Shown in pieces: positions 1 through 64,000 of a DNA stretch of 64,000 nucleotides. Numbering within the stretch: the stretch's first letter is position 1; every line of letters starts with the position of its first letter. Both the position numbers and the translations under genes were made by a program. Under the pieces are notes generated by a model, which saw only the letters and a list, made by a program, of their open reading frames with translations, was not told where the DNA came from and ran no database searches. The DNA is from an uncultured Paracoccaceae bacterium. GTDB lineage: Bacteria > Pseudomonadota > Alphaproteobacteria > Rhodobacterales > Rhodobacteraceae. The stretch covers positions 1 through 64,000 of the forward strand of contig CANKVU010000020.1 in assembly GCA_947487205.1 (NCBI GenBank), in the 5' to 3' direction.

Positions 1-6
1 TCGTAG

Positions 7-444
7 AGTGCGTCTTCCTGTCCATGGAGGGCTATCCTTCGAGAGTTCGGCCCTCCAGGCAAGCCGGGGCGGTTCAGCACGCATGTGGAGAGTGTCTCGG
101 ACGCCCTGATGAGGAACTCGCAGCAGGTGGCCGAGAATGCCAGCCATGTTCTCAATACGGCTCAAGCGGCGCTCGGCAACGAACGGGAGGGGATCGCGCA
201 GTCGATGGAGGCAACCCGGCACGCCCTCCGACAATTGTCCGAAGAAGCGGCCAAGCTCGACGAGATCGACGAGATGCTCGGCCGGGCGCTCTCGGCCTAT
301 GGCAGCCAGCTCGAGGCGGCCCTCGGAACGGCGCAGGATCACGTCACACAGATGCGCGACACGCTGGCACCCGGCCTCGACACCCTGCGCGGCGTGATCG
401 AACAGGCCGAGACCTTCATGCCCGCCCAGAGACGGAGTGCGTAA
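7..444 (+). CDS. zorA: ZorA C-terminal part (Zorya anti-phage motor subunit), 5' end missing or broken
   Basis: This is the 3' end of the gene upstream of zorB. About the last 120 residues are a long helical, coiled-coil-like tail rich in Gln, Ala and Glu. In the Zorya family such a tail follows the MotA/TolQ-like membrane helices of ZorA and projects into the cytoplasm. The membrane part is not visible here. The frame has a TAG stop at 4–6, and residues encoded by about 7–75 (Gly/Pro-rich) do not look like the helical tail, so the gene may be broken by a frameshift or junction just inside the window. A GTG at 85 is the first possible internal start but is unlikely to be the real one. The stop overlaps the zorB ATG by one base. 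The assignment rests mainly on position and tail character. Confidence 0.6.
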   Translation, partial: SASSCPWRAILREFGPPGKPGRFSTHVESVSDALMRNSQQVAENASHVLNTAQAALGNEREGIAQSMEATRHALRQLSEEAAKLDEIDEMLGRALSAYGSQLEAALGTAQDHVTQMRDTLAPGLDTLRGVIEQAETFMPAQRRSA

Positions 445-1565
445 TGCGCGCCCAGGCTCGCAGGGTCCTGCGCGAGGAGGAGGAGGAGAGCGCCTTCGTC
501 TCCATGACCGACATGACCGTCGGATTCCTCTTCATCATCATGATCCTCCTCGTCTTCTTTGCCAGCCAGGTCCGCTCGCAGGACGTGGTCGAGCGCACCG
601 CCTATGACGCCCTCCTCGCCGATCGCGATCGGTGGCAAACGCTCGCGGAGGACCGGGCCGCGGAGGTCGCCCGCCTGAGTGCCGAGCGGGACCAATTGAT
701 CGCGGTCCGGGATGTTCTGGCCCGCGATCTCGTCGAGGCGCGTGAGGAAATGAAGCTCCTGGAGTCCCGGATCGCGGAGTTGCGCGCTCGCATCGCGACG
801 CTCGAGGACAGGGCCGCCATGCTCGGCCAACAACTGAAAAAGACGCGGGAAGAACTCCGCCAGGCCCTCCGCGAAAGCTCGGATCTCCAGATGGAAATCG
901 CACGCCTCGCAGAGGAGGTGAAAGCCCGAGATGCCCGGATCGCCGAGCTCGAGGCCTATCTCGCACGGGTGGCGGACACGCGGCGCGCGATCCTCCTTCG
1001 GCTGCGGCAGGCGATCCTGTCCGATTTTCCCGAACTGAAGGTCGAGCTGAGCGAGGAGAGCGATGCGCTCCGGTTCCAGGGGGAAGGCCTGTTCGTGTCG
1101 GGTCGCTCCTCGCTGACCGCGGACAAGCAGGCCATCGTCTCGCGCCTCGCCGAGAGGCTGGACGAAGTGCTGCCCTGTTTCACGGTGGGGCCCCGATCCG
1201 GCTTCGGCGAGTCCTGCAATCCGGGGGCGGTCATGATCGAGGCCGTCCAGATCGAGGGGCATACAGACGACGTGGGGAGCGATGCCCTGAACCGCACCCT
1301 GTCGACGGCGCGGGCCAACACGACCTTCTTCGCCATGACCGAGGCGGCGGCCGAGGTGATGGAGCATCGCAACCTGAAGGGTCAGCCGGTGCTCTCGGTC
1401 GCCGCCTATGGTTCGGACCGGCCGGTCACGACGAACTTGACGGCGGCAGGACGGGCGACCAACCGGCGCATCGACCTGAGATTCATCATGGTCACGCCGC
1501 GGGACACCAACGGGATTGCCGCCATCCGAGACGCCCTGAAGGGCCTGGTCGGGGTGGAGCGATGA
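444..1565 (+). CDS. zorB: ZorB, OmpA/MotB-like stator subunit of Zorya defence
   Basis: A 373-residue inner-membrane protein with a short acidic cytoplasmic N-terminus and one membrane helix at about residues 24–41. Asp23 sits just before the helix, in the place of the ion-binding Asp of MotB-type stators. A long coiled coil follows (about 50–190), then a C-terminal OmpA-like peptidoglycan-binding domain (about 200–360) with an EGHTDD motif near residues 271–276. In Zorya, ZorA and ZorB form an ion-driven, peptidoglycan-anchored motor that senses infection. The ATG at 444 is chosen because it overlaps the preceding stop (TAATG) and gives the usual short N-terminus. The reading frame is open upstream to position 24, but that extension is a shadow of zorA. 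The stop overlaps zorC (ATGA). Confidence 0.9.
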   Translation: MRAQARRVLREEEEESAFVSMTDMTVGFLFIIMILLVFFASQVRSQDVVERTAYDALLADRDRWQTLAEDRAAEVARLSAERDQLIAVRDVLARDLVEAREEMKLLESRIAELRARIATLEDRAAMLGQQLKKTREELRQALRESSDLQMEIARLAEEVKARDARIAELEAYLARVADTRRAILLRLRQAILSDFPELKVELSEESDALRFQGEGLFVSGRSSLTADKQAIVSRLAERLDEVLPCFTVGPRSGFGESCNPGAVMIEAVQIEGHTDDVGSDALNRTLSTARANTTFFAMTEAAAEVMEHRNLKGQPVLSVAAYGSDRPVTTNLTAAGRATNRRIDLRFIMVTPRDTNGIAAIRDALKGLVGVER

Positions 1566-2875
1566 GAGGATCGGACGCCCTGCGCCAGCCGGTCTCCCTC
1601 GTGGCCCGGGTCGTCCCGCCGATCGCGCCCATCGCCAAGTCGGTCGAGCGGATCACCGCGCGCTGGCCCGACGTGATCGTGGTGCCGGAGGAGAGGGACC
1701 GCGAAGCGCTCGCCATGGAAATGCTGCTGCGGGTGACGCGGTGGTCCTGGCAGGACGTGAAACTGGCGCGCGTGATGAGCGCCGCGGTCGCGATCTTCGA
1801 CCGGGACCGGCGGGACCGGCGCGACCTCGCGCCGGTCCGAGCCTTCTACATCGAGGAAACACGCCTCACGGATAGCCCGACCTTTCTCAAGGGCATGGTG
1901 GAGGTCTATCTCGACAGCTTCGACCCTGAGGCCTCGCACACCGAAAGGCTTGCGCCGGCTCTCTCGCACCGGGCTTCCGACTTCGACGGGCGGACGGCCG
2001 CGCTTCACGGGGCCCTCCCTGCCCTCTTCAAGCCAGCCCAGGCGCCCAAGGCCCTCGCGGCCGTGATGCGCGACGCGGAGAAGCCCTATGCCAGGCTCAA
2101 GGACATGGGCTTCCGGTCTCCGCACGGGGCGGGTCTGGCGCGGTGTGCCCACAGGCACTTCATACGTGAGCTCGCGCCGGACTTGCGCCGCCGAGAGACG
2201 CAGCGGAAGCTGTTCGCCTGGCTGGCACCGTCCCCGATGCGCGTGCTGGAGAGCGACGCGGGTCTTGCGGTGGAAGCGCTGCTGCGGGCCTGGGGAGACG
2301 AGATGCCGCCGGACGACGTTCGCGGCGAGATCAGCGAGTTCATCGTCTCGGCCTACAACGATCCCCGCACGCACAGCGGCGGGATCTGGTCGGGGTTCGA
2401 CGCGGGGCTGAAAGCCATTCTCCTGCGCTGGCTCACGAAGCAGGACATGCTCTTCTTCTGCGACATGGTGACGGCCACGCAGTCCAACCACATGTGGGCC
2501 CCGCGACGCGACTTCTGGCTGGGGCTCTACGAGGACGGGCGCATCGACGAGGCCTGGGTCGCCTTCGGCGCCTCCGCGCGAGACTATGCGACGCGGAACC
2601 TTTTGCGCGCAGGCACCAGCGATATCGGCCGCAGATTCGGACACCAGCATGACCGCGGCGGCAGCACGTCGCTCCTCGTCATGCGGATCGGCAACAAGAT
2701 CGTCGTGGACGGGTGCCACAGCTACAAGACCCACATCTTCCGGCGCGACGATCCCAACGCCCCGCAACTCTATGGCCAGCAGTATTACTGCGACAGGATC
2801 ATGCGCCGCTCGAAAAACTCGAAACCGCACAACTCGATCCCGGCCTGGTCGGACTGGGTGATGCGCAATGTCTGA
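1562..2875 (+). CDS. zorC: ZorC, EH-signature-domain protein of type I Zorya
   Basis: A soluble protein of 437 residues with no signal peptide or membrane helix. It lies between zorB and a SNF2-type helicase, which is the diagnostic gene order of type I Zorya. The C-terminal part (about 330–430) is rich in Trp, Tyr, His and Cys and contains a GNKIVVDGCHSYKTHIF stretch typical of the 'EH signature' domain. ZorC is described for the family as a DNA-binding effector partner acting with ZorD once the ZorAB motor is triggered. The start overlaps the zorB stop by 4 bp and the end overlaps zorD by 8 bp, so translation is coupled. Length and integrity look normal. The call leans on context, because the sequence itself has few textbook motifs. 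Confidence 0.85.
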   Translation: MRGSDALRQPVSLVARVVPPIAPIAKSVERITARWPDVIVVPEERDREALAMEMLLRVTRWSWQDVKLARVMSAAVAIFDRDRRDRRDLAPVRAFYIEETRLTDSPTFLKGMVEVYLDSFDPEASHTERLAPALSHRASDFDGRTAALHGALPALFKPAQAPKALAAVMRDAEKPYARLKDMGFRSPHGAGLARCAHRHFIRELAPDLRRRETQRKLFAWLAPSPMRVLESDAGLAVEALLRAWGDEMPPDDVRGEISEFIVSAYNDPRTHSGGIWSGFDAGLKAILLRWLTKQDMLFFCDMVTATQSNHMWAPRRDFWLGLYEDGRIDEAWVAFGASARDYATRNLLRAGTSDIGRRFGHQHDRGGSTSLLVMRIGNKIVVDGCHSYKTHIFRRDDPNAPQLYGQQYYCDRIMRRSKNSKPHNSIPAWSDWVMRNV

Positions 2876-5800
2876 ATTCCGGTTCACCCACAGCGTCACC
2901 GATGAGGGTGTCGAAATCCTCTTCCCCGCGGCGAAGCGCGGCCTGCTGTCCCGCCTCGTGGGCGGGGCGACACCGCCCTCCTCCTTCGGCAATCTCCCCG
3001 AGGACCACCGCGATGCCCTTTTCGCGATCGGTGACCTGCGCGCCTGGGGGGACCAGCACGAGGGAGAGTTGGAGATCGGCGACGATCGGATTCGCGCCTC
3101 CCACGACGCGATCGCAAGCCTGTCGTCCGGGGCCGCGCGGGCGCTCGACTTTCCCGCCGACGTGCATCTCACGCTCCGCACGGATGTGACGGGCACGCTG
3201 GGCCATCCGGATTTCCGTCTGGCCTACGAGTGGGTGGATACAGGGCGGCGGGTGGTGCCGACCCGGCGGGGTGCCTTGCTGTCGACGAGCGACGGACCTC
3301 GTCGACTTCCCCTCTGGATTAAGCGCGCCCTCGACCTCGCCGACGGGTTCGATGCCGGGCGCCCCGTGGAAGACCACTGGAAGACCCTCGCGGAGTTCCG
3401 CCGGGCCCTCGACCCGGGCGAAGCCGGCGCGGAGGAGATCCCCACAGGTCGGGACACGCCCCAGACAGCAATGACCGCCTTCCTGCGCGGGCTCGAGGTC
3501 CGCATCGCGAACCGTTTCTCGATCGCGCCCGATGCAACGCTCGGGCAATTCGATGTGGTCCCTTACTCGGCGCACCGTCTTGAGGATTACGGTGTCCCCG
3601 ACGGTGAGATTTCGGAAACCGATGCGGAACTGACGGGCGAGGCGCTGGCCGCGTTCCAAGAGCGGCTCCGCAGTCGCGGGGCGCGGCCGGCCTACCAGCT
3701 CGGCAACAACAGCTACCTCGTCATCAACGAGGAAAGCCGGCCTGTGCTGGAGGAAATCGCGCGCGTGCAGCGGGCCGGTCGCGCCGAGAGGCAGGCCTTC
3801 GTGCGCAATCCGCAGGTATTTCTCTCCGAGGCAATCGGACGGCACCTGAGAGAGACTGACGCCTTCGACGGGGTCGACGCCCAAGGCCAGGAAGAGATGG
3901 TCGAGGCGGCGACGCGGGGGACATTCATCGAGAGCCGCGAATATTCCGCGCGCGTCACCGGCACCACCGTCTACGAACGCCCCGCCCCCTCCATCGAGGG
4001 CAGCGGCACGGCGTGGTTGCCGGAGGTCTTCAGCGAGGCCGTGAAGGAGGCGATCACGCGGATGCCGACGGCGGAGCTGGAGGCGTTGAGGGAACATATG
4101 GCGAGGACCCTCGAAGAGGGAACGCCCACACCGGCCCGCGTTGGCGGTGAAGATGTGCAGGTCACTCCGGAGAGGCTGGCCGAGGTGGAGGGCGTGCTCG
4201 CCGCGCGACGGGAGGATCGGGCGCCGGACACGGAGGCCCCGCAGGACGACGTGGAGCCCGAGACACCGGGAAGGATCATTCTCGACGCGCTCGACAACTC
4301 GGAAGATCTCACTTGGCGCGCCGACCTGATCCCGAGGGTACCGGGCCTTGTCCCCGGCGTTCCAGACACCATCGTTACGCCCCTTCGACAGCATCAGGTG
4401 GAAAGCTTCGACTGGGCAACCCGGGCGTGGCGCAGCGGATTGCCCGGTATCCTGAACGCGGATGAGCAGGGGCTCGGCAAGACGCTCCAGACGATCGCCT
4501 TTCTGAACTGGCTCCAGGCACACATGGAGACCGCCGGCTCCGAGGAACGCGGGCCGATCCTGGTCGTCGCGCCGACCTCTCTCCTCAAGACATGGGAAGC
4601 GGAGGTCGAACGCCACGTCGCGCCGCGCAGGTTCGGCCACCTCGTGCGGCTCTACGGCTCCTCCCTGGCGGGGCACAAGATCGCGGCGGCCCGCGGCACG
4701 GAAACCGACACCGGCCTTCCGCTCCTCGACCTTGCCTGGCTGGAAGAGGCCATCGCGGAAGGACGGGCGCACCGGTACTGGTTCCTGACCACCTACACGA
4801 CGCTTGCGAATTTCCAGCATTCCCTCGGGGGCATCCGCTTCTCGGCCCTGGTGATGGACGAGATCCAGAACATCAAGAACAAGGACACGATCGCGTCGAA
4901 GGCGGCCGAGGCGATGAACGCGGATTTCAGGATCGGTCTCACCGGCACGCCGATCGAGAACTCCACGATGGATCTCTGGACCATCATGGACCGGTTGGTG
5001 CCCGGTGCCCTGGGGTCCGGTCGCGAGTTCCGATCCCGCTACGGCACGCCCGGCGAGGCCAACATGGCGGAACTGCACGCACGGGTGTTCCAGCCGCAGG
5101 GGCCCTATCCTGCCATCGGCCTCCGCCGCCTGAAGGATGAGGTGGCCACGGATCTGCCCAGGAAGACCCGCCTCATGCATCCGCGGCTCATGCCCCCCTC
5201 GCAATCCACGGCCTATGACGCCGCCCGGAAGAACCTGGTGATCGGAGGGGCGGGTGCCGCACTTAAGATGCTCCACCATATCCGGTCCGTCTCCGTCCAT
5301 CCCGCGCTTCACAGCGTGGAATCCCCGCCGGACTTCGTCGCCATGAGCGCCCGGCTCTCGGCGGTGATGGAGGTGCTCGAGCGGATCGCGGCGACGCGGG
5401 AACGGGCACTGGTCTTCATCGAGCACCGGGACATGCAGTTCCGCTTCGCGGAGCTTCTCCGCCACTATTTCGGCCTCGACCGGGTGGACGTGATCAACGG
5501 CGCGACACCGATCCCGCGGCGGCAGGCGATCGTCGAGCGGTTCCAGCAACATCTCCAGGAGGGCGCGGGACGGTTCGACGTGCTGGTTCTGGGACCGAAG
5601 GCGGCGGGGACCGGGCTGACCCTCACCGCGGCCACGCACGTGATCCACCTGTCGCGCTGGTGGAACCCCGCCGTCGAGGAGCAATGCAACGACCGCGTCC
5701 ACCGGATCGGCCAGGTGAGCCCGGTGACCGTGCACGTACCGCTGGCGATCCATCCCGGATATCGCGAACAATCCTTCGACTGCCTGCTTCAGAGCCTCAT

Positions 5801-6008
5801 GCAGAGAAAGCGACGCATGGCGGCCCAGGCCCTCTGGCCGATGGGAGACACCGGCGAGGATCTCGCGGGCCTGCAACACGGCCTCGGGACGGAGCAGGAT
5901 GAACGCTCCGGCGGTGACATCCTCGGCGAGACGATGCGCGCGGTCTTCGAGCGGGACGGTCTTTCCGCCCCGGTCCCGGACCGAACCGGTGCCTTCCCGA
6001 TCGCCTGA
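2868..6008 (+). CDS. zorD: ZorD, SNF2-family helicase/nuclease effector of type I Zorya
   Basis: A cytoplasmic protein of 1046 residues. The N-terminal half (about 1–490) has no recognisable motifs. The C-terminal half is a complete SNF2 ATPase: Walker A in ADEQGLGKTLQT (about 530), motif II as MDEIQN (about 663), motif III LTGTPIEN (about 685), and motifs V/VI near 915–948 ending in VHRIGQ. It is the DNA-processing effector of Zorya, thought to attack invading DNA after the motor signals. The DEIQ variant of motif II is acceptable for SNF2 proteins. The open frame is continuous, so this gene looks functional. It overlaps zorC by 8 bp and is the last gene of the zor unit; a 166-bp gap follows. 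Confidence 0.9.
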   Translation: MSEFRFTHSVTDEGVEILFPAAKRGLLSRLVGGATPPSSFGNLPEDHRDALFAIGDLRAWGDQHEGELEIGDDRIRASHDAIASLSSGAARALDFPADVHLTLRTDVTGTLGHPDFRLAYEWVDTGRRVVPTRRGALLSTSDGPRRLPLWIKRALDLADGFDAGRPVEDHWKTLAEFRRALDPGEAGAEEIPTGRDTPQTAMTAFLRGLEVRIANRFSIAPDATLGQFDVVPYSAHRLEDYGVPDGEISETDAELTGEALAAFQERLRSRGARPAYQLGNNSYLVINEESRPVLEEIARVQRAGRAERQAFVRNPQVFLSEAIGRHLRETDAFDGVDAQGQEEMVEAATRGTFIESREYSARVTGTTVYERPAPSIEGSGTAWLPEVFSEAVKEAITRMPTAELEALREHMARTLEEGTPTPARVGGEDVQVTPERLAEVEGVLAARREDRAPDTEAPQDDVEPETPGRIILDALDNSEDLTWRADLIPRVPGLVPGVPDTIVTPLRQHQVESFDWATRAWRSGLPGILNADEQGLGKTLQTIAFLNWLQAHMETAGSEERGPILVVAPTSLLKTWEAEVERHVAPRRFGHLVRLYGSSLAGHKIAAARGTETDTGLPLLDLAWLEEAIAEGRAHRYWFLTTYTTLANFQHSLGGIRFSALVMDEIQNIKNKDTIASKAAEAMNADFRIGLTGTPIENSTMDLWTIMDRLVPGALGSGREFRSRYGTPGEANMAELHARVFQPQGPYPAIGLRRLKDEVATDLPRKTRLMHPRLMPPSQSTAYDAARKNLVIGGAGAALKMLHHIRSVSVHPALHSVESPPDFVAMSARLSAVMEVLERIAATRERALVFIEHRDMQFRFAELLRHYFGLDRVDVINGATPIPRRQAIVERFQQHLQEGAGRFDVLVLGPKAAGTGLTLTAATHVIHLSRWWNPAVEEQCNDRVHRIGQVSPVTVHVPLAIHPGYREQSFDCLLQSLMQRKRRMAAQALWPMGDTGEDLAGLQHGLGTEQDERSGGDILGETMRAVFERDGLSAPVPDRTGAFPIA

Positions 6009-6044
6009 AGGGGAGATCGAATGGATGAACGGCAGTCGATCCGT

Positions 6045-6073
6045 CACTCATGCGTCAGGCATCTCGATGAGTG
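6045..6073. terminator. Weak hairpin after zorD
   Basis: CACTCAT and ATGAGTG pair across a 15-base loop, 37 bases after the zorD stop. No T-run follows, so it is a poor intrinsic terminator, but it is the only obvious structure in the zorD–ankyrin gap. Confidence 0.25.
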
Positions 6074-6174
6074 AGCCCGCCCGGACCGTGTATGGACAGG
6101 GCCGCCTTCGTTTCGGATGATCGGCAAGCCGATCTCGGTACATTCTGATATGATACAAGCATTTTCGAGGCCTG

Positions 6175-7095
6175 ATGCCCCCACCATTCCGTTGGCTCCT
6201 GACGCTGCCGATCTTCCTGGCGCCACTCGTCTGTTCGGCAGACCCTTCCGACGAGGCATGCCCCGAGTGGCTCACCTCGGAATTCCAGGCCTCCGCCGCT
6301 GGCGCCGATATCGAACGCTGCCTCGCCGCGGGCCGGCGCGTCGACGAGCGCACCGAGGACGGCGAGACTCCCTTGCACCTCGCCGCGGCGACGGCCGATC
6401 GCAGCGAGGTTGTCCGAACCCTCCTCGCCAATGGCGCGGACGTCTCCCTAACAACCGCCGACCGCCGGACGCCGCTCGACGTGGCGGCGGCCGAGGCCGA
6501 GGATGCCGCCGTCATCTCGCTGCTCGTGGCCTGGGGGGCGGATCCGGGGGCACGTCTTTCAGACGATGCATGCCGGTGGTATGAGTTGACGACTTGCGCC
6601 GCCACGGCACTGCATCTCGCGGCAAGTCGGCCGAACGGTGCCGACATCATGGCAGCCCTCATCGCGAGCGGGGCCGACATCGACGCCGTCGACGCCGAGT
6701 GGCGAACGCCCTTGCACCTGGCGGCCGCGAACGCTGGCCTGGACGAGGTCAGGCTCCTGCTCCAGGCAGGGGCCGACATCACCTCGGAGGACGCGGAGTA
6801 CGAGACCCCCCTCCATGAAGTTGCGCGGCGACCCGACGCTTCGCCCGACGTGGTCTCGGCGCTTCTCGAGGCCGGGGCTTCTCCCGATGCGCGGGCAAAC
6901 GAAGACAAAACGCCCCTGATCCTGGCCTCCTATTACTCACTGTCGCCGGCGGTACACGTTCTCCTCCTGCAAGTGTCCGAAGTGCCCTGCTTTGAAACTG
7001 AAACCGGCTGGTCAGCCCTGGCCGCCTACGAGAAGAACTCTGCGCTCGAGAAGGACGCGCGGTACTGGGAACTCCACGAAAGGTGCCGTGATTGA
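6175..7095 (+). CDS. Secreted ankyrin-repeat protein
   Basis: A protein of 306 residues. It starts with a signal peptide (hydrophobic core LLTLPIFLAPLVC, with the Cys–Ser–Ala region near residues 20–22 as the likely cleavage or lipobox area), so it is expected in the periplasm or on a membrane. Residues about 45–270 are five to six ankyrin repeats with recurrent TPLHLAA and GADI motifs. Several Cys residues (for example in CRWYELTTC) could form disulfides, which fits an extracytoplasmic site. Ankyrin repeats bind proteins, and the partner is unknown. The gene lies 166 bp after zorD on the same strand, in AT-richer upstream DNA that could hold its own promoter (TATGAT at 6149–6154). It ends overlapping the region of the next gene. 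It is not a canonical Zorya component. Confidence 0.8.
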   Translation: MPPPFRWLLTLPIFLAPLVCSADPSDEACPEWLTSEFQASAAGADIERCLAAGRRVDERTEDGETPLHLAAATADRSEVVRTLLANGADVSLTTADRRTPLDVAAAEAEDAAVISLLVAWGADPGARLSDDACRWYELTTCAATALHLAASRPNGADIMAALIASGADIDAVDAEWRTPLHLAAANAGLDEVRLLLQAGADITSEDAEYETPLHEVARRPDASPDVVSALLEAGASPDARANEDKTPLILASYYSLSPAVHVLLLQVSEVPCFETETGWSALAAYEKNSALEKDARYWELHERCRD

Positions 7096-7115
7096 AACGG
7101 GCCGCGGGCAGATCC

Positions 7116-7946
7116 ATGGTCAAGCTTCTTCGAGCGGGGACCACGGCCGTGCGCCGCGTCACGGTTCTCCTCGTCGTTCTGGGCCTGCTGGCGTTCAACG
7201 TGGCCTCCTTCGCGGTCGCGCCGATCGCGGAGGCCATGATGGACCTGACGCGGCGCCTGGCCCTGTCGCCGGCCGTGGCCGCCGCGGCAGACCTGACAGA
7301 GGCGCAAAGACGCGCGGCCGATCTCGAAACCGACAATCGCCGGCTCCGCACCAAGGTGAGAGGCGTCGAGCGTCGGGCAAAGCAGGCCGAGGCTCGCGCG
7401 GCGCGGCTGGCCCAGCCGAACCGGACCCTCGCGCAAGAGAGGCAAGTGATGTCGGCCCGGGCCGTGCGTCTCGCCGATAGGCTCGACGACGCGGAAACGC
7501 GTCTGGCGCGACGACTCGATCAGGCTGATGAGATCACGGCCAGAATTGCGCGCAGGTCGGCGCAAAACGCGTCTCGCAACATCGCCGCGATACCCCTGGA
7601 AAGCCTCCCCGTCGCGGGCGCCCTGACGATCGCGGGCGTCACTGCACTCGAGGTAGCCGACGCGTGTCGCACGATTTCCGACATGGAGGCCTTGCGGAGC
7701 CTCGCCGGCATTCCGCCTCTCGATCCGGGCATCGTCCTCCGGACCTGTTCCCTCGTGACGCCGTTGCCCGAGCTGCCGCGGAACATGACCATTGCGGAAT
7801 GCCGACGCCATGCCGACGAAATCCATGTCGAGCTTGGCGAAGACGCGGCACGAACCGTCGAGGACCAATGCGACTGTCTCGAACTTCCCGACGGGTGTCC
7901 CGCCCCCGTGGCGGAGCGATCGTCGGAGCCCGCGCCCCTGCCCTGA
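7116..7946 (+). CDS. Membrane-anchored coiled-coil protein of unknown function
   Basis: About 276 residues. A basic N-terminus is followed by one membrane helix (about residues 12–35), then a long heptad-rich Arg/Ala/Glu coiled coil (about 55–155). After that comes a short hydrophobic patch (LPVAGALTIAGVTALEV) and a Cys-containing C-terminal tail of about 100 residues. No enzyme motif is visible. The ATG at 7116 is preferred; a TTG at 7092 would overlap the ankyrin gene's stop and is an alternative coupled start. It is probably co-transcribed with the ankyrin gene, and both proteins may sit at the inner membrane or periplasm. Base use looks like that of its neighbours. I do not recognise the family. 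Confidence 0.65.
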   Translation: MVKLLRAGTTAVRRVTVLLVVLGLLAFNVASFAVAPIAEAMMDLTRRLALSPAVAAAADLTEAQRRAADLETDNRRLRTKVRGVERRAKQAEARAARLAQPNRTLAQERQVMSARAVRLADRLDDAETRLARRLDQADEITARIARRSAQNASRNIAAIPLESLPVAGALTIAGVTALEVADACRTISDMEALRSLAGIPPLDPGIVLRTCSLVTPLPELPRNMTIAECRRHADEIHVELGEDAARTVEDQCDCLELPDGCPAPVAERSSEPAPLP

Positions 7947-8474
7947 GCAACGGCCGGCACGCGCCGCGGAATCTCTTTGCCACCCATCCGCGGCCTCGGG
8001 GTGCCGCACGTCGGCCCGGAACTCCTGTACACCGACCAGGACAGCCGCTCTTGCCATGGTGCACCGGGTACGGCACATCTGGGAACACACCGCCGGATTC
8101 GATCCGGACTCGGAGGAGAATTTCCTTTGATTTCCAGAGGTGTTTGCTGGCTGGCACCTGCCCCTACCGCCGGAGCCAATTCCCCCAAGTAGCTGAAAAC
8201 ACACGACTTCCCGAGTGAAGTTGCAGCGCGGCCGCCTCTGGCACGATTCCTGTCCCTCCGCCTGGCACAAACGCTGGCACGAGGAGTCGGAGCGCTGCGC
8301 GCCCATCGCATCACCCAACCCCATCTCGAATACCGCCTCTCCGGCTTCCACTGGCGCCGGCGCTGGCCGCAACGGTTTCTGACGTTCCGCGACCCGCCAA
8401 AAAAATGTCACTGCTCTTTTCGCTCAGTTCCCACGTCTTCCCCGACGCGAAGGCGCTCGGCGCTAGGCGGGTCG
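7947..8474. other. Non-coding stretch between the defence island and decayed genes
   Basis: No open frame here looks like a real protein. The sequence is slightly less GC-rich than its neighbours. It contains a hyphenated palindrome (CCGGAT at 8093–8098 with ATCCGG at 8102–8107) and several dispersed TGGCAC hexamers. I see no RNA gene or promoter I can defend. Confidence 0.4.
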
Positions 8475-9534
8475 AACCAGCACCGCAACGTTTTCTTCCG
8501 CGACACCAACGTGACCGAGATGCCCTACTCGTCGAACGAGGGGGCCGATCCCGAGATGCTCTGGGCCTGGATGCAGACCCAGCGCGACGATGGCAAGATG
8601 GTCTTTGCCATCCCGCATACTTCGAACGAATACAAGGGATTGCTCTTTGCAGAAGCCAGCCTGACCGGCGTGCCGATCGGACAGAAGTACGCCGAGACCC
8701 GCTCCTCGACGGAGCCGCTGATCGAGATGATGCAGGTGTAGGGCAACTCCGAGGTGGTGCCGAATTTTTTGACCCAATGACGAGTTCGCCGATTTCGAGA
8801 ACGCCGTGTCGATCCAACGCTTCAACGGCCGCGGCCTCGTGAAGGAGGGCTTCGTGCGCTACGGGCTCGGGCGCGGCATCAAGTACAACGATGTCAGCCC
8901 CGGTGCGCTGACCGCGGTCTGGGCCGAGTCCAACACCCGCAGCGCGATCTGGGATTCCAAGCTGGCGAAAGACACCTTCGCCACCTCCGGCCCGCGGATG
9001 AAGGTGCAAGTCTTCGCGGGGCAAGGCTTCGCCGAGAGCTACGACAGCTACGACGCCATGGTCACCGACGGCTACGGCAAGGGCGTGCCGATGGGCGGCG
9101 ACTACACCGGAATCGAGGCGCCGCAGTTCCTTATCTGGGCGATGAAGGACCCGATCGGACCGAACCTCGACCGTATCCAGATCATCAAGGGCTGGTACGA
9201 GGACGGCGAGATGAAGGAAACGATCTACGACGTCGTGGCCTCCAGCGACCGGCTGCAGGCCGATGGCAGCGTCATGCCCATCGATGCCCCGATCAAAATG
9301 GAGACAGGTGAGTTCAACGCCGAGAAGGGCGATCCCGAGCTGATGACGGTCTGGAGCGATCCGGACTGGAACCCCGACGTCGAGGCCTTCTACTACGCCC
9401 GCGTGCTGCAGCTGCCGACAGCGCGCTGGACGCTCTACGACGAGCTGCGCGAGGGGGTGAGCCACCCCGAGGACGTCAAACGCGAGTTAGTCGAGCGCGC
9501 CTGGGCTTCGCCGATCTGGCACGGGGTGAGCTGA
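8475..9534 (+). pseudogene. DUF3604 family protein, truncated and frameshifted
   Basis: Two frames together give the C-terminal half of a DUF3604 protein. The first (from 8475) reads NQHRNVFFRDTNVTEMPYSS and on to PLIEMMQV, then meets an in-frame TAG at 8739–8741. A one- or two-base loss near 8765–8780 moves the reading to a second frame, which runs from about 8806 to the stop at 9534 with long family-like stretches (VKEGFVRYGLGRG, GVPMGGDY, ARVLQLPTARW). The N-terminal several hundred residues are missing upstream. In related bacteria this family is typically exported and encoded next to a PpiC isomerase and a HupE protein, which is the order of the remnants here. The gene is clearly dead. 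Confidence 0.8.
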
Positions 9535-9542
9535 GGCGCCCC

Positions 9543-10411
9543 ATGCTGTAGTCGATCCTCAGGGAGTCGCTCGTCCATTTCCTCGTCCTGGGCGGGCTGC
9601 TCTTCGTCACATGACACTCTATGGCCCCGCCGGAAAGCGCGGGGCCGCAGGCCGCGGTAATCACTCTCGATCAGGCCCGGCTCGATCACTTGCAGACGCT
9701 CTGGACCGCGCTGTGGAAGCGCGATCCCTCGCCGGAAGACATGGCGGCGATCACTGATTGCCACCTGCGGCAAGAGGTCTTCTACCGCGAGGCCCCGCGC
9801 ATGGGCCTCGTCAAGGATGACGACATCATCCGCACCCGACTGGCGCAGAAGATGGAGGCGGCGTCGAGCGATCTCAGCATGGTCATGTAGCCCCCCACCG
9901 AGGAGCAGCTGCGCCCCTTCCATGCCGCTCGTCCTGATCTCTTCACCCTGCCGCAGGCTTTCGCCTTTCGGCAGGTGCTGTACTTGCCCAGCGAGACGGG
10001 CGACGCGGCGCTGGAAGCGACGCTCGCCTCGTTGCGAGGGGCGGCGAGGTCCCGCCGGGCCGGCGCGGCAAGCTCTCTCTGCCGACCGAGTGGGCGCAAA
10101 CCCCGGCGCAGGCACTGGAAAACTCCTTCGGAGGCAGCTTCGCGGCGTCGCTCTCGGAGCTGCGGGTCGGTACCTGGTCCGGACCGGTACGCTCGGGTCT
10201 GGGACTGCACCTCGTCCAGGTGACGGAGAACCAGCCTGAGCATCTGGCGCCCTTCTAACACGTCCGCGATTTTGTCGCCCGGCAGCACGCATATTACACC
10301 GTGCTCCAAGCCCAGGAGCAGATGTTCCGCGAGCTGCTGGACCGCTGCGAGGTCCGCTTCGAGGCCGAGGGCGCCCCCGAGACGGTGCGGCAGGAGTATG
10401 CCCGGCCATGA
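9543..10411 (+). pseudogene. PpiC/SurA-type peptidyl-prolyl isomerase, decayed
   Basis: Starting at the ATG at 9543, the frame reads a membrane-anchor-like N-terminus (SLVHFLVLGGLLF) interrupted by a TAG at 9549–9551 and a TGA shortly after. It continues in the same frame through DQARLDHLQTLW, VFYREAPRMGLVKDDDIIR and FAFRQVLYLP, with a further TAG at 9888–9890. A frameshift near 10040–10070 moves the parvulin-domain C-terminus (LPTEWAQTPAQALENSFGG, LGLHLVQVTE) to another frame, again with a stop near 10258. The final TGA overlaps the ATG of the hupE remnant, which preserves the original operon coupling. It carries at least four stops and one frameshift. Confidence 0.75.
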
Positions 10412-11391
10412 TCCTGCGCCTGCTTTGCGCTCTGACCCTGTGAATTGTCACGCTTGCTCCGCAGGCCTACGCGCATGAGATCCGTCCCGCCTTCCTGCAG
10501 GTCGACGAGATCGCGCCGCAGCGCTGCGAGGTCCTGTGGAAGGTACCCACCCGCGGCGGCATGGTGCAGGACATCCGCCCCGACTTCGACTCCGCCCTCA
10601 CGATGACCCCGGTGCCCCGGCGAGACCATCGTCGAGGGTTTCGTCCTCTTCCGTTACGGCCTCACCGGCGAGACCGGGCTGCCCGGCACGGAGCTGCGCA
10701 TCGACGGCCTCGACCGCACGACAATCGACACGCTCGTCAATGTCTCCCTGCTTGATGGCACGCATCACAGCTTCCTGCTCCGGCGGCGCGAGCCGAGCGC
10801 GATCATCCTCGAGGCGCCCTCGGCCTGGGCGGTGGTACAGACCTACACCCATCTCGGCGTGCAGCACATCCTCGAGGGCGTCGACCACCTTGCCGTCGTC
10901 GCCGCGCTGATGCCGGCTGGCCGATGCTGCTAGAATCGGTGACCGCCTTCACCGTCGCCCATTCGATCACTCTGGCGCTGGCAACCTTTGGCTACGTCTC
11001 GCTCCCGCCGCCCCCGGTCGAGACGCTGATCGCACTCAGCATCTTGCTGGTCGCCGTCGAGGCCATCCACCTGCGCCGCGGCCGTTCCAGCCTCGCAATG
11101 CGCTGGCCGTGGTTCGTCGCCTTTGCCTTCGGCGTGCTGCATGGCTTCGACTTCGCCGGCGCACTGGTCGAGATCGGCCTGCCGCAAACCCAAATTCCGC
11201 TGGCGCTGCTGTTTCTCAACGTCGGCGTGGCGCTCGGCCAGCTTGCCTTCATCGCCGCACTGCTGGCAATGTTGGCGCTGCTGCGCCGCCTCGTCGCCCT
11301 GCCGCGGGTCGCCCCGATCGCTGCCGCCTACGGCAACGGGACCGTCGCGACCTTCTGAGTGTTCGAGCGGCTGAACAGGATGGTTTTCTGA
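10408..11391 (+). pseudogene. HupE/UreJ-family membrane protein, decayed
   Basis: The ATG at 10408 opens a signal-peptide-like frame with a TGA at 10441–10443, then AHEIRPAFLQVDE, a hallmark start of mature HupE/UreJ-type proteins. A frameshift near 10615 and a small deletion near 10920 separate the extracellular domain (HLGVQHILEGVDHL) from the membrane part. The membrane part (10924 on) keeps MLLESVTAFTVAHSITLALA and the GVLHGFDFAGAL motif. A last TGA at 11356–11358 replaces what should be Trp, and the frame continues to 11391. The intact family are polytopic membrane proteins associated with metal supply. Three disabling changes make it non-functional. Confidence 0.8.
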
Positions 11392-11602
11392 TCCGGCTCG
11401 GGACCCCGGTCTTGGTGTTGGGCCGACGGAGTTTCGGCGGGCGAAGCTGAGCCCAGCCCGGAGTTTCCTATTCGGCCAAAGTCGGCGGCTGCGCCCGAAT
11501 TTCCATGTGTTGTGCTTACGAGATCTGCCGGTTTGCGAATGTCGCAAGAGGGCTCCCTCCGGGCCGTCGCTACGCCCTGCTCGAATGGCCGGTCCCTGCT
11601 TA

Positions 11603-12498
11603 GGTCATGTTGACAGATGGCGGAGCCAGAGGCGGATCGACGTGATGTCGATGACGCCGCGGAAGCTTTCCGCGGTCTTGCCGTGGCGGGTGGCGACGGT
11701 GAGGCATTGCCGAACGGCATTCTTCAGCGTGTTGGAGCAGCGCTCTGTCAGGTTGGGCAGCCGGTGGAGTGTCCGGTCCACGCCGACGCGCTTCTTGCGG
11801 GACTTGCGCATGGGGATCGCGGATAGGACCTCGCGGCGCTCGACCGCTTTGCGGATGTGGTCGGCATCATGGCCGCGCTCGGCGAGCAAGACGCTCGGAG
11901 CGGGCAGGTTGTCGGCCAGCAGATCGAAGCCGCGGCAATCGGACGTTTGGCCTGGCGTGATCTCGGTCCTCATGGGGAGGCCGCTCGGCATCGTCCTCGG
12001 ACCGATGGCGGACAATGCCTCGCCGTTGACGAGGAGGTGGATCCTGGTCGTGAAACCACGCCGAGAACGGCCGAACCCCTGCCTCGGAGTCCCCTTTCGA
12101 GCCTGCTGCCCGATGGGGAGCGCGGACCACGGTGCTGTCGATCATCTGGAGCGCGTCCGGCACGGCCCCGCTGCGGTTCGGTGCCTCCATGACGCCCTCC
12201 CGGAGCCCGGCCAGCGTCCAGCGCCGGAACCGCCGGGAGACGCTCGACCACCTGGTCCCCCTCTTCGGGCAGGTCTCGCCACGGAGCCCCGGTCCGGGCG
12301 ATCCAGAACACGCCATCCAGAACACGGCGGCGATCGACAGGTTTGCGCCCGTTCGGCGCGCGGAGGGCCAGGAGGAAGGGCTCGAGAAAAGCCCGCTCCC
12401 CGTCCGACACCAGGTCTCGTGCAACGCTGGCCTCCATCGCAGGTACAAGCTTGAAGCACGCCTTCCGCTCGGCGTGACTCCCTTTTGTCAACACGGCC
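11603..12498 (-). mobile_element. Dead IS5-family insertion sequence with intact ends
   Basis: Imperfect terminal inverted repeats are visible. The left end GGTCATGTTGACA starts at 11603, and the right end read inward is GGCCGTGTTGACA (12498 inward). TA flanks both sides (11601–11602 and 12499–12500), which fits the 2-bp target duplication of some IS5-family groups. The 896-bp interior encodes a single transposase on the minus strand, broken into three frames. From about 12437 it starts MEASVARDLVSDGERAF. The middle portion (VPDALQMIDSTVVRA, the first catalytic Asp region) is in a second frame. From about 12015 the DDE-containing end (LPMRTEITPGQTSD to SIRLWLRHLST, stop at 11605) is in a third. 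A hairpin insert lies at 11987–12019. Confidence 0.8.
11987..12019 (+). repeat. 13-nt-loop hairpin insert, copy A
   Basis: Arms GGCATCGTCC (11987–11996) and GGACAATGCC (12010–12019) pair with one mismatch around the loop TCGGACCGATGGC (11997–12009). It sits inside the IS5 transposase between the conserved stretches IHLLVNGE and LPMRTEITPGQ. There it adds about 12 in-frame residues that relatives lack. CGAG occurs on both sides when read on the coding strand and may be a target duplication. Confidence 0.65.
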
Positions 12499-12528
12499 TA
12501 GAACGACACGCTAGGAATAGATCGGCGG

Positions 12529-13857
12529 CTAAATGGCGAGGCTGTGGGCACCTCGAGATTTGGCGTAGCGGTCGATCGTCATCGCCACGAGCCGGACGAG
12601 GTAGCGGAATTCGGGGCGGAGGTCGAGCGCGCCCCCTGCGCCGTGTAGTGTCGCTTGCGGCCACCGCATTGCGATCTCTGCCGTCAGGGCGCGCACCGCG
12701 TCGGGATGGTCGAATTGTGCGGGCTCGATGGAGAAGTCGCACAGAAGTCGTTCAATCACAGCGCCGCGCAGGCGATCGTCCTCGGTGAGGACGTGGCCGC
12801 GGGTTGTCGAGAACCGGCCTGACCGTATGCGCGCCGTCCAGTCCGCGGTGCGGGCCGCGTTCTGGGCGTAACCCCTTGGCGTCCGGGAGATCGCCGACGC
12901 GCCGAGGCCGATCAGCGTGTCTGAAGGATCGACCGTGTAGCCCTGGAAATTGCGGCGCAGCGTTCCTGTCTGGGCAGCTTGCGCCATGGCGTCTTCAGGC
13001 CGCGCGAAATGATCGAAACCGATCGGGCGATATCCCGAAAGGCGCAGGCGCCGGTCGGCTTGGCGCGACATTGCGAGGCGTGTGTCGTGGCCCGGCAAAT
13101 CGGCTTCGCGGATCATGACCTGCCGACGCGAGGCCCAAGGCACATGGGCGTATCCGTAGAGGGCGAGCCGATCGGGCGCGAGCGCGCAGACGGTGTCGAG
13201 CGTCGCGTCGAGCGTCTCGAGGGTCTGTTTCGGCAAGCCGTAGAGAAGATCCAGATTGATGCCCTCGACGCCGTGCGCCCTCAGACCCTTGATGACGGCC
13301 TCAGTCTGTTCCACGCTTTGCGGACGGCCGATGGCGGTCTGCACCGCCGGTTCGAAATCCTGCACACCGAGCGAGGCCCGCGTCATTCCAGCGGTCGCGA
13401 GAACGTCGAGCTTTGCCGCGTCGATTTCGGTGGGATCGACCTCGACGGAGGTCTCCGCCCCCGCAGTTCTGGGAAGCCGCGCGTCGAGCATCGCGAAGAG
13501 GCGGCCGAGCAACTTCGGGGGCAGCAATGTCGGCGTTCCACCGCCGAGGTGAAGATGCGTGACCTTCACGTCAGCCGGCAGCAGGTCCGCCACCAGCGCG
13601 ATCTCCGCCTCCAAGGTATCGAGATAGGCTTCGAGCGGCGCCTCGGTCCGCGTGCCCTGCGTGCGACAGGCGCAGAACCAGCAGAGGCGGCGGCAGAACG
13701 GGATATGGACATAGAGCGAAATCCGGGTGCCCGGCTTGACCTCTCGCAGCCAGCCAGCCATCGTCGCGGGCCCGACTGCATCGGAGAATTGCGTCGCGGG
13801 CGGATAGCTGGTGTAACGGGGAGCGCGGGCGCCGGGGGCTGTGTTCTGATCGGTCAT
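12529..13857 (-). CDS. hemN: Oxygen-independent coproporphyrinogen III oxidase (radical SAM)
   Basis: A cytoplasmic protein of 442 residues that converts coproporphyrinogen III to protoporphyrinogen IX without oxygen, using S-adenosylmethionine and a [4Fe-4S] cluster. The radical-SAM motif reads CRRLCWFCAC (about residues 55–64), preceded by YVHIPF; LHLGGGTPT and the GINLDLLYGLPKQT stretch are further family signatures. The ATG at 13857 is chosen because the in-frame ATG at 13899 lies inside the FNR box; the family start (MTDQNT… then PRYTSYPP) also fits. It is divergent from fnrL with a shared FNR box between them, so it is probably induced at low oxygen. It makes haem for the cbb3 oxidase next door. 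Confidence 0.93.
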   Translation of the reverse strand: MTDQNTAPGARAPRYTSYPPATQFSDAVGPATMAGWLREVKPGTRISLYVHIPFCRRLCWFCACRTQGTRTEAPLEAYLDTLEAEIALVADLLPADVKVTHLHLGGGTPTLLPPKLLGRLFAMLDARLPRTAGAETSVEVDPTEIDAAKLDVLATAGMTRASLGVQDFEPAVQTAIGRPQSVEQTEAVIKGLRAHGVEGINLDLLYGLPKQTLETLDATLDTVCALAPDRLALYGYAHVPWASRRQVMIREADLPGHDTRLAMSRQADRRLRLSGYRPIGFDHFARPEDAMAQAAQTGTLRRNFQGYTVDPSDTLIGLGASAISRTPRGYAQNAARTADWTARIRSGRFSTTRGHVLTEDDRLRGAVIERLLCDFSIEPAQFDHPDAVRALTAEIAMRWPQATLHGAGGALDLRPEFRYLVRLVAMTIDRYAKSRGAHSLAI

Positions 13858-13892
13858 GGCACCGATCTGTCGCTCGGGACTGTCGTCCCGCA

Positions 13893-13906
13893 TTGACATG
13901 GATCAA
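13893..13906. promoter_or_regulatory. FNR box shared by hemN and fnrL
   Basis: TTGACATGGATCAA matches the FNR/FnrL consensus TTGAT-N4-ATCAA at nine of ten half-site bases. It lies 36 bases from each of the two divergent starts (hemN at 13857, fnrL at 13942), so FnrL probably controls both genes, including its own. Confidence 0.8.
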
Positions 13907-13941
13907 TCGTCACCGACGCACGGGAACGGGGAAGGAACGTC

Positions 13942-14694
13942 ATGGCCGAGATCAGGCCGCTGATCGCTGCGCGCGGCGCCATGGCGACCCAGGATTGCAA
14001 CGCCTGTCCGATCCGCCACCGGGCCGTCTGCGCCAGGTGCGAAGGTGCCGAGCTCGACCGCCTCGCGTCCATGAAGAGCTATCGCAGCTGGGCGGCGGGG
14101 GAAACGGTCGCACTCGAAGGCGACATGCTGCCCTTCGTCGGCACGGTCCTGTCCGGATGCGCGACCCTGACCCGATCGCTCGAGGACGGGCGCGTGCAAA
14201 TGGTCGGCCTTCTGATGCCCTCCGATTTCGTCGGACGGCCCGGCCGCGCGACCGCGCCCTACGAGGTGACGGCGGCCACGGACATCACGCTCTGCCTGTT
14301 CGACCGCCAGCGGTTCGAGGCGCTGCTGACCGATGCGCCCCAAGTTGCGTCGCGCCTTCTGGAGATGTCGCTGGACGAGCTCGATGCCGCGCGGGACTGG
14401 ATGCTTCTTCTGGGCCGCAAGACGGCCCGCGAGCGGGTGGCCACGTTGCTTGCACTCGTGCTTCGACGGGCCGCCGTCGATGCGCGTCCACTGCGCGCGC
14501 AACTCCCGCTTGGGCGCGAGGCGATGGCCTCCTATCTCGGCCTCACGATCGAGACCGTCAGCCGACAGATCACCGCGCTGAAGCGCGACGGGGTGATCCG
14601 ATTGGAAGGCGGTGGGCGCACCATCCTCTGCGACGACCTGGCCGCGCTGCTGATCGAAGCCGGGGACGATGGCGACGGCGAAATGCCGGGTTGA
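13942..14694 (+). CDS. fnrL: FnrL, oxygen-sensing Crp/Fnr-family regulator
   Basis: A protein of 250 residues. The N-terminal Cys cluster CNACPIRHRAVCARC (about 20–34), with a further Cys at about 74 (SGCATL), can hold the oxygen-labile [4Fe-4S] cluster of FNR proteins. A cyclic-nucleotide-type β-roll follows, then a C-terminal winged helix whose recognition helix LTIETVSRQITAL (about 197–209) keeps the E--SR residues that read TTGAT half-sites. It activates anaerobic and microaerobic genes when the cluster is intact. The ATG at 13942 has a GGAAGGAA ribosome site just upstream. The gene lies between the FNR box it shares with hemN and the FNR box of ccoN, both plausible direct targets. Confidence 0.93.
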   Translation: MAEIRPLIAARGAMATQDCNACPIRHRAVCARCEGAELDRLASMKSYRSWAAGETVALEGDMLPFVGTVLSGCATLTRSLEDGRVQMVGLLMPSDFVGRPGRATAPYEVTAATDITLCLFDRQRFEALLTDAPQVASRLLEMSLDELDAARDWMLLLGRKTARERVATLLALVLRRAAVDARPLRAQLPLGREAMASYLGLTIETVSRQITALKRDGVIRLEGGGRTILCDDLAALLIEAGDDGDGEMPG

Positions 14695-14713
14695 GGCGGT
14701 CCCCGCGCGCCGT

Positions 14714-14727
14714 TTGATCCAGGTCAA
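14714..14727. promoter_or_regulatory. FNR box upstream of ccoN
   Basis: TTGATCCAGGTCAA closely matches the FnrL consensus (TTGAT-N4-ATCAA, one change) and lies 55 bases upstream of the ccoN ATG, suitable for activation of the ccoNOQP operon. The same 14 bases recur upstream of ccoG. Confidence 0.85.
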
Positions 14728-14782
14728 AGCTCCGCCGATCTGAACATGCGATCCGGCCCCGGAAGGAAGACGGGGACGGGAC

Positions 14783-16393
14783 ATGCTCGACATTTTCAAA
14801 CTGATCGCCTTGGCGGTCGTTGCGCTCGTCGCGGCCATCGCGGCGAACTGGGCGCGTGACGCGGCCTACCTGGTCCACGCATTGCTTGTCATGGGGCTCG
14901 GGGCTGGCCTGTTCCTGTGGCAGCTGCGCACGATGCCGATCCCGGGCGAGCCCGTGCCGTCGCGCCTCGCGCCCAGCGGTTACATGGACGGACCGATCCG
15001 CTACGGCGTGATCGCGACCTCGTTCTGGGGGGTGGTCGGATTGCTGGCGGGCACGTTCATCGCCTTCCAGCTGGCCTTTCCGGCGCTCAATTTCGACTGG
15101 GGACAGCCGTTCACGAATTTCGGGCGGCTGCGGCCGTTGCATACCTCGGCAGTGATCTTCGCCTTCGGGGGCAACGCGCTGATCGCGACCTCGTTCTACA
15201 TCGTCCAGCGCACCTGCGGCGCGCGGCTGTGGGGCGGCAACGCGGCGTGGTTCGTGTTCTGGGGTTACAACCTGTTCATCGTGATGGCGGCGACCGGGTA
15301 CTTGCTGGGAGCAACGCAGTCCAAGGAATACGCCGAGCCGGAGTGGTACGTGGACATCTGGCTTACCGTCGTCTGGCTCGTCTATCTGGCGGTCTTTCTT
15401 GGCACCATCCTCAACCGGCGCGAACGGCACATCTACGTCGCCAACTGGTTCCTGCTGAGCTTCATCGTCACCGTGGCGATGCTGCATGTCGTCAACAACA
15501 TCTCGATCCCGGTCTCGATCTGGGGCTCGAAGAGCGTGCAGGTCTTCGCGGGCGTGCAGGACGCAATGACCCAGTGGTGGTACGGCCACAACGCCGTGGG
15601 CTTCTTCCTGACGGCCGGGTTCCTGGGCATGATGTATTATTTCGTGCCGAAGCAGGCCGGGCGACCCATCTACAGCTACAAGCTGTCGATCATCCACTTC
15701 TGGGCGCTGATCTTTCTCTACATCTGGGCGGGTCCGCACCACCTTCACTACACGGCGCTGCCGGACTGGGCCGCGACGCTGGGCATGGTGTTCTCGGTGA
15801 TCCTCTGGATGCCCAGCTGGGGCGGCATGATCAACGGCCTGATGACGCTGCAAGGCGCCTGGGACAAGATCCGCACCGACCCGATCATCCGCATGTTCGT
15901 GGCAAGCCTCGCCTTCTACGGCATGTCGACCTTCGAAGGTCCGATGATGTCGATCCGCGCGGTCAACAGCCTCAGCCACTACACCGACTGGACCATAGGG
16001 CACGTTCATAGCGGCGCGCTGGGCTGGAACGGTCTCATCACGTTCGGTTGCCTCTATTTCCTCGTGCCGCGGCTCTGGGGACGCGAGCGGATGCACTCCA
16101 TGGCGGCGATCAACACGCATTTCTGGCTCGCGACCGTCGGCATCGTTCTCTACGCGGCCTCGATGTGGGTCTCGGGGATCATGGAGGGGCTCATGTGGCG
16201 CGAGGTCGATCAGAACGGCTTCCTCGTCAACAGTTTCGCCGACACCGTCGATGCCAAGTTTCCAATGTACGTCGTGCGCGCGCTGGGCGGCGTGCTCTAC
16301 CTCGCCGGCGCGCTCGTCATGTCCTGGAACATCTGGATGACGATCCGAGCCCCCCAAGCCCGTGCCGTCACCGTCGCCACCCCCGCGGAGTGA
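14783..16393 (+). CDS. ccoN: cbb3-type cytochrome c oxidase subunit I
   Basis: The 536-residue catalytic subunit of the high-affinity cbb3 oxidase. It reduces O2 to water and pumps protons in the inner membrane. About 13–14 membrane helices are apparent. Haem/CuB ligand motifs include [10 protein letters not shown] (low-spin haem His), [13 protein letters not shown] (CuB/Tyr region), GPHHLHYT and [14 protein letters not shown] (haem His pair). Length is normal for the family, including an extra N-terminal hydrophobic segment ([20 protein letters not shown]) common in alphaproteobacteria. It is the first gene of ccoNOQP, directly preceded by an FNR box and a strong GGAAGGAAG ribosome site. Four bases separate its stop from ccoO. 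Confidence 0.95.
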
Positions 16394-16397
16394 AGTC

Positions 16398-17234
16398 ATG
16401 AGCAAGGATCCCAAGGACCCGAATTACCGCCCGTCCGACGATCCGAAGGTCGTCACCCCGAACGAGGCCCGGGCGACCGGCGAGCTGCCGAACGAATTGC
16501 CGCACCACGCGAAGACGATCACCTTCCACCAGCGGCTGGAGCGTAACGCGACGCTTCTGCTCGCGGCGTCCTTCGCGGTCGTCACGGTGGGCGGAATCGT
16601 CGAGATCGCGCCGCTGTTCTGGCTGGAGAACACGATCGAGGAAGTGGAGGGGATGCGCCCCTATTCCCCGCTCGAGCTGGCCGGGCGCGACATCTACGTG
16701 CGCGAGGGCTGCTATACCTGCCACAGTCAGATGATCCGGCCGATGCGCGACGAAACGGAGCGCTACGGCCATTACAGCCTGGCGGCGGAGTCAATGTACG
16801 ACCACCCGTTCCAGTGGGGCTCTAAGCGCACGGGCCCCGATCTCGCGCGCGTAGGGGGCCGATACTCGGACGAGTGGCACGTCGATCACTTGATGGACCC
16901 ACAATCGGTCGTGCCGGAAAGCGTGATGCCGAAATACGCCTTCCTTGCCGACGCGCGGATCGGAACCGCAGGCGTGGACGACCTGCTGGCCACCCATCGC
17001 TTCGTCGGCGTGCCCTACACCGATGAGATGATCGACGAGGCCCGCGCCGACATGCGCGCGCAGGTCGATCCGATGGGCGATGCCGACGGTCTGCTGGAGC
17101 GCTACCCCGGTGCCCAGGTTCGCAATTTCGACGGCTTGGCCGAACTGACCGAGATGGATGCGCTGATCGCATATCTGCAGATGCTCGGCACGCTCGTCGA
17201 TTTCTCCACCTTTTCACCTGACGACAGCCGCTGA
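16398..17234 (+). CDS. ccoO: cbb3-type cytochrome c oxidase subunit II (monohaem cytochrome c)
   Basis: A membrane-anchored mono-haem c subunit of 278 residues. It has a cytoplasmic N-terminal tail of about 45 residues, one membrane helix (about 52–72), and a periplasmic domain with the single haem motif CYTCH and a methionine-rich ligand region (SVMPKYAF). It passes electrons from CcoP to the CcoN active site. The ATG at 16398 is chosen four bases after the ccoN stop; an in-frame ATG at 16362 would intrude into ccoN. The ccoQ start follows after an 8-base gap. No defects are seen. Confidence 0.94.
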
Positions 17235-17242
17235 GAGGGCTC

Positions 17243-17422
17243 ATGGATACCTATTCCTTCCTGCGCGAACTCGCCGACAGCTGGGTTCTCCTGATCCTGA
17301 CCTTGATCTTCCTCGGCGTCATCGGCTGGGCATTTCGCCCGGGCTCGCGCCTGATCCATGACGATGCCGCCGCGGTGCCGTTCCGCCACGACCGGCCGGC
17401 GGAGGAGCGCGACGATGACTGA
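17243..17422 (+). CDS. ccoQ: cbb3 oxidase small subunit CcoQ
   Basis: A 59-residue protein with one membrane helix (VLLILTLIFLGVIGWAF, about residues 15–31), followed by the FRPGSR motif usual for CcoQ and an acidic/basic C-terminal tail. In other bacteria CcoQ stabilises the cbb3 complex, mainly the CcoNO–CcoP contact, especially when oxygen rises. It lies between ccoO and ccoP in the typical order. Its last eight bases overlap the start of a second small reading frame (ATGACTGA). Confidence 0.9.
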   Translation: MDTYSFLRELADSWVLLILTLIFLGVIGWAFRPGSRLIHDDAAAVPFRHDRPAEERDDD

Positions 17423-17597
17423 CCTTTCCGTATCGGCGCGGTCGGACGATGTCCCCCGAACGGCTCTTCAGGCGACGAGCGACCTGTCCGGCGGACAGGC
17501 CGCTCCCGAACCCAGGACAGCAGGCTGCGCCAACGCCTGTCCCGGCTGCAACTGTGTTTCCATTCCCGACTTCGTAAGGAGCGACCGCAATGGCTGA
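17415..17597 (+). CDS. Small Cys-rich protein coupled between ccoQ and ccoP (unrecognised)
   Basis: A 60-residue frame fills the unusually long ccoQ–ccoP gap. It overlaps ccoQ by 8 bp (ATGACTGA) and ccoP by 8 bp (ATGGCTGA), and a strong GGAGGAG ribosome site lies about 8 bases before the ATG. Residues 1–35 are polar and probably disordered. The end carries CANACPGCNC, four Cys and an Asn in ten residues, which could bind copper, zinc or an iron–sulfur cluster. There is no signal peptide or membrane helix. Placement and coupling suggest a role in oxidase assembly or metal supply, but that is inference. It could instead be a chance frame acting as a spacer. Confidence 0.5.
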   Translation: MTDLSVSARSDDVPRTALQATSDLSGGQAAPEPRTAGCANACPGCNCVSIPDFVRSDRNG

Positions 17598-18585
17598 CGC
17601 ACCCAAGATCGACGAGGTCACCGGTACCGAAACCACCGGGCACAGTTGGGACGGAATCGAAGAGCTAAACACGCCCCTGCCGCGATGGTGGCTCTGGACC
17701 TTCTATGCGACGGTCGTGTGGGGGATCATCTATATGATCCTCTTCCCCGCCTGGCCGCTCGTCTCGGGCGCGACGACGGGACTGCTGGGATTTTCGACTC
17801 GCGGAGAGGTCGCGGCCGAGATCGAGCGCGTCGAACTCTCGAATGCCGAGCTGACACGAAGCCTGACCACCGTCGACCTTGCCGCTCTCCCGGCCAACGA
17901 AGATCTGCATCGCTTTGCCGTGCAGGCGGGCCGGTCGATCTTCGCCGCCAATTGCTCGCAATGCCACGGCGCGGGGGCGGCGGGCGTGGTCGCTTCTGGC
18001 TATCCGAACCTGCTCGACGACGATTGGCTCTGGGGCGGTACGCTGGAGGAGATCGCCTATACCGTGCGCCACGGCATCCGGAACGAAGACCTGGACTCAC
18101 GCTATTCGGAGATGCCGCCCTTCGACTGGATGGAGGACGAGGAGCTCGACCAGGTCGCGCACCATGTCCGCAGTCTGTCGGGGCTGGACCACGATGCCGC
18201 GGCCGCCGATCAGGGCGCGGCGCTGTTTGTCGACAATTGCAGCTCGTGCCACGGCGAAAACGGCTTGGGCAATCGCGACCTCGGCGCACCGAACCTCGCC
18301 GACGCGATCTGGCTGAGGGGCGGCACGCACGAGGCGATCCTGCGGCAGCTCAATGCACCCCGGCACGGGGTGATGCCGCCATGGGGCGAGCGGCTGGGCG
18401 AGGCCGAGGTGCGCGCGGTCTCGGCCTATGTCCACGGCCTGGGCGGTGGCGAGGCCCAGATCGCCGATCCCGCGACCGACAAGGGGGCCGAAGACGCGGC
18501 CGCCGTGCCCGATGCAACCTATCCGGCCCGAGCCGGGGAAACGCCGGAGGAGGCGGGCGCAGACGACGTCGCGCCCACGGAATAG
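17590..18585 (+). CDS. ccoP: cbb3-type cytochrome c oxidase subunit III (dihaem cytochrome c)
   Basis: A 331-residue membrane-anchored dihaem cytochrome. The cytoplasmic N-terminus starts PKIDEVTGTETTGHSWDGIEELNTP, a classic CcoP opening containing the polar GHxWDGIEE signature. One membrane helix follows (about 36–58), then two cytochrome c domains with CSQCH (about 122) and CSSCH (about 219), and an Ala/Glu/Asp-rich tail. It takes electrons from soluble or membrane cytochromes and passes them to CcoO. The AAGGAG ribosome site lies inside the preceding small Cys-rich frame. The tail after about residue 290 is longer and more acidic than usual and is probably disordered. It is the last gene of the structural operon. 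Confidence 0.95.
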   Translation: MADAPKIDEVTGTETTGHSWDGIEELNTPLPRWWLWTFYATVVWGIIYMILFPAWPLVSGATTGLLGFSTRGEVAAEIERVELSNAELTRSLTTVDLAALPANEDLHRFAVQAGRSIFAANCSQCHGAGAAGVVASGYPNLLDDDWLWGGTLEEIAYTVRHGIRNEDLDSRYSEMPPFDWMEDEELDQVAHHVRSLSGLDHDAAAADQGAALFVDNCSSCHGENGLGNRDLGAPNLADAIWLRGGTHEAILRQLNAPRHGVMPPWGERLGEAEVRAVSAYVHGLGGGEAQIADPATDKGAEDAAAVPDATYPARAGETPEEAGADDVAPTE

Positions 18586-18619
18586 TCCCCTCGGAAGCGG
18601 CCGTTCGGGGCGCACGCGA

Positions 18620-18633
18620 TTGATCCAGGTCAA
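18620..18633. promoter_or_regulatory. FNR box upstream of ccoG
   Basis: TTGATCCAGGTCAA is identical to the box upstream of ccoN and lies 60 bases before the ccoG ATG. This points to a second FnrL-activated promoter for the assembly operon ccoGHIS. Confidence 0.85.
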
Positions 18634-18693
18634 CGCGCGCGCCCATCACTCTTCGCTACCCCTCTCATCGTGACAACAGGATCGAGTCCCGAC

Positions 18694-20307
18694 ATGGCCA
18701 GTGATGCGCCACCTCTCTTCGCCGCTCGCCAGCCGATCTTTCCGCGACGGGTCTCCGGGACCTTCCGGCGTCTGAAATGGGCGATCCTCATCGTGACGCT
18801 CGGTATCTACTACATCACGCCCTGGATCCGCTGGGACCGCGGCCCGAACCTGCCCGATCAGGCGGTGCTGGTGGACCTCGCGAACCGGCGCTTCCACTTC
18901 TTCTGGATCGAGATCTGGCCGCACGAATTCTACTTCGTCGCCGGCCTGCTCATCATGGCGGGGCTTGGCCTGTTCCTGTTCACCTCGGCGCTGGGAAGGG
19001 TCTGGTGCGGCTATTCCTGCCCGCAGACAGTCTGGACCGACCTGTTCCTGACGGTCGAGCGCTGGATCGAGGGCGACCGCAACGCCCGCATCCGCCTGCA
19101 CAACGCGCCCTGGACGGCGCGGAAGTGGCGGCTGCGGATGACGAAATGGGCGGTCTGGCTGCTGATCTCGGTCGCGACCGGCGGGGCGTGGGTCTTCTAC
19201 TTCGCCGATGCGCCCACGCTGTTGCGCGACCTGGTGACGGCGCAGGCCGCGCCTGTCGCCTACCTGACGATCGCGATCCTGACGGCGACGACCTTCACTC
19301 TCGGCGGCCTTCTGCGCGAACAGGTTTGCATCTACATGTGCCCCTGGCCGCGCATCCAGGCGGCCATGATGGACCCCGGCACCCTGACCGTGGGCTACCG
19401 AGAGTGGCGCGGCGAGCCGCGGGGCAAGGGCGGAATACGGCGGCGGAAAGTCGCCGCCGAGGCCATCGGCGGCGGCGAGGCCGCCGCCCGCTACGGCGCC
19501 GCCTTGGACAAGGACAGCGCCGCGCCGCGGACGTCGCACAGCGGGGACGCGCTTGGCGATTGCATCGACTGCCATGCCTGCGTCGCCGTCTGTCCCATGG
19601 GCATCGATATCCGCGAGGGCCAGCAGATGGAATGCATCACCTGCGCGCTGTGCATCGACGCCTGCGACGAGGTCATGGCCAAGATCGGCCGTCCGCGCGG
19701 CCTGATCGACTATCTCGCCCTCGACGACCGCCCGCCGACCCAGCCGGGCGAGGTGGCGGATGTCGCGGCCTTCTCGGGGACACCGGCCGGCCATGTCTCG
19801 GGCGCCGAGCGGCCGGTCTGGGCGCCGAAGCCGGTCTGGCGCCACATCTTCCGCCCGCGGACGATTCTCTACACGGTCGCCTGGTCCGCCATCGGCGTCT
19901 TCCTCGTGGTCGCGTTGTTCGTCCGGCCCGACATCGACATGACCGTGGCCCCCGTGCGCAACCCGACCTTCGTGACGCTTTCGGACGGCTCGGTGCGCAA
20001 CGCCTACGACGTCCGCCTGCGCAACAAGCATGACGAGGCGCGGCCCTTCCTCCTGTCGCTGAGCGCGGACGAGGAACTCTCGGTCGAGGTGCAGGGCGCA
20101 GCGGACACGGTCGTCGAGGTGCCGGCCGATTCCACCAGGCGCGAGCGTGTCTACGTCATCGCGGCACCGCCAGACGCAGCCGCAGGCCGCGAGCGAACCG
20201 AGATCCGTCTCTGGGTCGAGGACGGCGTGTCGGGCGAACGTTCGTTCGAGGACACGATTTTCAATGGCAGGGAGAGCTTCGATGAGCGCAGCGGCTCAGC
20301 GGGCTGA
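18694..20307 (+). CDS. ccoG: CcoG/RdxA polyferredoxin, Cu(II) reductase for cbb3 assembly
   Basis: An inner-membrane protein of 537 residues with about five helices and two ferredoxin-type cluster sites: CIDCHACVAVCP (about 290) and CITCALCIDAC (about 314). It also has the membrane Cys motifs CGYSCPQTVW and CIYMCPWPR. In related bacteria CcoG reduces Cu(II) to Cu(I) for delivery to the CuB site. A C-terminal immunoglobulin-like domain (about 420–537) follows the last helix. The ATG at 18694 is preferred over a GTG at 18670. The 3' end overlaps ccoH by 26 bp. Length is slightly greater than usual because of a charged insert (RGKGGIRRRKVAAEAIGGGE) before the first cluster. Confidence 0.94.
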   Translation: MASDAPPLFAARQPIFPRRVSGTFRRLKWAILIVTLGIYYITPWIRWDRGPNLPDQAVLVDLANRRFHFFWIEIWPHEFYFVAGLLIMAGLGLFLFTSALGRVWCGYSCPQTVWTDLFLTVERWIEGDRNARIRLHNAPWTARKWRLRMTKWAVWLLISVATGGAWVFYFADAPTLLRDLVTAQAAPVAYLTIAILTATTFTLGGLLREQVCIYMCPWPRIQAAMMDPGTLTVGYREWRGEPRGKGGIRRRKVAAEAIGGGEAAARYGAALDKDSAAPRTSHSGDALGDCIDCHACVAVCPMGIDIREGQQMECITCALCIDACDEVMAKIGRPRGLIDYLALDDRPPTQPGEVADVAAFSGTPAGHVSGAERPVWAPKPVWRHIFRPRTILYTVAWSAIGVFLVVALFVRPDIDMTVAPVRNPTFVTLSDGSVRNAYDVRLRNKHDEARPFLLSLSADEELSVEVQGAADTVVEVPADSTRRERVYVIAAPPDAAAGRERTEIRLWVEDGVSGERSFEDTIFNGRESFDERSGSAG

Positions 20308-20758
20308 GAGACGTCTGACGGGGCGGCACGTGGCCGCCATGTTCGTCGGAGGGTTCGCGATCATCATCGCCGTCAACGTGACGCTGGCGGTCAACGCGGT
20401 GCGCACCTTCCCGGGCAAGGAAACGGAATCGAGCTATGTCGCCTCGCAGACCTTCGATGCAGACCGGGCGGCGCAGGACGCCCTGGGTTGGTCGCTCGAC
20501 GTGGCCCTCGGCCCTGACGCGCTGATGTTGGCGGTCACCGGACCCGACGGTGCGCCGGTGCGGCCCGAGATCGTGTCGGCGACCCTTGGTCGGGCCACGA
20601 CCGTGGCCGACGACGTTTCGCCCGACTTCGCGTGGAACGGCAGCGGCTGGGTGGCTCCGGTCGCGCCGCCACGTGGCAACTGGAACCTGCGGATCGAGAT
20701 GCTGGCTGCGGACGGCACCCCCTTCCGACGTCGCATCCCCCTGAGAGTCGAACAATGA
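20282..20758 (+). CDS. ccoH: CcoH/FixH, cbb3 assembly protein
   Basis: A 158-residue single-pass membrane protein: a basic N-terminus, a helix at about residues 18–40 (MFVGGFAIIIAVNVTLAVNAV), then a periplasmic β-rich FixH domain with the family motif PGKETESSYVASQTFD. It is needed for stable assembly of cbb3 oxidase and contacts CcoN. It overlaps ccoG by 26 bp and ccoI by 4 bp (ATGA), so it is in a coupled operon. No defects are seen. Confidence 0.9.
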   Translation: MSAAAQRAERRLTGRHVAAMFVGGFAIIIAVNVTLAVNAVRTFPGKETESSYVASQTFDADRAAQDALGWSLDVALGPDALMLAVTGPDGAPVRPEIVSATLGRATTVADDVSPDFAWNGSGWVAPVAPPRGNWNLRIEMLAADGTPFRRRIPLRVEQ

Positions 20759-22863
20759 GCATCGCGGCCTGTCCCGGCTGCATCGCCGTTCCAGCCGATA
20801 TCGTCGCGCCGGTCGAAACTGACCATGCCGTGGACATCGCGTTACCGGGCATCAGCTGTGCCGGTTGCATCGCGGGGGTCGAGCGCACGCTCGACGCCGT
20901 GCCGTCCGTCAGGGCCGCGCGCGTGAACCTCGCCGCGCGACGCGTTCGGGTCTCGCTCGCCCCCGGAGCGGGGCCTGACGCGGCGCTCGCCGCGCTCGGG
21001 GCAGCGGGATACGAGGCGCTGGAATTGGATAGCGCGTCGCTGAGCTCCGCCTCCGACGACGCGGCGCGCCGCCTGCTCGCTCGCATCGCCGTCGCGGGGT
21101 TCGCGATGATGAATGTCATGGCGCTTTCGGTCGCCGTCTGGTCCGGGGCGGAGGAAGCGACACGCGCACTTTTCCACTGGGTCTCTGCCGCGATCGCCCT
21201 GCCGGCCCTGGCCTTTTCAGCCGTGCCGTTCTTCGCCTCCGCGGCGGCGGCCTTGCGCGCCGGGCGGCTCAACATGGACGTGCCCATCGCGATCGCCATC
21301 GCCCTGGCCGCCGCGATGTCGCTCTACGAGACCGCGTTCGAAAGCGGGGCCGACACCTGGTTCGACGCGGCATTGTCGCTCACCTTCTTCCTGCTCGTCG
21401 GGCGCTTCCTCGAACGTCGCGCGCGCGCCGCCGCACGCTCCGCCGCAGCCGAATTAACAGCCTTGGAGCTGCCGCGCGCCACGCGGGTGACCGCAACTGG
21501 GAGAGAGGTCGTGGAGGTCGCGGCCCTCCGCCCCGGTGATCGGATCGCGCTCGCGTCCGGTGCCCGCGCACCTGTGGACGGAGTGGCCGAGAGCGCTGCG
21601 ACGCTCGATCGGTCGGCGTTGACGGGCGAGGCCGACCCCGTCGGCGTGGCGGCGGGCGACGCGATCTGTGCCGGTGACATGGTTCTTGGCGCTCCACTTG
21701 TCCTCTGCGCGTCGGCCCGCGCAGAGGACAGCACGCTGCGGCGCCTCGCGGCCATGGTCGAGGTGGCCGAAACGGGGCGGCACCGCTATTCCGGCATCGC
21801 CGACCGCGCCGCCCGGCTCTATGCGCCGGTTGTGCACGGTCTGGCCGCGCTCGCCTTCGCCCTCTGGTGGGCCGCAACGAGCGACCTGCACCAGTCCATC
21901 GCCGTTGCGACGGCGACGCTGATCATCACCTGCCCCTGCGCCCTGGCCCTTGCCGTGCCGGCCGTCATGGCGGCGATGACGGGGCGTCTGTTCCGGCGCG
22001 GAATCCTGTTGAAGTCACCGACCGGGCTCGAGCGGCTGGCCGAGATCGATACTGTCTTCCTCGACAAGACCGGCACGCTGACCGAGGGCGTGCTGCAGCT
22101 GCCCGACCTTGACGCCGATGCGGCGGCGGTGGCTCATGCTCTCTCGCGCGTCTCCAACCACCCCGTTTCGGTCAGCATTGCCGCGGCACTGCGCGATCAC
22201 GATGCCGCCCCGGTTACGGGGATCGAGGAGGTGCCGGGGGACGGTGTGTATGGACAGTGGAACGGGGCGTCCGTGCGCCTTGGCCGCGGGCCGGACGGTC
22301 CCGTCCTCGATCTGCCGGACCGCCGTGTCGCGCTTCCGATGACCGAGCGGTTGCGCCCCGGCGCCGCGGAGATGGTCGCCGATCTGCGGCGGATGGGCTT
22401 GGCGGTCGGGATCGTGACCGGAGATACGGAGCCACGGGCGCGGGCCCTCGCCGATCGTATCGGGATCGCGGAGGTTCATGCGGGCGTGACCCCCGAGCGG
22501 AAGGCGGAACTTGTCCAGGCCCATGAGGCCGGGGGCCGTCGCGTGCTGATGCTGGGCGACGGACTGAACGATGCAGCAGCGCTCGCGGGCGCGCATGCGT
22601 CGCTCGCACCCGGGACGGCGCTCGACGCCGCGCGCGTGGCGGCGGACGGCGTCGTGCTGGGCGGGGACCTGGGAGCGGTGGCCGAAACGCTGTGCCTCGC
22701 GCGCAGGGCTCGGCGGCGTATCCGCCAGAACCTCGCGCTTGCGGCGCTTTATAATGCCGTGGCGATTCCCGTTGCCATGTCCGGGCTCGCCACGCCACTC
22801 ATGGCCGCGATCGTCATGTCGTCGTCGTCGATATTTGTCGTTCTGAACGCGGTGCGGCGATGA
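20755..22863 (+). CDS. ccoI: CcoI/FixI, P1B-type copper ATPase for cbb3 assembly
   Basis: A 702-residue copper-transporting P-type ATPase that moves copper across the inner membrane for insertion into CcoN. It has an N-terminal heavy-metal-associated domain with CAGC (about residues 35–38), an additional CPGC at the extreme N-terminus, eight membrane helices and the ion-site motif CPCAL. It also has the phosphorylation site DKTGTLTEG, TGD and the hinge GDGLNDAAAL. The ATG at 20755 is fixed by the 4-bp overlap with ccoH, and it ends in a 4-bp overlap with ccoS. Length and motifs are complete. Confidence 0.94.
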   Translation: MSIAACPGCIAVPADIVAPVETDHAVDIALPGISCAGCIAGVERTLDAVPSVRAARVNLAARRVRVSLAPGAGPDAALAALGAAGYEALELDSASLSSASDDAARRLLARIAVAGFAMMNVMALSVAVWSGAEEATRALFHWVSAAIALPALAFSAVPFFASAAAALRAGRLNMDVPIAIAIALAAAMSLYETAFESGADTWFDAALSLTFFLLVGRFLERRARAAARSAAAELTALELPRATRVTATGREVVEVAALRPGDRIALASGARAPVDGVAESAATLDRSALTGEADPVGVAAGDAICAGDMVLGAPLVLCASARAEDSTLRRLAAMVEVAETGRHRYSGIADRAARLYAPVVHGLAALAFALWWAATSDLHQSIAVATATLIITCPCALALAVPAVMAAMTGRLFRRGILLKSPTGLERLAEIDTVFLDKTGTLTEGVLQLPDLDADAAAVAHALSRVSNHPVSVSIAAALRDHDAAPVTGIEEVPGDGVYGQWNGASVRLGRGPDGPVLDLPDRRVALPMTERLRPGAAEMVADLRRMGLAVGIVTGDTEPRARALADRIGIAEVHAGVTPERKAELVQAHEAGGRRVLMLGDGLNDAAALAGAHASLAPGTALDAARVAADGVVLGGDLGAVAETLCLARRARRRIRQNLALAALYNAVAIPVAMSGLATPLMAAIVMSSSSIFVVLNAVRR

Positions 22864-23045
22864 ACGTGCTCGTCGTTCTCATTCCCGTGTCGATCTGTCT
22901 CGGGGCCATCGGTCTCTTCGCCTGCCTGTGGACGCTGCGGCACGGCCAGTACGACGACCTCGATGGAGATGCCGCGCGCATATTGCTCGACGATTTGGAC
23001 GCGGATCGTACGGACCCTGCGACCCTACAATCGGACAAGACCTGA
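22860..23045 (+). CDS. ccoS: CcoS, cbb3 oxidase maturation protein
   Basis: A 61-residue protein with one N-terminal membrane helix (VLVVLIPVSICLGAIGLFACLW), then the family motif RHGQYDDLDGDAARIL and an acidic tail. CcoS is needed for cofactor insertion into the cbb3 oxidase. It starts inside the end of ccoI (4-bp overlap) and closes the ccoGHIS operon. Confidence 0.92.
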   Translation: MNVLVVLIPVSICLGAIGLFACLWTLRHGQYDDLDGDAARILLDDLDADRTDPATLQSDKT

Positions 23046-23157
23046 TGGACCCAAATTATCTCACCCCTTCGCGCCTGGCCTGAGCTGGCATGTCACTCGT
23101 TCTCGCCGGCCTCGGCATCAGGCCCTCGAAGTTGCGCTGGGACAAGCGATTTGAGTC

Positions 23158-23235
23158 GTGCCCATCGGCTATTATACGGCCCTTGCCGGGGCGGCCGTGC
23201 TGATTGTTGGATGGATCTGCTGGCGGGCGAAGTGA
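23158..23235 (+). other. Possible 25-residue single-helix frame
   Basis: A GTG-started frame encodes one hydrophobic helix (YTALAGAAVLIVGWICWRAK) and ends in TGA. It has no good ribosome site. It may be a real membrane microprotein after ccoS or a chance frame; the rest of 23046–23274 shows nothing else I can support. Confidence 0.2.
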
Positions 23236-23274
23236 CCGCCGCGGACCTGTCGTGCCCGACCAAGGGACGGTCCG

Positions 23275-24075
23275 ATGTCCACCAAGACCGTTTCGGCTAT
23301 CGTGATCGGTGAAGAGCCCCACGCGCTGGAGGCCGCGATCGCCTGCGGGTCTCTCCGATCCGCGTATCCCGGCGTCGTCTCCTCAACCACGTCGCAGCGC
23401 GCGGTGCCGGTGACCTACACCCCCGACGCCGAGCTGGGATACGAGTCGATCCTGAGCTCGGCCCGAAGCGGCCTGAAGGAAACCGGGACCCGGGTGCGCG
23501 GAAGGCTCGAGGAAGAGTGTGTGGCCCGGCGCGTCGATGCGCCGGCCCGGCCGGGCTGTGATCTGTACCCATCGCTTGCGGCGGCGTGCCACTATTCCGG
23601 CCTGGTGGTCTTGCCCGTCCCGGATGGCATGCCATCGTGGAGGGCGTTCTGGAGCAAATCCCCTATTCGCGCCGCGTGGCGCTCTTGCCGGTGCCGAACG
23701 CGGCCACGATTTCGTTCGACATGGTTTTGATAGCATGGACGAAGGCGCGGTCGCGCTCGCCGCGATACGCGCCGCCCTTCAGCTTTGCGGGACGACGGGA
23801 AGGTCGAGATCACGATGTTCGAGGCAGAGGATGCGATGGAGAAACGCGAAGTCGCCGTGATGCGCGGGCGTCAGCTCGTGAAGGCCCCGCTGAACACCCT
23901 ACCACCGACAGGGCTATCCGTCCCCGCCGTGCTGCAAGATCGGGTGCAAGACGCGGGACCCGATGTGATCGGTATGGGCGCCCGCGGCCATCGTCGCCTG
24001 CGAGAGTTCCTGCTTGGAGGTGTTACACGATCGATAGTGCAGAGAGACGACCGACCTCGCGTTCCGGCAGGATGA
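23275..24075 (+). pseudogene. Universal stress protein (two UspA domains), frameshifted
   Basis: A UspA-family tandem-domain protein in at least three frames. The first (from the ATG at 23275) opens MSTKTVSAIVIGEEPHALEAA and reaches YSGLVVLPVPDG. A frameshift near 23620 leads to IVEGVLEQIPYSRRVALLPVP then FDMVLIAWTKA, followed by a further change to AIRAALQL. The last frame (from about 23785) gives VEITMFEAEDA and ends with the UspA ATP-binding motif GMGARGHRRLREFLLGGVTRSIV. Such Usp genes are often found beside cco clusters and under Fnr control, but here the gene is broken at least twice and should not give a full protein. Confidence 0.65.
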
Positions 24076-24467
24076 TCGGGCGAGGAAGTCGCTGCTCGCA
24101 ACAGGTCAAATTTCGGGCTGCGGGGGATCGATCAAGCAGCACCGATGAGTTTCAGATACCATTATCCTCGGGATCAATATAGGTCTCTTTTTTTGCCGAT
24201 CCCGACGGATAATATGTCTTGAAGGAAACCCCACTCATCATGAGGTGCCATCGGATAAACATAAGTCACGGCGTGCTATCCGCGTCGCAAAAGAACTGCA
24301 CGGCCCCGCTTCTGCGGAATTTTGCCTTGCCAAACCGGCAGCTAGACATGCTCTCGAATGCAGCGAACGACCACTCTCCGTCGATCCTGTGGGAAACGCC
24401 CGTTCGCGATCTAATAAATCGATGCACGGTAACTACGAGCGCACCTTTCCCATCATGCTTTCCCCGC
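24076..24467. other. AT-richer stretch without a gene
   Basis: About 390 bases, distinctly less GC-rich than the surroundings, between the UspA remnant and the IS1182-like remnant. Open frames on both strands have no recognisable content. The composition suggests transferred DNA. Confidence 0.4.
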
Positions 24468-24970
24468 TTACTGCGGTGCGAAGAAGATCTGTTCCAGTTT
24501 TTTGAGGTTCAGGGCGAAGGCGGTGAGGATAAATTCGTCCTCTTGTCGCTCGGAGCCTGGTTCGGGTCGGAAGAGGTGAAGAATGCACGCCCCTTTCGCG
24601 CCACGCTCCACTGGCTGGACGGGTCGGAATGCGAGGTGAATTTGGATTGCACCTCACGTTCTGCACCAAACTCGGCTTCGTCCAGCATGTCGAGATACTC
24701 TCGCAGTGCCAGGGGTGCATTGGCTGGGTCGATTTGCGTCGCGTTCCGATCCTCTTTTCGGTGTCGAATTTTGCTTGGTCGCGTCCGCTGCGATAAGACT
24801 GGCATCGACCGCCATCCGCTGCCTGCCGACCAGTCCTTTGGCGATGAACCATGCGACGGCCGTCTCGATGCCACTTAGATCGACGAACCGGCCGATCGAT
24901 CGCAGTAAGTGGTCTCGCGAGATGTGATCTCCAGCGAGACCTCGTAGAACAGCGCTGGTAAAACCTCCCG
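24468..24970 (-). pseudogene. IS1182-like transposase remnant with internal deletions
   Basis: On the minus strand, pieces of a DDE transposase appear in family order with parts missing. LFYEVSLE (about 24940–24965) is followed in another frame by DHLLRSIGRFVDLSGI. That joins directly to FIAKGLVGRQRMAVDASLIAADA, which in full-length relatives lies about 100 residues further on. REYLDMLDEAEF and SQWSVARKGRAFF (in another frame) come next. The sequence then jumps to the C-terminal ILTAFALNLKKLEQIFFAPQ and a stop at 24468. At least two internal deletions and several frameshifts leave about 500 bp of an element that should be roughly three times longer. Confidence 0.65.
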
Positions 24971-25133
24971 ACACGGTCCCATCGTCGCCAATCCTCCCAC
25001 CTAATTTCGAAATCGCCTCAGCCAGATTCCCCTCGATCAAACGAGAACTTTCACGAAAAGAGGCCCTGTTTGTCCGCTTCAGGGTGTAGAAGCACTCAAT
25101 ACGCCGCTATGCTTACCCAAAACTAAGCAGGTC

Positions 25134-26363
25134 TTAAGCCCCAGACGTTGGTGCGCCATCTCTCTTCCCCTTGGATCGGGATGATGCAATCTGAAATCTC
25201 ACGCTGAGCATCAGGGTCGCGAGATCTTCGCGCGAGCGATGAGCGTTTGGGCCGAAAAGGATTGCGTCGAGCGGTTGCAATACGGGGTGATCCCGCGACT
25301 GGGTCATTCTCGTCCCGTTATCCAGCATGCACGTCGCAAATTTGCGAAATCGTCCCAGTTCGCCGCGCTTAGCATATCGGCGGAGAAGATACAGATCGCG
25401 ATGTCGGTGGAAATATCGTCGCAAACGGCCAAGGCGATACGGGGAAGGACCGAGATTTCGCAACAACAATACCAATCCCACCAGCAATCCCACGCCGGCC
25501 GAGATCACGTGGGCAGGCCGCATTCCAGGATCCTCGCGCCACTTGGAAATCGCGTTGTCCGCGAAGCTCGCATAACCGATGGACGCGACGGGGATTGCGG
25601 CGGATCGGGCCACGCGTTCGTCGGTGTCGAACCAGGGGATATCGACACCGTGCAGGACGCCAGGCTCGCCAGTGATGGGCCTGAGCGTCCATCTCCAGAC
25701 CACCGTGGTGACCGGCCCCATGGTCGTGACCTGGAGGTCCCGCGTCTCGGGCTGGCTGAAGGTGATGAGCCACGGCTCACGCAGGTCCGGCTGTTCTGGC
25801 ATCATCTCGGGCGTGGCACCGAGGGCGCGCAGCACGACGCGACGTTCCGTGCTCTGGCCGTCCTCGAGCCGGGCGGGGTCGACGCTCCATGTCTCCGACA
25901 GCTCCACCGCCCTCACCGGCAGCCATGCTTCACCGGCGCCGGCGGGGATCTCGCGCACATCCACGCGTACCGGGTCCGAGCGTACGATCTCGGTATGCCG
26001 CTGACCGTCGGCGCCGATGATCTCGAGCTCGTGCGCGATCGGCAATATCTCCAGCGTCCCCGCCCGCCTCGGGTAAAGCGCGACGCGTCGCTCCATGACC
26101 CTTGCGCGGCGCCCGTCGACGCGGTCCTCCGTCCACGCATCCTGTCCCAGCCGGTTCCAATCGAAATCGGTCATCGGCCGCAGCTTGAGATCCTCCCGTC
26201 CGATGTGCTCGCTGTAGATACCGCGGATCGTGGCAAGGACCATTTCGCCCACGAAAGGCTGTTCGGAGCGCGGATCGAGGACCAGCTCGAGCCGCAGCGT
26301 GTCGCGGTCCTGTGCAATGACCGGGAAGCCAATCAGGATGATCACGAGCGCGAGCCTTACCAC
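25134..26363 (-). CDS. batD: BatD-like membrane protein of the MoxR/Bat operon
   Basis: About 409 residues: an N-terminal signal peptide (VRLALVIILIGFPVIA), a periplasmic β-rich region (about 25–285), one membrane helix (about 300–322, HVISAGVGLLVGLVLLL), and a basic cytoplasmic tail. This layout and the last position in a MoxR–DUF58–VWA operon identify it as BatD or an 'oxygen tolerance' family protein. The GTG start at 26363 is inferred because it immediately precedes the signal peptide and overlaps the end of the TPR gene. The molecular role is unresolved in the family; it is thought to work with the VWA proteins at the membrane. Confidence 0.75.
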   Translation of the reverse strand: MVRLALVIILIGFPVIAQDRDTLRLELVLDPRSEQPFVGEMVLATIRGIYSEHIGREDLKLRPMTDFDWNRLGQDAWTEDRVDGRRARVMERRVALYPRRAGTLEILPIAHELEIIGADGQRHTEIVRSDPVRVDVREIPAGAGEAWLPVRAVELSETWSVDPARLEDGQSTERRVVLRALGATPEMMPEQPDLREPWLITFSQPETRDLQVTTMGPVTTVVWRWTLRPITGEPGVLHGVDIPWFDTDERVARSAAIPVASIGYASFADNAISKWREDPGMRPAHVISAGVGLLVGLVLLLRNLGPSPYRLGRLRRYFHRHRDLYLLRRYAKRGELGRFRKFATCMLDNGTRMTQSRDHPVLQPLDAILFGPNAHRSREDLATLMLSVRFQIASSRSKGKRDGAPTSGA

Positions 26364-27007
26364 GGGTCGGGTTCCTCGGCATGGGCTTCGCCGTCGCGCC
26401 GACGGCGCTCCATCTCGGCGTCGAGGTGGCCTTTCAGGTATTCGCCCGGCGCATCGGCGAGCGTGTCGAGCCAATCGGCATCCGCGGCCACATTGCGCTC
26501 GCCGGTCACGGGCCGTCTGGTATCGGCGCGGAGCGGGTCGCGCTGCGCAGCCTCGATCGGCTGCGACGGGTCGTCGGGATCGAAGGCGGCCGTCTCGATC
26601 CCGGCCTCCGACAGGACGGTCTCGATGCGGCCGTGGCCCATCGCCTCGCCCGTGACCGGCTCGACCAGCGCGGCGACCAGATCGCGATTGCGTCTCGCAT
26701 CGGCATCGTATCGGTTGGCGAAGAGCACGGCATCGAAATAGGCGACCGCCAGGTCGTAGTCGCCGCTCATCGCAAGGCTCAGGCCGCGATTGTAGGTGGC
26801 GCTGCGGCCGATCGCGGCGAAGGCGGCGTCGGCTTCGCCATAGCGGCCCGCCGCGTAGAGCGCCGCACCGCGCGCGCCCTCGTCCGAGATAAGCGGCAGC
26901 GCCAGATCGGGACGACCGGCGCGCCAGATCAGCTTTGCCCATGCCTCGGGTCCGGCAGCCGCGGCGCAGAGCGCGGCGGCAAGGAGGACGAGGGAGGCCC
27001 GGATCAT
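26357..27007 (-). CDS. BatC-like tetratricopeptide-repeat protein
   Basis: A 216-residue exported protein. The signal peptide (LVLLAAALCAAAAGPEAWA) is followed by TPR-like helical repeats (about 35–110: GAALYAAGRYGEADAAFAAIG, ATYNRGLSLAMSGDYDLAVAYFD), then an acidic, low-complexity tail ending EEPDPW. In Bat operons a TPR protein usually sits between batB and batD, as here. The start ATG at 27007 overlaps the batB stop (ATGA). Protein-binding scaffold is the likely role. Confidence 0.75.
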   Translation of the reverse strand: MIRASLVLLAAALCAAAAGPEAWAKLIWRAGRPDLALPLISDEGARGAALYAAGRYGEADAAFAAIGRSATYNRGLSLAMSGDYDLAVAYFDAVLFANRYDADARRNRDLVAALVEPVTGEAMGHGRIETVLSEAGIETAAFDPDDPSQPIEAAQRDPLRADTRRPVTGERNVAADADWLDTLADAPGEYLKGHLDAEMERRRRDGEAHAEEPDPW

Positions 27008-27939
27008 GCGGCCTCCCTCCGGCGGAACAGGAACGCCAGCGGCACCAGTGCCAATGCCACCAGCCAGCGCCCGTGATCCTGATAGCGCAGGCGGCGGCGC
27101 GCGCCGTCCGCGGCCGCCGCGCCACGCCGGTCGGCGAGCAGCGCTTCCAGGGGCGCGGTGTCGCCGGCATGCACGATCGCCCCGCCTCCGGCATCGGCCA
27201 GAGCTGCAAGGCTCTCCCATCGGGCCGGCGGCATGCCGTAGGGAGCCGCGTCCGGCGTCACGAAGATCGCCGAGACGCGGATCCCTTCCGACGCCATGAG
27301 GCGGGCCAGGTCCAGCGCCCCGGGGCCGAGGCCGCCGCCATCCGAGACGAGCACCACGTCCGGCCGCTCGACAACCGCGTCCGCGAGCGTCCGGCGGGCC
27401 ATGGCGAGCGCCCTGTCGGGGCGGCTGCCGGCCACCGGCATGGTGTCCCCATCGACCACGCCGACCATCGTCTGCAACGTCTCGGGTTCATCGGTCGGGA
27501 CGCTGACCAGAAAACTCTCTCCGGAATAGATGCCGAGCGCTACCGGCCGCGCGGCGTGGCGGTCGATCAGGCGCGACACGGCGGCCTGGGCGTCGTCCAA
27601 CCCGCCCCCCTCGATTACGGATGGTGACAAATCGAGCAGGATCATCACCGCGTCGAGGTTGCGCAGCGCCGGCGCGTCGGGGTCCGGCGTCGCGGGCCCG
27701 GCGAGCCCGGCGGCGACCAAGACGGCCGAACAGGCAACGAGCAATGGCGACGGGTCGCGGCCCGCCTCGGTCAGATGGCCCCTACGGCGCATCGCGGGTA
27801 AAAGATCGGCGTCGATCAGACGGGTCCACCGCCCGCGCCGGGCCGAGGCCCGGGCCGCGAGGCCGCCGAGCAAAAGCGCTACCGGCAGCGCGCCCAGCCA
27901 GATCGGGCGCAGCAGGATGAGACCCTCGAGCCCCGTCAT
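27004..27939 (-). CDS. batB: BatB-like von Willebrand factor A protein
   Basis: A 311-residue membrane protein with two N-terminal helices (about 6–28 and 67–85), a VWA domain (about 98–270), and a C-terminal helix (about 291–305) before the Arg-rich end. The metal-ion-dependent adhesion site reads DLSPS, which keeps the DxSxS pattern. The ATG at 27939 is chosen for its 4-bp overlap with the upstream batA stop. It pairs with BatA to form VWA partners thought to be acted on by the MoxR AAA+ ATPase. Confidence 0.82.
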   Translation of the reverse strand: MTGLEGLILLRPIWLGALPVALLLGGLAARASARRGRWTRLIDADLLPAMRRRGHLTEAGRDPSPLLVACSAVLVAAGLAGPATPDPDAPALRNLDAVMILLDLSPSVIEGGGLDDAQAAVSRLIDRHAARPVALGIYSGESFLVSVPTDEPETLQTMVGVVDGDTMPVAGSRPDRALAMARRTLADAVVERPDVVLVSDGGGLGPGALDLARLMASEGIRVSAIFVTPDAAPYGMPPARWESLAALADAGGGAIVHAGDTAPLEALLADRRGAAAADGARRRLRYQDHGRWLVALALVPLAFLFRRREAA

Positions 27940-28892
27940 GCTGCTTCCCGCGCGTCCAGAATCGCCACCGAGGCAAGACATCCCAGCGCCGCGGCGGCAA
28001 GCCAGGGCCAGAACTCGTACCAGGCGCGGATCGGCGGCGCGTCGGCGAGGCTCGGCTCCAGACGGTCGATCGCGGCGGCGACGGCGCGCAGGTCTTCGGT
28101 CGTGCGCACCCGGAAGGTTTCGCCGCCCGAGGTCTCGGCGATCCGCCGAAGCGTCTCGCTGTCGACGGCGTCGCGCGCGGTGGGTGCCGTCTCGAGATCG
28201 GCTGGTCCGAGCGCGATAGTGTAGACGCGGATGCCAAGTTCGCCCGCGGTCGAAGCCGCCGCCACGGGATCGACGGCACCCGTCGTGTCCTGCCCGTCCG
28301 AGAGCAGTACGACCACACGGCTCTCGCCATCGCGGGACCGGAGACGCTTGATCGCAAGGCCGAGCCCGTCGGCGATGGCAGTAGCCTTGCCCGAGACGCC
28401 GATCTGGGCGGTCGCGATCACCTCGGCCACGGCTTCGACATCGTGGGTGAGCGCCGCGGCGACGTAGGCGCGATCGCCGAAGACGACGAGCCCAACCCGG
28501 TCCCCCACCCTGCCCGCGACGAAGCGCGACCCGACGGCCTGAACCGCTTCGAGGCGGGATACCCCGACCCCGTCGAGGTCGAAATCCTCTCGCTCCATCG
28601 ACCCGGAAAGGTCGAGCGCCAGGACGATGTCCCGCCCCGAGGCCGGGACGACATCGAGCACGCGCTCCGTTCGAGGTCCGCTCACCGACACCACGAGCAA
28701 TGTCCAGGCGAAAAGCAGACAGGTCTGGCGCGCGAACCGGCGCGCAGGTGCCGCGTCGGCAGGACGGAACGACCGCGCAATGGCCGGCGGCAGGACGATG
28801 GCGGCGCGGCGACGCCGGTCCGGCGGGAGCATCCGGAGAAGGAGAAGCGGGAGCGGCAGAAGCAGCGCCATCCAGGGAGCGGCGAGACTCAT
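27936..28892 (-). CDS. batA: BatA-like von Willebrand factor A protein
   Basis: A 318-residue protein with an N-terminal hydrophobic stretch (about 3–20), a second helix (about 56–74, LLFAWTLLVVSV), a full VWA domain with MIDAS motif DLSGSM (about 93–98) and conserved Thr/Asp further on (SDGQDTTGA), and a C-terminal helix (about 297–313). It lies directly after the DUF4381 gene with a 4-bp overlap. In Bat systems the two VWA proteins sit in the inner membrane with the VWA domain outside the cytoplasm. Confidence 0.85.
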   Translation of the reverse strand: MSLAAPWMALLLPLPLLLLRMLPPDRRRRAAIVLPPAIARSFRPADAAPARRFARQTCLLFAWTLLVVSVSGPRTERVLDVVPASGRDIVLALDLSGSMEREDFDLDGVGVSRLEAVQAVGSRFVAGRVGDRVGLVVFGDRAYVAAALTHDVEAVAEVIATAQIGVSGKATAIADGLGLAIKRLRSRDGESRVVVLLSDGQDTTGAVDPVAAASTAGELGIRVYTIALGPADLETAPTARDAVDSETLRRIAETSGGETFRVRTTEDLRAVAAAIDRLEPSLADAPPIRAWYEFWPWLAAAALGCLASVAILDAREAA

Positions 28893-29260
28893 CTTCGCGG
28901 CTTCCGCCGGGCGGCCGCGATCACCGCGCGTTCAAGCGCCTCGGGGTCGAGGGTCGCGTCGGGATCGTAGAGCGCCTGCGACACCTCGCCCGGGATCGCG
29001 CCCCCGTTTGCGCGCAGAAGGGCCGCGAGGCCCGCGACCCGCTCCGGCATCGCGCGCCGCCCCAGCGATGCGATCCGGGCGCGGGCGACATCGACCGGCC
29101 GCGTCCGCCGCACGGTCAAGGCCCGGACGAGGGACGCGAGGAGGAGCGCCGCGATCAGCCCGACAGCAAGGGCGGCCAGCGCATCCTGAATGCCGAAGCG
29201 GGCGAAGCTTTCCGGGATGCGGACCGGCGCGAGTTCCGCAGCGAGCGCCTCGGGCGTCAT
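28889..29260 (-). CDS. DUF4381-type small membrane protein of the Bat operon
   Basis: A 123-residue protein with one membrane helix (about 25–48, DALAALAVGLIAALLLASLVRAL) and a basic cytoplasmic helical domain. This fits the DUF4381 proteins that occur between DUF58 and the VWA genes in MoxR operons. It overlaps both neighbours by 4 bp. Function is unknown beyond the operon association. Confidence 0.75.
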   Translation of the reverse strand: MTPEALAAELAPVRIPESFARFGIQDALAALAVGLIAALLLASLVRALTVRRTRPVDVARARIASLGRRAMPERVAGLAALLRANGGAIPGEVSQALYDPDATLDPEALERAVIAAARRKPRR

Positions 29261-30105
29261 GGCGCCGCGCCGATGTCCGAAACGTCTGCCGCATCGACGA
29301 TCCGGACCGGAATACCCGCCGCCTCGAGCGCCGCGGCCGAGGACGACGCCCCGAAGCGACCGCGCGCGATGCGTCGGCCCAGGCGCGCGGCGAAGGTGCC
29401 CGACGGCGGCGTCATTTCGACCGCGTCCTGTATCAGCAGGACCTCGAGCCGGCCCTTCTGCATCAGAGCAGCCGCCGCCATGGCGAAGCCCTCGCCCGGA
29501 TCGTCAAGGCCGGTGGCCAGGCAAACCGACATCCCGGGCGCAATGCCGGCGCCGACGCGGTCGAGACATGCGGCCAAGGTCTCGGGCGCCGCAGAGGCCC
29601 CGTCGCAGGCCGCCGCGTGGAGACGCGCGAGCGCCCCGCAGACGGCGAGCATCGCACCCTCTCGCGGCCGCGGCGCGAGCGTTTCGGCATCCCCGTCGCG
29701 CAGGATCACGGCGCCGACCCGTCCGCCCGCAAGGACCGCGCGCCATCCTTCGAGCGCGAGCGCCTCAGCCGCTGCGACCGACCTGAACCGACCGCGCGTC
29801 CCCCAGAGCATCGGGGACCGGAAATCGGCGACGAGGAGAAGCGTGTGCTCCACCTCCTCGTGACGGCTGCGCACCTGGGGACGTCCGCTGCGCGCGGTCG
29901 CCGCGGGGTCGATGCGGCGAGGGTCATCCCCGTCCTGGAACGGGCGCAGGTCGTAGGGATCGCCGCCCTCGCCGCGCCGCGGACCGGACCGTCCGCCCGA
30001 GGGGCTGTGCGCGCGGTCCACGCTCGCGTTGGGGTGCGCGTGCGCCGCCAGTTCCAGAAGCCGGCCTGGATCGACCGTGGCGCCGGAGGGTCGCGACGGC
30101 GTCAC
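29257..30105 (-). CDS. DUF58 domain protein of the MoxR/Bat operon
   Basis: A 282-residue soluble protein. The DUF58 core motif appears as GEGGDPYDLRPFQDGDDPRRIDP (split here around residues 45–67), with RSGRPQVRSRHEEVEHTLLLVAD following. The C-terminal half resembles a VWA-like fold. It contains no membrane helix, unlike the longer DUF58 proteins. The GTG at 30105 is chosen because it overlaps the MoxR stop (GTGA); the frame is open further upstream only inside moxR. It sits second in the operon, as is usual. Confidence 0.83.
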   Translation of the reverse strand: MTPSRPSGATVDPGRLLELAAHAHPNASVDRAHSPSGGRSGPRRGEGGDPYDLRPFQDGDDPRRIDPAATARSGRPQVRSRHEEVEHTLLLVADFRSPMLWGTRGRFRSVAAAEALALEGWRAVLAGGRVGAVILRDGDAETLAPRPREGAMLAVCGALARLHAAACDGASAAPETLAACLDRVGAGIAPGMSVCLATGLDDPGEGFAMAAAALMQKGRLEVLLIQDAVEMTPPSGTFAARLGRRIARGRFGASSSAAALEAAGIPVRIVDAADVSDIGAAP

Positions 30106-31085
30106 AGAGGCGCGACCGCGTCGAGGATCTCCGCGAAGATCGTCCGCGCCGTCTCGCCCGCGGCCCGCGCGCGCCATGTCGGCGCCATCCGGTGGCAGAG
30201 GACATCCGGCGCGAGCGCCGCCACGTCCTCGGGCACGGCGTAGCTCCGGCCATGGAGCCAGGCCCGCGCCCGCGCAGCGGCGGCGAGCGCGAGCGTGCCG
30301 CGGGGGCTGACCGCGTGCCGGAGGCGGCCGGCCACGTCGATGCCCCCGCTATCCCGCCGCGTGGCCATGACGAGCGCCACCACGTAGCGGCGCAGCGCCG
30401 GGGAAAGATGGACCTGCAGGACCGCGGCCTTCATTTCCGCCAGGGTGGCACGGTCGAGCGACGGCCGCCCGGGGGCCGCGGGACTGCGCCGCTCACCCTC
30501 GACGAGGTCGAGGATCGCCATTTCATCCTCTTCCGTCGGCAAATCGAGCACCACATGCATGAGGAAGCGGTCGAGCTGCGCTTCGGGCAGCGGAAACGTG
30601 CCCTCCTGCTCGAGCGGGTTCTGAGTCGCGACGACCATGAACGGATCGGCCAGCGTCCGGGTCGCGCCGCCGGACGTGACCTGACCCTCGCCCATCGCTT
30701 CGAGCAGCGCCGATTGCACCTTCGGTGGTGCGCGATTGATCTCGTCGACCAGCACCAGCGAATGGAAGATCGGCCCCGGCACGAAATCCATCCGGCCGCT
30801 CTCCGGCCGCCAGACCTGCATCCCGGTGATGTCGGACGGCATCAGGTCGGGCGTGCATTGGATCCGTGCGAAGCTGCAGGCGATCCCGTCGGCGAGCCGG
30901 CGTACGGAGCGCGTCTTGGCAAGACCGGGTGCGCCTTCGATCAGCACATGTCCCCCGGTCAGAAGCGCGATCATCAACCGCTCGACCAGGACCGACTGGC
31001 CGACGAGACCGGCCTTCATGCGGGCGACGAGTTCGCCGGCAGGCCCCGTACGCCCTTCGTCCGGATGCCGTGCGGCGTCTTCCAT
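30102..31085 (-). CDS. moxR: MoxR-family AAA+ ATPase
   Basis: A 327-residue cytoplasmic AAA+ ATPase. Walker A is GAPGLAKT (an Ala-for-Gly variant usual in MoxR), Walker B LVLVDEINRAPP, then sensor-1 VATQNPLEQEGTFPLPEAQLDRF (split, about 145–168) and a C-terminal lid domain. MoxR proteins act as chaperones or activators for VWA-containing partners, here BatA and BatB. The ATG at 31085 has a GGGAGG ribosome site 8 bases upstream; a GTG at 31124 is a weaker upstream option. It is the first gene of a seven-gene operon in which every junction overlaps by a few bases. Confidence 0.92.
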   Translation of the reverse strand: MEDAARHPDEGRTGPAGELVARMKAGLVGQSVLVERLMIALLTGGHVLIEGAPGLAKTRSVRRLADGIACSFARIQCTPDLMPSDITGMQVWRPESGRMDFVPGPIFHSLVLVDEINRAPPKVQSALLEAMGEGQVTSGGATRTLADPFMVVATQNPLEQEGTFPLPEAQLDRFLMHVVLDLPTEEDEMAILDLVEGERRSPAAPGRPSLDRATLAEMKAAVLQVHLSPALRRYVVALVMATRRDSGGIDVAGRLRHAVSPRGTLALAAAARARAWLHGRSYAVPEDVAALAPDVLCHRMAPTWRARAAGETARTIFAEILDAVAPL

Positions 31086-31245
31086 TCCGGTGTCCTCCCC
31101 GTCGGCGTCCAGATACCGGATCACGGTTCAGAGCGGATGCAAAGTCCAATGCAGGTCCCGGGGCAGAACGCTGGCAAATTGCCCGCGACAAGCGAGCGCA
31201 TTTGCCGGGTTCTGACGTTCAGCTCCATGGCCCGGAAGGCAGGTG

Positions 31246-32491
31246 ATGAGCCTGAGGTTTCCCCGCGTTTTGATGCTCTGGCTGATGAGGTCCCTCGCCG
31301 GGCCGGTCACGCTGGTGCTCGCAACCGCGGAGGCATGCCGTGGGGGCGGTCGACACCGGGGGCGACGCCCGCGCCAGCTACGCCTCCGAGCGGACCGATT
31401 ACATGGAGCGTCGGGTGGGCGATCCGCTCCAGGCCCGGATGACCTCCATCAAGCTCCCGGGCGTGATGGCACCAGGGACCCGCGTCCGGTACAAGCCGCG
31501 CGACGGCGCTGCGCAGGCCGGCAGGTCTTCGGTCCGACCCCGCCGGCGGCGTTCCGCCAGGTCGAGCGGTTGCTCTGCGATCCCCCGGAGATCACGGCGC
31601 GCCAGCGCATGGCGTCACGGAACCGCGCCCGATAGCGCACGCGGCTCGCAATCTGGCGGACGATGGTGATGGCGAGGGCGAGCGGTATGCTGGTCCTCGG
31701 CACGATCGCGATCCTCTGGCGGGTCGGTCCGGTCGACGGCATCGTCACCGGGCTCGACCGCCTCGCACGAGGCGATCCGGATGCCTGCGTTCGGCAAAGA
31801 GGTGATCGCGACTTCCGCCGGATCGCCCACGCGGTCAACCATTTCGCCGAGCGGTCGCGGAGTGGCGCGGAGCAGAGCCGGGCGCTCACGGTAGCCGATC
31901 GAGATCGAGGACATGGCGCGCCGGCACCTCGCCCGCGACCTGTACTGCGAATTCGGGCAGACCTTCACCGCGACTGGCGCGCTTGCCGTCTCGATCGCTC
32001 ATGCCGCCGGACGGTCGGGACGAGCTGGTCAGAGATACCAGCGCGGAGCCTTTGCCCGCTTCAGGCCGCCGGACCTCGACGGGGTCGGCCTCGCCGCGCG
32101 GCTGCGACCGATGCTCTCGGTATGGCAGGCGCAGCGCCGCGCCCGGCTCCTGCTGCACTGTGTTCGCGACCACGCCTCCCTGCGGGACGGTGTCGCGCTC
32201 GCTCCCTACCGGATCGTGCTGGACTGCGTGACGAACGCCATGCGCCACGGACCGCCGAAACGGCACGCGGGGTCGCTTCGCCAGTGCGGCGGCGTCGTCG
32301 AGATCGACGTCGAAGACGACGGCGAGGGCACGGTCGAGCCAGGGGACCCGGTCACGGCATCCCTGGGATCACCGCAGGCGTGACCGAGATAGTGGGGCGC
32401 ATCCGGGCGGGCCAGACGGCCTGCGCGTGCGCGTCACCGTGGGCGTTCCCGATGCGCCCAAGACCCGCGCGGCACGACCGAGCATCACGTG
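31246..32491 (+). pseudogene. NarX-like histidine kinase, decayed
   Basis: Remnants of a membrane sensor kinase in at least three frames: an N-terminal helix from the ATG at 31246 (LMRSLAGPVTLVLATAEA), a second helix and HAMP-like part (ILWRVGPVDGIVTGLDRLARGD…FRRIAHAVNHFAER), and a HisKA_3 dimerisation segment. The ATPase domain follows (YRIVLDCVTNAMRHGPP, then VEIDVEDDGEG and GLRVRVTVGVPDAPK in another frame). The H-box reads ARDLYCEFGQT where relatives have ARDLHDE, so the phospho-acceptor His is replaced by Tyr. The last stop overlaps the GTG of the response regulator remnant, preserving operon structure. Confidence 0.7.
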
Positions 32492-33070
32492 ACGATTTTC
32501 GACGGCCACGCGGCTGTGCGAGGGGGCGGCCGCGCGCTCGTCGACCTGCACCCGGGTCCGCGCATCATCGTCGAGGCCTGCGACCGGTTTCGCCAGACCC
32601 AGCCCGACATGGTGGTCATGAATGTTGCGTTGCCCGGGGCAAGCGGCATTGCGGCGATACGAGGGCGCCGCGCGTCTCGTTCTCTTCGGCATGCACCACG
32701 GAGCGGCTTTCGCGCTGAAGGCAATCGAGACGGGCGCGGTGGGCTACGTCACCGAGGGCAGCGACCCGAGAAACATCATCGATGCGATCACCGGTGCTCC
32801 GGCCGGCCGCACGAGGATTTCCCCCGACGTGATCGAAGCCATGGCCCAGCACCGCATCACCGGCGCCGCAACAAGTCTGGTCGATCTCAGCACTCGACGG
32901 ACCGAGATACGAAGACGGCTCGCCGCTGGATGCCAGTCGAGGAGATCGCCGGCATACTCGGCATCAGTCCCAAGACGGAGCGGAACACCCACTCTGGGGT
33001 CCGAAGACCGGTACCCAAATGGTCTGGTCCGCTGTGAAGATGCGGCTCGTGGCGGGCGGACGCGCAGATG
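32489..33070 (+). pseudogene. NarL/LuxR-type response regulator, decayed
   Basis: A receiver plus LuxR-type DNA-binding protein broken into at least three frames: TIFDGHAAVRGGGRALVDL, then MVVMNVALPGASGIAA, VLFGMHHGAAFALKAIETGAVGYVTEGSDPRNII, GRTRISPDVIEAMAQ, the helix–turn–helix as MPVEEIAGILGISPKT, and a C-terminal QMVWSAVKMRLVAGG. The expected phospho-acceptor Asp in MDVALPG is Asn. It follows the kinase remnant with a 3-bp overlap, so the pair was once a two-component operon. Confidence 0.7.
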
Positions 33071-33177
33071 AGCGTCGTCGTCTCATCTGCTCCGATCGCA
33101 TGCGGGCCATTACCAACGGCCGCTACCGCAGGCTGACTTATGCCGGATGAGCCGGGAGCGAATTTCCGCTATCCGCC

Positions 33178-34095
33178 CTACCTCACCTCCTCCACCGCCA
33201 CCTCGGCCATCCGCAGAACGGCCTCCCGCGTCTCCGCCACCGCGATGAAACGAGCGTTGTGGCAGAACTTGGCCCCCTTTACGCCGGAGGCCTCCTCCAG
33301 CGCCGCGTCGGTCAGGCCGGCCCAGGCGGCGGGCAGGTCGGCGCGGGCCTCGAACGTGTCGCCGCTTTTGCGGATCGTGGTCAGCGCCCAGTCGCCATCG
33401 CGCGGATGGACGACGAAGAGCAGATGGTCGGCGCCGGCCGCCTCGATGGCGGACCGGAACGGCATTCCCATCGGCAGTTCGAGGATGTGCGAGGCACCTG
33501 CCGCCTCGATCGCGGCCATCACCATGGTTTCGGCCCGGCGCCGGGCGGCCTTCCTCTCGATCGCGGCCTCGACGAAGATCCGGGCGGCGGACAGCGCGGC
33601 GGCGAAGGCCGCATCGTCGGCCCCGGCCTCGCGGGCGTCGAAGGCGGGCTTCAGGCTTTCAAGCAGCACCGGCAGGGTCAGGTCGGCCAGCTTCCCGGCG
33701 ACGGAGGGTTCGAGCGCGCCGTTGTCGGTCAGATCCACGGGCAGGACGAAGCCGCGGTCGAAGCCGTCGTGGATCGCGTCCAGATCGGGCTCGGGCACCG
33801 CCAGCGCCCGCAGGTAATCGTGGCCGTAGTGCTTCCAGACCAGACCGAAGGAGCTGTAGGGGTCCCCGCCCTCGCGCAGGGGCGGCGCGGCCTGGTGGTG
33901 GTCGAAGAGTCCACGCTCGGCGTCGTAGGCCCGGCCCACATCGTAGACGATCCGGCCCTCGGCCGGCGCGATCCAGTCCGGATCGCGCGAGCGGACCAGG
34001 GCGGCCTCGGGGAAGAGGCGGGTCAGGATCACGGAGGACAGGAGTTCGTCGGCGTGGAAGCCGCCGGAATGGGTGACGAGATGCGTGATGGTCAT
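33178..34095 (-). CDS. MYG1-family (UPF0160) DHH-like exonuclease
   Basis: A 305-residue cytoplasmic protein. The N-terminal SGGFHADE (about 10–17) and the FDHHQ motif (about 63–67) are the metal-binding signatures of the MYG1 family, whose eukaryotic member is a 3'–5' RNA exonuclease. Further family features are WKHYGHDYL, DLTDNGAL and the C-terminal GAKFCHNARFIAVAETREAVLRM. The ATG at 34095 gives the canonical start (MTITHLVTHSGG). It stands alone on the minus strand between decayed genes. The bacterial function is uncertain. It is intact. Confidence 0.85.
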   Translation of the reverse strand: MTITHLVTHSGGFHADELLSSVILTRLFPEAALVRSRDPDWIAPAEGRIVYDVGRAYDAERGLFDHHQAAPPLREGGDPYSSFGLVWKHYGHDYLRALAVPEPDLDAIHDGFDRGFVLPVDLTDNGALEPSVAGKLADLTLPVLLESLKPAFDAREAGADDAAFAAALSAARIFVEAAIERKAARRRAETMVMAAIEAAGASHILELPMGMPFRSAIEAAGADHLLFVVHPRDGDWALTTIRKSGDTFEARADLPAAWAGLTDAALEEASGVKGAKFCHNARFIAVAETREAVLRMAEVAVEEVR

Positions 34096-34248
34096 GGGGC
34101 TGGTCTCGCCGGTCGGAGGATGCGTGGGCCACCCCCGGGCCGCCCGTCGAAGCGCGACCGTATCCGGTTCGCGCCAGGTCGTCAGGCTGCTTCCGCGATC
34201 GGCCTGCACATCGTGTGCGGTACGCGGCGTGGTCGTGCACGAAGGGCC

Positions 34249-35307
34249 TCAGGCATCCCACCGCCGGACGCCGTCGAACTCGAGGACCATGTCGGGACCG
34301 AAAGCGGTCGCGGGCGTGTGGTAGCCCGGGCTCACCTCTCCCGCCGCGACGCGCTGTGCGATCGCGAGGGCCGTCCGCGTGGTCAGGGCATAGGGCTCCG
34401 GCGTCTCCATCAGGCTGGCCATGTAACGGTCTTCCGCATCCCACCCCTCGGCCAGGAGGCGGCAGCGCCCGCGCCTCCGATGCTCCTCCGAGGGCCCGGG
34501 CCCCATCCGGTCCACGAGCCGCGACAGGAGGCGCTGGACGGGGGGCGACCCCAGCGCGGACCGAAGGAGGCGCGGCACGCGGGAGACGACCCGCAGGGGC
34601 GGAGAGGCTTCAAACAGCACGTCGATCTCCGGGACACCGGTGGAATGCCAGGCCGTCGCGACATCGCCCCAGCTGACGCTGACGGTGTCGACCGCGCCAT
34701 GGCCGAAATCGGTGCGGCCGCGCAGCGGCGCCTCGAGCTCTACGATCCGGCCACCGCGCCGCGCCATCGGACCCTGTCCCAGCGCCTCGATTGCCGTGCG
34801 CGCGGTGCCCCGGCTCGCCCGGGCGAGGCCGGCGATGGAGAGGCGCAGCCGCTGCATCCCCGGCTGCCGCCGCTTGAGATGCGCCGCGAGACAGTCGCTC
34901 GGCACGACGTCGAAGCCCGCCCCCGGCAGCAGGACCGTCCCGGCCTCGCGCGCGGCCGCGTCCCGCGCGGCGATCCGTTCGAAGACCGCGATCTCCCCGG
35001 TGATGTCGACGTAGTGGGTGCCGGTCTCCAGACAGGCGGCGACCAGCGGATCGGCCGTCCGCGAAAACGGACCGGCGCAGTTCAGCACGACCGTCACGCC
35101 CTCCAGGTGGCGGCGCAGCGTGGCCACATCGGCGAGGTCGAATGCAGTCCATGGCACGTTCAGGCTTGTCGCGAGCGCTTTCGTCCCGGCGGCGTCTCGG
35201 CCGGCCAAGGTCAGCGGCGATGATCCCCCTGAAATCGTGGCCGCCGCGTGCTCTGCTACGAGGGTGCCCGTGTATCCGGTCACGCCGTAGATCATCAGGC
35301 CGGTCAT
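34249..35307 (-). CDS. Saccharopine-dehydrogenase-like NAD(P)-binding protein
   Basis: A 352-residue protein with an N-terminal Rossmann nucleotide-binding motif (YGVTGYTGTLVAEHAA, about 6–21), then VLNCAGPFSRTADPLVAACLETGTHYVDITGE, a strong signature of the saccharopine dehydrogenase / trans-acting enoyl reductase family. VLLPGAGFDVVPSDCLA is another conserved block. The substrate cannot be told from sequence. The ATG at 35307 directly precedes the nucleotide-binding fold; the open frame further upstream is spurious. No obvious operon partner. Confidence 0.82.
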   Translation of the reverse strand: MTGLMIYGVTGYTGTLVAEHAAATISGGSSPLTLAGRDAAGTKALATSLNVPWTAFDLADVATLRRHLEGVTVVLNCAGPFSRTADPLVAACLETGTHYVDITGEIAVFERIAARDAAAREAGTVLLPGAGFDVVPSDCLAAHLKRRQPGMQRLRLSIAGLARASRGTARTAIEALGQGPMARRGGRIVELEAPLRGRTDFGHGAVDTVSVSWGDVATAWHSTGVPEIDVLFEASPPLRVVSRVPRLLRSALGSPPVQRLLSRLVDRMGPGPSEEHRRRGRCRLLAEGWDAEDRYMASLMETPEPYALTTRTALAIAQRVAAGEVSPGYHTPATAFGPDMVLEFDGVRRWDA

Positions 35308-35678
35308 TCGGCATCTCTCTTTCCAAGGGCGGCACCAAGACCACACAGGAACCGTGGCGCGCTGAGGCCCTGACCATACAGGAAGACACCGACCGCAGAC
35401 ATCTCTCGATACCGCCGGGTCTCGATAGGCGAGATGCCGATGCGTCCTCGCCGAGGGCGAGCGGGCCCCGGTTCCTGAGATGACCTTCCGCCACCGCCGG
35501 ACCAGTGTCGGCCGCGGACGGACCCGCCCGCGTTCTCGCACGCGAGCACCCTGAGGGTTGGCCATGAATCGGCCTCTCCGGGCAGGCGACCGCCCGATCT
35601 TTCTCCCGGCGCGGGCTCCGACCTTTCGCCGGACGATCCACGCGAGTAAGGGAGGCGCAGAAGGACGAGAGGACCCCC

Positions 35679-38021
<2,343 letters not shown>

Positions 38022-38098
38022 GGCGCCGATGGAGCACGGCCACGCGCGGCCCCGGAGCAAGCCCTGTCGCGCGTCGGACATCCCGGTAGTATGCCCCG

Positions 38099-39295
38099 AT
38101 GACCCGTCCCGTCCTGGACAATCGAACGGCCCGCCGCCTTTTCCTCGACCGGCACCTCCTGCTCCGTCCCGGGTCGGGTCCCGGCACGGGGGGGGACTTG
38201 GAACGGGTCCTCCACGCTCTCGGCTTCGTCCAGATCGACAGCGTCAACACGCTGGCCCGGGCGCATGACTTGATCCTGTGGTCGCGCCGCGGGCAGTACC
38301 GGCCCCGCGCGCTCGAGCGGCTCGTCGCCCGGCGGCGGACGGCCTTCGAGCACTGGACCCACGACGCCGCGGCGATCCCCATCGAGTTCTACCCGATGTG
38401 GCGGCTGAAATTCGCCCGCGACGAGGCCCGGATGCGGCAGAGGTGGCCGGTCTGGCAGCGCGAGGGCTGGCAGGGTGAGCTGGACACCGTCCTCGCCCAC
38501 GTCGCGGAGCACGGGCCGGTCAGTTCGCTGGACGTGGGCCGGGACGAGGCGAAGGGCTCGTCCGGCTGGTGGGACTGGCACCCGTCCAAGACGGCGCTCG
38601 AATTCCTCTGGCGCTCCGGCCGGCTCGCGGTCTGTCACCGGCGGGGATTCCGCAAGCATCACGACCTGCCCGAGCGGGTGATCCCGCCGGACTGTCTGGC
38701 GGCCCATCGCGACGATGCCGAGATCGTCGATTGGGCCATGAGCGCGGCGCTGGAGCGGCTCGGCTTCGGGACAAGCGGCGAACTGGCCGCCTTCTTCGAG
38801 ATCGCGACCCGCGACGAGGCGAAGGCGTGGTGCGCCGAGGCGCTGGCCGCGAGACGGATCGTCGAGGTCGATCTCGAGTTGGCCGACGGCTCCCGCCGCC
38901 GCAGCATCACGACCGAGGCGCTTCTGGATCGCGCTGCGTCGCTCCCCGCGCCGTCGTCCCGCGTGCGGCTCCTCAGCCCGTTCGACCCCGTCCTGCGCGA
39001 CCGGGCGCGGGCCGAGCGGCTCTTCGGGTTTCGCTACCGGATCGAGATCTTCGTTCCCGAGGCGCAGCGGAGATACGGCTACTACGTCTTCCCCGTCATG
39101 CAGGGGAACCGCGTGATCGGCCGGATCGATGCGCGGCGTCTCGGCGGCGCGATCCACGTCCGGGCCTTCTGGCCGGAGGCGGGCGAAAGGATGGGCAAGG
39201 CGCGCAGGGCCGCGCTGGAGGCGGAACTGGCGCGGGTGACGACCCTCGCCGGCACGGATGCGGTCACGTTCACGGAAGATTGGATCAGGTCATGA
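38099..39295 (+). CDS. YcaQ/AlkX-type winged-helix DNA glycosylase
   Basis: A protein of 398 residues of the HTH_42 (YcaQ/AlkZ-like) family, cytoplasmic enzymes that remove bulky or cross-linked alkylated bases. The catalytic QxD motif is visible as FVQIDSVN (Gln45, Asp47). The tandem winged-helix core (WTHDAAAIPIEFYPMW, SGWWDWHPSKTALEFLWRSGRL) and the C-terminal β domain (LLSPFDPVLRDR, YGYYVFPVMQGNRVIGRIDA) are complete. QxD is the form of the interstrand-crosslink-active YcaQ group rather than AlkZ proper. The ATG at 38099 follows tex by 77 bases. Confidence 0.88.
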   Translation: MTRPVLDNRTARRLFLDRHLLLRPGSGPGTGGDLERVLHALGFVQIDSVNTLARAHDLILWSRRGQYRPRALERLVARRRTAFEHWTHDAAAIPIEFYPMWRLKFARDEARMRQRWPVWQREGWQGELDTVLAHVAEHGPVSSLDVGRDEAKGSSGWWDWHPSKTALEFLWRSGRLAVCHRRGFRKHHDLPERVIPPDCLAAHRDDAEIVDWAMSAALERLGFGTSGELAAFFEIATRDEAKAWCAEALAARRIVEVDLELADGSRRRSITTEALLDRAASLPAPSSRVRLLSPFDPVLRDRARAERLFGFRYRIEIFVPEAQRRYGYYVFPVMQGNRVIGRIDARRLGGAIHVRAFWPEAGERMGKARRAALEAELARVTTLAGTDAVTFTEDWIRS

Positions 39296-39303
39296 ACCTG
39301 CTT

Positions 39304-39384
39304 CGATGGTGCGATCTCCCCCAATTCCACTGAATCGCCAATGCTTTCCACCGACGGTCCATGAAGGCAGCAATCGCACCATGG
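39304..39384. repeat. 81-bp MITE-like inverted repeat
   Basis: CGATGGTGCGAT (39304–39315) and ATCGCACCATGG (39373–39384) are inverted copies matching at 11 of 12 positions, enclosing about 57 bases with no coding content. It begins nine bases after the glycosylase stop. The GGTGCGAT-type ends resemble those of IS5-family elements, so this may be a deleted derivative. Confidence 0.5.
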
Positions 39385-39498
39385 ATACCTCGCAGCCTTG
39401 TTGCACGACGCCTGTCCGGTGGTCACATCTGGCCGCGCGGCGTGTCAGACCTCGCCCGAACCCGCCGCCGCATCCTGATCTGGTTTGCATGCAGCTCG

Positions 39499-40842
39499 TA
39501 ACCTGCCCCCGCTGGTCCCTCGTTCATGACGAGGGTCTGCGGACCTGCGGGTCTGAGATTGGTGGTCGGGTTGGTCGTCATTGACAAGCGCGGCGAAAGC
39601 AGAGCCCTCAAGTGGCTCAAGCGACCAGCGCGCTTCGAGGGGCCTCTGGTTTCCGGGCGATGAATGCGGCCTCATGGCGTCGTCGTGGCGCCAGATGGCG
39701 AGCTTGCGCCGGGCGTCATCCGGAGTGTCGAAGATCTCCTCGTTCGACAGCGCGTCCCGGAGGCTGCCGTCGAATGCCTCGATGAAGGCGTTCTGCCGCG
39801 GCTTGCCTGGGTCGATGCAGTGGCAGGGAACTCCGGTCCTGTCGGCCCATTCCAGGATGGCCCGGCCGGTGAACTCGGTCCCGTTGCCGCTGACGACGCA
39901 ATCGGGCTTTCCGCAAACCCGCACCAGCGCGTCGAGTTCGCGGGCCACGCGGGCGCGCGAGATGCTGGTATCGGCCATCAGGCGCGGGGTCTCGCGCGTG
40001 CGGCCGTCGATCACGGCCAGGGCGCGCCTTGTGCGCCATTGGTTCAAGCACAATGGCGAGCGAACTCGCGCAAAGCGCCGAAGCTGTCGGACGGGAAGTC
40101 GAGCGCCCCGCGCGCGTTGGGCTGCGGCGCCCCGGGCATCGGCATGCGCGGGCCCGGGGCCCCGCTTGCGCCCGCGCCGCCGCGTCACCGACAGCCCTTC
40201 CTGCCGACAGAGCCGATAGGGCGTCTCGTGGTTCATAATCATGCCCTTCCGCTCGAGCAGAATGCCGATCCGGCGATAGCCGAACCGCCGCCCTCTGCCG
40301 GCGATCTCCCTCCTCTCCTCGCGGACATCCGGGCCGTCCGGCGGGCGTTCTCGCCGGACCGTCCCGGGATCGACGCCGGCAAGCCGGCAGGCCCGGCGCT
40401 GCAAGATGTCGTGAGCCCCGCATCGCCCTGGGCGCCGCCTCTCGCCGCTCGGTCGTTCGCCAGTGTCGCTCGGAGGAATGGCGCGCAATGGCGCCCCGTC
40501 CGTTCCTTCCCGGCAGATCCTCCAGAACGACGTTGTCGAGCATGGTGGCGGCCAGCAGGCGCGTGAGCTTGGCGTTCTCGTCTTCCGAGCCTTCAGGCGG
40601 ACAGCCTCGGAGACCTCCAATCCGCCATACTTGGCCTTCAACTCGTAGAACGTCGCCGGGCTCAGGCCATGCCTGCGGCACATTTCCGCCGCGGCCATCC
40701 CGTCGACGCAGTGCGTCGACCCCGCTCCTCGATCATCCCGATGATCTGCGCCTCGCCGAAACGGCTCGTCCGCATTCGTCCGCTCCTTCGCGGGCGAGCA
40801 GACTCTACATTACAATGAGGGAGGCCACGGGGGGCAGGTGAC
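39499..40842 (-). mobile_element. Dead IS3-family (IS407-like) insertion sequence
   Basis: Ends share the inverted ACCTGCCCCC core (39501–39510; right end read inward from about 40840), typical of IS3-family tips. OrfA starts at 40775 ([17 protein letters not shown]) and continues out of frame as [26 protein letters not shown]. OrfB is split across frames: [23 protein letters not shown]-like [35 protein letters not shown] (split), then [24 protein letters not shown] and [12 protein letters not shown]. In VVSGNGTEF the DDE-motif Asp of the usual SDNG is changed to Gly. A hairpin insert sits in OrfB at 40026–40057. It cannot transpose by itself. Confidence 0.8.
40026..40057 (-). repeat. 13-nt-loop hairpin insert, copy B
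   Basis: Read on the minus strand: arm GCCATTGTGC, loop TTGAACCAATGGC (40035–40047), arm GCACAAGGC. TTGTGC/GCACAA pair perfectly, with the outer GCC/GGC after a one-base bulge. It splits the OrfB stretch between DSFGALREF and RALAVIDG, which are adjacent in relatives, and introduces a stop. Confidence 0.65.
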
Positions 40843-41414
40843 CCGTCGCATTGTAAGCGGGTTCTCGGGAGCGGGACCCCGGCCCGCGTGGCAAGACCCA
40901 AACCGGTGGACCTCATATTCCGATGCCCGGATATCGCCTTCGGGATCCGTGAAAAGGCTCTTCGCGAGCCCGGAAGGCCGCATGACGCCCGGACCACAAA
41001 ACGGGGTCAGGTCCCACCCGTCACGCACCCGGACCACTCAGTAGGAGCAGGCAAATCCCTCACGGACTATACAACAGCAGTCTCCGCGGGTGACCCGGGG
41101 CGCGTCATTCTCCTTGTATAAGGCACCCGCTCGATCCTTACATTCCGGCGGCGGCCTGTACCGCGTTCCGTGAGAACCTCTATCCTTGGCGGCTCCCTAT
41201 GGCCCACACAACGACTGACAGACTGACCGTCTTCTCCCGCATTGCGTGAGTTCATGTCGGCCCCGCTCCCGGCGAACGGCCGGTATGCCGAAGCCACATT
41301 GCAGCGGCCGGCGGTATTGCGCAGTCCGGTGAGGTCCGGGCATGCCGCGGCGGCCCGATCCGATTTCCACGCCTCTCCGACTACAGGGCAAGCGCCGCAT
41401 GCCGGGCCCGAGGC
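40843..41414. other. Non-coding stretch between IS remnant and membrane protein gene
   Basis: About 570 bases with no credible gene. A short inverted pair (TATACAA at 41068–41074, TTGTATA at 41114–41120) and a GGGGTCAGGTCCC motif near 41003–41015, similar to IS tips, suggest further mobile-element debris. Confidence 0.35.
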
Positions 41415-43001
41415 TTAACGATGGCCGGCCCATCCCCGATCATCCGTGAAGGCGCGGCCTGCCGAGATCCGGGCGGGCTCGTACGCTTCGGGCAGGTCGG
41501 CTGCCAGGGCGAACGGCTCGCGCGATGCCGCCAGGAGGATGTTGGTGCGGCCCGTGGAACCGAGGTCGCCCTTCTCCACCTGAACATGCGGATAAAGGCT
41601 GCCGAGAATGGCATAGACGCCACGGGCCAGCCGGCCATCGGGCACATCGATCAGGTTCACGTAGACCGGTCCTTCGACGATCGTTCGGAGGCGTTCGAAT
41701 GTCTCTTGGGTGACCAGATGAGCCGGCACCGAATTCGAGGAGAACGCATCCACCACGGCGGCATCGAAGCGTCGCTCCGTCTCGTTCAGATAGACCCGGC
41801 CGTCGGCATGGACGATGCCGAGCCGCCCCGTCACGTCCGGCTCACCCCGCTCCCCGGCAAAGCCTGTCCTTTCGATCATCGCCCCGGCCCATGGCATGTG
41901 TCGCCGAACGACCTCCGTCACCAGCGGGTCGATCTCGACCGCGATCGCCCGGGCCGCCGGTCGCGAGGCCAACAGCTTCGTGGGCAGCGTGTAACCGCCG
42001 CCGCCCACGAACAGGACCGAGGGCGCTGGACCCAGATCACGGTCCATCCGCGCCCAGAGCCACCGCGTGTAGGACAATGCGAGTTCAGGCGACGTTTCGG
42101 ACGGGGCACCATTCGGCTCGATCTTTTCGGCGGCCTGGGTAATTCCATCCGAATAAAGGCGGACCTCACTGCCTTGCCGTACGACATTGAGGCAGGAAAA
42201 CCCGGATTCATATTCGCAGATCCGACCTCCGGCGACCCCCGCAAGGCCGACGAAGGCCGCGGCTCCGATGACCACGCCGGGTCGCGGTTCCCGCGCATGC
42301 TCGGCAGGGCCTTCTGATCTGTCACTGCCACCCCGCGGGTCGGCCCGGATGAACGGCAGGCAGAGGAGCGCCGCCGCACCACAGGCAGCGAAGGTCGCCG
42401 CCGAGCCGATGACGGGAAGCGTGACGAAACCGGCGAGGATGGCGCCCAGGATTGCACCGGAAGATCCGGCTGCCATGACGAGCCCAAGCGACGAGCCCTC
42501 CCGGCCCGGACGAGCCTCGACAGCAAGCTTGGCCAGAAACGGCGAGGGCACGCTGATGAGAACCGAGGCGGGAAAGAAGCTCGCGACAACGCTGAAAAGC
42601 ATTCCCCCGGTCCCCCGCGCGCCCATGGCGTAGACCATGCCGAGGGCGGTCGGTGACAACGCCATCAGAACCGCCGCCCCGACAAGAGCACTTTTGACGT
42701 TGCCCCCGGCCGTCGAACGCTCGCGCTCGGCGACAAGTCCTCCCAACGCACTTCCCAGCGAAAAGCCGGCCAGGACGGTCGCGATGACGGCGGTCCAAGT
42801 CAGCAGCGAGGTGCCGAAGAAAGGCGCGAGCACCCGCCCGGCCGCGATCTCATACGTGAGCCCTATCGCGGACAACACGAGTATGAGGGCGATCGTGATC
42901 CAGAACCGCAAGACGGCCTCCCCGGCTTTCGTCAGGGCGGTGCCGAGCCCGCCATCAGGAATGTCGGGGCAAGTCACGAAGCGAACGTCGTTCCCCTGCA
43001 T
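41415..43001 (-). CDS. Membrane-fused spermidine-synthase-like protein
   Basis: A 528-residue fusion. The N-terminal part (about 30–260) has six to seven membrane helices resembling half of a transporter (ITIALILVLSAIGLTYEIAAGRVLAPFFG is the family's characteristic first helix; split at about residues 35–63). The C-terminal part (about 300–510) is a spermidine-synthase/methyltransferase-like domain with VLFVGGGGYTLP, AVEIDPLVTEVVRRHM and a DAFSS loop. Proteins of this design are common, and their substrate is not known; polyamine synthesis should not be assumed. The ATG at 43001 is the furthest upstream, and a start nearer the first helix is possible. It is intact, flanked on both sides by IS debris. 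Confidence 0.8.
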   Translation of the reverse strand: MQGNDVRFVTCPDIPDGGLGTALTKAGEAVLRFWITIALILVLSAIGLTYEIAAGRVLAPFFGTSLLTWTAVIATVLAGFSLGSALGGLVAERERSTAGGNVKSALVGAAVLMALSPTALGMVYAMGARGTGGMLFSVVASFFPASVLISVPSPFLAKLAVEARPGREGSSLGLVMAAGSSGAILGAILAGFVTLPVIGSAATFAACGAAALLCLPFIRADPRGGSDRSEGPAEHAREPRPGVVIGAAAFVGLAGVAGGRICEYESGFSCLNVVRQGSEVRLYSDGITQAAEKIEPNGAPSETSPELALSYTRWLWARMDRDLGPAPSVLFVGGGGYTLPTKLLASRPAARAIAVEIDPLVTEVVRRHMPWAGAMIERTGFAGERGEPDVTGRLGIVHADGRVYLNETERRFDAAVVDAFSSNSVPAHLVTQETFERLRTIVEGPVYVNLIDVPDGRLARGVYAILGSLYPHVQVEKGDLGSTGRTNILLAASREPFALAADLPEAYEPARISAGRAFTDDRGWAGHR

Positions 43002-43560
43002 CCCTCGTAGGCCGCGAACGGCGTGAGGGCAACTTCACACCGTAAAACGCCGATCCGGATTGATCTCGATCCTACGACCGCCCCGAATGACCTCGCATGC
43101 GACACATAGGTCGTCCGGGTCCTTCGCGCTGCTCCTTTGGAGCTTGCGGCGATACCCGGCGCGATCACGGGTTACGCGGCCCTACGGCCCTCATCGAACG
43201 GATTCAGGAGAACGAATCTCTTTCAGAATACTAGGCGCGCGGTCGTGAAAATCGGCGCGGCGGATCGCGCGGGACGCCTCGACACCGCTGAGCATGGCCT
43301 TGGCGCAGGAAAGCCCTTGCCGCGCTGGCCGTTCGCCGCGCCGTCAGGCGGAGGTCGAGGGGCCCTCGGGGCCGGTCGACGGCCCTCCACACGTGGCACC
43401 AGCGGCCGTTCTCCCGCAGGCAGGTCTCGTTAACCTCCCTTGTCAGGCCGCGCCCCCTGCGATGCCGGCCCTAGGCCCGTCTGCGGATCTCGGTCGAGAA
43501 GGCCGAGCTGGAGAGCGGACAGCGTGCCGGGATCTCAAGCGATGCGGCCGGAAAGACCGA

Positions 43561-43593
43561 GCCATCGTCCGCTATCGGTCCGAGGACGATGGC
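43561..43593 (-). repeat. 13-nt-loop hairpin insert, copy C
   Basis: Perfect 10-bp arms GCCATCGTCC (43561–43570) and GGACGATGGC (43584–43593). On the minus strand the loop is TCGGACCGATAGC (43571–43583). It lies in the OrfA-like part of the IS3 remnant just before the ENRELRQAN-type helix, flanked by CGAG on both sides, as in copy A. Confidence 0.7.
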
Positions 43594-43790
43594 GAGGGCG
43601 CGCGAGCAGGAGAACCGGGAGCCGCGCCAGGCGAACGGGATCCTCCGCAAGGGGGCGCCGATGGACATCGGGCTTCAGGGCATCAGGCGGGGCAAGCCGC
43701 ACCGGACGAGGGTGCCGGACCAGAAGACGCCATGCCCATCGGACAAGGTGAACCGGCAGTTCCGGGTCTCGGCACCGAACGGTCTTTGGG

Positions 43791-43832
43791 GTCGTCCATC
43801 GAGGCGCCGTCGGTTCAAGCCCGATGGACGAC
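43791..43832 (-). repeat. 13-nt-loop hairpin insert, copy F (long stem)
   Basis: GTCGTCCATCG (43791–43801) pairs perfectly with CGATGGACGAC (43822–43832). Inside this, GGC/GCC (43803–43805 and 43819–43821) close a 13-nt loop that on the minus strand reads TTGAACCGACGGC (43806–43818). It sits between NGLW and the FTSV block of the IS3 integrase remnant and shifts the frame. Confidence 0.65.
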
Positions 43833-44110
43833 GCTTTCACCTCCGTGGCCCCCTGGAAGGGCTTTGCCTCGTTCGGGCCACGCCCTCGAACCGGGGGCCG
43901 GCAGGCCCTCACCCGTCGTCGTCGGCGCGCATGCCCGAAAGATCGTTGGCTGGCGCGTCAGCACCTCGGCCCATGCGGGCTTCGGTCCCGATGCCCCGGA
44001 ACAGGCGGTCCACGACCGCCGGCCGACGAAGGGGATGGGGCTCATCCGTCATTCGGATCGCGGCGCCAATACCTGTCCATCGGGTGTACGGAGCAGCTCG
44101 GCGAGCATTC

Positions 44111-44144
44111 GCCATTGTCCTTGAACCAGTGGCGGCCAAATGGC
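44111..44144 (+). repeat. 13-nt-loop hairpin insert, copy D
   Basis: Arm GCCATTGTCC (44111–44120), loop TTGAACCAGTGGC (44121–44133), arm GGCCAAATGGC (44134–44144). The outer GCCATT/AATGGC pair perfectly and the inner part has mismatches. It separates TEQLGE from PSVGS in the IS3 integrase, which in relatives are only a few residues apart, and changes the frame. Confidence 0.6.
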
Positions 44145-44340
44145 TCGTCATCGCGCCATCCGTCGGCAGTGGGGGCGACAGCTGCGGCAACGCACCGGCC
44201 GAGACGATCAACGGCCTGTTCAAGGCCGAGGTCATCCATCGCCGCAATCCCTGGCGCAATTCCGAGGCCGTCGAATACGCGGCACTCGAATGCCGATGCC
44301 GTCGCCGCGCAGCCAACGAAACTCAGCCCCCGGCAAGGCC

Positions 44341-45353
44341 GGGGCGGTTCCCATGGCGAATGCCAGGCACTTCGATATCGGCATCTTCCCTGGCTGACCC
44401 CGCGGCGGACGAGGGAAATGCTGGTGCGCGCGGACATGGTGCATCATTTCGCCGCCGCCGTGCGCGCGCCGATCGGAAAAATCCCTGAACGACCGCCCCG
44501 CCCGGAACTTCTTCGGTGCTGCGACCGACCTGACATCGGCCGAGATCGCGCGGTTCTCCAGCGGTCCCTGGATCGTGCCATTCCGGGTCTTGCCGACACG
44601 CGACAGGCCAGCCCCCCTGGTGCGGGTCCGCGGGTGTTGCCCAACGCGCGAGGGCAATGACCGCGAGGCCCAACATCGGCATTGCCATGTTGCCGCAGAG
44701 GGACTTTGCCCTGGTGCCGCCGCTCTCGAGGCGGGGGGTGACGGCGAACGGCCGGCTCGCAAGCCTGGGGGCGCGAACCGCCGTCCATGGCGCAAAATCC
44801 GTATCGGCATCGACGAACGGACGTTCGAGATCCGGGCCATCGAGCGAGAGCCTGCGCACGAAGCGGTGTCGCTGGCGCATCGATGTCGCCGGAATCGCCG
44901 AGCCATATCCCGACCCACGAGAAGGCCAAGCCGTGGCCCCCGTCGACCACGGGCCCGATCGCCCGGAACGACGCGCTCCGCACCTCGAAAGACCTCGGCC
45001 GCGCCCTCTGGCGACGATGGTGAGGGGCCGGCCCGCCACTGGTCCAAGGGCGGCCCCGAACGAGACCACCGCCAACGCCGCGCCGAAACGAAGATGCATC
45101 GCGCGAACCTGCTCGGGTGGAGCCTCGTCTCACGCGGTTTCGATCGCCAGGTTGCCGAACTCCGACATTGTGCCGAACGGCGACACCGCGCTCGGCATCG
45201 CGTCCACGCTACGCGGCCTGAACGCACCGGGACCTGTTCGCCACTTCGGGGGCGTCAACAAGTCCCGGCGCCCGCCTTCCGCAATAGGCCAGCGTTCACC
45301 GACCCACACGGAGCGCCTGGCGATTTGCCCTCGTCCACGTTTTCACGGCCCGA
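44341..45353. other. About 1 kb of unassignable, probably decayed DNA
   Basis: No frame on either strand gives a recognisable protein, although several are open. On the minus strand a signal-peptide-like start (MHLRFGAALAVVS, from about 45099) runs into the hairpin at 45024–45057 and then into low-similarity sequence. This could be a decayed exported protein. Nothing here supports a working gene. Confidence 0.4.
45024..45057 (-). repeat. 13-nt-loop hairpin insert, copy E (GC-only arms)
   Basis: GGGGCCGGCCC (45024–45034) pairs with GGGCGGCCCC (45048–45057) with one bulged base. The minus-strand loop is TTGGACCAGTGGC (45035–45047). Its arms share no sequence with the other copies, while the loop does. 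Confidence 0.55.
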
Positions 45354-48347
45354 TCAATCCCTGCATACGACGGTCGCGTCCGCCTCGGGGGACGGATCCC
45401 GATCCGGGCCATCGCGGCCCCTCAATCCGGACGCGATGACCTGGACCGGATGGCGCAGACGTTTGCCGGAGAACCTGCGCGCCTGCGCCCGACAGGAGAA
45501 CCCGGTCGCCAGAAGTTCGCTGCGGTCCGCCTCGACATGGTCCTGCCATGCCAGGCCATAGACCGCGCGCGAGAGGTCCCGGTTCTCCGCTTCGTGCCCC
45601 CACAGGCCAGCCATCCCGCAACATCCCGACCGGACCGGGTCCAGCTCCAGCCCGGTGGCCTCGAAAACGGCCCGCCACCGCGCCAGATGCTCTGGAATGG
45701 CCGATGTCTCCGTGCAATGCCCGGCCATTCGATACCGGGTGGCCTTCCGGGCGACAGGTAACTTGTCCCGGGCGGTATGCAGGACCTCTTCGATCGAGAG
45801 GATCGGCAGGTCCCGCGTCTCTTCGGCCATCTCCTGGCGGAGAAGCATGGTGAAGGCCGGCTCGACACTGACGAGCGTGGCGCCGGTTTCCGACCAGGCC
45901 CGCAACCGCGCCGCGAGGGCGGCCCGAATATCCGGCACCGTGTCCAGGAGGCCGCGAACCTCCAAAGCCTTGCCGTTCCTCAGCGGAGGCGTGTAGCAGA
46001 CTTGTCCGGTCGCGAACTTCAGGCACCGGGCGGCATCGGCAAGCACCTCCGGTTCGAACACTCCGAGAAAACTGTCCGACAGCAGGACGATACCGTTCCG
46101 GGGCGAGTCGGCCCCGGAGCGGAGCGGGCGTGCCCCCGCCTCCCGCATCACCGCCGAAAGCGGTCGTTTCGGGACTGCCGGCAGGTCGACCACTCCAAAC
46201 GCTCTTTCGAAAAGGCGCCGCGTCGCACCCAGGCGCATCGCCGGCCGGGAAACCGTCGGAAACCGGGCCGCGACGAGCGTGGCCGGCTCGAGCATCCGGA
46301 CGAGGAGGTCACGCCGTGGACGGGGGTGGTTCCGATGCCACTCATCCAAGAACCGCGCCTTCATCGAGGGGATGTCGACGCGCACCGGGCATTGGCTGCT
46401 GCAGGCCTTGCAGGATAGGCAGGTCGACAAGCTCCTGTTCAATTCCCGCCCCACCCTCTCGGCCGCCGCGGGGTCGGAGTCGGTTTCGGTCTGGTGCAGC
46501 CATTCGCGGATCAGCGCCGCCCGCCCCTTGGGCGACTGCACGCGGTCGCCGGTCGCCTTGTAGGAGGGGCACATCTCGACCGCGGCGTCCCAGTGGAAGC
46601 ACGCACCGTTCCCGTTGCACCCGATCGCTCCCCGGAACGCCCGGGCCGCCTCGCCGCCGATTTCGGCGTCGCGGGCCCCCCGGAACGGCAGGCCGTCGAT
46701 GCGTCCGACCTGACCCGATGCGCCGAGGGGTCCCACGAGCTTGCCCGGGTTGAGGCGGCCCTCCGGGTCGAATGCCGTCTTGATTTCCCGAAGGTAACGG
46801 TAGAGCCCGGCACCGAAATAGGTCTCGAGATATTCGCCCCGCACCCCCTTGCCGTGTTCGCCCCAGATCAATCCGCCATGCCGCAGGGCAAGATCCGCCA
46901 CGGCGTCCGAGATCGGACGGATCAGCGCCCGGTCCTCGGACCGGGTCATGTCGAGCATGGGGCGGACATGCACGCATCCCGCATCGGCATGGCCGAACAT
47001 GCCGTAAGACAGACCCGACGCGTCGAGAATCGCCCGGAACTCTCGCACGAAGCCCACGAGGGCCGCGGGCGGGACCGCCGCATCCTCGACGAAGGCGGTG
47101 CCCTGCCGCCCGTCATCGCCCTGTGACAGAAGCCCCACCGCATCCTGGCGGAACCGGGCCATCGCGGCGACCGTGCCGGGATCGGAGGCGACGACGCATC
47201 CCCGGCACGCCGCCTGGTCCCCGGCCCGCGCGGAGATGCGCTCCAATTGCGCCTCCACGACCGCGCGGCTGTCACCGGACACTTCGGCGAACAGATAGCC
47301 GCCCATCTCCGACAGGCCGCCGACGAAGTCGCGCAGCTCGTCCCAGACGGGAGTGCTGCGGCCCATCCGCACCACCCTGTCGTCCAGGAACTCCACCGCC
47401 TCGGGATCGGCGGGCAGCAGGTCGGGCACCGCCCCCAGGGCCGCGTCGCAATCGTCATATGCCAGGAGCGCCACGCCCCGATACCGGGGCAGCCTGGTCA
47501 GGGCCAGTTCGATCGACTCCGCCACGGCCAGGGTGCCTTCGGAGCCGGCGAACAGCTTCGTCAGGCGCAGGCCCCCGTCCGCCCGCGCCGTGTCGCGAAG
47601 GTTGTAGCCCGTCAGGCCCCGATTCATGTCCGGAAAGATCCGGGCGATCTCCTCCCGCCGGTCGGGCAGGCCCCGGTCCAGGCAGGACAGGATCGGGGCG
47701 AGGGGTCCGCCTTCCGCGATGGCCGCGGCAACCGCGCCGGGATCCATGTCGCGCAGGGTCGCCCGGCTGCCATCGGCGAGAACCACGTCCACCGAGAGCA
47801 GATGGTCCGAGGTGCGCCCGTAGCGGCACGATCCCTTGCCCGAGGCGTCGGTCGCGACCATCCCGCCGATCGTCGCCCGCGACGCGGTGGAGACCGAGGG
47901 CGCGAACATCCAGCCACGGGGCCGCAGCCAGGCGTTGAGCCGGTCGAGCACCACGCCCGGACCCACGCTGACAATACCGCGCTCCGGGTCGAAATGGCCG
48001 ATGCCCGTCATGTGACGCGACGTGTCGAGAACCACGCCGCCCGTCAGGGATTGCCCGTTCGTTCCCGTTCCACCGCCGCGGGGCGTCACCGCGATCCGGT
48101 GCCGCGCCGCGAAACTCGTGGCGAGGGCCAGGTCGTCGCCGTCCCGCGGCTCCAGCACCCCCGCGGGCGGGATGTGATAGATGCTGTTGTCGGTCGCAGT
48201 CGCGATGCGGGGACCGGGGCCGAAACGGACGCCACCGGCGAAACCCGCCGCCACGAGGTCGGCCCGGAACCGCTCCAGGGCGTCCGGGTCCGGGGCTCCG
48301 AGGGCGGTCGGCACGTCCCCTGCCCCGATGTCCATCTCCTCACCCAT
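45354..48347 (-). CDS. FAD/Fe-S dehydrogenase, YdiJ/D-lactate dehydrogenase-like fusion
   Basis: A 997-residue two-part oxidoreductase. The N-terminal half is a VAO/PCMH-type FAD domain (TPRGGGTGTNGQSLTGG, about 89–105) and FAD-oxidase C-terminal region (FGHADAGCVHVRPMLDM, KTAFDPEGRLNPGK). The C-terminal half is an iron–sulfur domain with CLSCKACSSQCP and a CCG-type motif (SGCCGMAG near 920). Such proteins oxidise 2-hydroxy acids (for example D-lactate or D-2-hydroxyglutarate) and feed electrons to the respiratory chain. It is the last gene of the 12-gene operon, with its start overlapping the GMC oxidase gene by 8 bp. It is a candidate for oxidising the final hydroxy-acid product. Confidence 0.87.
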   Translation of the reverse strand: MGEEMDIGAGDVPTALGAPDPDALERFRADLVAAGFAGGVRFGPGPRIATATDNSIYHIPPAGVLEPRDGDDLALATSFAARHRIAVTPRGGGTGTNGQSLTGGVVLDTSRHMTGIGHFDPERGIVSVGPGVVLDRLNAWLRPRGWMFAPSVSTASRATIGGMVATDASGKGSCRYGRTSDHLLSVDVVLADGSRATLRDMDPGAVAAAIAEGGPLAPILSCLDRGLPDRREEIARIFPDMNRGLTGYNLRDTARADGGLRLTKLFAGSEGTLAVAESIELALTRLPRYRGVALLAYDDCDAALGAVPDLLPADPEAVEFLDDRVVRMGRSTPVWDELRDFVGGLSEMGGYLFAEVSGDSRAVVEAQLERISARAGDQAACRGCVVASDPGTVAAMARFRQDAVGLLSQGDDGRQGTAFVEDAAVPPAALVGFVREFRAILDASGLSYGMFGHADAGCVHVRPMLDMTRSEDRALIRPISDAVADLALRHGGLIWGEHGKGVRGEYLETYFGAGLYRYLREIKTAFDPEGRLNPGKLVGPLGASGQVGRIDGLPFRGARDAEIGGEAARAFRGAIGCNGNGACFHWDAAVEMCPSYKATGDRVQSPKGRAALIREWLHQTETDSDPAAAERVGRELNRSLSTCLSCKACSSQCPVRVDIPSMKARFLDEWHRNHPRPRRDLLVRMLEPATLVAARFPTVSRPAMRLGATRRLFERAFGVVDLPAVPKRPLSAVMREAGARPLRSGADSPRNGIVLLSDSFLGVFEPEVLADAARCLKFATGQVCYTPPLRNGKALEVRGLLDTVPDIRAALAARLRAWSETGATLVSVEPAFTMLLRQEMAEETRDLPILSIEEVLHTARDKLPVARKATRYRMAGHCTETSAIPEHLARWRAVFEATGLELDPVRSGCCGMAGLWGHEAENRDLSRAVYGLAWQDHVEADRSELLATGFSCRAQARRFSGKRLRHPVQVIASGLRGRDGPDRDPSPEADATVVCRD

Positions 48348-49944
48348 CGCGGCCCAGGATCATGTCCGCGCCCTTCTCTGCGATCATGAACACGGCGGCC
48401 TGGATGTTGCCGGATACCTGGGTCGGCATGATCGAGGCATCCACGACCCGCAATCCCGCCACGCCATTGACCCGCAGCCGCGGATCGACCACCGCCTCCG
48501 GATCCACGCCCATCCGGCAGGTGCCCGCGGCGTGGTAGATCGTCTGCCCGTTCGACCGGGCGAAGCGCAGCCAGTCCTCGTCGCTGTCGCAACCGGGGCC
48601 CGGCGACATCTCCGCCACGCGCCACTCGTCCAGCGGCGGCTGCTCCACGATGCGGCGCCCCTCGCGCATGCCCGCGATCATGGTCATGCGGTCCTCGGCC
48701 GCGTCGAGGAAGTTCGGCCGGATCGCGGGCTGGTCCTCCATCCGCGGGGACCGGGCATGGATGCTGCCTCGCGACTGGGGCCGGAGCTGGGTCACGCCGA
48801 GCGTCATGCCCGGTTCCGCTTCCAGCTTGCGCTCGGCGGCATTGGCATAGCTCGCGTGCATGAAGAAGAACTGCACGTCAGGGCCGGCCAGATCCTCGCG
48901 GGTGCGCACGAAGCCATAGGCGAGGCCGGTGCCGAAGGTCAGGATCCCGCGCCGCCCGACGCCGTACCGAAGAACCTCCCGAACCAGACGCAGGCCGCGG
49001 CCAAGTTCGTTGAGGGTCTCGGGGCGGCTGACGCGCCAGTTCAGCCGCGTGCAGAAATGGTCGGAATAATTCTCGCCGACCTGGGACAGGTCCCGCACCG
49101 GGGCGATCCCCAATTCGGCGAGGCGCGCACCGTCGCCGATGCCGCTCAGTTCCAGCAGGTGCGGCGTCTGCACCGCCCCGGCACACAGCACGACCTCGCG
49201 GCCGGCGGCGAAGGTCTCCTCGGGGCGACCGTCGCGGGCAACGGCGACCCCGGTCGCGCGCCCGTCCTCGACCAGGATCCGTCGGACCCGCGCCCCGGTT
49301 TCGATCCGCAGGTTGGGACGGTCCCGGACGGGATCGAGATAGGCCGCCGCCGCGCTGACCCGCCGGCCGTTCTTCTGGTTGACCTGGTAATATCCGAATC
49401 CCTCCTGCGTCCGGCCATTGTAATCCGGGTTCAGGGCGTGACCGGCGGACCGGGCGGCGGCGAGGAACGCCTCCCCGATCCCCGGGCGCTCGGCGACCTC
49501 GGTGACGGGAAGCGGTCCCTCGGCGCCGCGGAAGCCGTCGGGGTCGGGGTCGGCATAGCTCTCCACCCGGCGGAACAGGGGCGCCACGTCGTCGAAGCTC
49601 CACCCCGTGCACCCCATCTGCGCCCAGCCGTCGTAGTCGAGGCGCTGGCCGCGGACATAGATCATGCCGTTGATCAGGGTGGAGCCGCCCAGCCCCTTGC
49701 CGCGCGGGATCGCGATCGGGCGGTCCATCGTCCCCGGCTCCGGGTCGGAGGTGAACATCCAGTTGAACCGGGGATTGGTCAACAGCTTGTAGAAACCCGC
49801 CGGAATGACCGTCCAGGGGCTGCGCGCCCGCTCCCCGGCCTCGATCAGGACCACCCGGTTCCGGGGATCGGCGCTCAACCTGTTGGCCAGGACGCACCCG
49901 GCGGTGCCGCCCCCCACGATGACGTAATCGGCCGGTTCAGACAT
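48340..49944 (-). CDS. GMC-family FAD oxidoreductase (choline dehydrogenase-like)
   Basis: A 534-residue flavoenzyme. The FAD-binding βαβ motif is VGGGTAGCVLANRLS (about 10–24), followed by GMC signature 1 (GKGLGGSTLINGMIYVRGQ, about 84–102) and signature 2 near ELSGIGDG. The C-terminal catalytic His lies in TIYHAAGTCRMG, and the RPQSRGSI block is conserved. It oxidises an alcohol to an aldehyde, passing electrons to a carrier or O2. The exact substrate is unknown and 'choline dehydrogenase' is only a family name. It overlaps the next gene by 8 bp and follows the shikimate dehydrogenase-like gene by 36 bp. Confidence 0.88.
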   Translation of the reverse strand: MSEPADYVIVGGGTAGCVLANRLSADPRNRVVLIEAGERARSPWTVIPAGFYKLLTNPRFNWMFTSDPEPGTMDRPIAIPRGKGLGGSTLINGMIYVRGQRLDYDGWAQMGCTGWSFDDVAPLFRRVESYADPDPDGFRGAEGPLPVTEVAERPGIGEAFLAAARSAGHALNPDYNGRTQEGFGYYQVNQKNGRRVSAAAAYLDPVRDRPNLRIETGARVRRILVEDGRATGVAVARDGRPEETFAAGREVVLCAGAVQTPHLLELSGIGDGARLAELGIAPVRDLSQVGENYSDHFCTRLNWRVSRPETLNELGRGLRLVREVLRYGVGRRGILTFGTGLAYGFVRTREDLAGPDVQFFFMHASYANAAERKLEAEPGMTLGVTQLRPQSRGSIHARSPRMEDQPAIRPNFLDAAEDRMTMIAGMREGRRIVEQPPLDEWRVAEMSPGPGCDSDEDWLRFARSNGQTIYHAAGTCRMGVDPEAVVDPRLRVNGVAGLRVVDASIMPTQVSGNIQAAVFMIAEKGADMILGRDG

Positions 49945-49980
49945 CGTGATCGCCTCCCCGCCCGCGCCGCCAGCCGGCGG

Positions 49981-50808
49981 TCATGGGATCGCCCCCATGT
50001 GCCGGGCCATCAGCTCGATCTGCCTTTCCAGCATCGGCAGCCCCGCATGTGTGTGGCAACCCCGCGCCCCCGCGCTCGCCAGCAGCGGGGTTTCCACCGG
50101 ATCCATGATCACCTCGGCGACGATCTGACCGGGACCGAGCGTGTCCGGATCGACCGGCATCGGATCGTCCGGCTGCAGGCCGAGCGAGGTGGCGTTGACG
50201 ACGAGGTCGTAGGCCCCCGCCGCCTCGTCGGACGCCGCCGCCGCGACCGCCAGGCTCGGGTACTGCGTCGCGATCCGGTCGGCGAGGGCCCGGGCCCGGT
50301 CCACCGTCCGGTTGGCAATCGTCAGACGCTCTGCGCCGGCCCCGGCCAGGGCGAAGGCGATGGCGCTGGCCGCCCCCCCTGCCCCGGCCAGAAGCACCCG
50401 AAGGCCGGCGATGTCGAAGCCCGCGCCGCGCAATCCCTCCACGAAGCCGATCCCGTCCAGCATCGTCCCCACCATGCGGCCGTCGGACTCTCGGCGGACG
50501 CAATTGACCGCGCCGATCCGGGCGGCCTCGTCGGTGATCTCGTCGCAGAGGTCGGGCATGGCGCCCTTGTGGGGGACGGTGGCGATGAAGCCGCCGAAAT
50601 TCTGCATCCCGCGCAGACCGTCGATCGTGCGGTGCAGATCCTCCGGCGCGACATGCATCGGCACCAGGACGCCGTCGACGCCCCGGTCGCGGAACAGGGC
50701 ATGCATGACCTGGGGCGTCTTCACGTGCCCGATCGGGTCGGCCAGGATGCCGTAGAGGCGGGTCCGTCCGGTGACGCGCGGGCCGGGGGCGGTGTCAGGA
50801 TGCGACAT
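49981..50808 (-). CDS. Shikimate/quinate dehydrogenase-like protein
   Basis: A 275-residue AroE-family enzyme. The N-terminal ILADPIGHVKTPQVMHALF corresponds to the substrate-binding SxS region, here T-P in place of S-P-S. The conserved catalytic Lys is in VPHKGAM and the catalytic Asp in MLDGIGFVEGL. The NADP domain motif is LLAGAGGAASAIA and the NRT clamp is ANRTVDRA. Because the substrate-site Ser and Asn/Thr residues are altered (MLDG instead of NTDG), and it is encoded in a catabolic operon, it is more likely a quinate- or related polyol dehydrogenase than biosynthetic AroE. It overlaps the aldehyde dehydrogenase gene by 14 bp. Confidence 0.82.
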   Translation of the reverse strand: MSHPDTAPGPRVTGRTRLYGILADPIGHVKTPQVMHALFRDRGVDGVLVPMHVAPEDLHRTIDGLRGMQNFGGFIATVPHKGAMPDLCDEITDEAARIGAVNCVRRESDGRMVGTMLDGIGFVEGLRGAGFDIAGLRVLLAGAGGAASAIAFALAGAGAERLTIANRTVDRARALADRIATQYPSLAVAAAASDEAAGAYDLVVNATSLGLQPDDPMPVDPDTLGPGQIVAEVIMDPVETPLLASAGARGCHTHAGLPMLERQIELMARHMGAIP

Positions 50809-52234
50809 AGGCGGTCTTCACGATGGTATAGAATTCCCGGGCATGGGCACCCTGCTCGCGCGGGCCGTAGCTGGAGGCCTTCCGCCCGCCGAAGGGCACG
50901 TGGTAATCCACCCCGGCGGTCGGCAGGTTGACCATCACCATCCCCGCCTGGGCGTGCCGGCGGAAGTGCGTAGCGTGCTTGAGGCTGGTGGTGGCGATCC
51001 CCGCCGACAGGCCGAACTCCGTGTCGTTGGCCACCGCCAGGGCCTCGTCGTAATCCTTCACCCGGATCACCGCCGCGACGGGTCCGAAGATCTCCTCCCG
51101 CGCGATGCGCATGTCGTTCCGCACCTCGGTGAACAGGGCCGGCGTCAGGTAGAAGCCCGGCGCGTCGCGTTCCAGCCTCTGGCCGCCATGGGCCAGGGTG
51201 GCCCCCTCGCCGCGGCCGATCGCGAGGTATTCCTCGTCGGTCGCAAGCTGCCTTTCGTCCACGACGGGGCCGATCTGCGTCTCCGGGTCCAGGGCGTTGC
51301 CGATCCGCAGCGCGTCGATCCGGTCGCACATCGCCGCCACGAAGCGGTCGTGGATGCCCTCCGTCACGATCAGCCGCGACGAGGCCGTGCAGCGCTGGCC
51401 GGTCGAGAAGAAGGCGCCGTTCACCGCCGCCTCCACCGCCGTGTCGAGATCGGCGTCGTCGAGCACGACGAAGGGATTCTTGCCCCCCATCTCCAGCTGC
51501 ACCTTCTTCATGGGCGTCGCGGCGACGCAGTCGGCGGCGATCCCGCGTCCCGTCGCCACCGACCCGGTGAAGGAGATCGCGTCGATCCCGGGATGGTCGA
51601 CCATGGCCTGCCCGACATGCCGCCCCGGCCCCATGATGAGGTTGAGGACCCCGTCGGGCAGTCCCGCGCGGTTCAGGATGTCGACCAGCAGCCAGGCCGA
51701 ATGGGGCACCAGTTCGGCGGGCTTGAGAACCACCGTGTTGCCCCAGGCCAGCGCCGGCGCGATCTTCCAGGCGGGTATGGCGATGGGGAAGTTCCAGGGC
51801 GTGACGATCCCCACCACGCCCACGGGTTCACGGGTGACGGCGACCTCCACCCCCGGCCGGACCGAGGGCCCGAATTCCCCCCCCGGCCGCAGCGCCTCGC
51901 CGGCGAAGAACGACAATACCTGCCCGGCCCGGACCGCCTCGCCGATCCCTTCGGCGAGGGTCTTGCCCTCCTCGCGCGACAGCGCGCGGCCGAGCTCGTC
52001 CTTGCGCGCCATGACCTCGCCCGAGGCGCGCATGAGGATGTCATGGCGCTCGCCGGGCAGGCTCGCGGACCAGCGCGGCAACGCCGCGGAGGCGGCCGAG
52101 ACCGCCGCGTCCACGTCCCCGGGCCGCGCTTGCGCGAAGGTCCCGATCACGTCGCCGGTGTCGGAGGGGTTGATGTTGCGGGCCGCGTCGCCGCCCGGCG
52201 CGGCCTGGCCGCCGATGATGTTGTCGAAATGCAT
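50795..52234 (-). CDS. NAD(P)-dependent aldehyde dehydrogenase
   Basis: A 479-residue cytoplasmic ALDH with all key residues. The cofactor-region Asn is in TPWNFPIAIPAWK, the Rossmann stretch is FTGSVATGRGIA, the general-base Glu is in QLEMGGKNP, and the catalytic Cys is in STGQRCTASSR. The end (VPFGGRKASSYGPREQG) resembles 2,5-dioxovalerate / α-ketoglutarate-semialdehyde and succinate-semialdehyde dehydrogenases. It oxidises the aldehyde formed by upstream alcohol dehydrogenases in this operon. It follows the SDR gene by 16 bp. Confidence 0.9.
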   Translation of the reverse strand: MHFDNIIGGQAAPGGDAARNINPSDTGDVIGTFAQARPGDVDAAVSAASAALPRWSASLPGERHDILMRASGEVMARKDELGRALSREEGKTLAEGIGEAVRAGQVLSFFAGEALRPGGEFGPSVRPGVEVAVTREPVGVVGIVTPWNFPIAIPAWKIAPALAWGNTVVLKPAELVPHSAWLLVDILNRAGLPDGVLNLIMGPGRHVGQAMVDHPGIDAISFTGSVATGRGIAADCVAATPMKKVQLEMGGKNPFVVLDDADLDTAVEAAVNGAFFSTGQRCTASSRLIVTEGIHDRFVAAMCDRIDALRIGNALDPETQIGPVVDERQLATDEEYLAIGRGEGATLAHGGQRLERDAPGFYLTPALFTEVRNDMRIAREEIFGPVAAVIRVKDYDEALAVANDTEFGLSAGIATTSLKHATHFRRHAQAGMVMVNLPTAGVDYHVPFGGRKASSYGPREQGAHAREFYTIVKTAYVAS

Positions 52235-52250
52235 GCTCGCTTGCCGCCCG

Positions 52251-53060
52251 TCAGGTCATGTAGAGTCCGCCGGCGACGTCGATCGTCTGTCCGGTCACGA
52301 AACTGGCCTCCGAGGACGTCAGCCAGAGCGCGGTATCGGCGACCTCGGCGGGCTGGCCGAGCCGCGCCATGGGGGTCATCTCCACCTGGGCCGCGTTGAT
52401 CTCGGGTGCCACGCCGGCCACCATCGGCGTCTCGATCCGGCCCGGTGCCAGCGCGTTCACCCGGATGCCGAAGGGGCCGAGCTCGGCGGCCAGGTGCTTG
52501 GTGAAGCCGATGATCGCCGATTTCGTCGCCGCGTAATGGCAGGCCACGATCGGGGAGTAGGTCTTGCCCGCCACCGAGGAAGTGTTGACGATCCAGCCGC
52601 GCCCCGCCGCGCGCATCGCCGGGCTGAGGGCCCGGATCGTGTTGAAATGGCCGGTGAGGTTCACGTCCACGACCCGGCGCCATTCGTCGGGATCCATCTC
52701 CCAGACGCGATGCGCCTGGCCGGCATGCTTGGGCGAGATGCCGGCGTTGTTCACCACCGTGTCGAAGGCGCCGCCGATCCGCGCGCCCGCGCCCTCCAGC
52801 GCCGCCGCGAGCGCCGCGTAGTCGCTCACATCGGCAGGCAGCCCGATCGCGCCGCCGGGGCGGATGTCCTCGAAGGCGGCGACGGCCTCGGCCACGTCGC
52901 CCTCCGCAAGGTCCAGCACGCCCACGGTCGCGCCGCGGCGGACGAAGGCCCCGGCGATGGCGCGGCCGATCCCGCGCGCCGCCCCCGTGACCAGGACCCG
53001 CCGGCCGGCATGGCTGTCGCGCGCGGCGTGGCGGCGGTCGGTGTCATCTGCAAGCTGCAT
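52251..53060 (-). CDS. Short-chain dehydrogenase/reductase
   Basis: A 269-residue SDR. The cofactor motif is TGAARGIGRAIA (about 25–36), the NNAGIS motif follows, the catalytic Ser is in NTSSVAGK, and the Tyr/Lys pair is in HYAATKSAI. The C-terminal end (GQTIDVAGGLYMT) is typical of 3-oxoacyl-ACP-reductase-like SDRs. The Asp in VLDLAEGD suggests NAD over NADP. It oxidises or reduces a hydroxyl/keto group of the operon's substrate. It starts two bases after the livF stop. Confidence 0.88.
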   Translation of the reverse strand: MQLADDTDRRHAARDSHAGRRVLVTGAARGIGRAIAGAFVRRGATVGVLDLAEGDVAEAVAAFEDIRPGGAIGLPADVSDYAALAAALEGAGARIGGAFDTVVNNAGISPKHAGQAHRVWEMDPDEWRRVVDVNLTGHFNTIRALSPAMRAAGRGWIVNTSSVAGKTYSPIVACHYAATKSAIIGFTKHLAAELGPFGIRVNALAPGRIETPMVAGVAPEINAAQVEMTPMARLGQPAEVADTALWLTSSEASFVTGQTIDVAGGLYMT

Positions 53061-53062
53061 CC

Positions 53063-53767
53063 TCAGATCCCCAGATAGGCTTGGCGGACATGGTCGTTCC
53101 GGAGCAGGGCCTCGGCCGCATCGTCGAGCACCATCTCGCCGTTCTCGAGCACATAGCCCCGGTCGGCGGCCTTCAGGGTGTGCCAGACGTTCTGCTCCAC
53201 GATCAGGACGGTCATGCCCGAGGCCGCCACCTTGGAGATCACGTCGAAGACCTGCTCCACGATGATCGGCGCGAGGCCCAGCGACGGCTCGTCGAACATC
53301 AGAAGGCGCGGCCGGGCCATCATGCCGCGGGCGATCGCCACCATCTGCTGCTCGCCCCCGGACAACGAGGAGGCGTGCTGCTCCAGCCGTTCGCCGAGCC
53401 GCGGGAACAGGTCGAGGACCTCCGCCAGCGTCTCGGACCGCACCCCGCGGGCATCGCGCCGATGCGCCCCCATCAGCAGGTTCTCGCGCACGCTCATGTC
53501 GGGAAAGAGCTGCCGCCCCTCCGGGATCAGGGTGATGCCGCGATCGACCACGTCGTGCGGCTGCAGCTTCGAGATCTCCTCCCCCTCGAAGAACACGCCG
53601 CCCGACTTGGGCGTGACCAGGCCCGAGATGGTCCTGAGGGTCGTGGTCTTGCCGGCGCCGTTCGCGCCGACGATGGTGACCACCTCGCCCGCCTCCACCC
53701 GCAGCGACACGTCCTGCAGGATCACCGTCGAGCCGTAGCCCGCATCCACGTTCCGGACATCAAGCAT
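53063..53767 (-). CDS. Branched-chain-type ABC transporter ATPase LivF
   Basis: A 234-residue ABC ATPase: Walker A GANGAGKTT (about 33–41), signature LSGGEQQM, Walker B LLMFDEPSLGLAP and H-loop V-EQN. It is the second ATPase of a Liv/HAAT-type importer whose other parts are encoded just upstream. It overlaps the livM–livG fusion by 8 bp. The real substrate is probably not a branched-chain amino acid, given the catabolic neighbours. Confidence 0.92.
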   Translation of the reverse strand: MLDVRNVDAGYGSTVILQDVSLRVEAGEVVTIVGANGAGKTTTLRTISGLVTPKSGGVFFEGEEISKLQPHDVVDRGITLIPEGRQLFPDMSVRENLLMGAHRRDARGVRSETLAEVLDLFPRLGERLEQHASSLSGGEQQMVAIARGMMARPRLLMFDEPSLGLAPIIVEQVFDVISKVAASGMTVLIVEQNVWHTLKAADRGYVLENGEMVLDDAAEALLRNDHVRQAYLGI

Positions 53768-55562
53768 TGGCGAACTCCTTGCCCAGATAGGCCTCGATCA
53801 CGTGGGGATCGCGCACCACCTCCTGCGGATCGCCCTGGGCGATGATCTCGCCCGAACTGAGCACGATCACCCGGTCGGACAGCGCCATGACGGCCTGCAT
53901 CACGTGCTCGATGGCGATGATGCTGACCCCGGTCTCGCGGATCGACAGCATCAGGTCGACGGCGCGCTTCACGTCGGTGCGGTTGATGCCGGCCATCACC
54001 TCGTCGAGGAGCAGGACGCGCGGCTTCATCGCCATGACGCGGGCGACCTCCAGCCGTTTCAGGCCGCCGACGGTGAGGCTGTTGGCCTCGTCCTGCAGAT
54101 ACCGGCCGAGGCCCATCCGGTGGGCGGTCTCCCGCGCGGCTTCCCGCGCGTCCGACACGGCATGGTGGCGGTGGAACGCCCCCACCATGATGTTCTCCTC
54201 CACCGTCATCGCCGCGAAGGGCTGCACGATCTGGAAGGTACGGCCGAGCCCGAGCGCGGCGAAATCCCCCGGGCTTGCGGGATCGTGCCACTCCCCGTCG
54301 GGACCGAGCAGCGAGACCCGCCCCCGGTCGGGCTTGAGGAAGCCCGAGAGCATGTTGAACACGGTGGTCTTGCCCGCCCCATTGGGACCGATCAGCCCCA
54401 AGATCTCCCCCTCCCGCAGGGTGAAGCCGACATCGTTGGTGACGTGCAGGCCGCCAAAATGTTTCTGCAGGCCCTCCACGCGCAGGACCGGGTCGCCGAT
54501 CCGGGGCGCGGCGTCGGACCGGGCGACGGCGGCGATATGGGTGTCGGGTTCGTCCCCCGTGGCCTCCCTGTGCCCCGAGGCGAAGCGTGACAGCACCCCC
54601 ATGATCCCGTTCGGCATGAACAGCACGACCAGCATCAGCACCACGCCGTAGACGAAGCCGTGGAGCCCGATCGCCTCGGCGCCGAGCGCGCCGCGGGCGA
54701 ACTCGGTGATCGGCACCAGCAGGACCGCCCCCAAAAGCGGCCCCCAGACGGTCCCGATCCCGCCGATCAGGGCGAACATCGCGATCTGGATCGACAGCTG
54801 GAGCGAGAACATCGAGGCCGGCTCGATGAAGGTCAGGTACATGGCGTGGAACGTGCCCACCATCGCCGACAGGGCCGCCGAGACGGCGACCGCGATCAGT
54901 CGCACCTTCACGGTGCCGACGCCCGCGGCCCGCGCCGCCGATTCCCGCTCCCGCGTCGCGACGAGGTGGAATCCGAGCCGGCGCGACCGGATCGCCCAGG
55001 CCACGCCGAGGCAGACCAGAAGCATTCCGAAGGCGATGACGAGGGCGGGCAGGCGCTCGCGGAACACCATCCATTCCCAGCCGATCTTGAGCGGGATCAT
55101 CAGGCCCGTCGCCCCGCCCGTCAGCTCGCGGAAATGCAGCGCCAGGACGCGGAACACCTCCAGGAAGGCGATCGTCGCCAGGGCGAAGAACGGCCCGTGC
55201 AGCCGGAAGCAGGGATAACTGACGACGATCGCCGCGACCACGGCGACGGCCGCCCCGGCGAACATGCCGATCCAGGGCGAGATCCCCATGTTGACGAGGA
55301 TCACCCCGGCATAGGCCCCGATCCCGTAGAAGATGGCGTGGCCGAGCGACAACTGCCCGGCATAGCCGCCGACGATGTTCCACGCGGTCGAAAGCGCCGC
55401 GAAGATGCAGATCGTGATGAAGATGTGATAGACGAACTCGTCGCCGATCGCGACGGGGATCACGAAGAGCGCGGCGAGGACCAGCCCCAGCGCGATCAGC
55501 CCCAGGCGGTGACGGCCGATGCGGGCCGGCGGCGCGGCGGATTTCATGGTCGTGTCGGTCAT
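53760..55562 (-). CDS. Fused LivM permease–LivG ATPase of an ABC importer
   Basis: A 600-residue single polypeptide. Residues about 1–330 are a LivM permease with eight to ten helices (GGYAGQLSLGHAIFYGIGAY, then the FRLHGPFFALATIAFLEVFRVL stretch split at about 115–136). A linker of about 25 residues follows, then a LivG ATPase (about 355–600) with Walker A GPNGAGKTT, Walker B VLLLDEVMAG and a degenerate signature LTVGGLKRLEVA. Both halves are full length, so this is a true fusion with no frameshift. The ATG at 55562 overlaps livH (ATGA). Confidence 0.92.
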   Translation of the reverse strand: MTDTTMKSAAPPARIGRHRLGLIALGLVLAALFVIPVAIGDEFVYHIFITICIFAALSTAWNIVGGYAGQLSLGHAIFYGIGAYAGVILVNMGISPWIGMFAGAAVAVVAAIVVSYPCFRLHGPFFALATIAFLEVFRVLALHFRELTGGATGLMIPLKIGWEWMVFRERLPALVIAFGMLLVCLGVAWAIRSRRLGFHLVATRERESAARAAGVGTVKVRLIAVAVSAALSAMVGTFHAMYLTFIEPASMFSLQLSIQIAMFALIGGIGTVWGPLLGAVLLVPITEFARGALGAEAIGLHGFVYGVVLMLVVLFMPNGIMGVLSRFASGHREATGDEPDTHIAAVARSDAAPRIGDPVLRVEGLQKHFGGLHVTNDVGFTLREGEILGLIGPNGAGKTTVFNMLSGFLKPDRGRVSLLGPDGEWHDPASPGDFAALGLGRTFQIVQPFAAMTVEENIMVGAFHRHHAVSDAREAARETAHRMGLGRYLQDEANSLTVGGLKRLEVARVMAMKPRVLLLDEVMAGINRTDVKRAVDLMLSIRETGVSIIAIEHVMQAVMALSDRVIVLSSGEIIAQGDPQEVVRDPHVIEAYLGKEFANA

Positions 55563-56446
55563 GGCGATACGTGCGATTGGCTGACGCGGGTTCCGAAAAG
55601 ACCCGACGGTTTCAGGATGAGGATCACGAGGAAGATCCCGAAGACGACGGCCTCGCGCAGGTCGGAACCGATGTAGAAGCCCGACAGGGCATCGACGAGG
55701 CCGATGATGAGCGCCCCGAAGAAGGCCCCCGGGATCGACCCGAGCCCGCCCAGCACGACGATGACGAAGGCGATCAGCACGAAGTAGGTGCCGATGGTCG
55801 GCGAGGTCGGATAGAGCGGCGCGATCAGCGCCGACCCGAAGCCGACGCAGGCCGCGCCGATGCCGAAGGTGAGCACGTAGATGAACCGGTCGTTGATCCC
55901 CATCAGCCGCGCCGCGGCGCGGTTCTGGGCGGTCGCGCGGATCGCCCGGCCGGTATTGGTCCGCGCCAGGAACAGCTGCAGCCCGATCACCAGCAGGATC
56001 GCGGCGAGGAAGATCCACAGCTGTCCCTCGAGGATGCGCACCGGCCCGATCTCGATCTGCGAGCGCACGCCGTAGTTCGGCGTGTTGGCGATGTCCGCGC
56101 CGAAGATCAGGAGCGCCAGGTTGATCAGGGCCGTCGAGAGGCCCACCGTGGCGAAGATCTGGATATGCTCGTCCCTGGCCTGCATCAGCGGCTGGATCAG
56201 CAATCTCTGCGTCACCGCGCCGAGGACGAACAGGATCGGGATGACCGCGACGGCCGTGGCATAGGGATGCACGCCGAGCCCGGTGGTCAGCAGGAAGGTC
56301 AGGTACATGCCCACCATCAGGAACTCCCCGTGGGCGAAGTTGACCACCTTGACGATCCCGAAGATCAGGGTCAGCCCCACCGCGACGATGGCGAAGAGGC
56401 CCCCGAGCATCAGACCGTTGGCGATGATCTGGAGAAAGGTCTGCAT
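55559..56446 (-). CDS. LivH-type ABC transporter permease
   Basis: A 295-residue inner-membrane permease with about eight helices. Family motifs include ANGLMLGGLFAIVAVGLTLIFGIVKVVNFAHGEFLMVG (split, about 8–45), the EAA-like IRATAQNRAAARLMGI and GGLGSIPGAFFGALIIG. It pairs with the LivM half of the fusion to form the translocation channel. An 81-bp gap with a strong hairpin separates it from the binding-protein gene upstream. Confidence 0.92.
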   Translation of the reverse strand: MQTFLQIIANGLMLGGLFAIVAVGLTLIFGIVKVVNFAHGEFLMVGMYLTFLLTTGLGVHPYATAVAVIPILFVLGAVTQRLLIQPLMQARDEHIQIFATVGLSTALINLALLIFGADIANTPNYGVRSQIEIGPVRILEGQLWIFLAAILLVIGLQLFLARTNTGRAIRATAQNRAAARLMGINDRFIYVLTFGIGAACVGFGSALIAPLYPTSPTIGTYFVLIAFVIVVLGGLGSIPGAFFGALIIGLVDALSGFYIGSDLREAVVFGIFLVILILKPSGLFGTRVSQSHVSP

Positions 56447-56473
56447 GACGGCTCCGTCGGAAGAGGGAAAGGC

Positions 56474-56501
56474 GGACCGCGGGGGGCGCCCCCCGCGGTC
56501 C
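56474..56501. terminator. Perfect 28-bp palindrome after the binding-protein gene
   Basis: Fourteen-base arms (GGACCGCGGGGGGC and its exact complement) make a very stable stem with no unpaired loop. It lies in the gap after the substrate-binding-protein stop and before livH, with no T-run. Such hairpins commonly protect the binding-protein message or cut down read-through, giving more binding protein than permease. Confidence 0.6.
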
Positions 56502-56527
56502 CGGCCGGGCCCGGCGCGGGGCGCGCC

Positions 56528-57727
56528 TTACTGGCCGATCTTCATCTCCGAGGTGGCCGCCTCGGCCGGATAGACGGTGACGAGCTTGCCGTCCTGCCAC
56601 TGCATGCCCATCATCTTGGCGCGCTCGTTCTGGTTGTTCTCTCCGAACTGGATGCCGTAGCCGGCCGCGGTCTCGCCCTCGGGGATGTCGATCTGCTCGA
56701 CCGCCTCGACGATGGCCTCGGGCTCGAAGCTCTCCGCCCCGTCGATCGCGGCGAAGATGGCCATGGCGCCGACATAATTGTTCAGGGAATGGCCCGACCG
56801 CGGCTCCTCGCCGTATTTCTCCCGGTAGGTCTCGACGAAATCCTCCATGCCGGGCGCATAGGCGGGATCGACCGTGTACTGGGTGAAGTCCACGTCCAGC
56901 ACGCCCTCGATGACATCCGTGCCCACCGCCTCGGCGGTCGGCACCATCGAATAGCCGCCGCCGCCGCCGATGATCGCGCCCAGCTTGAAGCCCGATTCGT
57001 TGGCCTGCTGCAGGAACAGCACCGAGTCGTTCTGGTAGGAGGTCTGCATCACCACGTCCACGTCGCGCCCCTGCAGGTCGAGGACCAGCGAAGACATGTC
57101 CACGGTCGAGGCCGGATAGCCCTGCACCGTGGCGATCTGCAGCCCGGCCTCCTCGCCGAAGCGCTCCTGATGGCCCGCGACCGAGGTTCCGTAGCTGGAA
57201 TCCTCGTGGATGATGCCGACCCGGACCTCGGATGGGTCCTTGCCCAGGGCCGGGGCGATCTCGTCCACGATCATCTGCACGGACATCCGGCCCATGTCCT
57301 CGGCCGTCGGATTGGTGCGATAGAGGTATTGCAGATCCCGGCCCGTCACCTCGTCGGCCACGGCTCCGAGTTCGAAATACGGAATGCCGGACAATTCCGC
57401 GACCTGGCTCGCGGCGATGGAGCGCGACGAGGAATAGGTCCCCAGGATCGCCTTCACCCCCTCGCGGGCGATCAGGCGCCGCGCCTCGCCGATGGCCTGG
57501 TTGTTGTCCACCGCGTCGCCCCGCACCAGGGTGATCTCCTCGCCCTGGACGCCGCCGTTCGCGTTGAACTCCTCGACGGCGATCTCCACGCCCCGCGCGC
57601 TCTCTTCGCCCAGAAGGGCAAGCTGGCCGCTGAACGGATAAAGTGCCCCGAACTTCACGTCGGCGGCGGCCGACCCGGCGAGCAGGGCCGCGGTGGCGGC
57701 CGTGGCCATGATGGATGACAGTCTCAT
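56528..57727 (-). CDS. Periplasmic substrate-binding protein of the Liv-type ABC importer
   Basis: A 399-residue protein. The signal peptide (MATAATAALLAGSAAADV, about 7–24) is followed by the type I periplasmic-binding fold opening FGALYPFSGQLALLGEESARG, typical of Peripla_BP_6/LivJ proteins. Further conserved blocks are GGVQGEEITLV, GTYSSSRSIAASQVAE and IPYFELGAVAD. The ATG at 57727 directly precedes the signal peptide. It delivers the operon's substrate to LivH–LivMG–LivF. The ligand is unknown, and a carboxylate is likely given the fold and the enzymes. Confidence 0.9.
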   Translation of the reverse strand: MRLSSIMATAATAALLAGSAAADVKFGALYPFSGQLALLGEESARGVEIAVEEFNANGGVQGEEITLVRGDAVDNNQAIGEARRLIAREGVKAILGTYSSSRSIAASQVAELSGIPYFELGAVADEVTGRDLQYLYRTNPTAEDMGRMSVQMIVDEIAPALGKDPSEVRVGIIHEDSSYGTSVAGHQERFGEEAGLQIATVQGYPASTVDMSSLVLDLQGRDVDVVMQTSYQNDSVLFLQQANESGFKLGAIIGGGGGYSMVPTAEAVGTDVIEGVLDVDFTQYTVDPAYAPGMEDFVETYREKYGEEPRSGHSLNNYVGAMAIFAAIDGAESFEPEAIVEAVEQIDIPEGETAAGYGIQFGENNQNERAKMMGMQWQDGKLVTVYPAEAATSEMKIGQ

Positions 57728-57765
57728 GTAGCTCCTCCCAGAACGTTGCGGACCCCCGAGGGGCC

Positions 57766-59508
57766 TCAGTAGTCGAGGGCCTCCTTGCCCTCGAAGCTGG
57801 TGATCGGCGGATGCGCCTTCTCGTCGGTCAGCACGTCGATGACGGTGGTGCCGTCGAAGGACAGGGCCGTCTCCAGCGCCGGCAGGAAATCCCCCGGCCG
57901 CTCCACCCGGACCCCCTCGCAGCCGACCGCGCGGGCAATGGCCGCGTGGTCCACCGGCCGGAAATGCACGACATCGGTATGGTCGCCGAACAGGCTCAGC
58001 TCGGCGTGCTTTTGGTAGCCGAGGATCTGGTTGTTCAGCACGATCACCACGACCGGCAGGCCCATCCGCTGCGCCGTTTCCAGTTCGCCCCAGACATGGC
58101 CGAAGCCGCCGTCGCCGGTGACGCAGACCACCGGCGCGCCGGGACGCGCCGCCTTGGCCCCCAGCGCGAAGGGCAACCCCCAGCCCAGCCCGGCCAGCCC
58201 GCGCGGCGTGACGAAGCGCTGCCCGGCCCGGCGCGCGACCAGCCCGTTCGCGATCCAGATCGAGGAATAGCTCGCATCGGCGACCACCACCGCGTCCTCG
58301 GGCAAGGCGCCGCCCAGATCGCGCATCAGCCGCTCGGGCCGGCAGGGCGCGGCGTCCCAGTCGATCAGCCGGTCGAGATCGGCCTCGTGCGCCGCGCGCC
58401 CCTCGGCGATGCGCCGTTCGAGATCGGCGCGCCGCGCCTCGACGGCGGAGAGGTCCGCCGCGTCCAAAGCCTCGGCCAGCGCCTCCAGCGTCAGCCTGGC
58501 ATCCCCCAGAAGGCGCAGCGCCTCGTAGTTGCGGCCGATCTCCGCGCCGTCGATGTCGATATGGATATAGCGGGCCCCGCGCGGATACAGCTGCCAGCTG
58601 TCGGTGCCGTTCTGGTTCGTGCGGTTGCCGACCAGCAGGACCACGTCGGCGTCCGCGATCAGCGCCCGCTGGTGCGCGGCCCGGCCGCCCGGCGCCATGA
58701 AATACCCCGCCACCCCGAGGGACAGGGGATGGGTCTCGGACACGGCCCCCTTGCCCATGACCGTGGTCGCCACCGGAAAGCCCTTCTCCTGCACCCGCCC
58801 GAGCGCCGCGACGGCGCCCGAGGAATGGACGCCCCCGCCGGCGATCACCACCGGGCGGTCCGCCTGCGCCAGCAGGCGCGCGGCCTCCGCCACCCGGTCG
58901 GGATCGGCGACGCAGCGGTCGAGCGGGAAGGTCCCCAGCGAGGTCTGCCGGCGGGCGCCGCCCGGGACCGAGGGCCGGTCGTCGAGCACGTCCACCGGCA
59001 CCATCAGCACCGCCGGACCGCCCCGGCCCGAGGCCGCGGCGGTGAAGGCCATGTCCACGTAATCGTCGATCCGCTCGACATCGTTGACCCGGCGCACCCA
59101 TTTCGACACCCCGTCGAAGAGCGCGAAATGGTCCAGCTCCTGGAAGGCGTTCTTGTCGGTGAACTTGCGGTGCACGTCCTGGACGATCGCGACGACCGGG
59201 ATCGAGGCCTTCAGCGCCTCGCCCAGCCCCGGCACCAGCAGCGTCGCGGCGGGGCCGTTCTGGGCGGTCACCACCGGCACCCGGCCGCTCAGCCGGGCAT
59301 AGGCGTCGGCCATCGCCGCGCCGCCGTTCTCGGTCCGGTAGCCGATCTGGCGGATGCCGTGGTCCGGCGCCGCCAGGATCAGCGCCGAGGGCAGGGATTG
59401 CCCGAAGATCTCGGTGACCCCGTGACGCGCCAATGCGGCGGCCATCACCTGCGCCCCCGTGCGGTTGCCCTCCGTCGGCCGGCTGGCGGTCTGCGTCGCG
59501 TCGTCCAT
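57766..59508 (-). CDS. Thiamine-diphosphate enzyme, acetolactate-synthase-like
   Basis: A 580-residue ThDP-dependent enzyme. The N-terminal domain carries the catalytic Glu in YRTENGGAAMADAYAR (about 60–75). A central Rossmann-like domain follows, then a C-terminal ThDP-binding motif GDGGFGHVWGELETAQ…VVIVLNN. The family includes acetolactate synthase, benzoylformate decarboxylase and sulfoacetaldehyde acetyltransferase. Lack of a regulatory subunit and the catabolic context point to a 2-keto-acid decarboxylase or lyase role. The ATG at 59508 is set by the short N-terminus; the frame is open far upstream. It is 38 bp before the binding-protein gene. Confidence 0.85.
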   Translation of the reverse strand: MDDATQTASRPTEGNRTGAQVMAAALARHGVTEIFGQSLPSALILAAPDHGIRQIGYRTENGGAAMADAYARLSGRVPVVTAQNGPAATLLVPGLGEALKASIPVVAIVQDVHRKFTDKNAFQELDHFALFDGVSKWVRRVNDVERIDDYVDMAFTAAASGRGGPAVLMVPVDVLDDRPSVPGGARRQTSLGTFPLDRCVADPDRVAEAARLLAQADRPVVIAGGGVHSSGAVAALGRVQEKGFPVATTVMGKGAVSETHPLSLGVAGYFMAPGGRAAHQRALIADADVVLLVGNRTNQNGTDSWQLYPRGARYIHIDIDGAEIGRNYEALRLLGDARLTLEALAEALDAADLSAVEARRADLERRIAEGRAAHEADLDRLIDWDAAPCRPERLMRDLGGALPEDAVVVADASYSSIWIANGLVARRAGQRFVTPRGLAGLGWGLPFALGAKAARPGAPVVCVTGDGGFGHVWGELETAQRMGLPVVVIVLNNQILGYQKHAELSLFGDHTDVVHFRPVDHAAIARAVGCEGVRVERPGDFLPALETALSFDGTTVIDVLTDEKAHPPITSFEGKEALDY

Positions 59509-59522
59509 GCGCGTCCCTCCTG

Positions 59523-60539
59523 TCACGGCTTCGCCCCCCGGTCCTGCGGCTGCATGTCGAGGACGATCTTTCCCACGTGCTCGCTCGAATCCATCCGCGC
59601 ATGGGCCCGCGCGACCTCCTCCAGCGGGAAGACGGAATCGATCGGCGGGCGGACCGATCCTTCCGCCAGCAGCGGCATCACGTTCTCCTCCAGGGCCCGC
59701 GCCAGCTTCGCCTTCATCGCGACGGGACGCGCCCTCAGGGTGGACCCGGTCAGGGTTACCCGCTTCATCAGCAGCGGCAGCAGGTCGAGATCCGCCTGGC
59801 TGCCCTGCAGAAAGGCGATCTGGGCGATCCGGCCATCCGTCGCGATCAGGTCGAGGTTGCGCTGGACGTAAGGTCCGCCGACCATGTCCAGGATCACGTC
59901 CGGTCCCGCCCCATCGGTCAGCGCGCGGACTTCGGCGACGAAATCCGCCTCCCGGTAGTTGACCGCGTGGTCGGCGCCGAGGTCGCGGGCGGCCGCACAT
60001 TTGGCGTCCGACCCGGCCGTGACGATCACCCGCGACCCGCGCGCCTTGGCGAGCAGAAGCGCGGTCGTGCCGATCCCCGAGGTCCCGCCATGGACGAGAA
60101 GGGTCTCGCCCTCCTGCAGCGCGGCGCGTTCGAAGACGTTGCTCCAGACGGTGAAGAACGTCTCCGGCACGGCCCCTGCCGCGACCATCTCCATCCCTTC
60201 GGGCACCCGGATCGCCGTGGGCGCATCGACCACGGCCCAGTCCGCGTAGGCGCCCGAATGCACCAGCGCCATGACCCGGTCGCCCGCGGCGAAGCCGGTA
60301 TCGTCCGATCCCACGGCCTCGACCCGCCCGGACAGTTCCAGCCCGAAGATCTCGCTGGCGCCCGGCGGCGGCGGATAGTTCCCCTGCCGCTGCATGACAT
60401 CGGGGCGGTTCACGCCGGCGGCGTGGACCCGCACCAGGATCTGCCCGGGCCCGGGCTCCGGGCGCGGTCTCTCGACGATGCGGAGGACGTCAGGCCCCCC
60501 GGCTCCTTCCGCGACGACGGCGCGCATCGTGGTGGTCAT
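59523..60539 (-). CDS. Quinone oxidoreductase-like MDR dehydrogenase
   Basis: A 338-residue zinc-independent medium-chain dehydrogenase of the ζ-crystallin group. The N-terminal part contains VRVHAAGVNRPDVMQRQG and YPPPPGASEIFGLELSG, the nucleotide-binding motif is HGGTSGIGTTA (about 150–160), and the end is EHVGKIVLDM. It uses NADPH to reduce quinones or enones. It lies 14 bp before the ThDP enzyme gene and overlaps the zinc-alcohol dehydrogenase gene by 4 bp. Confidence 0.9.
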   Translation of the reverse strand: MTTTMRAVVAEGAGGPDVLRIVERPRPEPGPGQILVRVHAAGVNRPDVMQRQGNYPPPPGASEIFGLELSGRVEAVGSDDTGFAAGDRVMALVHSGAYADWAVVDAPTAIRVPEGMEMVAAGAVPETFFTVWSNVFERAALQEGETLLVHGGTSGIGTTALLLAKARGSRVIVTAGSDAKCAAARDLGADHAVNYREADFVAEVRALTDGAGPDVILDMVGGPYVQRNLDLIATDGRIAQIAFLQGSQADLDLLPLLMKRVTLTGSTLRARPVAMKAKLARALEENVMPLLAEGSVRPPIDSVFPLEEVARAHARMDSSEHVGKIVLDMQPQDRGAKP

Positions 60540-61603
60540 GTGTCCCCCGGGATTCCGTTTGGATAGAGAATGATCTTCATGGCCGCCCCGCCGCGCGCGA
60601 GTTCGAACCCGCGCAGCGCGTCCCGCAGCGGCAGGCGGTGGCTGATGAGTCGCCCCAGCGCCTCCCCCTCGCGGTCGAGCAGGTCGATCGCCCGGCGGAA
60701 GGCCGGTTCTGTCGTGTCGTGGGCGCCCCGGATCTGCTTCTTGCCGCGCACCAGGTCCGCCAGGTCGACGGAGCATCGTCCCGAATGGATCCCCGCCGCG
60801 ACAAGCACCCCCCGGGGCCGCAGCACCTGAACCCCGTCCTCCACCGACGCCGGTACGCCCGTCGCCTCGATCACGCGGTCGGCCTTCCCGCCGAAGGCTG
60901 CCTCGACGTGATCGGCCAGGGTGCCGGCCGACAGGTCCGCGACATTCTCGATGCCCATCTCGCGCGCCAGGGCCAGCCGCTGCGGATCGTCGAGGCCCAC
61001 GAGCAGCACCCGCGCCCCCTGCCGCGCGGCGATCCAGGCGGCTGCCAGCCCGATCGGTCCGGGGCCGAGCACGACCACCCGGGATCCCGCCTCGGCCCCG
61101 GCAAGGTCGACGGCGTGGATCGCGATGGCCAGCGGTTCGGCCAGGGCCGCCAGGTCCGGCGCCATCCCGGTCGGCACGGCGAAGCAGTTCGCCGCCGGCA
61201 CCCGCACCCGGGCGCAGAAGCCGCCGTCGCGGTGAAGCCCGATGATGCGCCGCGCCTCGCAGCCCAGCGGCTCGCCCTCCCGGCAGGCGGCGCAGGCACC
61301 GCAGGGCACCGTCGGCCAGCAGACCACTTGCTGGCCCAAAGCGACCGCCCCGTCGCCCCCGACGCCGGCGCCACGGGCGCGGACGATCCCGCAGAATTCG
61401 TGACCGATCGTCACCGGCAGCAGCGGCGCCATGAACGCGTAGCCGCTGTCCCAGGCGAAGGCGTGCAGGTCGCTACCGCAGATCCCCGCCGCCAGGACCT
61501 CGATCTCCACCTCGGTGGGGGCAAGCTCCTGGTCGGACACCGATGTCTCCACCAGGTCCGCCCCGAAGGCGGGAGCCGTCTTGCGTAGCGCCAGAATGGC
61601 CAT
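60536..61603 (-). CDS. Zinc-containing alcohol/polyol dehydrogenase
   Basis: A 355-residue medium-chain dehydrogenase. Catalytic-zinc ligands are seen in ICGSDLH and IGHEFCG, the structural-zinc Cys cluster in CGACAACREGEPLGC, and the Rossmann motif in VLGPGPIGLAAAW. It resembles threonine, sorbitol or galactitol dehydrogenases. The ATG at 61603 has a GGGAGGAT ribosome site just upstream, and it is the first gene of the 12-gene operon. It probably performs the first oxidation of the imported alcohol or polyol. The region upstream of the ATG holds a palindromic operator. Confidence 0.9.
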   Translation of the reverse strand: MAILALRKTAPAFGADLVETSVSDQELAPTEVEIEVLAAGICGSDLHAFAWDSGYAFMAPLLPVTIGHEFCGIVRARGAGVGGDGAVALGQQVVCWPTVPCGACAACREGEPLGCEARRIIGLHRDGGFCARVRVPAANCFAVPTGMAPDLAALAEPLAIAIHAVDLAGAEAGSRVVVLGPGPIGLAAAWIAARQGARVLLVGLDDPQRLALAREMGIENVADLSAGTLADHVEAAFGGKADRVIEATGVPASVEDGVQVLRPRGVLVAAGIHSGRCSVDLADLVRGKKQIRGAHDTTEPAFRRAIDLLDREGEALGRLISHRLPLRDALRGFELARGGAAMKIILYPNGIPGDT

Positions 61604-61679
61604 GATCCTCCCACTTCCCCCTGTGCCCGACCGGGCGTGGCGGCGGTCCGGCCTACCCCTCCGAACCGTTATTTGATAT

Positions 61680-61691
61680 TTGTTATAACAA
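61680..61691. promoter_or_regulatory. Palindromic operator in the divergent promoter region
   Basis: TTGTTATAACAA is a perfect 12-bp palindrome in an AT-rich patch between the operon (start 61603) and the GntR gene (start 61714). GntR/FadR-type regulators usually bind such short palindromes, so this is the likely site through which the regulator controls both directions. Confidence 0.65.
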
Positions 61692-61713
61692 CAGTGAAAA
61701 GGAATCGCCGACC

Positions 61714-62421
61714 ATGTCAAGCCAGCTTCGAAAGAAAAGCGATAATCCTTTACCCTCAGGAGATTGGGCAAAGCCGGTGGAGAGGGAGAGCCTCGCCGAG
61801 CAGGCCTATGCGTCGATTCGCAACGCACTGATGCGGGGCCAGCTCGCACCCGGCGAGCGGATGCGTCTGCGCCCCATGTCCGAGAAGTTCGGGATTTCCA
61901 TGACCCCGATGCGAGAGGCCCTCCTGCGCCTCGTGGTCGAGAAGGCGATGGTGATCGACGGGCGCGGAACCGTCATCGTTCCGGAACTTACCCTGGATCA
62001 GCTGCTCGAGATCCGCGCGATCCGCATGGACCTCGAGGGGAACTCGGCGGCCTCGGCCGCCCGTCACGCCACCTCCGAGGAGATCGACCACCTCGCATCC
62101 CTCCAGCACAGGATCTCCGAGTGCCATGCCCGCCAGAGCTTTGAGGACGCCGTCCATCTGAACACAGAATTCCACCTCGCGCTCTGCGGCGCGGCCCATC
62201 TTCCTATCACGCAGGGGATCGTGGAGGGCCTCTGGGTTCGCTGCGGCCCCATTCTGTCCCATCTCTACGATGCGGGCGTGCCGGCAGACTGGGATCCCCA
62301 TCCGCACATCCGGATCATCGAGGCCTTGCGGCGCCGGGACGAGGATGCCGCCCGCGAGGGGATCCAGTACGACATCGAGATGGGAGGCCGGGGGTTGCTC
62401 GACTATATCCGCAAGAGCTGA
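61714..62421 (+). CDS. GntR-family (FadR/FCD group) transcriptional regulator
   Basis: A 235-residue regulator. The N-terminal winged helix spans about 25–95 (AYASIRNALMRGQLAPGERMRLRPMSEKFGISMTPMREAL, split; the helix–turn–helix is MSEKFGISMTPMREALLRL). The C-terminal FCD ligand domain carries the metal-binding His residues typical of the group (NTEFHLALCGAAH, HPHIRIIEAL). It is divergent from the 12-gene operon and 110 bp from its first gene, with a palindrome between. It is probably the local repressor, released by the substrate or an intermediate. Confidence 0.9.
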   Translation: MSSQLRKKSDNPLPSGDWAKPVERESLAEQAYASIRNALMRGQLAPGERMRLRPMSEKFGISMTPMREALLRLVVEKAMVIDGRGTVIVPELTLDQLLEIRAIRMDLEGNSAASAARHATSEEIDHLASLQHRISECHARQSFEDAVHLNTEFHLALCGAAHLPITQGIVEGLWVRCGPILSHLYDAGVPADWDPHPHIRIIEALRRRDEDAAREGIQYDIEMGGRGLLDYIRKS

Positions 62422-63528
62422 CGCTCGCGGCACGAGGGTGACAGACCAAGCGATCCCCACCCGCCCGGATTCCCGGCCGCCGTCCGTGCCGATCCGCGCA
62501 TTCGCCCCCTGGACCGACCGGATGCCGGGCGCCGTCCATGTCGCAAGGCACAAGGATGCGGGCCTGCATCCCCGGCCACTGGTCACGCGACAAGCCCGCG
62601 CTCTACCACAGGCCGCGCAACCGTCATCGTCTGCCCCCGGACGCGATGCGCCCCCGGTCCGGAACCGCGGAATTGTCCGACCCTCTCGTATTGGCCGCCG
62701 GCACGATCCGCGCCACCCCGATCGGGTCCAGGCGCGCAACCCCCGGCGAACATTCGCGGAGGGATCCGCCCCGAGGGCCCCGGGGTGCCGATCGCGGCAA
62801 CCGGGGCAAAGGGCGCCAATCCCGCCCGAGCGGAGACGACGAGAGGTGCGCGCCGCTTCCGGCGCGATGATCGGCCCGGCGATCTCGACAAGTTCCGGGG
62901 TCGCGAACTGCTGGCGGCCATGATCGACGGCAGCGTCCGGACCAAATCCCTGCAGGACCTCTGTCGGCACGGCCGCGGTCGCTGGCTCCCTTGGCCAACA
63001 GGGTGATCGCCGTCGCGCCGGGCGCGCCTTCCAGACGAACGCAGGGGCCGTCACCGACAAGAGCGGGGTGCTCGTGTTCCCGCACGCGGACATCCCGTTG
63101 GCCCGCGTAGGGGTTGGCCATGATCCGGGCCTGTCCAGCGAAGCAACATCCCGGTCTGGCGCCGGTTCGACGCTCGCCGGACGGGGCGAAGCCGGCTCCT
63201 CCCCGTGGTCGCCACGATGATGAACCTGCGCTCGCGGCTCGGCGGCGTCGCGACGGGGGTCAGGCGATCTTCGTCACCCGCCCCGGCCCGGGACCGCGTC
63301 GGCGGCATGCCCGCGATCCCCACCGCCGGCTGGGGCAAGCCGGGTCCGAAGCCCCGCGCAAGGCAGATCTCGGATCGCGTCCGACGTGACCCGCGTGTCA
63401 CGGGGGGCGGGCGCGGACAAGCTGGCAGCTGCCCGTCCGACGCCCCCCTTCGGGAACGCGCGACCCGCGGTTCGGCGGGCGCCCGCACGAGCCGGGGCGA
63501 GCAGTCACTGCGCGCCGCCACGAGCGGT
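62422..63528. other. 1.1-kb region without a recognisable gene
   Basis: Open frames occur on both strands because of high GC, but none has recognisable domains or normal codon use over its length. On the minus strand, scraps such as QFATPELVEIAGPIIAPEA and YAGQRDVRVREHEHPALVGDG, in different frames, look like pieces of a decayed gene that I cannot name. No RNA gene, promoter or repeat stands out. Confidence 0.4.
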
Positions 63529-64000
63529 TCAGGCGTTCACGAACCTCTCGCTCTGCTCCGCCCGCGGTCTCGTCACGAAACTCAACCCTACGAAGAGCAG
63601 GAGGTTGACCATGAGGCCGAGGATGCCCGGATCGATGTCGAAGGGCGTCTGCCCCCCCTGGAACACGGCGAACCAGGTATTGACCACGATGCCCGCCACC
63701 AGGCCCGTCGTTGCCGCCATGCCGGTCCCGCGCCGCCAGAACAGCGCCCCGTACACCGCCGGCACGAACTGCACGATCGAGCCGTAGGCGCCGAGGAGCA
63801 GCTGCACCAGCCCCTGCGCCCCGAACACGGCGAGGTAATAGGCGGCGGCGCCGATGACGAGGACGGCGATCCGCATGGTCCACAGCAGCGCCGCATCGCC
63901 GATCCCGGGATGGACGGGTTGCACCACGTCGCGGCCGAACGAGACGCTGGCCCCATGGGTGATCGCATCGCTCGACGACATCGCCGCGGCCAGGGCGCCG
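63529..64000 (-). CDS. Sodium:solute symporter, C-terminal part (cut by window edge)
   Basis: The last 156 or so residues of an SSS-family membrane transporter; the gene continues beyond the right edge. The ALAAAMSSSDAITHGASVSFGRD stretch (first line, split) is the conserved SSS region with the sodium-site serines. It is followed by at least four membrane helices (IAVLVIGAAAYYLAVF, LLLGAYGSIVQFVPAVYGALF, ATTGLVAGIVVNTWFAVF, LMVNLLLFVGLSFV) and a short polar tail. An internal ATG at 63981 is not the true start. Confidence 0.85.
   Translation of the reverse strand, partial: GALAAAMSSSDAITHGASVSFGRDVVQPVHPGIGDAALLWTMRIAVLVIGAAAYYLAVFGAQGLVQLLLGAYGSIVQFVPAVYGALFWRRGTGMAATTGLVAGIVVNTWFAVFQGGQTPFDIDPGILGLMVNLLLFVGLSFVTRPRAEQSERFVNA

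Follow-up and report, generated by a model that had tools for sequence, protein, structure and literature searches.

The assembly of cbb3-type cytochrome oxidases requires a cytosolic copper pool, together with the cupric reductase CcoG and the exporter CcoI (PMC7558416, available text). The small subunit CcoQ, or FixQ (PF05545), is described as having no cofactor in the available part of one account (PMC5742617), and the available parts of three accounts (PMC7876108, PMC8267372 and PMC5742617) make no mention of a cysteine-bearing tail. No description of such a tail was found in the open literature, which covers few subscription journals, and within that literature the cysteine tail of CcoQ appears to be undescribed. 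Small extra proteins, CcoM and CcoX/Y/Z, are found with the cbb3 oxidase or encoded near it (PMC8267372, available text). Small frames with a cysteine-pair motif just ahead of another gene are also known: CutF of Rhodobacter capsulatus, for which that gene encodes a copper enzyme, and CruR of Bordetella pertussis. About 45 residues lie between the cysteine motif of CutF and CruR and a C-terminal proline-containing motif (PMC9973294 and PMC9426467, available portions).

We analysed a 64,000-nucleotide stretch of DNA (the window) in which a frame of 60 codons (hereafter ORF X, or X) lies between ccoQ and ccoP. X is homologous to the cysteine-bearing CcoQ tail of related Rhodobacteraceae and occupies the same place in the operon, just before ccoP, but it differs from CcoQ in having no match to the FixQ domain (PF05545), no hydrophobic segment of the length that a membrane helix requires (judged by eye) and the status of a separate gene in the lineage of the window; the tail itself lies outside the Pfam model. 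X resembles CutF and CruR in being a small frame with a cysteine motif just ahead of another gene, but has no DUF2946 match, no signal peptide visible by eye and no proline-rich C-terminus, very probably originates from CcoQ, and has 13 residues between its cysteine motif and its end, versus about 45 in the available descriptions. It is distinguished from CcoM and CcoX/Y/Z as a CcoQ fragment without a membrane helix, on the basis of the descriptions available for these proteins rather than of a sequence comparison. The first three cysteines of X have the CX3CX2C spacing of the radical-SAM cluster site, a resemblance limited to the motif; X matches no enzyme domain.

Organisation and intrinsic signals of the locus

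The oxidase genes lie on the plus strand. ccoN (14783–16393, 536 aa), recognised by eye from the position and sequence of its ORF rather than by a library scan, is followed by ccoO (16398–17234; PF02433 and TIGR00781, scanned without its first seven codons), ccoQ (17243–17422, 59 aa; PF05545, E = 2e-18) and ccoP (17590–18585; TIGR00782, E = 4e-105). The ccoQ gene encodes the FixQ core only, without the cysteine tail of its relatives. ORF X (17415–17597, plus strand; MTDLSVSARSDDVPRTALQATSDLSGGQAAPEPRTAGCANACPGCNCVSIPDFVRSDRNG) runs from an ATG to a TGA over 60 codons and, exactly as the preliminary description had it, shares eight bases with ccoQ (ATGACTGA, 17415–17422, combining the ccoQ stop and the X start in a geometry suited to reinitiation) and eight with ccoP (ATGGCTGA, 17590–17597, combining the X stop and the ccoP start). 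The strong ribosome site reported there was also recovered: a Shine-Dalgarno-like GGAGGAG (17401–17407) lies inside ccoQ, 7 nt 5' of the ATG of X, and its pairing with the 16S tail (−10.0 kcal/mol) is equalled or beaten by 4% of the 837 plus-strand ATGs of the window. A second such site, AAGGAG (17576–17581), lies within the last codons of X and would serve ccoP. The motif CANACPGCNC, or C-x3-C-x2-C-x-C (17526–17555, residues 38–47), had been placed at the end of the frame; it is near the end, but 13 residues separate its last cysteine from the stop.

The codon usage of X (−0.19 bits per codon) ranks at the 1st percentile among 177 windows of 60 codons taken from real genes; when those windows are read in the two shifted frames, X scores above 81% and 92% of them. 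Codon usage alone gives no support for X as a gene, and the intrinsic evidence is mixed. X is nevertheless placed above chance by the presence of its motif in relatives and by protein-level constraint relative to Palleronia aestuarii, both described below, and the frame reported earlier as real, coupled and cysteine-rich is probably translated. X has no match in Pfam (E up to 1), NCBIfam or PHROGs, and none to the HMA domain (PF00403) typical of the copper chaperone CopZ. A search of PDB sequences returned a zinc domain of E6AP at E 0.3–0.9 only, which was taken as chance, and an AlphaFold model based on a two-sequence alignment had no confident fold (mean pLDDT 58). At the nucleotide level, nothing was found in Rfam at the gathering threshold over 14700–18700, and 16300–18800 showed neither a terminator nor a sigma-70 promoter.

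Three FNR/FixK-type boxes, all perfect, were identified in the window, versus 0.03 expected. They lie upstream of ccoN (TTGATCCAGGTCAA, 14714–14727, plus strand), between a divergent gene pair (13893–13906; FnrL-like and HemN-like by eye) and before the gene that follows ccoP (18620–18633). That gene is by its place ccoG-like, a putative assignment made from its position and from the annotated order on related plasmids; the boxes before ccoN and before this gene are identical 14-mers. The box 5' of ccoN presumably confers low-oxygen induction, and the operon, hence X, is probably induced at low oxygen. The genome of the window has two further ccoP genes (G000:C31:17168-17308 and G000:C11:38569-38709), and the CcoQ at these two loci is of another type, without the cysteine motif.

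The cysteine tail of CcoQ in the genus and the family

A search of 60 related genomes with X as the query yielded one clear match, in P. aestuarii DSM 22009 (57% identity); the weaker matches spanned the cysteine region only. In the genus, ccoP and its upstream region were fetched from the genomes with a ccoP match, 12 of the 14 searched, that of the window included; no ccoP match was obtained for G006 and G009 in this fetch. In seven of the 12 (G003, G004, G007, G008, G011, G012 and G013), CcoQ carries the motif as its C-terminal tail, and one frame encodes both. In two, the window and P. aestuarii, ccoQ stops sooner and the tail has a frame and a ribosome site of its own; in three, the motif is absent (G001 and G005, with an operon of the same type as that of the window, and G002, with only an operon of another type). 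The CcoQ of the closest fused relative, G004, ends in AVPFRHDDRPAPGCANACPDCRCGASDFLKGADHG, whereas that of the window stops after AVPFRHDRPAEERDDD and is followed by a separate frame ending in GCANACPGCNCVSIPDFVRSDRNG. X has the features of the CcoQ tails of its relatives, C-x3-C-x2-C-x-C followed by 5–14 residues just before ccoP, and is very probably the detached C-terminal tail of CcoQ. Judged by this homology, it is not a newly inserted gene, and it is a variant of the CcoQ subunit rather than a new family. The proposal of an additional, unrecognised protein in an otherwise normal ccoQ–ccoP order is not supported, since in close relatives the motif belongs to the C-terminal end of CcoQ and is read in its frame. 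For the refuting condition set in the preliminary description, a frameshift in the gap or absence of the motif in close relatives, the suggested comparison of the ccoQ–ccoP gap gave a mixed picture: seven of the 12 genomes of the genus have the motif but in the ccoQ frame, P. aestuarii has the separate frame, and G001 and G005 lack the motif despite having the same type of operon.

For the family, a search detected ccoP in 177 of 198 genomes; besides that of the window, 149 were examined (30 loci returned and 119 fetched) and 27 were left out. The survey comprised 244 rows: 164 loci (15 from the genus and 149 from other genera of the family, each represented by one genome) and 80 named loci, the best 80 of 561 relatives. 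Removal of 12 identical rows left 232. Cysteine-bearing tails were selected by cysteine count (at least three) and not by pattern, so that their spacing is informative, unlike that in an alignment of 20 rows picked for the motif, in which invariant cysteines are no evidence. Such tails were found in eight of the 149 other genera examined, the other 141 having fewer cysteines, and in 12 of the 80 named loci (the best 80 of 561), with examples in Shimia ponticola, Tranquillimonas rosea, Palleronia sediminis, Paracoccus sediminilitoris, a Loktanella and a Halocynthiibacter. After dereplication they accounted for 26 of the 232 rows. CX3CX2C, which arises in 1.2% of random cysteine placements, was present in 24 of these 26 tails and CX3CX2CXC in 21, with 5–14 residues between the last cysteine and the stop. 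One tail (L057, CDGSCKDCPSKS) retains only the three cysteines of CX3CX2C. The two exceptions, L109 (CSGGGCKDGCCKDDGATL) and L249 from Sedimentimonas flavescens (CQGGGCQGGRCHDDGATL), are glycine-rich with another spacing, and may perhaps represent an independent metal-binding tail.

On a FastTree phylogeny of the 232 rows (165 columns), in which branch order is rough, the presence of the tail changes at least 20 times, and tailed and tailless relatives lie close together, as for Paracoccus sediminilitoris and Paracoccus sp. JM45. The fixed spacing makes repeated loss, or transfer, seem likelier than repeated invention; the tree counts do not discriminate between them. With fewer than three cysteines in 141 of the 149 genera, the motif is dispensable for the cbb3 oxidase in general. 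A class-wide profile search covered 240 genomes, of which 85 had a CcoQ match (three of them in the family of the window). The nine out-of-family matches ending at model position 60 or beyond were read, the others being judged by their match coordinates. None of the nine has the motif in the CcoQ frame (eight CcoQ frames without tail cysteines and one region with no recognised CcoQ frame); two out-of-frame matches to the motif in these regions are chance.

Some other features of the surveyed loci were recorded. A plasmid of Sulfitobacter sp. CB2047 (L280, NZ_CP072614.1) carries a ccoNOQP-ccoG cluster, and over 51 residues the core of its CcoQ shares 88% identity with that of G004, a congener of the window; two copies of such Sulfitobacter plasmid clusters were read, both without a cysteine tail. 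Plasmids may thus carry this oxidase operon from one roseobacter to another. In Paracoccus ferrooxidans (L282, CP038202.1), the annotated ccoP start lies 173 nt past ccoQ and the frame is open from the ccoQ stop, so that the annotation seems to omit a long N-terminal extension of CcoP; the CcoP of L074 has a similar extension.

The conserved cysteine spacing makes the metal binding suggested in the preliminary description plausible, and X is probably a metal-binding peptide. The C-terminus of CcoQ is cytosolic, according to published topology and the positive-inside rule, and a cytosolic cluster of four cysteines suggests Cu(I), an Fe–S cluster or zinc. At this site Cu(I) would be likelier than Fe–S or zinc, and we put it first because assembly of the cbb3 oxidase needs a cytosolic copper pool with CcoG and CcoI; that X binds Cu(I) specifically is possible, at somewhat less than an even chance. 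A role of the tail as a replacement for a CopZ-type chaperone was tested and not supported: among the matches listed, stand-alone HMA frames (open frames of up to 125 aa, counted by eye) were present in at least 6 of the 17 genomes in which the tail is fused or split off and in at least 9 of the 21 without a tail, with no association.

The ligand of X and of the CcoQ tail may instead be an oxygen-labile [4Fe-4S] cluster, a fair alternative to copper that could report oxygen or redox state. The predominance of CX3CX2C among the tails selected by cysteine count, and its retention as the only three cysteines of L057, are in keeping with such a cluster, to which a cytosolic location would also be suited. 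However, a fourth cysteine is kept at CXC spacing in 21 of the 26 tails, no confident fold is predicted around the motif, and the known requirement of the cbb3 oxidase is for cytosolic copper (PMC7558416, available text). We consider an Fe–S cluster rather unlikely.

Probable fission of ccoQ and constraint on the released tail

CX3CX2C was found in the CcoQ frame in 25 of the 244 rows, and after the ccoQ stop only in the window and in P. aestuarii (two loci for the latter); four other out-of-frame matches lie within the ccoQ core and apparently occur by chance. The tree pairs the window with P. aestuarii as its sister (local support 97), and fused G004 is the next nearest row to both. Both split species have kept the start codon, the ribosome site and the two 8-base overlaps, that between ccoQ and X being ATGAGTGA in P. 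aestuarii. The overlap with ccoP is not specific to the split, the same offset of eight bases being found in nine fused ccoQ genes (G004, L150, L169, L178, L187, L196, L199, L206 and L212). A sequencing error is very unlikely to account for a split that two separate genomes share, and an origin of X by gene fission is well supported by these comparisons. With X as the query against 394 genomes of the family, no further split was detected: besides the window, there were two weak matches, both without C-x3-C-x2-C-x-C.

The codon-level comparison called for in the preliminary description favoured a constrained motif. Between the window and P. aestuarii, dN and dS were 0.06 and 0.38 for ccoP, 0.05 and 0.42 for ccoQ, and 0.04 and 0.34 for the X motif, versus 0.63 and 0.47 for the linker of X (codons 4–35, 17424–17519), which is unconstrained and in frame. 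Nonsynonymous changes numbered 1 in about 26 sites in the motif and about 26 in 60 in the linker (Fisher P = 1.3e-4); nonsynonymous versus synonymous changes within the motif were not significant alone (Fisher P = 0.11), the test being limited to 11 motif codons in a single pair of species. The only gap in the linker is 12 nt long, so the frame of X is kept. The linker has no other copy in the genome of the window above chance (best other match, E 0.27), and no direct repeats were found at the junctions. A 14-nt inverted repeat (93%, 1 nt between the arms) is present in the linker at 17477–17505; it was dismissed as a conserved element, being broken by the gap in P. aestuarii.

These values bear on the possibility that X is a decaying remnant, the CcoQ tail having been lost by frameshift and the downstream frame being open by chance. 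The weak codon bias of X, the neutral evolution of its linker and the absence of the motif from most of the surveyed lineages would all be expected of such a remnant, but at a dS of about 0.4 in ccoP and ccoQ the motif has accumulated a single nonsynonymous change, and start, ribosome site and frame are all intact. Decay is disfavoured because the motif has been constrained after the split, and we regard it as improbable.

A translational copper sensor of the CutF/CruR kind, in which metal bound to the nascent cysteine motif would alter the behaviour of the ribosome and hence the output of ccoP, is highly improbable. X is indeed a short frame with a cysteine motif, the gene to which it is coupled belongs to a copper enzyme, and loss of the membrane anchor would be no obstacle, but X has no DUF2946 match (no Pfam and no NCBIfam family), its end is not rich in proline and no signal peptide was recognised by eye. 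Its last cysteine, like that of the 26 tails, is so near the stop that the motif would not yet have left the ribosome tunnel when translation terminates. Nor does the RNA of the four stretches folded (the X/ccoP junction of the window and of P. aestuarii, the matching stretch of G004 and the ccoQ/X junction of the window) fold any better than shuffled sequences, with z scores of −0.70, 0.14, −0.35 and −0.28. Programmed +1 frameshifting at the end of ccoQ, joining CcoQ to X and restoring the ancestral full-length tail, is equally hard to credit: X is in the +1 frame relative to ccoQ and its frame is open 5' of the ATG inside ccoQ in both species, but neither has a +1-slippery run in the shared stretch (by eye), the codon before the ccoQ stop differs (GAC and GAG), and in both the stop coincides with an ATG that has retained a good ribosome site, an arrangement suited to reinitiation.

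Proposed role of the split-off tail

The reading that we favour, and hold to be moderately probable as a whole, is that a CcoQ tail was cut off by fission, stayed coupled to the operon and is still selected, with a soft-metal site. The fission would have taken place in the common ancestor of the window genome and P. aestuarii, when the unconstrained linker of a ccoQ that was still fused underwent a change that shifted the frame, leaving a CcoQ that ends after the FixQ core. Where ccoQ now stops, a ribosome site would allow the same ribosome to restart on X and then on ccoP and, to judge by the overlap geometry, termination–reinitiation at both junctions would cause X to be made alongside CcoQ and CcoP. 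The C-x3-C-x2-C-x-C motif, apparently still kept by selection in the species pair compared, would hold one soft metal ion in the cytosol, with Cu(I) as the first choice, and this ion may be buffered, or passed on, close to the route by which copper reaches the oxidase through CcoG and CcoI. As selection persists after release from the membrane, the freed tail apparently works in trans or by rejoining the complex.

In a more general form, put forward tentatively, CcoQ proteins scattered among Rhodobacteraceae would carry an undescribed cytosolic CX3CX2CXC metal site which, in the lineage of the window, fission has turned into a free, oxidase-coupled metallopeptide, either a Cu(I) shuttle dedicated to the cbb3 oxidase or an oxygen-labile Fe–S reporter. 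The cytosolic route of copper to this oxidase has not been fully worked out. A four-cysteine CcoQ tail that has been kept or lost among close relatives, and once freed from the membrane, would provide a natural experiment on copper need and oxygen response. X also illustrates how a small "new" gene may arise by fission of a subunit and not from scratch.
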